Positions 1 to 33,606 of a stretch of DNA of 33,606 bases are shown here, one piece after another; position 1 is the first letter of the stretch, and each line of letters opens with the position of its first letter. The stretch comes from Nitrospinota bacterium (GTDB lineage: Bacteria; UBA8248). A model generated the notes under the pieces. That model was not told the DNA's origin and searched no databases. It saw only the letters and a program-made list of their open reading frames with translations. Position numbers and translations under genes: made by a program. The stretch spans positions 1-33,606 of the forward strand of contig JAPPHK010000131.1 in the NCBI GenBank assembly GCA_028820795.1, given 5' to 3'.

Positions 1-213
1 CTTACCCGCCTCGGTACCCGGAGCAAAGCGGTCATAACGGGAGACATTACGCAAATTGATTTACCTGAAACTTCCGGGTGCGGGCTCATTCACGCTCAAG
101 ACGTCTTGGGAGGTTTAGAAGAAGTTTGTTTCGTCTATTTTAGTGAACGAGATGTGGTTCGCACGCACTTGGTGAGAAAAATTGTTTCTGCATACGAGGC
201 CCACAGTTTATAA
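1..213 (+). CDS. phoH: PhoH-like ATPase (YbeZ type), C-terminal end only
   Basis: Frame 1 is open from the window edge to a TAA at 211-213 and encodes the last 70 residues. It contains the C-terminal PhoH signature: [20 protein letters not shown], then a segment reading [11 protein letters not shown] and a closing VRKIVSAYE. PhoH/YbeZ proteins are cytoplasmic P-loop ATPases linked to RNA metabolism, and in many bacteria they are encoded just before a 7TM-HD gene and ybeY, exactly as here. The ATP-binding motifs lie upstream of the window, so only the family assignment can be made. About 100 bases with two short hairpins separate it from the next gene. Confidence 0.93.
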
Positions 214-237
214 GCGAGTTCTATAAAGAGCACTCGC
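214..237 (+). other. Intergenic hairpin after phoH
   Basis: GCGAGT (214-219) and ACTCGC (232-237) are exact inverted arms. The stem can extend inward through TCT/AGA with a two-base bulge. No T-run follows, so this is not a clear intrinsic terminator. A second small inverted pair, CCTTC/GAAGG, lies just before the ribosome-binding site of the next gene. The role is unknown; it could be an mRNA-stabilising or processing element. Confidence 0.35.
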
Positions 238-312
238 ATAGCCGAGGGCGTTCATAAATAGCCGATACGTCCACAATCCCTTCATAGCTGAAGGATTCTG
301 GAGGTTGATCGC

Positions 313-2799
313 GTGATCCATCGAACCGGCGTCGGAAAAACTGCCGGGAAACCTAAAAACATCTTTTTGCGTCTATTGTCGTCGGTGAGACGGTCGTTAG
401 CGGGATGTGTTTTGACATTTGCCAACACAAGGGCGTATCCGTGGATTCTGGGCGGAACGCTCGCCGTTGTGCTCTCGTTTCTTCTCACAACAGATTTATC
501 GGCTCCTCGTGTGTCTTTTGAGGTGGGTGATGTCGCGCCCAGAGACATTAAAACACCTCAAGATATGCGCGTTGTCGATCCCATTGCCACGAATGCGAAG
601 CGCCAGGCTGCCAGAGAAAAAGTCTTGCCACGTTACGATATCGATACCCAGCTTTCGCAGGTCGTCATCACCAGGTTGAATGGTGCTTTTGAATCCATTC
701 AACGGACGATAGACAAAGATCTCGAAAAGGTGAAAGCCCAGCAGTTGAGCATACGTTCCAAACAGAAGAGCAGGTCGCTTTTTTCCGAGTCGGAAGCTTA
801 CCAGGAATTGTATGCTACACCTGCCTTCATTAAGGCGGAAAGCGCATTTCATAAGCTGGTGGGTGGCATAGTTCCAAAGAAATTGTCGAATTGGTTGAGA
901 GATGAGAGATTTGCAAACTGGATACAGGAGGATATTGCCAAGCTGTTGAAGGTGGCATATTCGCACCAAATTGTGAGCGATAAGAGACTATACGCTTCCC
1001 ATGCGGCGAAGGGGATTACGGCGCGCGACATCAGGACAGGGAATCGTGTCTCCGTTAGTCCATCCATGAATCCTTTGGAACTCAGACAGGTCGACAAATT
1101 ACTCAAGCGCGAAACTCGTAAGATGTCTCCCAGAATTCCTCGGCGTGTTAGGGGTCTGCTAATCTCTCAAGTCTTGAAGATGGTTCAGCCGACGTTGACG
1201 TTCAACAACAGGGCGACGCTCGAGAGCCGAGAAAAGGCCGCGGCCGTCGTCCCTCCTGTATCCGAGGTTCTCAAGCAAGGTGAAATGATTGTTCGCGAGG
1301 GCGAGCGGTTAAGCGAGGGGCAAATTGTAAAACTCAAAAGTTTGGAGAAAATCTACCGGCAAAGTCATGTGCTTGGCAACTTCACTGGAACAGCTTTGGT
1401 GATTTTTATTTTGCTCATTCTGGCATGGATTTGTGTGCAGAAATACGACATGAGTTTTTTGTCATCACAAAAAAACGTAACGCTTTTCGTGATTCTGCTT
1501 TTGACCCAAGTCGTTTTGCTGAAAACGGGTATTCTCTTCTCCGAGGTGTTGCATGAAACTTTTCGGGGGATTCCGCTACACTCGTTTTACTACGTCATTC
1601 CATTTTGTTCCGCTTCTCTTCTCGCAGCCGTTTTGCAAGGGCGCTCATCGGCGGTGTTGATGGCGGTTTTTTCTGCCGTTCTCACCGGATTGATTTTGCC
1701 GAATCATATCAACTTCAGTCTCGTCGCCCTTGCTGGCGGCGTACTCGCGGCCATTCGGTGGAAAGAATATCGGCGTAGAACTTCCGTGCTCATCGTGGCC
1801 CTCATCCTGGGTTTGCTGGGTGCTGCTCTCGCTATGGGTTTCAATGTGCAGGAAGGTTTCAACGCCGCGGTAACGCAATGGACGGATGTTCCCATCGCCT
1901 TGCTCGGCGGCCTTTCGAACGTCATCATCGTGGCGGGGGCTATGCCCTTGCTCGAGTCGATTTTCAAACTTACAACTGATATGCGTCTTCTGGAATTAGC
2001 TGACCAGAATCATCCTCTTCTCAGAAAGATGGTCGTCAGCGCACCGGGCACTTATCACCACAGTCTTCTCGTGGGCAACTTGGCGGAAGAGGCTTCCGAA
2101 GCGATTGGCTCGAATCCGCTACTAACACGTGTGGGTGCTTACTTCCATGATATCGGCAAGATGATGAAACCGGAATATTTCATCGAAAACCAGGGCCGGG
2201 AAAACCGTCACGATAGACTCAAACCCAACATGAGCGCACTCATACTCATCAGCCATGTGAAAGAAGGAGTGGAGCTCGCCAGAAGCCATCAGCTACCCAA
2301 AGAAATTATCGATTTAATTCAGCAGCATCATGGCACCTCTTTGATTCGGTATTTTTATGAGAAAGCGAAGGAACAAAATGGGAATGATGTGACAGAAGAA
2401 TTTTTTCGATATCCGGGACCGAAACCTCAGACGAGAGAAGCGGGCATACTGATGTTGGCTGATATGGTAGAGGCATCGTCGCATTCTCTTTCAGATCATT
2501 CCCTTGGACGCCTCAGCGCACTGGTGGATAGAATCGTCCAAAGTGCTTTTGTCGAAGGGCAACTGGATAATTGTAGCCTTACTTTCAGAGATTTGAGCAA
2601 CATTCAGGAAGCTTTCATGCGCGTTTTGGTTGGCATACATCATCACCGGATTCATTATCCAGGGCAAGAAGACGCTCCCAAGAAAGGGGCCTCGAATGGA
2701 AGTCCTCATAAAAAACGAGCAAAAACTATTCGCACTGGATCGCAAAGCGTTGAAGCAACGTTTGGAGGTCATTCGGAGAGCCCTCCGGTCCGAAGATGA
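313..2799 (+). CDS. 7TM-HD family membrane phosphodiesterase (PgpH/YqfF type)
   Basis: This 828-residue protein has the 7TMR-HD layout. A cytoplasmic tail and one membrane helix (about residues 45-60) come first, then a large extracytoplasmic domain, a block of hydrophobic helices (about 355-550) and a cytoplasmic HD domain (about 575-765). HD-domain motifs are visible: GTYHHSLLVGNLAEEA, the HD pair H612-D613 in AYFHDIGKM, and a later QQHHGTS. The Listeria homologue PgpH hydrolyses the second messenger c-di-AMP, so the same activity is inferred here. The GTG start at 313 is preceded by GGAGG at a good distance. The 3' end overlaps ybeY by about 100 bases in another frame. The order phoH, 7TM-HD, ybeY is common. 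The glmM/cdaA region that often carries the c-di-AMP cyclase is not at its usual place near pdxJ. Confidence 0.92.
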   Translation: MIHRTGVGKTAGKPKNIFLRLLSSVRRSLAGCVLTFANTRAYPWILGGTLAVVLSFLLTTDLSAPRVSFEVGDVAPRDIKTPQDMRVVDPIATNAKRQAAREKVLPRYDIDTQLSQVVITRLNGAFESIQRTIDKDLEKVKAQQLSIRSKQKSRSLFSESEAYQELYATPAFIKAESAFHKLVGGIVPKKLSNWLRDERFANWIQEDIAKLLKVAYSHQIVSDKRLYASHAAKGITARDIRTGNRVSVSPSMNPLELRQVDKLLKRETRKMSPRIPRRVRGLLISQVLKMVQPTLTFNNRATLESREKAAAVVPPVSEVLKQGEMIVREGERLSEGQIVKLKSLEKIYRQSHVLGNFTGTALVIFILLILAWICVQKYDMSFLSSQKNVTLFVILLLTQVVLLKTGILFSEVLHETFRGIPLHSFYYVIPFCSASLLAAVLQGRSSAVLMAVFSAVLTGLILPNHINFSLVALAGGVLAAIRWKEYRRRTSVLIVALILGLLGAALAMGFNVQEGFNAAVTQWTDVPIALLGGLSNVIIVAGAMPLLESIFKLTTDMRLLELADQNHPLLRKMVVSAPGTYHHSLLVGNLAEEASEAIGSNPLLTRVGAYFHDIGKMMKPEYFIENQGRENRHDRLKPNMSALILISHVKEGVELARSHQLPKEIIDLIQQHHGTSLIRYFYEKAKEQNGNDVTEEFFRYPGPKPQTREAGILMLADMVEASSHSLSDHSLGRLSALVDRIVQSAFVEGQLDNCSLTFRDLSNIQEAFMRVLVGIHHHRIHYPGQEDAPKKGASNGSPHKKRAKTIRTGSQSVEATFGGHSESPPVRR

Positions 2800-3154
2800 C
2801 TGGCTCAGCATCGCTTTTATTCGAGACGATGAGATGCGAGCTTTAAATTCCCGATATCGGGGGGAAGATGAAACAACGGATGTGTTGTCTTTTCCGCCAA
2901 CTGATTTCTTTCCATCTGTTAGTGAACTAAAGGAAAGAAATGCATTTCTAGGTGAAGTTGTCATCTGTGTAGATGAGGTTCTTCGCCAAGCGGAGGCCGA
3001 GTCTGTTGACTGCGGAGTGTTGGCTGATCGTCTACTTGTGCATGGCTATTTGCATCTTAAAGGTTATGATCACTACACGGAGTCGGAATCAGCGAAAATG
3101 AGTGAGGAAGAAAAAAAATTGGCCTTTTTGTTTGATGGTGGATGGATATCGTGA
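2696..3154 (+). CDS. ybeY: Endoribonuclease YbeY (rRNA maturation)
   Basis: YbeY is a zinc-dependent endoribonuclease used in 16S rRNA 3'-end maturation and ribosome quality control. The metal-binding motif HGYLHLKGYDH with its three histidines is near the C-terminus. The upstream segment RYRGEDETTDVLSFP is also typical. I chose the ATG at 2696 (152 residues) because AAAGGGG precedes it and the protein then has normal family length. The longer frame back to 2630 would only add residues out of the overlapping 7TM-HD gene. The gene starts inside the 3' end of the 7TM-HD gene, which implies translational coupling. Confidence 0.95.
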   Translation: MEVLIKNEQKLFALDRKALKQRLEVIRRALRSEDDWLSIAFIRDDEMRALNSRYRGEDETTDVLSFPPTDFFPSVSELKERNAFLGEVVICVDEVLRQAEAESVDCGVLADRLLVHGYLHLKGYDHYTESESAKMSEEEKKLAFLFDGGWIS

Positions 3155-3204
3155 AACAAACCTGGGAATCCTTGAGCGGAATGTTTGTGGACTCCATGGC
3201 TTAG
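3151..3204 (+). other. Very short ORF overlapping the ybeY stop
   Basis: A GTG at 3151 overlaps the ybeY TGA as GTGA and opens a 17-codon frame (starting MKQTWESLSG) that ends at TAG 3202-3204. The overlap resembles translational coupling, but the peptide is too short to recognise. It could be a leader peptide, the stub of a lost gene after ybeY, or chance. The rest of 3205-3369 has no convincing gene, only the promoter described separately. Confidence 0.15.
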
Positions 3205-3230
3205 GAATTATCGTTCTTCTGTATTTTACT

Positions 3231-3259
3231 TTGTTCCTTGATGGCAGGAGGTTTATAAT
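3231..3259 (+). promoter_or_regulatory. Predicted housekeeping promoter upstream of lapA-mutS
   Basis: TTGTTC (3231-3236) and a perfect TATAAT (3254-3259) are separated by exactly 17 bases. The site lies in the only sizeable gap of this part of the window (3205-3369), so the lapA-like gene and mutS probably form a transcription unit separate from phoH-ybeY. The predicted start near 3266 would give a leader of about 100 bases. Confidence 0.6.
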
Positions 3260-3369
3260 CTTATACCCACTGTCGGTGATATGCGAGCAATTCCCAATAG
3301 TATAGAGACGACCTCTAATCAATTCCGCCCTTGATTTAAAATCTATAGCACGTTGGACTTGGTGGGGAC

Positions 3370-3768
3370 ATGGGTAGTCTTCGACTCATCATTGGCTTGA
3401 TTCTGGCATTGGCGATATCGAGCTTCGGTGTAGTCAACATGAAGCCGGTGACCGTTGCCTATTATCAGGGCAGCATCAACTTGCCTCTATTTTATATACT
3501 CTTGGCCGTGTTTGCATGCGGGTTCTTGGTAGCGTGGCTTGGCGGGGCGTTCGATAGGCTGAAGTTTAGGAGCCAGATTGGAAAATTAAAACGCGAAGTA
3601 AAGATGTTGGAAAACAATCTGAATGTAGAGCAGGAGAAAAGCGGCAAGTTGCTAGCAATGGAAAATCCACCAACTGAAGAATCTTCCACTTCAAGTAACG
3701 AATCCGCTTCACAAACGGATTCCAAATCTCAGATGACCCTCTCCCCCCGGAAATCGAAGGTGGAGTAG
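3370..3768 (+). CDS. LapA-domain (DUF1049) inner-membrane protein
   Basis: This 132-residue protein has two membrane helices (about residues 4-22 and 40-60). A short loop containing NMKPVTVAYYQGSINLPL joins them, a characteristic LapA/YciS pattern. A coiled-coil-like stretch (about 65-95) and a Ser/Thr/Glu-rich tail follow. In E. coli the homologue LapA works with LapB, which feeds LpxC to FtsH for degradation. That link matters here because lpxC and ftsH are both in this window, but no LapB is visible, so a shared role is only inference. The ATG at 3370 follows GGTGGGG. mutS starts two bases after the stop codon. Confidence 0.75.
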   Translation: MGSLRLIIGLILALAISSFGVVNMKPVTVAYYQGSINLPLFYILLAVFACGFLVAWLGGAFDRLKFRSQIGKLKREVKMLENNLNVEQEKSGKLLAMENPPTEESSTSSNESASQTDSKSQMTLSPRKSKVE

Positions 3769-3770
3769 GT

Positions 3771-6467
3771 ATGCCTCCCTCAAAAAGCACCCAGCAAACC
3801 AAGAAAGAAAAAAATACGTCGATTAAGAAGGGACGTGGTCCTTCTCCCGCGATGCGACAATACATGGAAATGAAAAGACGCTATCCGGACGCGATGCTGT
3901 TTTTTCAGTTGGGTGATTTTTTCGAAATGTTCTATGAAGACGCGAAACTCGGAGCGAAAATACTAGAGCTTACATTAACGTCGCGCCAAAGTGATGACAA
4001 GGGTCCCATTCCGATGTGCGGCGTGCCTTGTCATTCGGCATCCTCATATTGTGGGAAATTACTGGAAGCGGGTTATAAAGTCGCCATATGTGAGCAAGTG
4101 GAAGAAGCAGGAGCAAGCAGCGGAGTTGTCAGACGTGAAGTTACTCGCGTTCTCACCCCGGGAACCTCGATTGCTGATCTCGAGTTACTCGATAGCAAAG
4201 AATCTCAATACTTGGCTGGAATAACTGTATCGGAGAACAATGGAGTTCCGCTTTGGGGGATGGCGTGGCTCGATAGTTCGACCGGTGAGTTTTGTGCTAC
4301 TCAGGCAGAAGGCGATGCCGCTGAGACGCTTATTTGCAATCATTTGGAGAGGCTCATTCCTCGCGAACTCATCTATCCGGATGTATTTTCCCTCCCCGAT
4401 GGGTTGAAAAGTAAAATTGATGAACTAAATATTCATGTTGAAAAAAGACCGGCCTCCACATTTTACAACCCGCTTGATTTCACGAAGCTGGACGCCATAT
4501 TTCCAGATGAAACAAATGTTCGGACTAATCCAGCGGCAGCTGATTCCGCTGTTGGCATTTTTACGTACCTCAAAGAAAACCAGCCAGGTGATTTTCCCCA
4601 TCTAAAGCCTGTTATTTTCTCCCAACTCTCAGACACTATGATTCTTGATGCAGCCACGTTGCGAAATTTGGAACTCATCCGTTCGGCTGGGGATCGTGGG
4701 AAGAAGGGTACTTTGTTTGGTTTGTTGGACGAGACGCTGACAGGAATGGGAGGGCGTTTGCTGAAAAAATGGGTTCTTTCACCTTTAATTCACAAGATAG
4801 CTATCGATTATCGCGCTGAATCAGTAGAAGAACTCGTGAATGACTCCGAACTTCTGAGTACGCTTAAATCCGTCATTGAGCCAATACATGATATTGAGCG
4901 GCTTCTGGGTCGCGTGGGTTCTCAAAGTGCAAATGCTCGAGACTTGGCAGGGCTCGGCACATCAATAGCCATGTTGCCAGAGGTTTATCAGGCGATCAGA
5001 GGGATGGATGCAAAGTTGTTTCGCTGCGTCTTGTCGGGGTGGGATTCGCTCGAGGATGTAGCCTTGGAACTTAATAACGCGATTGTTGATGATCCACCCG
5101 TTTCAATTCGAGAAGGTGGAATTTTTCGCACAGATTATGACAAGGAACTCGCTCGATTGAGAAATGCGCAGCAAGAGAGCGATACGTGGCTTAAGAATTA
5201 TGAGAGCAATGAAAAAGAACGAACGGGGCTGCCCTTGAAAATCGGGTTCAATCGCATTTTTGGATATTATCTCGAAATACCAAAACGCTTTAGTGAACAG
5301 GCCCCAATGGAATATACGCGTAAGCAAACCTTGGTATCCGCAGAGAGGTATATCACTTCCGAGCTAAAGAAGATGGAAGATGACATACTAGGCGCGGAGG
5401 AAAAAGCTTATCATCTTGAGTTCATGCTTTTTGGACGCTTAAAAGCAAAAATAGCGAAACAAGCCAAGCGCATACTGGCTGCCGCCGAGAGAATAGCGAT
5501 TCTTGATGCTGTTTTGTCCTTAGCGCTCGTTGCTCGCAAATATGGGTACGTCAGACCGGAAATCATGGATTCCTCGAATCTTGAAATAATCGAGGGTAGG
5601 CATCCTGTCATGGAGGCGGAGAATCCTGGCCTTTCTTTCGTACCGAACGATTTGTCGATACATGACGAGCGCCGAATTCTCATCATTACAGGTCCTAATA
5701 TGGCCGGGAAATCCACCTATCTGCGTCAATCGGCGCTTATTATTCTAATGGCTCAAATCGGCAGCTTCGTACCTGCGAAGAGCGCGAAAATTGGTTTGGT
5801 GGATAGAGTGTTCACGCGCGTTGGCGCACATGACCGGCTTTTGGAGGGGCAAAGCACCTTCATGGTCGAGATGGTGGAGACGGCCACCATATTAAGAGAG
5901 TCGACACAGAGGAGTTTCATCGTGCTGGACGAGGTTGGGCGAGGCACGAGTACTTATGATGGAGTGAGTATCGCTTGGTCTGTAGTCGAGTATCTTCATA
6001 ATGAGGTTCGCCACAGGGCGAGGACCTTGTTCGCGACCCATTATCATGAGTTGGTCGAACTTTCTAAAGAGCTCTCGTGTGTGAAAAATCTAACGGTCGA
6101 AGTTCGAGAGTGGGGCGATGAAATCGTTTTCTTACGAAAAGTAAACGATGGCAGTTGCGATAGAAGTTACGGAATTCAAGTAGGCAGGTTGGCAGGACTT
6201 CCAGAAAAAGTTATTGACCGAGCTAAGACTTTGCTATCAAAGTTCGAAAGTACAGTGGCAATTTCCGGTTTCGACAGGGAAAAGTCTTGTTTGGAAAATC
6301 GCCTAGGAAATGGGCAACTGCCATTATTTTCTCGTACGGAATCGAAACTCGAAGAAGTGTTGAAAGGCCTTGATCCAGATTCCATGTCTCCACGGCAAGC
6401 CCTAGAAGCTTTATATGAACTCCAAAAGATCATGGGCAGCAGCGAGCAACAAGAAAAACGAATATAG
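3771..6467 (+). CDS. mutS: DNA mismatch repair ATPase MutS
   Basis: MutS recognises mispaired bases and small loops and starts mismatch repair. At 898 residues it has full MutS1 length. The mismatch-contacting Phe-X-Glu motif is present as GDFFEMFYED (F50-F51-E52) after a Lys-rich N-terminal tail of about 15-20 residues longer than the usual start. The ATPase domain has Walker A GPNMAGKST (641-649), the Walker B/signature region DEVGRGTSTYDG and ATHYHEL. The C-terminal region ends with the MSPRQALEALYELQ segment common to MutS1. The start follows the lapA-like gene by two bases with GGTGGAG upstream, so the two are probably cotranscribed. No mutL is in the window. Confidence 0.98.
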   Translation: MPPSKSTQQTKKEKNTSIKKGRGPSPAMRQYMEMKRRYPDAMLFFQLGDFFEMFYEDAKLGAKILELTLTSRQSDDKGPIPMCGVPCHSASSYCGKLLEAGYKVAICEQVEEAGASSGVVRREVTRVLTPGTSIADLELLDSKESQYLAGITVSENNGVPLWGMAWLDSSTGEFCATQAEGDAAETLICNHLERLIPRELIYPDVFSLPDGLKSKIDELNIHVEKRPASTFYNPLDFTKLDAIFPDETNVRTNPAAADSAVGIFTYLKENQPGDFPHLKPVIFSQLSDTMILDAATLRNLELIRSAGDRGKKGTLFGLLDETLTGMGGRLLKKWVLSPLIHKIAIDYRAESVEELVNDSELLSTLKSVIEPIHDIERLLGRVGSQSANARDLAGLGTSIAMLPEVYQAIRGMDAKLFRCVLSGWDSLEDVALELNNAIVDDPPVSIREGGIFRTDYDKELARLRNAQQESDTWLKNYESNEKERTGLPLKIGFNRIFGYYLEIPKRFSEQAPMEYTRKQTLVSAERYITSELKKMEDDILGAEEKAYHLEFMLFGRLKAKIAKQAKRILAAAERIAILDAVLSLALVARKYGYVRPEIMDSSNLEIIEGRHPVMEAENPGLSFVPNDLSIHDERRILIITGPNMAGKSTYLRQSALIILMAQIGSFVPAKSAKIGLVDRVFTRVGAHDRLLEGQSTFMVEMVETATILRESTQRSFIVLDEVGRGTSTYDGVSIAWSVVEYLHNEVRHRARTLFATHYHELVELSKELSCVKNLTVEVREWGDEIVFLRKVNDGSCDRSYGIQVGRLAGLPEKVIDRAKTLLSKFESTVAISGFDREKSCLENRLGNGQLPLFSRTESKLEEVLKGLDPDSMSPRQALEALYELQKIMGSSEQQEKRI

Positions 6468-6531
6468 TTCTCGGCTATATTATTTCAAACCTTTTGATGG
6501 TGCTTTAACAGCGGAGAGGCCAAACAAGTGA

Positions 6532-6560
6532 TTGAGGGCTTTTTTCTAATGCGGTAGCAT
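6532..6560 (+). promoter_or_regulatory. Weak candidate promoter before the DUF4390-ntrY-ntrX/lpxC group
   Basis: In the 118-base gap after mutS, TTGAGG (6532-6537) and TAGCAT (6555-6560) are spaced by 17 bases; each matches consensus at four of six positions. It is the best sigma-70-like pair I found in this gap. I saw no -24/-12 sigma-54 element here. Treat it as a candidate only. Confidence 0.3.
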
Positions 6561-6585
6561 AGAATATCAAGGCTGAGGGGAACAT

Positions 6586-7191
6586 ATGTTGCCTAACACC
6601 CGGAAAACATTTGTTCTTAGAAAATTTGCCATAGCTATTTGTTTGTTTTTCGTTCTAGTAGTGCCAGCGCTTTCCGCAACGGATGACCAAGATGGAATCC
6701 GAATAAAAGATATTATTGTTATTAACAAGAATGGGCAGTTGCTCGTTTTTGGTTCTCTTTTAGGTGCATTTTCGCCAAAACTTTTGGAAGCTATTCATAG
6801 CGGTGTAACTACGAAGTTCATCTTTGACGTAAGTCTCATACGCTCTCGCAAGCTAATTTATGATTTGGAAGTTTCCTCTCGGCAATTACATCATCAAGTG
6901 AAATATAGCGCCTTGAAAAGAACATATATTTTTCATCTTACTGACGGTGCGAAAGAAATCGAGAGTAAAGTAACAAGAAGCCAAGGTGAAATGACAGACT
7001 GGATGCGCGAGTTGAATGGCGCACCCATTAGCTCAGGTAAGGTCTTGTCCCCCAATAGTCGATATTATGTCAAAATCAGGGCGCGGTTGAATCATGTGGA
7101 CTTTGTGTTCCCCTTTAATTATTTACTCGCTTTTTGGGGAAAGAAGTCTGATTGGAGCTATTCTCGGATGTTTAGTTCCGAAGGAATGTGA
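6586..7191 (+). CDS. DUF4390 family exported protein
   Basis: This 201-residue protein begins with a clear signal sequence: basic start, hydrophobic stretch at about residues 12-28, and an ALSA cleavage-like site. A beta-rich domain follows, with no catalytic motif that I recognise. The order and content match DUF4390 proteins, which are typically encoded directly upstream of an NtrY-like sensor kinase in Desulfobacterota-like genomes. Its role is not known to me. An extracytoplasmic partner or modulator of the neighbouring kinase is a reasonable inference. The ATG at 6586 follows GAGGGG, and the ntrY start lies three bases after the stop. Confidence 0.7.
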   Translation: MLPNTRKTFVLRKFAIAICLFFVLVVPALSATDDQDGIRIKDIIVINKNGQLLVFGSLLGAFSPKLLEAIHSGVTTKFIFDVSLIRSRKLIYDLEVSSRQLHHQVKYSALKRTYIFHLTDGAKEIESKVTRSQGEMTDWMRELNGAPISSGKVLSPNSRYYVKIRARLNHVDFVFPFNYLLAFWGKKSDWSYSRMFSSEGM

Positions 7192-7194
7192 ATT

Positions 7195-9459
7195 GTGAAT
7201 CAAAAGCAAATGAAAAATCAGGAAATCTCATCACGTCGACGAAGAACACTTTTGCGGTCCTTCATCGCTTTGATAATCATTGCGACTCTTTCGTTTACAG
7301 CTTGGATTTACTTCAAAGAGCTTGAGCCGGGAGTCCCTCTTCTGAACAATGTTGTCGTATTTGCACTTGTGAATCTGAGTATAATTCTGCTCATGGTGGT
7401 TATTCTCTTGGTAGCAAAGAACCTTGTGCGTCTTTACTACGAAGGGAGAACGGGCGCCGGTCGTTCACGCTTACAATTAAAGCTCGTTTTGGCTTTTGTC
7501 GGGTTTACACTCATCCCTGTAGTGGCTCTTTTTGTGGTGGCCAGCGGTTTGATTAACCAAAGTTTTAACGCCTTGTTTAACATGAATGTGGAGCGCGCGC
7601 TCAAGGGGTCGTTCGACGTGGCTCAAACGTATTATAACGAGGTGGAGCGGAACGCGCTATTCAGTGCAAGTCGACTTGCGCATATGTTGGAGAAGTCGCA
7701 TCCCGATGCATTGGAAAAGCCTGGAGCAATCGAAAAAATACTGAAGTCCGAGAGAAAGAGCTTAGGAGTTGATTTTATACAACTCTATAATAGAGAGCGA
7801 CAGGAGATCGTATCGGTCAGGCGTCCGGGGCTGGGGCGAGCTGCGTTCTTCTCACCTCTGGTGGGATACGTAGATCAAGTGATTGATGGGGAATCGCGCT
7901 CAAGTATTGAGAATTGGGAAAAAGGTGATGTTATCTATGGCGTGGCACCTCTGAAAATTCAGAATAAAGTGGTAGGATTTATCGTTGTTTCCAAATATGT
8001 GTCTGATAGGCTCGTGGAGAAAATCAGAGGCATATCGGATTCTTTCGTGAATTATAAAGAATTGGAACTCTCTAAGGATCCTATTAAAGCTAACTACATT
8101 ATCACCTTTTTAGTAGTTACCTTGCTCATTCTTTTTGCCGCCATATGGTTTGGTTTCTACCTCGCTCGCGGGATCACGGTTCCAATCGAAAAATTAGCGG
8201 ACGCTACAAGGGCGGTGTCTGAAGGTGATCTTGAACATCGCGTGGATGCGCAAGCAGATGGCGAAGTGGGAATTTTGGTCAATGCGTTTAATAGCATGAC
8301 GGAAGAATTGCTGGCTAGCAAGAAGAAAATTGAAGAGTCTTCTGAATTCCTACGTCGTTCCAACTTGGAAATCGACAGAAGACGCAGATATATGGAAGCG
8401 ATGCTGGAGAATATTGGTGCGGGTGTAATATCTATCAATCGCCGAGGGCGTGTTACTATCCTTAACAAAGCGGCTGGTGAGTTACTGAGCATTCAACCCC
8501 AGAATGCTGTGGGACGAATGTTTAGCGAAGTATTCGAGAGCGCGCACCTCGAACCTGTTCGTCAGTTAATGCGCTCGATGCGGGACCGAGAGCACCAAAG
8601 TGCTTCGGAACAAGTGGAAGTCATGATTGATGGTCGCGTATTGACGTTACGCGCGAGCTTGACTCTACTCAAAAGCGCGGATGGTGGCTGGCTCGGTGCA
8701 GTTATTGTGTTCGATGATATGACGGCATTGATACGGGCTCAAAAAGTGGCCGCATGGCAGGAAGTTGCTCGTGGCATCGCACATGAAATCAAAAATCCAC
8801 TTACGCCGATACAACTATCCGCTCAGAGAATGAGAAGAAAATTTGAAAGTGAAGCCTATGATTTTGCAGAAGTATTTGAATCTTGCACCGATACCATTAT
8901 CAATCAGGTGACAAGCCTAATTGAAATGGTGAATGAATTCAGCCGTTTTGCGCGAATGCCAGAGCCGAGATTAAGGCTGTGTGGGTTTATTCCCCTGCTT
9001 GAGGATGTTGCGAATTTGTATCGTGACAGGAAAGGGAATGTGAAATTTACCATGCAAATCAATACCGGGGGTGCAGTTGTCATGGCGGACCCCGAACAAT
9101 TACAACGCGTTTTCATCAATCTGCTCGAAAACGCTTTCGAATCCCACGATGTCGAGGGTGCGATAGATTTGCAAGCATGGAGTGATATGGACAGAAACTT
9201 GATAGTTGTTGAAGTTGCTGATCAGGGCCAAGGTATATCGGAAGATATAAAAGGACATATATTCTCGCCTTACTTTTCTACCAAAGACCGAGGTTCTGGT
9301 TTAGGTTTGGCCATTTGTCACCGCATTGTGGCAGATCATAATGGAACGATAAGCGTGCGGGATAATCATCCAGCGGGTTCCGTTTTCCGTGTGACATTGC
9401 CGCTTGCGCATGCTTTAGACATCACATCTGAAAGGAAAAGGACAGCTTCCATTGGATAA
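7195..9459 (+). CDS. NtrY-like membrane sensor histidine kinase
   Basis: This is a 754-residue sensor kinase. Membrane helices lie near residues 20-38, 50-75 and 95-120, followed by an extracytoplasmic segment and another helix near 300-320. A HAMP domain (about 320-375), a PAS domain (about 395-510) and the kinase core follow. The phosphoacceptor is H530 in GIAHEIKNPLTPIQ. The ATPase part has the N box (NLLENAFES), G1 (DQGQGI) and G2 (GSGLGLAI) motifs. It is expected to phosphorylate the receiver domain encoded next. GTG at 7195 is three bases after the DUF4390 stop, and the 3' end overlaps the next gene by 8 bases, so the three genes are probably cotranscribed and coupled. Ligand unknown; NtrY-type kinases respond to nitrogen, redox or envelope cues in different bacteria. 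Confidence 0.88.
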   Translation: MNQKQMKNQEISSRRRRTLLRSFIALIIIATLSFTAWIYFKELEPGVPLLNNVVVFALVNLSIILLMVVILLVAKNLVRLYYEGRTGAGRSRLQLKLVLAFVGFTLIPVVALFVVASGLINQSFNALFNMNVERALKGSFDVAQTYYNEVERNALFSASRLAHMLEKSHPDALEKPGAIEKILKSERKSLGVDFIQLYNRERQEIVSVRRPGLGRAAFFSPLVGYVDQVIDGESRSSIENWEKGDVIYGVAPLKIQNKVVGFIVVSKYVSDRLVEKIRGISDSFVNYKELELSKDPIKANYIITFLVVTLLILFAAIWFGFYLARGITVPIEKLADATRAVSEGDLEHRVDAQADGEVGILVNAFNSMTEELLASKKKIEESSEFLRRSNLEIDRRRRYMEAMLENIGAGVISINRRGRVTILNKAAGELLSIQPQNAVGRMFSEVFESAHLEPVRQLMRSMRDREHQSASEQVEVMIDGRVLTLRASLTLLKSADGGWLGAVIVFDDMTALIRAQKVAAWQEVARGIAHEIKNPLTPIQLSAQRMRRKFESEAYDFAEVFESCTDTIINQVTSLIEMVNEFSRFARMPEPRLRLCGFIPLLEDVANLYRDRKGNVKFTMQINTGGAVVMADPEQLQRVFINLLENAFESHDVEGAIDLQAWSDMDRNLIVVEVADQGQGISEDIKGHIFSPYFSTKDRGSGLGLAICHRIVADHNGTISVRDNHPAGSVFRVTLPLAHALDITSERKRTASIG

Positions 9460-11584
9460 GGGACATGTGCTCATCGTAGATGATGAACGTGAAATACTCA
9501 CGAGCTTGGAAGATGTTTTGCACGATGAAGGGTATCGTGTTGAACGTGCAGAGACCGGTGAAACGGCTCTTCAATTGATTCGAACCGAAACGCCGGATGT
9601 GGTTTTAGTCGATGTGTGGATGCCGGGCATTGATGGAATCAAAACTTTACAAGCGGTAAAAGAGTCAAACGCAGATATCGAAGTCGTTGTGATGTCGGGT
9701 CACGGCAACATTGAGACTGCTGTAGCCGCAACCAAGTTGGGTGCATTTAATTTTATTGAAAAACCCCTTTCCATCGATGCGGTTTTGCGTATAGTCGATT
9801 CTGCTATTCAAGCGCGAAGGGCCAAAGAACTCAAATCGAATGATGTTGCAGATGTGATGTTTGACGGTACGAGCAAAATTTCTCAAAGGGTTAGAAAGAC
9901 CATACAAAAAGCGGCGAAAAATACTGTTCCCTTGTTGATTGCAGGTGAAAGAGGAACTGGCAAGCGTTTTATTGCAAGGGTGATTCACAAAAACGGCATC
10001 AAAAAAGATGAAGGCTTTAGGCCTGTTCATTGCCGCTCGTTGTTTCCAATGAAAGGGATAAATGAGTGGAAAAATACACTGGAGCGGCTATTGCCCAATA
10101 CATTTCAAGGGACTGTGTATCTTGATGGTTTGGAGCAGTTGCACATGGCGGAACGTGAAAAATTTCTCGTTCGATTTTTTGAGCACATGAAAGACTCAAT
10201 GCGTTTGATGGTATCCGTTGATCACATGGGGACTCTGAAAGATAAGGCCTATGTGCGAGCATTGTCCGCGAAAATAAGTGCGGATGTAATACATTTGCCT
10301 CCTTTGCGCGAACGCAAAGAAGACATTCTACCGTTAGCCAACAGAATTTTGAATGAATGCATTGGAGATGGTAGATATGCAAAGGAATTTTCAGAAGATG
10401 TCATTACAATTCTGGAAGATTATGATTGGCCAGGTAATATTGCTGAACTGAAAGGCGCGGTGACAAAAGCAGCTTATACATCGCAAGGATTGGAGATTCG
10501 CATCGGCCACCTGCCGCACGTGATACGTGAAGCTTCAGATTTCGAGACGGACACCTCAATAAACGATATCCCTTCTAATTTTAATGTAGCCAGAACCCAG
10601 TGGGAGAGACAGTACCTTTCCTTCCATTTGGAAGAGCACGATTGGAAAATTAACAAAACCGCTCAAGCTGTAGGTATGACAGAACCTGCATTGAAACGCA
10701 AAATTAAAGCATACAATATTCAGCCCGTATTACCGGCGTTGAAGACACCAAGGGAAACAAATCAAAGGAGCATTTCGAAAAGTGTCGTGTTGTATGGCAG
10801 AGGGCTTCATTCAGGTCTGAAGACCGGGTTGATCATCGAACCCTTGCCGCCTGGGAGCGGGATCCAGTTCGGTAATCTGACAAGCCCCAATACTGTGAGG
10901 GCAAATGTCGATTTCGTGGATAGCACCAATCATGCGACGAACTTGCGCAATGGAACTGTGACGGCTCGAACGATAGAACATCTTATGAGCGCGCTACATG
11001 CATATAAGATAAGCAATATACTGATCAAAATGAGTGAGGAAGTACCTGTCATGGATGGGTCGGCAGTGGAATTTTGTCGCTTGCTTGAAGAAGCTGGTAT
11101 AGAAGATCAGAGGGAAAAACGTCAGGATTTATTGGTTGATAAAGTTTACGAGGTAGGGGAACCGAGTGACGAGAAGGGTTATATACGTATAGAGCCTGCG
11201 GATTCTTTTTCAGTTTCATACCTCATCGATTATCCAGAGCCGATTGGAAAGCAATCCTACCTCTATGAACACAAGAATGCATTGAGTTTTCAAGAGGAAA
11301 TCGCACCGGCTCGTACGTTTGGTTTTGTTTCTGAACTGGAGTCGCTTGAGAAAATGGGCTTGGCCGAGGGTGGTCGTTGGGATAACGTGATTCTTGTAGA
11401 CAAAGCGCGTGTCGTGAATACACAATTACGATTTCCCAACGAATTCGTTCGCCATAAAATTCTTGACGTTATAGGTGATCTTTATTTAACCGGTCGTCCT
11501 ATCCGAGGAAGAGTGACCGCTGAGAGAAGTGGTCATCGGCATAATGTAGCTTTGGTTAAGCAGCTGATGGAAGTCCATGTCTAA
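9452..11584 (+). CDS. lpxC: Fusion protein: NtrX-like response regulator joined to LpxC deacetylase
   Basis: One uninterrupted 710-codon frame encodes two proteins that are normally separate. Residues 1-120 are a receiver domain with acidic pocket D10/D11, phosphoacceptor D54 in VDVWMPG, and K104. Residues about 135-370 resemble the AAA+ domain of NtrC-family activators: Walker A GERGTGKR ends near K171, and PPLRERKEDI is kept. The GAFTGA loop is absent, Walker B reads VYLDGL instead of LDE, and sensor II reads PGNIAEL instead of NVREL. Residues about 390-430 are a Fis-like helix-turn-helix (NKTAQAVGMTEPALKRKIK). From about 437 to the end is LpxC, the zinc enzyme that deacetylates UDP-acyl-GlcNAc in lipid A synthesis; E509, zinc ligands H510, H668 and D672, and H695 in SGHRHN are all present. 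It starts at TTG 9452, overlapping ntrY by 8 bases. There is no C-terminal tail like the FtsH degron of E. coli LpxC. Confidence 0.93.
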   Translation: MDKGHVLIVDDEREILTSLEDVLHDEGYRVERAETGETALQLIRTETPDVVLVDVWMPGIDGIKTLQAVKESNADIEVVVMSGHGNIETAVAATKLGAFNFIEKPLSIDAVLRIVDSAIQARRAKELKSNDVADVMFDGTSKISQRVRKTIQKAAKNTVPLLIAGERGTGKRFIARVIHKNGIKKDEGFRPVHCRSLFPMKGINEWKNTLERLLPNTFQGTVYLDGLEQLHMAEREKFLVRFFEHMKDSMRLMVSVDHMGTLKDKAYVRALSAKISADVIHLPPLRERKEDILPLANRILNECIGDGRYAKEFSEDVITILEDYDWPGNIAELKGAVTKAAYTSQGLEIRIGHLPHVIREASDFETDTSINDIPSNFNVARTQWERQYLSFHLEEHDWKINKTAQAVGMTEPALKRKIKAYNIQPVLPALKTPRETNQRSISKSVVLYGRGLHSGLKTGLIIEPLPPGSGIQFGNLTSPNTVRANVDFVDSTNHATNLRNGTVTARTIEHLMSALHAYKISNILIKMSEEVPVMDGSAVEFCRLLEEAGIEDQREKRQDLLVDKVYEVGEPSDEKGYIRIEPADSFSVSYLIDYPEPIGKQSYLYEHKNALSFQEEIAPARTFGFVSELESLEKMGLAEGGRWDNVILVDKARVVNTQLRFPNEFVRHKILDVIGDLYLTGRPIRGRVTAERSGHRHNVALVKQLMEVHV

Positions 11585-11635
11585 ATTTCAGTTCATATCT
11601 AGCGATTCCGCCTCCTAAATCATGGAACATCACTG

Positions 11636-12691
11636 TTGAATGAGGATCGTCTGACATACCGCGGCGCAGGTGTCGATTTGGATTTGGGTGAAGGTTTCGT
11701 TCAGGCTATCGCCCAGACTGTAAAATCCACCCATGATGGCCAGAGTGATCGTATTCTGAAGGGACCGGCGGATTTTGCGGGTTTGTTCCGTCTGGGTGGA
11801 AAATATGAAGATCCTGTACTCGTATCAGGCGCGGACGGTGTCGGTACGAAATTGATTCTGGCACAAGAATTTGAGCGACATGATTCCGTTGGGTTTGACT
11901 TGGTGGCCATGTGCGTTAACGACATCCTGACTATGGGAGCAGAGCCACTTTTTTTTCTTGACTACATAGCAACGGGTAAGATTGACGAAAGCGTGTTGAA
12001 AGCAACCATATCTGGGGTTGCCCGAGGTTGCCGGGAAGCGGGGTGCGCCCTCTTGGGTGGCGAAACGGCCGAGATGCCTGATATGTATAAACCAGGCGTA
12101 TATGACTTCGCTGGATTCGCTGTTGGGGTGGTCGAACGTGAATACCTGGAGAATCGAACACCTGTGAAAATCGGCGACGCCATAATTGCACTGCCTTCTT
12201 CTGGAATTCATAGCAACGGATATTCCTTGGTGCGAAAAATATTTAAATCAAATGAAACACGAAATATAGTGGCGCAGAGGTTGGGTGTTCCCATAGAAGA
12301 AGCTTTAATGGAACCGACCCGGATTTACGCTAAAGGGGCCCAATCCGTTCGATATGTAGAGGGAGTAAGTGGTATCGCGCACATCACGGGAGGTGGTATT
12401 CCGGGTAATGTGAGTCGTGTGATTCCAGATGATATGCAGGCTAAATTTTATCCTGAAAAATGGGTGATACCCGAAATATTCCCATTAATTCAAGAATTCG
12501 GCCCGGTTGAGAGCGTGGAGATGTATCGAATCTTTAACATGGGTTTGGGTTTTGTATTTCTCGTTAGGGCGGAGCGAGTGGAATCTTTGCTCGAAAATTT
12601 GCAGAAAGCTGGAGAGCAAGCCGTGGTTGTCGGCGAAATTGCCCAAAAACCAAAATGTGGTAACCCCGTCGTCATTGAGGGCATAAAATAG
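11636..12691 (+). CDS. purM: Phosphoribosylformylglycinamidine cyclo-ligase PurM
   Basis: PurM makes aminoimidazole ribonucleotide from FGAM with ATP in de novo purine synthesis. The 351-residue protein begins with TYRGAGVDLDLGEGF and contains GADGVGTKL, VNDILTMGAEPLFFLDY, LLGGETAEMP and HITGGGIPGN, all family hallmarks. The frame opens with TTG at 11636; a GGA eleven bases upstream is the only ribosome-binding sequence I see, so the exact start is less certain. The stop shares one base with the purN start, showing coupling. About 50 bases separate it from the lpxC fusion, with no obvious promoter or terminator. Confidence 0.96.
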   Translation: MNEDRLTYRGAGVDLDLGEGFVQAIAQTVKSTHDGQSDRILKGPADFAGLFRLGGKYEDPVLVSGADGVGTKLILAQEFERHDSVGFDLVAMCVNDILTMGAEPLFFLDYIATGKIDESVLKATISGVARGCREAGCALLGGETAEMPDMYKPGVYDFAGFAVGVVEREYLENRTPVKIGDAIIALPSSGIHSNGYSLVRKIFKSNETRNIVAQRLGVPIEEALMEPTRIYAKGAQSVRYVEGVSGIAHITGGGIPGNVSRVIPDDMQAKFYPEKWVIPEIFPLIQEFGPVESVEMYRIFNMGLGFVFLVRAERVESLLENLQKAGEQAVVVGEIAQKPKCGNPVVIEGIK

Positions 12692-13344
12692 TGCATCCAA
12701 GAACTCGGTTACGCGTGGGTGTATTGGCCTCGGGTCGTGGGTCGAACCTGCAAGCTCTCATTGATGCCGGGCAGAAAGCGGATTTTCCGGCGGAAGTTGT
12801 ACTGGTGCTTAGTGACAAGAAAAATTCGTATGCCCTTGAGCGTGCCTCGATGGTTGGAATACGCTCTATACATCTGTCGCCGAAGGAGGATGATTTTTAT
12901 CGGAAGTTGGGAGATGAGATCGAAAATTTCGAAACTGATCTAATCTGTTGCGCTGGTTTTATACGAATTTTACCGCCGGAATTTGTGAGCCGCTTTTCAG
13001 GGAGAATCATCAACATTCATCCCTCGCTTCTACCGAGTTTCCCTGGTCTGCATGCGCAGAAAAAAGCTTTAGACGCCGGTGTGACAGTGACTGGCTGCAC
13101 AGTCCACTTTGTGGACGAGGGAGTGGATACGGGGCCGATCATTTTACAAGCCGCTGTACCGGTGTTGCCTTATGATGATGAAGAAACCCTCTCGGAGAGA
13201 ATTCTCGTTTATGAACACCGAATATACCCATTGGCGGTAAGGCTCATCGCCGAGGGGAGCGTTCACTGCGTCGATGGCGTGGTGTTGTATTCAGGGAACG
13301 TTCATCAGGGGAGTAGCGGTTTCATCTCACCTGTTACGGAGTAG
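12691..13344 (+). CDS. purN: Phosphoribosylglycinamide formyltransferase PurN
   Basis: PurN transfers a formyl group from 10-formyl-tetrahydrofolate to GAR, an earlier step of the same purine pathway as PurM. The 217-residue protein has the substrate-phosphate loop ASGRGSNLQAL near the N-terminus and the catalytic triad N108, H110 (INIHPSLLPSFPG) and D146 (VDEGVDTGP). GTG at 12691 overlaps the purM stop by one base. It is the folate-dependent PurN type and not the ATP-grasp PurT type. Confidence 0.96.
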   Translation: MHPRTRLRVGVLASGRGSNLQALIDAGQKADFPAEVVLVLSDKKNSYALERASMVGIRSIHLSPKEDDFYRKLGDEIENFETDLICCAGFIRILPPEFVSRFSGRIINIHPSLLPSFPGLHAQKKALDAGVTVTGCTVHFVDEGVDTGPIILQAAVPVLPYDDEETLSERILVYEHRIYPLAVRLIAEGSVHCVDGVVLYSGNVHQGSSGFISPVTE

Positions 13345-13369
13345 TCATTCATAGAGGATTGCAATAGTT

Positions 13370-14104
13370 TTGCGCAAATCAAGTTTCTTCTTAACACTGA
13401 CAATTGTTTTTTTGATTATCGCGCTCATGCAAGGATACGCTCTTGGTACGTCTCTAGAAGAAAAATCGCGCCTGAAGGCGGAGAAAATAATCAGTGAATT
13501 GCAGAAAAAATATGACTTGCTCGAATCTCTGGAAGCCACTTTCGAGCAGAAAAACGAATTGAAATCTCTAGGGCGAACAACGACGTCGAGTGGAAGCCTC
13601 TTGTGGAAGAAACCCGGCAAACTGCGCTTGGAATACATCAAGCCTGAAATGCAGGTCTTGGTTTTCGATGGTAGTACGTTTTGGCTCTATACTGCTCGGT
13701 TCAAACAGGTGATGGTTTCTAAAAGCGGAGGTTTTGGAATTGGTTCCACACCTTTATTGTTTTTGTCGGGTAAGGGGAATTTGAAGAATAATTTTCATGT
13801 CACTGTGGAAGAGATTGGAATTGCCAGTCGAAGCGGAGGAATCTGGAAAGCCGGTCATCCCCATCGTATTCGCTTGGAGCCGAAGTCTGCGGGAGCTTCG
13901 TTTCGCCGAATGTGGATCGAGGTGGAGCCTGAGAATTATAGAATTCTCACTTTGGCTTATATTGATAATATAGGTAACAAAAGTCACCTGCGGTTTTCAA
14001 ATGTCAAAGAAAACGTCAGAATTGCAACAGAGAAATTTCAGTTTGTTGTGCCGCCAAATGTCGAAATTCTACAAATGCCGGCCCGTGCGACCAGCAATAA
14101 ATAA
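13370..14104 (+). CDS. lolA: LolA-like periplasmic lipoprotein carrier
   Basis: This 244-residue protein has a signal peptide (basic start, hydrophobic core at about residues 6-22) and a LolA-type half-barrel domain. Recognisable segments are ESLEATFEQKNELKSLGRT, SGSLLWKKPGKLRLEYIKP and VFDGSTFWLYTARFKQVMV. LolA carries lipoproteins from the inner-membrane LolCDE complex to the outer membrane. TTG at 13370 was chosen because it gives a complete signal peptide and lies after AGAGGA. The rseP gene follows after 14 bases. Related LolA-fold proteins of other function exist, so the exact role is slightly uncertain. Confidence 0.82.
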   Translation: MRKSSFFLTLTIVFLIIALMQGYALGTSLEEKSRLKAEKIISELQKKYDLLESLEATFEQKNELKSLGRTTTSSGSLLWKKPGKLRLEYIKPEMQVLVFDGSTFWLYTARFKQVMVSKSGGFGIGSTPLLFLSGKGNLKNNFHVTVEEIGIASRSGGIWKAGHPHRIRLEPKSAGASFRRMWIEVEPENYRILTLAYIDNIGNKSHLRFSNVKENVRIATEKFQFVVPPNVEILQMPARATSNK

Positions 14105-14118
14105 GGAATCATTCGAGA

Positions 14119-15270
14119 ATGGCGATGCAAATCATAAACTGGGTGATGGGGTTTGGGCAGACGATTTTCTGGGCTGTGCTAGTTCTGGGATTGCTCATTT
14201 TTATCCATGAGTTGGGTCATCACCTCGTCGCAAAATGGCTCAAAATTGGCGTTTCTACATTTTCTTTGGGTTTTGGTCGCCGCATCTGGGGTTTCCAGCG
14301 AGGAGAGACGGAATATCGCGTTTCACTGATCCCCTTGGGGGGCTATGTAAAGCTTGTGGGAGAAGACCCGGAAGCGCAACCTGACAATCCAGGTGCACCC
14401 AAAGAGCCGGATGAGCCGGAGAAATCTTTCTACTTACGCCCTGTGAGCCACCGATTGGCTGTCATTTCAGCAGGACCCTTGTTTAATGTCGTCCTGGCTA
14501 TACTCCTCAGTTGGGGGTTACACCTTAGTGGAATTCCAGTGCCTGGCACGTGGGTCGGTGGTGTTTTGCCCGATACGCCTGCACAAAAAGCGAACCTTCA
14601 AACCGGCGATCACATTATGGCTATTGATGGGACGCGAATTCAAAAATGGTCCGAGCTTGTCGAAATAATTCGAAGAAATGCCAATCGAAAACTTGTGTTG
14701 ACGGTGGAACGAGGCCGCAATTCATTTGAAACGCCGATTGTCCCGACATCGAAGAGCGCGACGGGCAAAGACTTGGGTTACGGCCGAATCGGCATCAGTA
14801 TCGGACAAGGTACCTATACAGAGCGTTTCGGCTTATTTGAGTCTTTGGGAAAGGGTTTTGAGCAAAACTACCGCATCGCCAGTTTAACGGTCATTACTCT
14901 TTATTCAATGCTTACTAAAACCATTCCTGCGGATATCGGAGGACCGATTCGAATTTCCGTGGTGGCCGCAGAGCAGGCGCAGCGCGGATTCCGCTACCTT
15001 GTTATGTTCACGATTTTGCTCAGCGTCAATTTAGCGATTTTGAACTTGCTGCCAATCCCAGTTCTCGATGGTGGCCATATATTTTTCTTGCTAATTGAAG
15101 GCTTGCGTGGCAAACCTATTAGCCTGAGAGTCCGGGAGATTTCTATGCAGGTGGGTACCGTTCTGCTCATCGGTTTGATGATCTTTGCCACCTATAAGGA
15201 CAGCGTGTACTATCTTTTTGGTAGTGAACGGGCAACGATAACGAAAAAAGAGAAGCAAATAGGAAAATGA
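14119..15270 (+). CDS. rseP: RseP-type site-2 zinc metalloprotease
   Basis: RseP-family proteases cut transmembrane segments of regulatory proteins within the inner membrane, classically anti-sigma factors in the envelope stress response. The 383-residue protein has the HExxH motif in FIHELGHH (H30, E31, H34) in the first membrane helix. One PDZ domain follows (about residues 140-220, with GVLPDTPAQKANLQTGDHI), and the C-terminal NLLPIPVLDGGHI motif supplies the third metal ligand. It has one PDZ domain where E. coli RseP has two. The ATG at 14119 lies 14 bases after the lolA stop with AAGGA overlapping that stop. In many genomes rseP precedes ispG and proS, as here. No anti-sigma factor is in the window. 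Confidence 0.94.
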   Translation: MAMQIINWVMGFGQTIFWAVLVLGLLIFIHELGHHLVAKWLKIGVSTFSLGFGRRIWGFQRGETEYRVSLIPLGGYVKLVGEDPEAQPDNPGAPKEPDEPEKSFYLRPVSHRLAVISAGPLFNVVLAILLSWGLHLSGIPVPGTWVGGVLPDTPAQKANLQTGDHIMAIDGTRIQKWSELVEIIRRNANRKLVLTVERGRNSFETPIVPTSKSATGKDLGYGRIGISIGQGTYTERFGLFESLGKGFEQNYRIASLTVITLYSMLTKTIPADIGGPIRISVVAAEQAQRGFRYLVMFTILLSVNLAILNLLPIPVLDGGHIFFLLIEGLRGKPISLRVREISMQVGTVLLIGLMIFATYKDSVYYLFGSERATITKKEKQIGK

Positions 15271-15324
15271 AGGACGTAACAAAACCATCATCTCAGAGCA
15301 GCAAAGGCAGATAGGGATTTGACA

Positions 15325-16569
15325 ATGTTTGAGCCATTTACGGACGAGGTGTTTTACACGAAATCCATACCTGGAATCGGCTTGCCTCCCAAAGAGCAAA
15401 ACAACACTGCCCTGCCAATGGTTGGAGCGGATGAAACCGGCGAGGAGTTGCCTTGCGCGGATCCTTCATTGTTCCCTCTGAATCGGCGAAAAAGTTCTCA
15501 AGTCGAAGTACGTGGTGTGAAAATTGGCGGCGGCGCTCCCATCGTAGTGCAATCGATGTGCAACACTTTCACGCATGATGTGGAAGCAACCATAGACCAA
15601 ATCAAACGACTGGAGGCTGCCGGGTGCGAGGTAGTGCGGTTGGCCGTTCCAGACGAGAACTCGGCGAACGCGCTCTATGAAATCAGAAAACGAACCGAGA
15701 TGCCTTTGGTTGCGGATATCCATTTCGACTATCGCTATGCCCTGATGGCGGCGGATGCAGGTATCGATTGTTTGCGAATTAACCCTGGGAACATCAATGG
15801 GGAGGAAAGGGTAAGCGAAGTGGTAGCTGCGGCGAAGGATCACGGCTTGCCTATTCGCGTAGGTGTGAACGCAGGCTCTTTGGAAAAGCATCTGCTTGAT
15901 CGCTTTGGCGGCGCTACTCCCGAGGCGATGGTGGAAAGTGGTTTGCGTCATGTTGCCATGCTGGAGAAGCGTAACTTTTATGATACGAAAATCTCCCTGA
16001 AAGCTTCCGATGTCGCGAGGGCGGTGAAAGCCTATAGATTGATGTCGAAACGCGTCGAGTATCCTCTTCACCTAGGCATCACGGAAAGTGGAAGCCTTCA
16101 GACGGGCAGCATAAAAAGCGCAGTTGGGCTGGGTATTCTACTTTCGGAAGGCATTGGCGATACCATTCGCGTTTCTTTGGCTGCGGACCCGGTAGAGGAG
16201 GTGCGTGTGGGCTACGAAATCCTGAAGAGCCTGAAATTACGCCAAAAGGGCGTGAATGTCGTCGCATGCCCATCTTGTGGTCGAGTCCAGATTGACGTGG
16301 ATAAGCTCACCATGGAAGTAGAGCAGGAACTCGCCCATATCAATGCTCCCATCACAGTGGCGGTGATGGGTTGTGAAGTGAACGGTCCTGGTGAGGCGAG
16401 AGATGCCGATATCGGTGTGGCTGGCGGCCATAAGCGTGCTCTTATTTTCATGAAAGGTGAAAAGTCAGGCTTAGTGTCTTACGAAGATATCAAGAAAAAT
16501 CTGGTTGAGCGTGTAGAGCAACTTGCGGAGCAATACGAAAAAGGTCAATTCGAGGTAGCTCACTCCTGA
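15325..16569 (+). CDS. ispG: 4-hydroxy-3-methylbut-2-en-1-yl diphosphate synthase IspG
   Basis: IspG converts MEcPP to HMBPP in the MEP isoprenoid pathway using a [4Fe-4S] cluster. Cluster ligands are visible: C315 and C318 in ACPSCGR, C350 in MGCEVNGPGE, and E357, matching the three-Cys-one-Glu pattern of the family. The TIM-barrel part begins at about residue 53 (NRRKSSQVEVRGVKIGGGAP). The first 50 or so residues are an extension not seen in typical IspG. I chose ATG 15325 because AGGGA sits at a proper distance; the frame is also open to TTG 15319. About 54 bases separate it from rseP, and proS follows 14 bases later. Confidence 0.95.
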   Translation: MFEPFTDEVFYTKSIPGIGLPPKEQNNTALPMVGADETGEELPCADPSLFPLNRRKSSQVEVRGVKIGGGAPIVVQSMCNTFTHDVEATIDQIKRLEAAGCEVVRLAVPDENSANALYEIRKRTEMPLVADIHFDYRYALMAADAGIDCLRINPGNINGEERVSEVVAAAKDHGLPIRVGVNAGSLEKHLLDRFGGATPEAMVESGLRHVAMLEKRNFYDTKISLKASDVARAVKAYRLMSKRVEYPLHLGITESGSLQTGSIKSAVGLGILLSEGIGDTIRVSLAADPVEEVRVGYEILKSLKLRQKGVNVVACPSCGRVQIDVDKLTMEVEQELAHINAPITVAVMGCEVNGPGEARDADIGVAGGHKRALIFMKGEKSGLVSYEDIKKNLVERVEQLAEQYEKGQFEVAHS

Positions 16570-16583
16570 GAAAAATCTGATTT

Positions 16584-18296
16584 ATGCGATTTTCACGAGG
16601 GTTTTTCCCCACATTAAAAGAAGCGCCCGCTGAAGCGGAAGTGGTCAGCCATAAACTTATGGTCCGCTCGGGAATGATTCGCCGTTTGGCGGCAGGCGTA
16701 TATACGCTTTTACCACTCGGCTTGCGGGTGCAGCGAAAAGTCGAGCAAATATTGCGTGAAGAGTTGAATCGTTCAGGCGCCCAGGAAGTTTTTCTGCCTA
16801 CATTGAACCCCGCTGAACTTTGGCGAAAAACGGGGCGGTGGGAAATTTACGGCAAAGAGTTGATACGCCTGAAAGATCGCCATGAGCGTGAATTTTGTCT
16901 GGGTCCCACACACGAGGAGGTAATAACCGATCTTGTGGCGCGTGAGGTGAGGAGCTATCGGGACCTGCCCCTCAACCTGTATCAGATACAAACGAAATTC
17001 AGAGACGAGATCAGACCCCGTTTCGGCGTCATGCGAGGACGGGAGTTTACAATGAAAGACGGCTATAGCTTTGATCGAGACGAGACGGGCGCGGAGCAAA
17101 GTTATGAAGAGATGGTGCAAGCCTATACTCGGATCTTTCGGCGCTGTGGATTGAAGTTCAGTGCTGTGGAGGCGGATTCAGGAGCCATCGGAGGGAGTTT
17201 TTCGCATGAATTCATGGTTATGGCCGATACAGGTGAGGAAGCGATAACCGTTTGTAATTCTTGTGGGTACGCAGCAAACGTCGAAAAATCACCGGTTTCC
17301 TTGAAGTTGCCTGAGAATGAAGGAGGCGAACTTGAAAAAGTTCATACTCCGGGTGCTCATTCGATAGAAGAAGTGTCGGAATTCTTTTCTTTACCTCCAT
17401 ATCGTATGGTGAAAACTCTTTTGTATATCGCGGATGGTGAGCCGGTAGCTGCAATGATTCCAGGCCATAGAGAGTTAAATGAAACTAAACTGAAAAATAC
17501 GCTCGATGCGGTGGATATCGAGCTTGCCGACGCCGAGACGGTAGAACAGCTCACTAACTCAGAGGTGGGTTTTGCTGGTCCTGTCGGATTGCTGGGTGTT
17601 CAGATAGTAGCAGATACGTCTATAGAAAATTGTGGTGGACTCGTCGTCGGGGCGAATCAAACGGATTATCACTACACAGGCGCACGCGAAGGTTGTGATT
17701 TTACGGTAAGCAAATTTGCTGACCTCACTGTTGCTCAAGAGGGAGATGCCTGCCCCGGCTGCGAAGCTGGACTTAGTATCAAACGCGGCATCGAAGTTGG
17801 GCATGTTTTCAAGTTGGGTTGCAAGTATTCCGAATCCTTGGATGCTACCTATCAGGATGAGAGTGGCGAGACGCACACAATCGTCATGGGTTGTTATGGT
17901 ATCGGCGTGGGCCGCACAGTGGCAGCTGCCATCGAACAGAACCATGATGAAGACGGCATAATCTGGCCGACTCCTATCGCTCCATATCATGTGGACATCA
18001 TACCTGTGAGAGTGGATGATGAAACCATGGAGATTTGCGATGGACTTTACAATTCGCTCGAGTCCGCAGGGTTAGATGTCGCGCTGGATGACAGAGATGA
18101 GCGCCCGGGTGTGAAATTCAAGGATGCTGATCTTATCGGATTTCCCTACAAGGCTGTCGTCGGACCCAGGGGACTAAAGGAAGGAAAAATCGAGTTGAAA
18201 TCGAGAAAAACAGGGGAAACACTACTTGTGGCGATAAACGAGGCGGCATCTTTTCTGAATAATCTGGTTACAGAAGAGATGGAATCCATCGGGTGA
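16584..18296 (+). CDS. proS: Prolyl-tRNA synthetase, bacterial type with editing insertion
   Basis: ProRS charges tRNA-Pro. The 570-residue protein is the bacterial (E. coli-like) form. Class II motif 1 lies in the PLGLRVQRKVEQ region, motif 2 is KFRDEIRPRFGVMRGREFTM, and motif 3 is CYGIGVGRTVAAAIEQ. Between motifs 2 and 3 is the INS editing domain (about residues 225-400) that hydrolyses Ala-tRNA-Pro. Two CxxC pairs (CNSC and CPGC) flank that insertion, as is common in this type. An anticodon-binding domain closes the protein. ATG 16584 has only a weak GAG upstream and follows ispG by 14 bases, so cotranscription is likely. Confidence 0.97.
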   Translation: MRFSRGFFPTLKEAPAEAEVVSHKLMVRSGMIRRLAAGVYTLLPLGLRVQRKVEQILREELNRSGAQEVFLPTLNPAELWRKTGRWEIYGKELIRLKDRHEREFCLGPTHEEVITDLVAREVRSYRDLPLNLYQIQTKFRDEIRPRFGVMRGREFTMKDGYSFDRDETGAEQSYEEMVQAYTRIFRRCGLKFSAVEADSGAIGGSFSHEFMVMADTGEEAITVCNSCGYAANVEKSPVSLKLPENEGGELEKVHTPGAHSIEEVSEFFSLPPYRMVKTLLYIADGEPVAAMIPGHRELNETKLKNTLDAVDIELADAETVEQLTNSEVGFAGPVGLLGVQIVADTSIENCGGLVVGANQTDYHYTGAREGCDFTVSKFADLTVAQEGDACPGCEAGLSIKRGIEVGHVFKLGCKYSESLDATYQDESGETHTIVMGCYGIGVGRTVAAAIEQNHDEDGIIWPTPIAPYHVDIIPVRVDDETMEICDGLYNSLESAGLDVALDDRDERPGVKFKDADLIGFPYKAVVGPRGLKEGKIELKSRKTGETLLVAINEAASFLNNLVTEEMESIG

Positions 18297-18400
18297 TGCA
18301 TTAGCCTCTCAGGCTCGGGTATGAAACAGGAGAGTAGTTTCACTATGTCATTCTGATTGGCTACGGATTTCAGGGAAAGGAAGGTCGGAAATTAGAAAAC

Positions 18401-18430
18401 TTGACGTTTTCTGGCCTAGGCATTTATATT
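18401..18430 (+). promoter_or_regulatory. Predicted housekeeping promoter of the mini-protein/tRNA/tilS unit
   Basis: TTGACG (18401-18406) is followed by TATATT (18425-18430) after 18 bases, or by TTATAT one base earlier after 17. It lies in the 178-base gap after proS (18297-18474), which otherwise holds only a small inverted pair AGCCT/AGGCT without a T-run. The predicted start is about 35 bases before the first small gene. Confidence 0.55.
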
Positions 18431-18474
18431 TCGCTCCTGTAGTAAGGTAGAGTTTCGAAAGGAGATTTTAGAGC

Positions 18475-18666
18475 TTGGCCTATCAAGGGGTTCGCGAGTG
18501 TGCTGTTTGCGCTTGGCGAGAGGGTTGTCGCCTGAAGTATCGCAATGAACCGAACGGGGCGATTTTTTGTCCTGAATTTTCACCTGATTTGAGGTTACAG
18601 CAAACGGACTCGAAAAAAATATCGCCTTTGTCCGAAGGCTTGAAGCGGGGAGCACATGACAAATGA
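18475..18666 (+). CDS. Four-cysteine mini-protein (CxxC...C...C, putative metal binding)
   Basis: This 63-residue protein has cysteines C9, C12, C18 and C32 in the pattern CX2CX5CX13C. It includes CAVCAWREGCRLKY and FCPEFSPDL. I recall similar short proteins with a CxVCAWR...C...CPD(F/Y) pattern in Desulfobacterota, of unknown function. Four cysteines in this spacing suggest a bound Zn ion or an Fe-S cluster, which is inference. The TTG start at 18475 follows AAAGGAG at a plausible distance, and a good promoter lies upstream. The stop overlaps the next start as ATGA, which strongly supports both being real. Nothing points to a specific pathway, although a tRNA and tilS follow. Confidence 0.72.
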   Translation: MAYQGVRECAVCAWREGCRLKYRNEPNGAIFCPEFSPDLRLQQTDSKKISPLSEGLKRGAHDK

Positions 18667-18818
18667 GACGTGAAATCGAGATTCTTGTTTTGCTCTTTCT
18701 GGGTTATTTGTGCTTGATGGTAGGCTTTCGCATGGAAGACATTGGCATACAGGTTTTTTTCTACATTCTCTCGGCCATGTTTTTTTTCGCCATATTCCGA
18801 CCCAAGCAATCTCCCTGA
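18663..18818 (+). CDS. 51-residue membrane protein, two predicted helices
   Basis: ATG at 18663 overlaps the stop of the cysteine mini-protein as ATGA. The frame encodes 51 residues ending at TGA 18816-18818. Two hydrophobic stretches, about residues 6-22 and 29-45, are separated by a short polar turn (RMEDIG). The ends are basic (MRRE at the start and RPKQSP at the close), which suggests a helical hairpin with both ends in the cytoplasm. I do not recognise the family. Coupling to the four-cysteine protein suggests they act together. The tRNA begins 13 bases after the stop. Confidence 0.62.
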   Translation: MRREIEILVLLFLGYLCLMVGFRMEDIGIQVFFYILSAMFFFAIFRPKQSP

Positions 18819-18831
18819 CGGGGTGCATTCT

Positions 18832-18908
18832 GGCGGCGTAGCTCAACCGGTTAGAGCATACGGCTCATATCCGTAGTGTTGGGGGTTCAAGTCCCTCCGC
18901 CGCTACCA
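18832..18908 (+). tRNA. tRNA with anticodon CAT, probably elongator Met, possibly Ile2
   Basis: This 77-base cloverleaf includes an encoded CCA. The acceptor stem pairs GGCGGCG with CGCCGCT (G1-T72 wobble), and the D stem is GCTC/GAGC. The anticodon stem is TACGG/CCGTA with loop CTCATAT and anticodon CAT at 18866-18868. The T arm is GGGGG/CCCTC (one G-T wobble) around TTCAAGT. The discriminator is A. Acceptor-stem sequence resembles bacterial elongator tRNA-Met more than tRNA-Ile2. However, tilS, whose product modifies C34 of tRNA-Ile2(CAT), begins 30 bases downstream. It is not an initiator: the anticodon stem lacks the three consecutive G-C pairs. Confidence 0.95.
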
Positions 18909-18937
18909 TTCCTCGCCGACAAGGGGAGGATTCTCCG

Positions 18938-20422
18938 ATGACATCGGAAGCCCCACAATCAACTTTCTTGAAGATAAAAAAAACTTTTGAAGCCAAGGTG
19001 AGAAGAGGGCTGAAAAAATCGGTTTATGAAACCGGTGCTGCCCCTTTGATTGTTGGTTTTTCGGGTGGTGCGGATTCCACGGCTCTTTTGTTGTCCTTAA
19101 AATCGATTCTACCAAAATCGCAACACCTGTGTGCTGTTCATATCGAACACGGACTCCGTGGCGGTCTATCAAAAAAAGATGCGGAGCATACCGAGCATGT
19201 GTGCCTTCGGTACGATATAGATTTTCGTTGCGAACATATCCATGTGTCTCGAATAGCGCAAATGGGGCTTGAGGGAGCTGCCCGCGAATCAAGGCGCTCG
19301 GCTTTCTTGGCAATTGCCAAGGAGATAGGTGCAGATACCATTGCGTTGGCCCACAACAGGGATGATCAAGCCGAAACAGTACTCATGCGTTTATTTGAAG
19401 GAGCAGGCGTCAGGGGAATCACGGGCATGAAATGGCGGACCCCACTTTCGTCGAAAGGAGAAGATGGGCTCCACATCATCCGGCCTTTACTGGATTTGTC
19501 GCGTACGGAGATTTTAGCGTATCTGGAGGCGCAAGATATCTCCTGGGTCGAGGATGAAACAAATGAAGATGAGAATCGCCTTAGAAATCGAATACGCAAA
19601 AAGATAATACCGGTGATTCAGGATTATATTGGGGATACGGCCATCAGTGGAATCGCCAAGAGTGCTGAGATTTCGGCTCCACTTATTTCTCTCTTGGATG
19701 AAATGATCAAGGATTTAGATGCGAAATTCATTCATGAAAATGATGGAAAACTGATAGTTTTTCCTTTGCGAGAGGTGAAAGAGCTCACTCAATCGCTTAG
19801 AGTCGGGCTTTGGAGTTCGGTATTTAATAGACTTAGGGACGAATTGCTTTCTCATGGCCGCAGGCATGCTCTTCGTAGATGGACTCGAGACTTGGATCGT
19901 TTGGCAATGGGGAATAAGCCTTCGGGTGTATTGAGTTTGCCGGGCGGCTTGGTAGCCAAAAGAGAATATGATCGCCTTTTCTTCGGACATTTTCATTGTG
20001 ATTCGAAGCGGCTTGAGGAGAAAAAACTGCGGGTTCCAGGCAAGACGGTTCATCATTCACTAGGTCTTGCGATAGAAGCGTCATGCGATTTTACGCATCG
20101 TCCAAACGGGGCATGGGAGGCGTGTCTCGATGTAGAAAAGCTGGGGGTGAATGCCTGTATCCGGACTAGGCGTGATGGAGATCGGTTTCATCCGATGGGA
20201 CGAACAAAAGCGAAGAAACTCAAGGAATACTTCATAGAAAAAAAAATACCGCGATCGCTAAGGAATAAGATTCCGCTCTTGGCCGTTGGGGATAGAGTAG
20301 CTTGGATTATAGGACATCAGGTCTCAGCGGAATACATGCTTCATGACAAAGAGAAGAGGGGGGTTACCCTTAAAGCGTTCTCAGAGAAAGATAGCGCTAA
20401 GCCCTTAAGTTCGTTGGATTAG
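18938..20422 (+). CDS. tilS: tRNA(Ile)-lysidine synthetase TilS
   Basis: TilS attaches lysine to C34 of tRNA-Ile2 so that it reads AUA and accepts isoleucine. The 494-residue protein has the N-type ATP pyrophosphatase P-loop SGGADS (42-47). HIEHGLRGG, an AREARR-like AARESRRSAF and ALAHNRDDQAETVLMRLFEG follow. The C-terminal TilS domain (about 400-470) contains RRDGDRFHPMGRTKAKKLKEY. The ATG at 18938 follows GGGGAGGA. It sits directly behind a CAT-anticodon tRNA and before ftsH; tilS-ftsH adjacency is widespread. The 95 bases before ftsH hold no clear terminator. Confidence 0.96.
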   Translation: MTSEAPQSTFLKIKKTFEAKVRRGLKKSVYETGAAPLIVGFSGGADSTALLLSLKSILPKSQHLCAVHIEHGLRGGLSKKDAEHTEHVCLRYDIDFRCEHIHVSRIAQMGLEGAARESRRSAFLAIAKEIGADTIALAHNRDDQAETVLMRLFEGAGVRGITGMKWRTPLSSKGEDGLHIIRPLLDLSRTEILAYLEAQDISWVEDETNEDENRLRNRIRKKIIPVIQDYIGDTAISGIAKSAEISAPLISLLDEMIKDLDAKFIHENDGKLIVFPLREVKELTQSLRVGLWSSVFNRLRDELLSHGRRHALRRWTRDLDRLAMGNKPSGVLSLPGGLVAKREYDRLFFGHFHCDSKRLEEKKLRVPGKTVHHSLGLAIEASCDFTHRPNGAWEACLDVEKLGVNACIRTRRDGDRFHPMGRTKAKKLKEYFIEKKIPRSLRNKIPLLAVGDRVAWIIGHQVSAEYMLHDKEKRGVTLKAFSEKDSAKPLSSLD

Positions 20423-20517
20423 TGATTTGGAGAATTAACTCATAGACGGATGAGATAAATCCTGATAACTTGTTCAGAGTATAGGTTGATTCTCACCCGA
20501 AATAGAAGGAAAGAATT

Positions 20518-22437
20518 TTGAACCAATTTTATAAGAATTTGGCGCTTTGGCTGATTATCGGGTTGATCATGGTAGGTTTGTTTCAGGCCTTCAATAGCCC
20601 GCGCTCTACCGATAGAACGGTTGTCTACAGCGATTTCCTCCAAGCAGTAGCAGATGGGCAGGTGAGCGAAGTGGTTGTTCAGGGAGACAATATTCGGGGC
20701 CGGTACCTCAGCGGCCGATCCTTTCATACCCACGCTCCTAAAGACCCGAAATTGATTGACACTCTCCGAGCCAAAGGCGTTCGTATCACAGCGCAACCGG
20801 TAGAACAAAACTCCTGGTATATGAACATGTTGCTGAGTTGGCTGCCTATGCTGGTGATGTTAGGCGTTTGGATTTTCTTCATGCGACAGATGCAAATGGG
20901 TGGTTCGAAAGCTCTCTCTTTTGGAAAAAGCAAAGCGCGGATGATGCCCGAATCTGCGAAGAAAAAGATTACGTTCGCTGATGTAGCCGGTATTGAGGAA
21001 GCGAAGGAAGAGCTGGAAGAACTCGTTGATTTTCTCCGTGACCCACAAAAGTTCACACGCTTGGGTGCTCGTATTCCCAAGGGAGTACTGATGGTCGGTC
21101 CTCCCGGCACGGGCAAGACCCTTCTGGCGCGTGCTATAGCGGGCGAAGCGGATGTACCGTTTTTCTCGATAAGCGGGTCGAGTTTTGTGGAGATGTTTGT
21201 CGGAGTCGGGGCGTCTAGAGTTCGGGATTTGTTCGAACAGGGAAAATCGAATGCGCCTTGCATAATTTTCATTGATGAGATTGATGCAGTCGGGCGACAT
21301 AGGGGCGCAGGCCTCGGTGGTGGTCATGATGAGCGTGAACAGACGCTCAATCAACTACTTGTTGAGATGGATGGTTTTGAATCGAATGATGGAGTAATTT
21401 TAATGGCGGCGACTAATCGGCCGGACGTGTTGGACCCAGCTCTTTTAAGACCAGGCCGCTTTGATCGCCAGATAGTCGTTTCCTTGCCTGATATTAAAGG
21501 GCGCTTGGCCATTTTGAAAGTGCATGCCGCCAAGGTGCCGCTTAATGAATCCGTCGATTTAAATCTCATAGCACGCGGAACTCCGAGATTTGCGGGTGCA
21601 GATCTGGCGAATCTTTTAAACGAATCCGCACTCCTTGCGGCGCGACGGGGAAAACAGTCCGTTGAAAATGAAGACCTGATGGAAGCGAAGGATAAAGTCT
21701 TGATGGGCAAGGAACGACGTAGCATGGCGCTCAGCGAAAAGGAAAAGAGGAACACAGCCTACCACGAAGCGGGTCACGCCCTTGTTGCATTACTGATACC
21801 CGGGACGGATCCCGTTGAGAAGGTAACGATCATCCCACGAGGATTTTCGCTGGGGAGCACATGGTCTTCGCCTCTCGAGGATCGTTATAGCAACGATAAG
21901 ACTTTCTTGACGAACCAACTTGCTTGCCTCATGGGTGGACGTGCGGCTGAGATGTTGGTCTTTGAAGAATTAACGACAGGAGCGAAGGCCGATATCCAGA
22001 CATCGACTGACTTGGCGAGAAGTATGGTTTGTGAATGGGGTATGAGCGAGAAACTCGGTCCATTGGCATATGGGAAAAAACATGAGCAAATCTTTTTAGG
22101 CCGCGAAATTTCTCAGCACAGGGATTATAGTGACCAAGTGGCACTGGAAATTGATAACGAAGTAAAAAATATGGTCTCGTCGAGTTTTGAGAGAGCGTAT
22201 AAGTTGCTGGAAGAAAATCGCGATAAGCTCGATTTACTCGCCAATGCGTTGCTCGAATATGAAACCATTGATTTGAAAGATATTGAGTCATTGATGGAGA
22301 CCGGACAAATTTCTAGGAATCGCAAACAAAAAGACGAGGTTGATGCAGGAAAGGCTTCACTCTCTCCTCAACCGGAGGAAAAACCTCGTGAGGACCCAAA
22401 GACGTCGCCGACTGACTTAGCGCCTGGCCAAGCCTAG
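20518..22437 (+). CDS. ftsH: ATP-dependent membrane zinc protease FtsH
   Basis: FtsH extracts and degrades membrane and regulatory proteins; in E. coli it controls LpxC levels. The 639-residue protein has two N-terminal membrane helices (about 8-24 and 103-122) around a small periplasmic domain. The AAA+ module has Walker A GPPGTGKT (194-201), Walker [11 protein letters not shown] and the second region of homology [20 protein letters not shown]. The protease has HEAGH (H416, E417, H420) and the third metal ligand in TGAKADIQ. The pore motif F-V-G reads [17 protein letters not shown] at 20518 follows GAAGGAAAG. The protein has a charged, proline-rich tail. Its usual downstream neighbours folP, cdaA and glmM are absent. 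Confidence 0.98.
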
Positions 22438-22492
22438 TTTCTCCCTAAATTTCAATTTATGATAGAGCATAAGAGTGCCTATGAATTTTGGC

Positions 22493-22514
22493 ATTTGGAG
22501 TTGAAGATCCAAAT
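22493..22514 (+). other. Inverted repeat in the ftsH-pdxJ gap
   Basis: ATTTGG (22493-22498) and CCAAAT (22509-22514) are exact inverted arms around a 10-base spacer. The gap between ftsH and the chosen pdxJ start (22438-22549) holds no gene. No T-run follows, so a terminator is unlikely; an operator or mRNA hairpin is possible. Confidence 0.25.
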
Positions 22515-22549
22515 AACACTGCATTGTATCTGTGATATCGAGGGTAGAG

Positions 22550-23278
22550 ATGGCGAAGCTTTGTGTGAATGTGGACCATGTCGCCACCATTCGTGAAGCG
22601 CGAAAGACGAATGAACCCGATCCGGTGGCGGCTGCACTTATTGCTGAGCGTGCGGGTGCGATTGGCATCACTATTCATCTACGTGAAGACAGAAGGCATA
22701 TCCAAGACAGAGACTTGAGATTGATGCGCCAAGTGGTGCGAGGCAAGCTTAACTTGGAGATGGCGCCTGTATCCGAGATGAAGTGCATCGCCCTTGATGT
22801 AAAACCGGAGCAGGTTACATTAGTGCCAGAACGACGTGAAGAGATTACGACCGAGGGCGGCTTGGATGTGGCAGGCAACATCGAGCAAATAGCGGGCTTG
22901 ATGAAGCCGCTGCGAGAAGCGGGGCTTCTCTTGAGTCTTTTTATTGACCCTCATCACAAGCAAATTGAAGCAGCCAAGGAATTAAACGCAGATTTCGTGG
23001 AATTGAATACGGCGGCATATTCTGAAGCCAATGCGCATGTTTCCCAAGAAAAAGAGTTGACTTCACTCCGTAATGCTTCTTTGCAGGCCCACGAGCTCGG
23101 CATTGGCGTACATGCTGGCCACGGACTCACTTATCTTAATGTGGAAGCTGTGGCTTGTTTGCCCTACCTACAGGAACTGAATATTGGACACAGTATTGTC
23201 TCGTACTCTGTTTTTGTCGGTTTTGAAAGAGCAGTGCGCGAGATGTCGGATATCATTTCACGAGTAGGTTCCGCCTGA
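22550..23278 (+). CDS. pdxJ: Pyridoxine 5'-phosphate synthase PdxJ
   Basis: PdxJ condenses 1-deoxyxylulose 5-phosphate with 3-amino-1-hydroxyacetone phosphate to form pyridoxine 5'-phosphate, the last ring-closing step of DXP-dependent vitamin B6 synthesis. Family segments are [25 protein letters not shown], a middle [22 protein letters not shown] and [15 protein letters not shown] chose the ATG at 22550 (242 residues) because GAGGG precedes it and the sequence then begins [10 protein letters not shown] like its relatives. The frame is open to GTG 22532. nnrDE starts two bases after the stop; acpS, often found between these two genes, is missing. Confidence 0.97.
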
Positions 23279-23280
23279 GC

Positions 23281-24855
23281 ATGGCAATTCCCGTGGTTAC
23301 AGCCCAGGAAATGTCGAATATTGACTATCGGGCGATTCAAGAATATGGAATTCCCTCTACATGCTTGATGGAAACAGCAGGATCAAAATCTGCTCAACAA
23401 ATATGGGAAAAATACGGAAGAAAGGATCTTCGTGTTTTGGTTGTTTGCGGGAAGGGGAACAACGGAGGGGATGGTTTCGTAATTGCCAGGCATTTGTTCA
23501 ATGTCGGGGCCGATGTCGAAGTCGCAACATTGTTCCCACTGAATGAAGCCAAAGGTGACCCAGCCGTTTTTTTGAAGTCTCTGGGAAAAATGAATATTTC
23601 CATAATCGAAGTGGGGGAGGAGAATACCTCTCAGTTAGAAGCTATGGCGGAAAATGCGGACCTAATAGTTGATGCCATTCTAGGAACTGGTTTTCTACCA
23701 CCTGCCCGTGGCCTTCCGGAGAAAGTCATCCACATCCTTTCCGAAAATAAGACCCCGATAGTAGCTATCGATATACCGTCTGGGCTCGATGCCACTACAG
23801 GTAGGGCTGAACTTCCGTATATCGATGCAAGAATCACTTTGGCGCTGGGCGGGTTAAAGCGGGGACATCTTCTCATGCCGGCTGCGGAGCATGTGGGCGA
23901 GGTAATTTCTCTTGATATCGGGATTCCTCAAGAATGCTTAAAAGATGAAAATATTTCACTACATGTCACTGAACCCTCCGACGTAGCTGCAAATTTGCCT
24001 GAAAGACGCCGCGATGCGCATAAAGGGGATGCTGGCCACCTATTGTTGATAGCTGGTGCACCTGGGATGTCGGGAGCCGCCTTGATGACGGCGATGTCGG
24101 CTCTTCGCACAGGCGCTGGTCGGGTGACTCTTGCTGTGGCGGAAAGTATTTTCTCTCTTGTGGAGAGCAAATATCCCGAAGTCATGACATTATCTCTTCC
24201 AGCCACGGAATCCGGATCTATTGATGCATCGGCATTTGATTATATTGTCGAGCGTTCAGAAGACATGAATGCCTTGATTTTAGGACCTGGGCTCACGACC
24301 AATCCGAGAACGATTGAGCTTGTCCACTTACTCATTCAACATATTGGTGCGCCTGTCGTCCTCGATGCTGATGGCCTGAATGCGCTCGCTCAAGATTTGA
24401 CAATCTTAGATGGCAGACTTGCTCAACTGCTCCTGACTCCTCATCCTGGAGAAATGGCGAGGCTCCTTGGAATCTCGACAAGAGAAGTACAAGAAGATCG
24501 CATTACACACGCAAGTTCGTTTGCAGCGCACCATCATCTTGATATTGCCTTAAAGGGCTGGGGAACAATTGTCGCCACCTCGGATGGGGAAATTTGGTAC
24601 AACCCCACTGGAAATTCGAATATGGCCACGGCGGGCAGTGGAGATGTATTGGCTGGCGTTATTGGTGCATTGCTAGCACAGGGGCTTTCCCGTAAGTGGG
24701 CTTTGTTGTGTGGGGTTTATCTGCATGGTTTGTCTGGTGAATTGGCGTCCTTGGAGTTAGGCGGACTCGGAATCACCGCGACTGATATAATAAATACCCT
24801 TCCCAAAGCGAGAAGGAAAGTTTACATGGAAGCAGGAGATTCCAAAACTGCTTGA
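23281..24855 (+). CDS. nnrDE: Bifunctional NAD(P)HX epimerase/dehydratase
   Basis: This protein repairs hydrated NADH and NADPH. The N-terminal YjeF domain (about residues 1-215) epimerises R-NAD(P)HX and has GKGNNGGDGF near 58-66 and DAILGTGF. The C-terminal ribokinase-like domain (about 225-515) dehydrates S-NAD(P)HX using ADP or ATP. It has LDADGLNALA, TPHPGEMARLLG and AGSGDVLAGV (451-460). The 524-residue length is normal for the fused bacterial form. It starts two bases after pdxJ. Its 3' end overlaps the probable true start of tsaE by 8 bases. Confidence 0.96.
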   Translation: MAIPVVTAQEMSNIDYRAIQEYGIPSTCLMETAGSKSAQQIWEKYGRKDLRVLVVCGKGNNGGDGFVIARHLFNVGADVEVATLFPLNEAKGDPAVFLKSLGKMNISIIEVGEENTSQLEAMAENADLIVDAILGTGFLPPARGLPEKVIHILSENKTPIVAIDIPSGLDATTGRAELPYIDARITLALGGLKRGHLLMPAAEHVGEVISLDIGIPQECLKDENISLHVTEPSDVAANLPERRRDAHKGDAGHLLLIAGAPGMSGAALMTAMSALRTGAGRVTLAVAESIFSLVESKYPEVMTLSLPATESGSIDASAFDYIVERSEDMNALILGPGLTTNPRTIELVHLLIQHIGAPVVLDADGLNALAQDLTILDGRLAQLLLTPHPGEMARLLGISTREVQEDRITHASSFAAHHHLDIALKGWGTIVATSDGEIWYNPTGNSNMATAGSGDVLAGVIGALLAQGLSRKWALLCGVYLHGLSGELASLELGGLGITATDIINTLPKARRKVYMEAGDSKTA

Positions 24856-25282
24856 ATTTCCTTTTCAGTTCCAGAGCAAGACGGTTGAGCAAACGGCCAT
24901 GTTGGGCGCTCGGTTGGCGAAAGTATCGAGGCCCGGGGAGGTTATTTTGCTCGATGGTGACTTAGGTGCCGGAAAAACCGTATTTGCAAGAGGGTTTATT
25001 GAATCGATGCCTGGAGGAGATGGGCAAATTATTAGAAGTCCCACTTTTGTTTATATTCATCATTATCCAACTGTGCCGCCTATCCACCACATCGATTTGT
25101 ATCGACTTCCCAAAGATTCTAATCTCATGGAAATGGGGTTGTGGGATCATATAGGCGAGAGCGATATCGTGTTGATCGAGTGGCCTAACCATGTGGAGAA
25201 ATGGCGTTTCTCTGTATCGACGCACGTCAAGTTTGAGATTGTGGGAGATGAAAGTCGGCACCTATACTTTCACCGGCCATGA
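24848..25282 (+). CDS. tsaE: tRNA threonylcarbamoyladenosine biosynthesis ATPase TsaE, probable CTG start
   Basis: TsaE is the ATPase partner of TsaB-TsaD in making t6A37 on ANN-reading tRNAs. Motifs are Walker A GDLGAGKT, SPTFVYIHHY and HHIDLYRL, and VLIEWPNHVE near the end. The first ATG in frame (24899) would cut off the N-terminal strand. The frame upstream still reads like the family (FQFQSKTVEQTAMLGARLA). A CTG at 24848, nine bases after AGGAG (24834-24838), gives 144 residues, the usual length, and overlaps nnrDE by 8 bases. ATT 24839 is a less likely alternative. TsaB and TsaD are not in the window. Confidence 0.9.
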   Translation: MLEFPFQFQSKTVEQTAMLGARLAKVSRPGEVILLDGDLGAGKTVFARGFIESMPGGDGQIIRSPTFVYIHHYPTVPPIHHIDLYRLPKDSNLMEMGLWDHIGESDIVLIEWPNHVEKWRFSVSTHVKFEIVGDESRHLYFHRP

Positions 25283-25472
25283 GATATTTCTTCTTTACAA
25301 AGAAAGGAAAGGGTGGCACTCTTACAGGGCATTGTTTTTACTTGTTTTCTTTGATGCAGCGGACGTAACCGGTACGAGAAAATAAATTTCACGGTTCTGG
25401 AGGGGTGAGTTTTTTGTCGTAGATATGACATGTGCTGTCGTTGAATACCGCCTGTGTTTCAGAAGGTTTGCG
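25283..25472 (+). other. Gap between tsaE and lptC, no clear gene
   Basis: A 29-codon frame starts at ATG 25279, overlapping the tsaE stop as ATGA, and ends at TAA 25368. It has no recognisable content and may be chance. TTCTTT/AAAGAA forms a short hairpin near 25289-25303. The region turns AT-rich before lptC. I see no convincing promoter, terminator or RNA gene. Confidence 0.3.
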
Positions 25473-26084
25473 ATGCTTTTCCGTAAGATGCTGAGAACGG
25501 TGTTGCTGGGCTTTCTGCTCGTGATGGGCGGGACTATTGCCTATTTCCTCTTGGGTTCTTCAAATCATCAACTCAATTTGGGAGAAATTTCGCTCACAGA
25601 CCCGGATGTGGATCTTAAAATAGAAAATATGCATGTAGTACAAAACACAAATGGCGTCAGGGAATGGGAGTTGTGGGCTGATTCCGCGAAGGTGTACCGT
25701 GAAAAAGGTTTGACACTTCTAAAGAACCTGAGGCTTCGTGTTTATCCGAAAGAAGGTGAGTCGGCATATGTAACTGCTAAAGAAGGAACTATGCAGAATG
25801 AAAGTCGTAATATTAGAATCAACGGCAATGTGACTATCTTGGCGTCAAATGGCGTTTCAATGAAAACAGATTCATTGTATTTTCGTTCAAAAGAAAAACG
25901 TATTGACTCGGATTCGCAGGTTTTGATGGAAGGGGCTCGGTTTCGTCTTATCGGCACCGGTCTTCAGGGGCAAACCGATCTGGGAAATTACAAACTGCAG
26001 GAGAAAGTGAGCGCTACCATATACGGTGCGAGTGGATATTCCTTCAAGGAGGAGAGAGAAAAGAAGCTGATTCGCGCTAACTGA
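25473..26084 (+). CDS. lptC: LptC-like LPS export protein
   Basis: LptC is the single-pass inner-membrane protein that receives LPS from LptB2FG and hands it to LptA. The 203-residue protein has one N-terminal membrane helix (about 9-28). A beta-jellyroll LptC domain follows, with REWELWADSAKVYREKG, VTAKEGTMQNESRNIRINGN and SLYFRSKEKRIDSDSQV typical of the fold. ATG 25473 follows AGAAGG at six bases, so I prefer it to the in-frame ATG at 25425, which lacks a good ribosome-binding site. It precedes lptA and lptB in the classical order. kdsC and kdsD, often upstream in related genomes, are absent. Confidence 0.88.
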   Translation: MLFRKMLRTVLLGFLLVMGGTIAYFLLGSSNHQLNLGEISLTDPDVDLKIENMHVVQNTNGVREWELWADSAKVYREKGLTLLKNLRLRVYPKEGESAYVTAKEGTMQNESRNIRINGNVTILASNGVSMKTDSLYFRSKEKRIDSDSQVLMEGARFRLIGTGLQGQTDLGNYKLQEKVSATIYGASGYSFKEEREKKLIRAN

Positions 26085-26119
26085 AGGGGCATACGGCCAA
26101 TCCCAAATGGAGGGCTGTT

Positions 26120-26713
26120 TTGAAACTGTATAACTTCCGCCTGAAGCGCCTTACATTCATTGGCTTGGGAATATACTTTGGTTTTTTTGTGTGGAGTGGC
26201 ACTTGCTTATCCGCACAGGAAAAAAACAAGACAAGTCACTTAAACCGTAAGGCACAGATCCACATTATCTCCGATAAAATGGAAGTGAACAGTCGGAAGA
26301 AACTCATCGTGTTTATTGGGAATGTGGAAGCGAATCAGGGGAATATGAGGTTAAAGGCGAATCGCCTCGAAATATATACGTTGGAGCCTAAACCATTCGG
26401 CTCGAAGCGTAAGCCAACGCCCAAGGACAGGGGAGGGGAGATTGATAGAATCGTGGCGACTGGAAACGTAGAGATGGATCAAGCAAAGAGAAGGTTCGCC
26501 ACTGCTGCCCGGCTTGAATATCGAGAATCGACTGGTATTGCAATTTTGACGGGAAACCCTCGTGTATGGGAAGGCAAGAATCGGTTAGTCGGCGCTAAAA
26601 TAGAGTTGAATTTGAAAGAAGACAGAACGATCGTGCATAGCTCGCGTCGCCAAAGAGTCAGCGTTACTCTTTTTCCTACCAGTGAGACCCCCCGCCGTAA
26701 AAAATCAAATTAG
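26120..26713 (+). CDS. lptA: LptA-like periplasmic LPS transport protein
   Basis: LptA polymerises into the periplasmic bridge that carries LPS to the outer membrane. The 197-residue protein has a signal sequence (hydrophobic core at about residues 12-30, then CLSAQ) and an OstA/LptA domain. The domain contains [40 protein letters not shown] and [23 protein letters not shown] at 26120 follows GGAGGG. The stop lies four bases before the chosen lptB start. The insertion rich in Lys, Pro and Gly at about 93-110 matches the variable loop of LptA. Confidence 0.9.
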
Positions 26714-26717
26714 TCTC

Positions 26718-27482
26718 ATGTCTTCGTTGACCGGTGGTAATGCTGTCCGACGAGAAGGTGCTATTTCTGTTCACGTCACTAAGTTAACAAAAAGCTATTC
26801 AGACCGAACGGTTGTATCCGGAGTGGAACTGAAAGTGCACCCCGGCGAAATCGTCGGCTTGCTTGGACCAAACGGGGCCGGAAAGACGACGATATTTTAT
26901 ATGATTGTCGGACTTTTAGATCCAGATGCGGGAAAAATTTTTTTGAATGGCAGTGAAATCACCAGTCTGCCCATGTATATACGTGCCAAGAAGGGAATCA
27001 GCTACTTACCTCAAGAGGCGTCTGTGTTCCGTCGTCTTTCTGTAAGGCGAAACATCATGGCGGTGCTTGAATTGGTTTTGTCCGATCCAGAGCAACGTGA
27101 GAGGCGATTAAACGAGATTTTAGAGGAATTGGATATCCAGCACATTCAATTCGTAAAGGGATATGCCCTCTCCGGCGGAGAGCGTAGACGTGTAGAAATT
27201 GCTCGGGCATTGGCCACAAATCCCACTTTTATGCTTCTAGATGAGCCTTTCGCCGGCATTGACCCCATCGTGGTGCACGATATTCAGGAGATAGTGATGA
27301 GCTTAAAGGCTCGTGGAATTGGAGTCATCATTACGGATCATAACGTGCGTGAGGCCCTTCAGATATCCGACCGGGTATACATAATCAATGAGGGACGTAT
27401 ACTGGAATCCGGTACTCCAGAAGAAATTGCTGTAAGTGATAAAGCTCGGAATATTTATCTGGGCGAAAAATTTCGTCTTTGA
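26718..27482 (+). CDS. lptB: LPS export ABC transporter ATP-binding protein LptB
   Basis: LptB is the cytoplasmic ATPase of the LptB2FG exporter. From ATG 26718 the protein has 254 residues: Walker A GPNGAGKT (50-57), the ABC signature LSGGERRR, Walker [14 protein letters not shown], and the LptB-specific start of the C-terminal region [13 protein letters not shown] 26718 has only a weak ribosome-binding site and may rely on coupling to lptA; the frame is open back to GTG 26682. Either choice leaves a 15 to 27 residue N-terminal extension over typical LptB. LptF and LptG are not in the window. rpoN follows after 16 bases, a classical arrangement. Confidence 0.96.
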
Positions 27483-27498
27483 GGTAAGGGGAATCCAC

Positions 27499-28938
27499 GT
27501 GGCTTTGCAGCATAAGATGGCAATGAGGTCGGAGCAGCGTCTCGTCATGACTGCTATGTTGCGTCAGGCGATAGGTCTTTTGCCTCTGAACCGCATGGAA
27601 ATGCAGCAAGCTGTTCAGCAGGAAATGTTGAATAATCCCTTATTGGAAGAAGTTCAGGATGAAGAAAAAGAAGTGGTCGAAGATGTGATGCCGGAAATGA
27701 GAGACGATATTCCCGAGTATCAATATGATGAAAGAGGCGAGGTGGAGATCGATTGGGAAAACATCGTGCAGGACAATTATGATGATTTGTCGCCTAAAAC
27801 TCTGACTGATGATTTCCCTTCTTATGAGCAAACTGTGGCGCGGCCCGATACTTTGCAAGAGCAATTGGAAAGGCAATTGAGTCTTTCAGTGGTTGCTGAG
27901 CCGATAAGAAGAGTTGCTGAACAAATTATTTGGAATATAAATGAAGAAGGTTATCTTGTGGCTGACGTGAAGGAATTATCGGCCGAAATGGGGCTGGGGT
28001 CTCTTGAGGCGGATAAGGCATTGAATTTGGTGCAAGGATTCACTCCACCTGGCATTGCCGCAAGAACACTTCAAGAATGCCTTGTTATGCAATTGAAAAA
28101 TAATGAATTATCTATGAATGGAAATAGCCACGTTTTGGATTTAGCGCGAGATTTGCTGCTTAATGGCATTGAACAGATAAGCGAACCTAAATATGAGAAA
28201 CTCGCTAAGGCCAACAACGTCGATGTGGATGATGTCGTTCAGGCAATCGGTATCATTCGCAGTCTCGATCCTAAACCGGGATTACGTTTTTCCGAGCAAA
28301 GAGTGGAGTTAGTGATTCCTGATGTAAGTGTCTCCAAACGAGGGGATGATTATGAGGTGACGCTTAATGACGATGGCTTGCCACTCCTGCGCGTGAGTTC
28401 ACTGTATGCGGCAATGGCGGCGAACAAAGTTGGAACCTCTCCCGATACCCGGAAATATTTAGAAGAAAAATTAAGGGCGGCTGCCTGGTTCGTCAAAAGC
28501 ATAGAGCAAAGAAAACTGACGATTCTGAAAGTTTGCCGAAGCATTGTACTTTTCCAAAAAGATTTCCTGGAACATGGCGTGAGTCGCTTAAAGCCTCTTG
28601 TTTTAAAGGATGTGGCGCTAGATATCGCGATGCACGAATCAACCGTGAGTCGTGTTACGACAGGAAAGTACATGGACACGCCACAGGGTGTATTAAGCTT
28701 CAAGTATTTTTTCCCCAGCGGATTGGAATCTAGTGCGGGGGAGAGTACATCTTCGGTAGCTGTAAAGGAAACCATTAAGAAAATAGTGGAACAGGAAAAC
28801 CCGCAGAAGCCGCTCACCGACCAACAAATTGCAGAAAAGCTCAAGCAGGAGAACGTGGCGATAGCGAGGCGGACGGTGACAAAATACCGAAAGGAACTCC
28901 GCATCTCTCCCACCAGAAAAAGGCGTAAAATACGCTAA
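27499..28938 (+). CDS. rpoN: RNA polymerase sigma-54 factor RpoN
   Basis: Sigma-54 directs RNA polymerase to -24/-12 promoters and needs AAA+ activators. From GTG 27499 (AAGGGG eight bases upstream) the protein has 480 residues. Region I is rich in Gln and Leu (MLRQAIGLLPLNRMEMQQAV, then MLNNPLLEE), followed by an acidic region II, the core-binding domain and the C-terminal DNA-binding domain. The RpoN box is ARRTVTKYRK (456-465). The longer frame back to 27436 overlaps lptB and is unlikely. The usual next genes hpf and rapZ are missing. The only activator-like protein in the window, the NtrX-LpxC fusion, lacks the motif that contacts this sigma factor. Confidence 0.97.
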   Translation: MALQHKMAMRSEQRLVMTAMLRQAIGLLPLNRMEMQQAVQQEMLNNPLLEEVQDEEKEVVEDVMPEMRDDIPEYQYDERGEVEIDWENIVQDNYDDLSPKTLTDDFPSYEQTVARPDTLQEQLERQLSLSVVAEPIRRVAEQIIWNINEEGYLVADVKELSAEMGLGSLEADKALNLVQGFTPPGIAARTLQECLVMQLKNNELSMNGNSHVLDLARDLLLNGIEQISEPKYEKLAKANNVDVDDVVQAIGIIRSLDPKPGLRFSEQRVELVIPDVSVSKRGDDYEVTLNDDGLPLLRVSSLYAAMAANKVGTSPDTRKYLEEKLRAAAWFVKSIEQRKLTILKVCRSIVLFQKDFLEHGVSRLKPLVLKDVALDIAMHESTVSRVTTGKYMDTPQGVLSFKYFFPSGLESSAGESTSSVAVKETIKKIVEQENPQKPLTDQQIAEKLKQENVAIARRTVTKYRKELRISPTRKRRKIR

Positions 28939-28948
28939 TAATATCCAG

Positions 28949-29143
28949 GTGCGCATCGCTGATGTATTCATAATTGACACCTATATGCTCAATGTTTTGC
29001 AGGGGAGACTCAAGAAGTTCCCCGGACTTGTGGTTAATCTGAAAAAAAGAAAATTTTTTGTTATTATCCGTATAGGTGAACATTTAGGCTTCCAGTACGT
29101 AGCCTTGGCATCTCGATGGTTTTGTATTGGATGTTCACTTTGA
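28949..29143 (+). other. Doubtful 64-codon ORF in the usual hpf position
   Basis: GTG 28949 opens a 64-residue frame ten bases after the rpoN stop. In related genomes this slot holds hpf, the ribosome hibernation factor. The first 45 residues (VFIIDTYMLNVLQGRLKKFP, then KKRKFFVIIRIGE) loosely match the hydrophobic and Lys pattern of an HPF beginning, but the frame then degenerates and no good ribosome-binding site precedes it. It could be a decayed hpf or chance. The gap 28939-29197 also holds a GGGGA/TCCCC inverted pair (29002-29023) without a T-run. Confidence 0.18.
29076..29138 (+). repeat. 8-bp inverted repeat upstream of hprK
   Basis: GTGAACAT (29076-29083) and ATGTTCAC (29131-29138) are exact inverted copies with 47 bases between them, ending 59 bases before the hprK start. 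They could be operator half-sites or the base of an RNA stem. No known regulator site is recognised. Confidence 0.3.
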
Positions 29144-29197
29144 TTTCCTAAAACGTACTTGAATTCCCTGAATGTATAAAAAACATCGAGGAACATA

Positions 29198-30136
29198 ATG
29201 AGCAGGCTCTCGATATCACAATTGTATGAAGATCTGCGCGAAGAGTTGAAGTTATCCGTACTTTCAGGCGAGTCCGGGATGAGCCGCCTGATCAATCATA
29301 CGCACTTTCAAAAAAATGGTTTGCCGCTTGCCGGTTTTCTCAAAGCCGTACATCCCGAGAGGGTTCAGGTATGGGGTAACACGGAGGTTCGTTTCCTGGA
29401 AGATCTCGTTGAGGAAAAGCGGGTTGAGGCTGTACGCAAATATTTTCGCTTGCCCTTGTGTGCGGTGTTGGTTACAGGTGGGAAAGATATCTTCCCAAGC
29501 ATCCGGGAAGAGTCTGACAAGTCCAACGTACCGATTATCGTATCAGGATTGCCCGGCAAGGAATTAATGCCGAGATTGTCAGGATATCTCGAGGAGCATC
29601 TCTCTCTTCATGCTCGGCTCCACGGTGTCTTGGTTGATTTGTACGGTGTGGGAGTGCTCATTCAAGGTAAGAGCGGCATTGGAAAAAGCGAATGCGCTCT
29701 CCATTTGGTCACCCGGGGACACCGTCTCGTAGCCGATGATGTTGTGGATATCCAGTTGCGAGGGAATGAGTTAGTCGGGAAAAGCACGGATTTGCTCAAG
29801 CATCACATCGAGGTAAGGGGACTTGGAATACTGAACCTGAAAGATCTCTTTGGCGTCGTGGCGATTCGATACGAGAAAAACGTCGAGATGATTGTGGAAT
29901 TGATACCCTTGACCCCAGATTTGCCTTTCGAGCGCCTTGGGATTGACATCGAAACCCAGAATATCTTGGGTAAGTATCTACCGCACGTTAAAATTCCCGT
30001 TGCTCCGGGGAGAAATATCCCCACGCTCATTGAGGTGGCGGCCAGGAACCTGTTGTTGCAAAGAATGGGTTATTTTTCCGCTGAAGAGTTTAGTCGCACG
30101 CTCTCCGCTCAGATTGCGCTCGGAACGAACCGCTAG
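29198..30136 (+). CDS. hprK: HPr kinase/phosphorylase
   Basis: HprK phosphorylates HPr on Ser46 using ATP or pyrophosphate and reverses the reaction. The 312-residue protein has an N-terminal regulatory domain (about 1-130) and a P-loop domain with Walker A GKSGIGKS (157-164). The ADDVVDI segment and the HPrK signature GLGILNLKDLFGVVAIR follow, and the C-terminal PVAPGRNIPTLIEVAARN segment is also present. The ATG at 29198 follows GAGGAA. A Man-family EIIA and HPr follow in the same direction, while rapZ, normally between hprK and EIIA, is missing. In Gram-negatives this module is thought to be regulatory and not a sugar importer. Confidence 0.96.
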   Translation: MSRLSISQLYEDLREELKLSVLSGESGMSRLINHTHFQKNGLPLAGFLKAVHPERVQVWGNTEVRFLEDLVEEKRVEAVRKYFRLPLCAVLVTGGKDIFPSIREESDKSNVPIIVSGLPGKELMPRLSGYLEEHLSLHARLHGVLVDLYGVGVLIQGKSGIGKSECALHLVTRGHRLVADDVVDIQLRGNELVGKSTDLLKHHIEVRGLGILNLKDLFGVVAIRYEKNVEMIVELIPLTPDLPFERLGIDIETQNILGKYLPHVKIPVAPGRNIPTLIEVAARNLLLQRMGYFSAEEFSRTLSAQIALGTNR

Positions 30137-30164
30137 CTGGAATGAAGATAATTCGAGGAAGTGC

Positions 30165-30587
30165 ATGATTGGTTTGGTGATTGTCGGCCATGGAGACTAT
30201 CCGGATGCGCTATTGCATGCGGCTGAGTCGGTTCTGACTGGAACAACGCAAATGAAGGCGCTCTCTTTGCAGCCTGATGCAGACCCTGCCGGATTTACTG
30301 AGGAAATTGAAAAAGCGGTAATGGAGGTGGATGCAGGTGAGGGCGTAATTATTATGACGGATATGATGGGTGGCGCTCCTACGAATGCGGCACTCGCTAT
30401 GTTGAATCATCCCGGGGTTGAGGTAGTGACGGGAGTGAATTTGCCGATGCTTTTGAAATTGTCGTTTATCAAGGGAAAAACCGTTTCCGAGGCGGCGCGT
30501 TTTCTGGTTGAGTATGGGAGGCGGAATCTGGCCCAGCCAAGTGAAATGATCAATTCTGTGAAACAACGCCCAGCCAGGGAGGAATAA
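30165..30587 (+). CDS. PTS EIIA component, mannose family
   Basis: This 140-residue single-domain EIIA protein accepts phosphate from HPr. The expected phospho-histidine is H9 in VIVGHGDYP, and the active-site segment MTDMMGGAPTNAAL is also typical of the Man family. ATG 30165 with GAGGAA upstream gives this normal length. The longer frame starting inside hprK is an overlap artefact. No EIIB, EIIC or EIID gene accompanies it, so it is probably part of a regulatory phosphorelay, as inferred for the hprK-EIIA-HPr sets of Desulfobacterota and other Gram-negatives. Confidence 0.92.
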   Translation: MIGLVIVGHGDYPDALLHAAESVLTGTTQMKALSLQPDADPAGFTEEIEKAVMEVDAGEGVIIMTDMMGGAPTNAALAMLNHPGVEVVTGVNLPMLLKLSFIKGKTVSEAARFLVEYGRRNLAQPSEMINSVKQRPAREE

Positions 30588-30595
30588 ACGCCATC

Positions 30596-30865
30596 ATGGC
30601 GGAACAAAGAGTCATTATCAGTAATCAAATGGGATTTCACGCCAGGGCAGCGGCTAAGTTCGTGAGGCTTTCGAGTAAATTCGAGAGCGAAATTCTTGTC
30701 CGATTCCGCGATATGGAGGTAGACGGAAAGAGCATAATGGGTGTAATGATGCTTGCTGCGACCCCCGGCTCGGAACTCCAGATAAGCGCGAGTGGTTCAG
30801 ATGAAGATGTTGCTGTTGCGGATTTAGTGGATTTGGTTCGGACCGGCTTTGGAGAAAAAACTTAG
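30596..30865 (+). CDS. Phosphocarrier protein HPr
   Basis: This 89-residue HPr-fold protein has the EI-phosphorylated H15 in QMGFHARAAAKFV and the HprK target S46 in GKSIMGVMML. The usual proline after HAR (HARPAA) is alanine here (HARAAA). Both phosphorylation sites are kept, so HprK in the same cluster can act on it. ATG 30596 lies eight bases after the EIIA stop with GGAGGAA just upstream. Enzyme I, usually next, is not in the window; metK follows across a 296-base gap. Confidence 0.95.
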   Translation: MAEQRVIISNQMGFHARAAAKFVRLSSKFESEILVRFRDMEVDGKSIMGVMMLAATPGSELQISASGSDEDVAVADLVDLVRTGFGEKT

Positions 30866-30937
30866 GGTTGTATGTGGCTGCCAAGAGATTGGAAGTATTT
30901 ATGTTCATATAAATTCTATCAAAATATATTTAAAATA

Positions 30938-30966
30938 TTGATAAATAAATACTAAACAAAAATAGT
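30938..30966 (+). promoter_or_regulatory. Candidate metK promoter in an AT-rich block
   Basis: TTGATA (30938-30943) and AATAGT (30961-30966) are spaced by 17 bases, with five and four consensus matches. They lie in a block (about 30900-30967) far more AT-rich than its surroundings, including an A/T-rich stretch that could act as an UP-like element. The predicted start near 30973 would give a leader of nearly 190 bases. Confidence 0.4.
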
Positions 30967-30969
30967 CTG

Positions 30970-31031
30970 TTCGAAAAATTTTCCTGGTTCGCCCCGCAGG
31001 TATGAACTTTCTCACAGGTCATTTTTTCGAA
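30970..31031 (+). promoter_or_regulatory. Candidate structured leader RNA upstream of metK
   Basis: TTCGAAAAA (30970-30978) pairs with TTTTTCGAA (31023-31031) as a 9-bp closing stem. Inside it, CCTG (30983-30986) pairs with CAGG (30997-31000). The loop GTTC (30987-30990) is complementary to GAAC (31004-31007), which would make a small pseudoknot. CAGGT occurs twice (30997 and 31015), offering an alternative pairing. I could not match it to SAM-I, SAM-II, SAM-III or SAH riboswitch cores. Position before metK makes a SAM-sensing or attenuation role possible but unproven. Confidence 0.35.
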
Positions 31032-31050
31032 AAACCAACATTTTCCCCGT

Positions 31051-31097
31051 GCGCTTCCGTCCAAATTCAAGAAATGATAAAAGACGCCGGAAAACGC
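31051..31097 (+). other. Second possible hairpin in the metK leader
   Basis: GCG/CGC, TTCC/GGAA and GTC/GAC pair in register between 31051-31061 and 31083-31097, with a small internal mismatch, a three-base bulge and a 21-base AT-rich loop. No U-run follows, so it is not an intrinsic terminator. TTTTCC (31041-31046) can also pair with GGAAAA (31089-31094), so two folds may compete. Confidence 0.25.
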
Positions 31098-31161
31098 ATC
31101 TATTATAGCGAAGCATTCAGTTTGCTTTAATGACGCCTCAAATTCCTGTGGGAGATTGTAG

Positions 31162-32340
31162 ATGGGTTCCAATCATGGGAGAAATTACATTTTTACTTCC
31201 GAGTCCGTTTCGGAAGGACATCCTGACAAAATTGCTGACCAGGTAAGCGATTCCGTTTTGGACGCCATTTTTCGTGAAGACCCCAATGGTCGCGTTGCTT
31301 GCGAAACGCTTATCACGACGGGCATCGTATTTGTGGCAGGAGAGATTACGACGGCGACAAATTATGACGCACGTGAAATTGCACGCGAGACTATAAGGCA
31401 TATCGGTTACGACAATTCGGAATACGGGTTTGACTGCAATACATGTTCGGTCGTTACGGCGATCGACAAACAATCGCCCAACATCGATCAAGGGGTATCG
31501 GAGGGGCAAGGTCTTTTCCAAGAACAAGGAGCGGGGGATCAGGGGATGATGTTCGGGTTCGCCTGCCGGGAATCCGAAGAGTTGATGCCTTTGCCCATCA
31601 TGTTGGCCCACAAGCTGGTTCGCAGGACTACGGAAGTGAGAAGAAGTGGCACTCTGGACTATCTGCGTCCCGACAGCAAAAGCCAAGTATCAGTTCGTTA
31701 TGAAGATGGCAAACCGGTGGCGATCGACAATGTTGTTATATCCGCTCAACATTCTGAAGACGTAGGACTCGAACAGATCCGTGAAGACATCATCCGTGAA
31801 GTCATACGCCCCGTCCTTCCTGAGAGTATGACGACGGAAAATACCGATTTTTATGTGAACCCAACCGGTCTTTTCGTAATTGGCGGCCCAATGTGTGACA
31901 CGGGACTCACGGGGCGGAAAATCATAGTGGACACCTATGGAGGATACAGCAGGCACGGTGGGGGCGCTTTTTCTGGCAAGGATCCCTCAAAGGTGGATCG
32001 TTCAGCCGCCTATATGGGGCGATACATCGCTAAGAATATCGTTGCTGCAGAGCTCGCGGATAAGGCGGAAGTGCAACTTGCCTACGCCATCGGAGTGGCG
32101 GATCCCGTTTCTGTTTTAGTCGAAGATTTCGGTACGGGTAGCGTGGATTCGGATGTCCTCTCAAGAGCCGTCCGAGAAGTATTCGGCCTCAAACCTAGGG
32201 AAATTATTGATCATCTCGACTTGCGTCGCCCAATTTTCAAAAATACGGCGGCGTATGGACATTTTGGCCGGAGTGAACCTGAGTTTACCTGGGAGAAAAC
32301 AGATAAGGTAGCTGATTTGAAGACCGCTGCCGGAGCGTAA
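31162..32340 (+). CDS. metK: S-adenosylmethionine synthetase MetK
   Basis: MetK makes SAM from methionine and ATP. The 392-residue protein has the bacterial family motifs [15 protein letters not shown] (H20 corresponds to the catalytic His), [10 protein letters not shown], and the phosphate loop [19 protein letters not shown]. The ATG at 31162 has GGGAG about ten bases upstream. ahcY follows after 52 bases, so the SAM-using cycle is closed within one transcription unit. A long AT-rich leader with possible structure precedes it. Confidence 0.97.
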
Positions 32341-32377
32341 AATGTGTTAGGCAAAACGAGCGATTTGAAGCACATGA

Positions 32378-33606
<1,229 letters not shown>

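Follow-up and report, generated by a model that had tools for sequence, protein, structure and literature searches.

The 33,606-nt stretch of Nitrospinota DNA analyzed here (the window) encodes a single polypeptide in which a response-regulator receiver (REC) is fused to LpxC, the committed enzyme of lipid A/lipopolysaccharide (LPS) synthesis, which sets lipid A flux and is an antibacterial drug target. We consider it likely that this protein is a response regulator with LpxC as its output, in that the sensor kinase NtrY would phosphorylate the receiver and alter the activity or lifetime of the attached enzyme. Slightly more guardedly, we favor the broader proposal of a two-component class, with members in no fewer than seven phylum-level groups, whose kinase NtrY acts on LpxC itself: a transcription factor turned enzyme switch, whose DNA-facing parts would be wearing away in several lineages and through which LPS would be tuned post-translationally by phosphorylation. 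Observed in the sequences are the fusion and its recurrence, its confinement to one branch, an intact receiver pocket and LpxC active site, the loss of sigma-54 motifs, the repeated absence of the AAA and helix-turn-helix (HTH) domains, and the co-occurrence with a single ntrY. If the proposal is true, a sensor kinase steers LpxC directly, bypassing its gene, in many bacteria.

Receiver and LpxC in one uninterrupted reading frame

The fused gene (9452–11584, + strand) starts with TTG, overlaps the preceding kinase gene by 8 bases and remains open for 710 codons with no internal stop. Pfam assigns Response_reg (PF00072, 102.8 bits) to residues 6–114 of the 710-aa product, Sigma54_activ_2 (56.2 bits) to residues 139–285, AAA_lid_14 (65.8 bits) to residues 286–366, HTH_8 (PF02954, 22.2 bits) to residues 383–421 and LpxC (PF03331, 281.5 bits) to residues 438–706. 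Frame and domain search thus confirm what the initial annotation had read from the letters, namely one 710-codon frame carrying receiver, AAA+-like and HTH domains and a complete LpxC. Its doubt about the join (10650–10850) is resolved by the loci L031–L035, which align to residues 1–709 without a break at 85–87% identity. The join recurs in five near relatives and in many more distant genomes, and because the fusion was read in named as well as other genomes from many assemblies, an assembly artefact, a frameshift or a chimeric contig could be ruled out.

The window belongs to a MAG of 3.28 Mb (79% completeness), in which the fused gene is the sole LpxC found. Downstream of it lie purM-like and purN-like genes, lolA and a gene for an rseP-like M50 protease. 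A tblastn search against plasmids returned no match covering 80% of the query among the best 5000 records.

The receiver domain (9467–9793, + strand) carries the phospho-acceptor Asp54 (codon 9611–9613, + strand), which is present in 69/69 fused receivers of a first set and 77/77 of a wider one. D11, W56, S82 and K104 were likewise invariant in the 69 receivers, and D10 was found in 65 of them, with Glu in the remainder; in the wider set, S82 and K104 stood at 99%.

The deacetylase domain (10763–11569, + strand) scores 238.8 bits with the equivalog model TIGR00325, against a cut-off of 187.25. Its E509 and H510 (codons 10976–10981, + strand), which we take to be the catalytic residue and a zinc ligand, the HKxxD motif from H668 to D672 (11453–11467, + strand), presumably supplying zinc ligands, and H695 (11534–11536, + strand), assumed to be catalytic, stand where the initial annotation had placed them. 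Together with T622, all of these residues (E509, H510, H668, K669, D672 and H695) are invariant in the 77 fused proteins. The LpxC domain of a predicted model aligns to solved LpxC structures with a Z-score of 36.7 and an rmsd of 2.1 over 271 residues. The window protein is therewith a predicted LpxC deacetylase with intact active-site residues and, given its D54 pocket, would combine a phosphorylatable receiver with a catalytic domain, as expected of a response regulator with an enzyme output. It is not an LpxC-FabZ protein: the model NF009667 gave 215.2 bits against a cut-off of 465, and a FabA-type domain was absent.

dN/dS ratios (Nei-Gojobori; six sequences from six genomes of the window's genus) were 0.042 for the receiver, 0.040 for LpxC, 0.079 for the HTH and 0.169 for the AAA+-like domain, so receiver and enzyme are equally strongly constrained, the HTH is also under clear purifying selection, and the AAA+-like domain is more relaxed. 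The variable linker between HTH and LpxC (residues 426–436; 10727–10759, + strand) reached 0.437 in the same six sequences.

The fusion occurs in at least seven phylum-level groups

Rather than being a single odd protein, the window protein belongs to a widespread family. A scan of named genomes detected the four-domain form in L031–L036 and L038 (MAGs titled Nitrospinae, Nitrospinota, Tectomicrobia or 'bacterium') and a short form, with the receiver directly joined to LpxC, in L039, L040 and L055. An LpxC survey found the enzyme in 52 of 61 genomes; outside the window's family, 4 of 35 LpxC-bearing genomes (G022, G025, G048 and G059) had the fusion, as judged by BLAST and, for fetched loci, by HMM, the four non-fetched ones having frames of 276–306 aa.

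In a wider survey, LpxC was present in 326 of 386 genomes; among the matches listed for it, frames of 430–500 aa were domain-checked in part. Throughout, frame length served as a proxy for fusion, and domains were checked by purpose-built HMMs on fetched loci and by Pfam on four proteins. Separate searches covered individual phyla. In the phylum of G022, 65 of 77 genomes had LpxC, at 63 of these 65 places in frames of 460–797 aa; the other two were L106, truncated by its contig end, and a match starting at base 1 of its contig. All four LpxCs of the G059 phylum lie in frames of 731–755 aa, and all those of the G080 phylum (20 of 24 genomes) in frames of 538–962 aa. The G025 phylum had LpxC in 40 of 45 genomes, 35 times in frames of 412–496 aa and otherwise in frames of 265–394 aa, and the G048 phylum is represented by one genome, which carries the fusion. 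Among 119 genomes drawn from the larger group that makes up the G100 phylum, 117 had LpxC, mostly unfused, with REC-LpxC in G100 and G604. Counting the window's own, the fusion was found in at least seven phylum-level groups; further fusions in G090, G065, G104, G247 and G112 are not part of this tally.

Since long frames can arise by chance, length by itself was not counted as a fusion, and domains were also checked in other long LpxC frames that were fetched. Sixteen of these (L146–L152, L159, L161, L163, L166, L167 and L169–L172) proved to be LpxC-FabZ by HMMs, the FabZ model resting on one sequence (for L146, Pfam agreed), and two (L160 and L164) had neither REC nor FabZ by HMM. As for short frames in the phylum searches, L106 and L121 are contig-cut, and the matches in G433, G469, G496 and G502 begin at most 50 bases from the contig start; one further short frame, of 394 aa, occurs in G486.

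One branch of the LpxC tree with changing architecture

In a tree of LpxC domains from 81 REC-fused and 76 other proteins, the fused ones formed one branch, with one label change and an SH-aLRT support of 98; 77 fused against 65 other domains likewise gave one fused branch (SH-aLRT 99). These are quick, unrooted trees without bootstrap, from which L068, L164, L159, L029 and L160 were excluded for their long branches. Including the long-branch rows left 76 fused rows united on a single branch (SH-aLRT 92), with the divergent L145 outside it, beside L068. In a poorly resolved tree of 115 receivers, the fused ones grouped together, L145 excepted, beside receivers of ntrY-linked regulators. As L145 lies outside the fused branch in one tree and its receiver stands apart, it may represent a separate fusion. 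Otherwise, this topology suggests one old origin of the REC-LpxC fusion. In the tree that includes the long-branch rows, the 28 LpxC-FabZ rows all sat apart from the 76-row fused branch.

Within the 81 fused proteins, four architectures could be distinguished: REC-AAA-HTH-LpxC (26), REC-AAA-LpxC (15), REC-HTH-LpxC (1) and REC-LpxC (39), the last with a variable linker of 30–64 residues. No row lacking REC lay on the fused branch of 81 rows, which had partly been picked by frame length. As a counter to this length bias, 20 short-frame LpxCs of other groups and 11 REC-less rows were added, and all fell outside the fused branch. Both long and short forms occur in the window's own family and in the G022 phylum, so an ancestral long form would imply that AAA and HTH disappeared more than once. 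A long form preceding the others, with AAA and HTH lost later, would be the simpler reading.

A relic AAA+-like domain and a helix-turn-helix not detected in most members

The AAA+-like domain of the window protein (residues 139–366; 9866–10549, + strand) has kept its Walker A motif and lost the GAFTGA-type loop, the Walker B Asp-Glu, the arginine-finger motif and the sensor II Arg. The same pattern holds across the family: Walker A is present in 38/38 fused AAA domains, as in 29/29 free NtrX/NtrC-type regulators, whereas the GAFTGA-type loop (0/38 vs. 29/29), Walker B Asp-Glu (2/38 vs. 29/29), the arginine-finger position (3/38 vs. 28/29) and the sensor II Arg (2/38 vs. 29/29) have largely or wholly disappeared. 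This motif loss, in the window protein and in the fused group, excludes a working sigma-54 activator. The AAA+-like domain recognized by the initial annotation is hence present, but as a degenerate relic. Its description of the regulator as NtrX-like stands as far as the receiver-AAA+-HTH order and the adjoining ntrY kinase gene are concerned, but not with respect to the sigma-54 motifs or to the NCBI equivalog model for NtrX (NF051870), with which the protein scores 239.8 bits against a cut-off of 600.

The Fis-type HTH (residues 383–421; 10598–10714, + strand) barely passes its Pfam cut-off of 22 bits. With a purpose-built HMM (domain E-value of 0.01 in one set, 0.001 plus 20 bits in the other), it was not detected in 54 of the 81 fused proteins. 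Moreover, in six REC-AAA-LpxC proteins, AAA and LpxC are separated by just 19–25 residues, too few to accommodate an HTH. These absences bear on the strongest alternative, a bifunctional protein whose HTH would still contact DNA, to repress or to regulate independently of sigma-54, alongside a constitutive LpxC, with the fusion just keeping both in step, perhaps by autoregulation. The constraint on the HTH in the window's genus and the retention of all four domains in 26 of the 81 proteins are what it would predict, yet the many members with no detectable HTH, and the six with no space for one, leave it an unlikely account of the family. An HTH may also serve dimerization.

The initial annotation had further proposed that a phosphorelay could control the enzyme directly, through conformation, oligomerization or tethering to DNA. 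The comparative evidence favors direct control of the enzyme; tethering to DNA as a general mechanism fell away, because 54 of the 81 proteins have no detectable HTH and in 39 REC leads straight to LpxC. Within the window's own genus, with its constrained HTH, DNA tethering is possible.

NtrY, DUF4390 and gene order

The gene overlapping the fusion by 8 bases (7195–9459, + strand) was confirmed to code for an NtrY-like membrane sensor histidine kinase of 754 aa, with NtrY_N, HAMP, PAS, HisKA and HATPase domains in Pfam, and provides the sole NtrY_N match of the window's assembly. It is preceded by a DUF4390 gene (6586–7191, + strand; Pfam), a common neighbor of ntrY. Across fused loci, NtrY is encoded directly upstream of the fusion in 31 of 78 (an opposite-strand match at L128 was excluded). 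A search of 34 chosen genomes gave exactly one NtrY_N match in 31 (30 above cut-off) and none in G112, G247 and G461, each of which has REC-LpxC.

The single NtrY lies apart from the fusion in 23 of these 31 genomes, and 20 of the 23 loci were examined. No receiver gene was present on the kinase strand at any of the 20 within the stretch read, DUF4390 was found upstream of ntrY at 17 (five of them weak, 18–36 bits), and the H-box pattern occurred in 19 of the 20 kinases. No protein in 15 genomes reached the cut-off of the NtrX model, which itself passes in just 1 of 14 control genomes; sub-cut-off matches numbered 9 to 59 per genome. Since fusion and ntrY lie apart in 23 genomes and such matches are this frequent, NtrY might use another regulator.

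The preserved kinases are also relevant to a localization model, in which the receiver mainly serves to dock LpxC on membrane-bound NtrY, or on a partner of this kinase, and so brings the enzyme to the membrane, where phosphorylation releases or holds it. The linkers, variable and probably flexible, and the retention of H-box-bearing kinases with no adjoining receiver gene where the fusion is encoded elsewhere would suit this arrangement. It appears improbable, and a little more so than the bifunctional protein, as three genomes (G112, G247 and G461) have REC-LpxC but no NtrY match, and binding of the receiver to NtrY is an assumption; it differs from direct control just in detail.

Gene order further hints at how the fusion may have arisen. 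Thermodesulfobacteriota L042, L051, L053 and L054 show the unfused order lpxC-DUF4390-ntrY-ntrX, and in the G100 phylum a separate lpxC adjoins ntrY or DUF4390 at L213–L216 and L225, which suggests that lpxC and the regulator genes were linked before being joined. The suggested course starts with neighboring lpxC-DUF4390-ntrY-ntrX genes, passes through a four-domain fusion and ends in a protein reduced to receiver and enzyme.

Proposed direct control of LpxC by the receiver

In the reading we favor, membrane-bound NtrY, possibly served by DUF4390, would phosphorylate Asp54, and the receiver, depending on its state, would then change how active or how long-lived the attached LpxC is, so that an envelope or redox signal could set lipid A flux without a transcription step. 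In favor of it are the single fused branch, the constant receiver and LpxC ends around a variable middle, the retention of Asp54 and of the catalytic residues, the decay of the AAA motifs, the dN/dS pattern, the single ntrY in most of the genomes searched, the unfused genes adjoining one another elsewhere, and published links between LpxC and NtrYX, DVU2934 or MurA. Candidate physical routes are docking, dimerization, membrane recruitment and turnover. Rigid allosteric coupling is not obvious, as the linker of 30–64 residues varies and is predicted to be disordered (130–169 in the REC-LpxC model of L055). AlphaFold predictions do not define how the domains are placed relative to one another (pTM 0.62 and 0.46), and the first part of the window protein's model superimposes on Brucella NtrX (5m7p) with a Z-score of 23.8 and an rmsd of 17.5 over 397 residues, hence domain by domain and not as one rigid body.

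Thirteen positions were conserved in at least 90% of 76 fused LpxCs and in at most 35% of 70 others. Ten of the 13 fall between residues 444 and 542, the LpxC stretch nearest the receiver in sequence; they may mark an interface or merely common descent. The C-terminal tail following the LpxC domain has a median of 6 residues in fused proteins (range 3–22, n = 77) and of 18 in single LpxCs (5–45, n = 25, including the contig-cut fused pieces L082, L106 and L121), leaving little room in the former for an FtsH degron of the E. coli type.

The free variation of linker length and sequence might be taken to indicate a passive fusion, with REC as a historical leftover or folding tag whose signalling state is irrelevant to LpxC; this is very improbable, given that Asp54 is retained in 77/77 proteins and the other pocket residues in nearly all, that the receiver is constrained to the same degree as LpxC (dN/dS 0.042 vs. 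0.040), and that 0 of 81 rows on the fused branch lack REC, though AAA and HTH are often absent. Least probable of all is a fused frame yielding free LpxC through internal initiation or cleavage, for although ATG, TTG or GTG codons occur in frame near the join of the window protein (residues 409, 414, 430, 446 and 447), starts preceded by a Shine-Dalgarno-like sequence show no enrichment at the join (8/2128 codons vs. 245/40521 elsewhere) and have scattered positions.

Several observations count against direct control of LpxC by its receiver: LpxC of the G100 phylum is mostly unfused, the fusion was seen in just 4 of 35 distant genomes with LpxC, the HTH of the window's genus is constrained, three genomes with REC-LpxC gave no NtrY match, and NtrY might use another regulator where its gene and the fusion lie apart.

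Comparison with known systems

The fused protein resembles NtrX of the NtrYX system in its order of receiver, AAA+ and Fis-type HTH, in its receiver pocket and in the DUF4390 and NtrY-type kinase genes upstream, and Brucella NtrX (5m7n) matched it over residues 5–421. It departs from NtrX in its score with the NtrX model, the lost AAA motifs and the LpxC at its C-terminus. With LpxC it shares the complete domain, the catalytic and zinc residues and a TIGR00325 score above cut-off; unlike free LpxC, it has an N-terminal receiver and a short C-terminal tail. LpxC-FabZ also places LpxC within a fusion protein, but there the partner is FabZ, a metabolic enzyme at the C-terminus, which is absent from the window protein and occurs in rows off the fused branch.

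An N-terminal receiver combined with a catalytic domain is familiar from CheB, PleD and REC-PP2C, response regulators with enzyme outputs. To our knowledge, the outputs of the known ones are signalling enzymes, and a normally essential biosynthetic enzyme in this role is new. The initial annotation knew of no described NtrX-LpxC protein, and a full-text search of open-access papers agrees: judged by title or start of abstract, none described a receiver-LpxC fusion (subscription papers and domain databases were beyond its scope). The words fused, fusion and bifunctional are absent from a 2025 LpxC review (PMC12444477), which describes LpxC control for Proteobacteria, via proteolysis, a partner protein or transcription.

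The Desulfovibrio response regulator DVU2934 is similarly dedicated to lpxC, its single target according to PMC3333781, which also places lpxC of S. fumaroxidans directly upstream of an operon orthologous to that of DVU2934. However, DVU2934 acts as a transcription factor for lpxC, and enzyme and regulator are separate proteins there. Protein partners that act on LpxC post-translationally are on record as well (PMC12444477): MurA activates Pseudomonas LpxC, and E. coli LpxC is degraded by LapB with FtsH through a C-terminal degron. Those partners act in trans, whereas the fusion would provide a phospho-receiver in cis.

In Alphaproteobacteria, NtrYX restrains lpxC expression: in a Rhodobacter study (PMC7240162), lpxC mRNA was 8.8-fold higher and LPS about twofold in its absence. 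The study reports an effect of NtrYX on the envelope and on lpxC expression, with no NtrX site found upstream of lpxC. The economical reading would be that the fused family puts this NtrYX-LPS link into one molecule; with receiver and LpxC covalently joined, the link can be put to the test in a single purified protein.

A divergent REC–LpxC and a REC–HTH–LpxC protein in other genomes

Inspection of the fused forms from other genomes revealed a divergent REC–LpxC protein (locus L145 of genome G461, positions 5404–6639), in which the receiver as well as the LpxC domain sits on a long branch and which is encoded in a small genome; it possibly represents an independent fusion. The sole REC–HTH–LpxC protein found (L103 of genome G386, 716–2257) has no AAA domain and carries an HTH, the latter scoring 20.8 bits, slightly below the Pfam cut-off of 22.

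Gene neighborhood of the kinase and the LpxC fusion

DUF4390 genes were located upstream of ntrY in 17 of the 20 ntrY loci from genomes carrying the fusion elsewhere, some of these matches being weak, and the DUF4390 protein of the window (6586–7191) possibly works together with the kinase. In five loci from a phylum other than that of the window (L213–L216, L225), an unfused lpxC adjoins ntrY or DUF4390.

Upstream of the kinase operon, the window encodes a small protein with a LapA (lipopolysaccharide assembly protein A) domain (3370–3768). At 25425–28938, LPS transport genes of the LptC and LptA types are accompanied by an ABC ATPase gene, whose position makes it lptB-like, and rpoN comes after them; sigma-54 is hence present, despite the fused regulator lacking the sigma-54-contacting loop. 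The contig carrying the LpxC fusion also harbors, 9 kb away, an FtsH protease gene (20518–22437). In E. coli, LpxC is degraded by the protease FtsH (PMC12444477).
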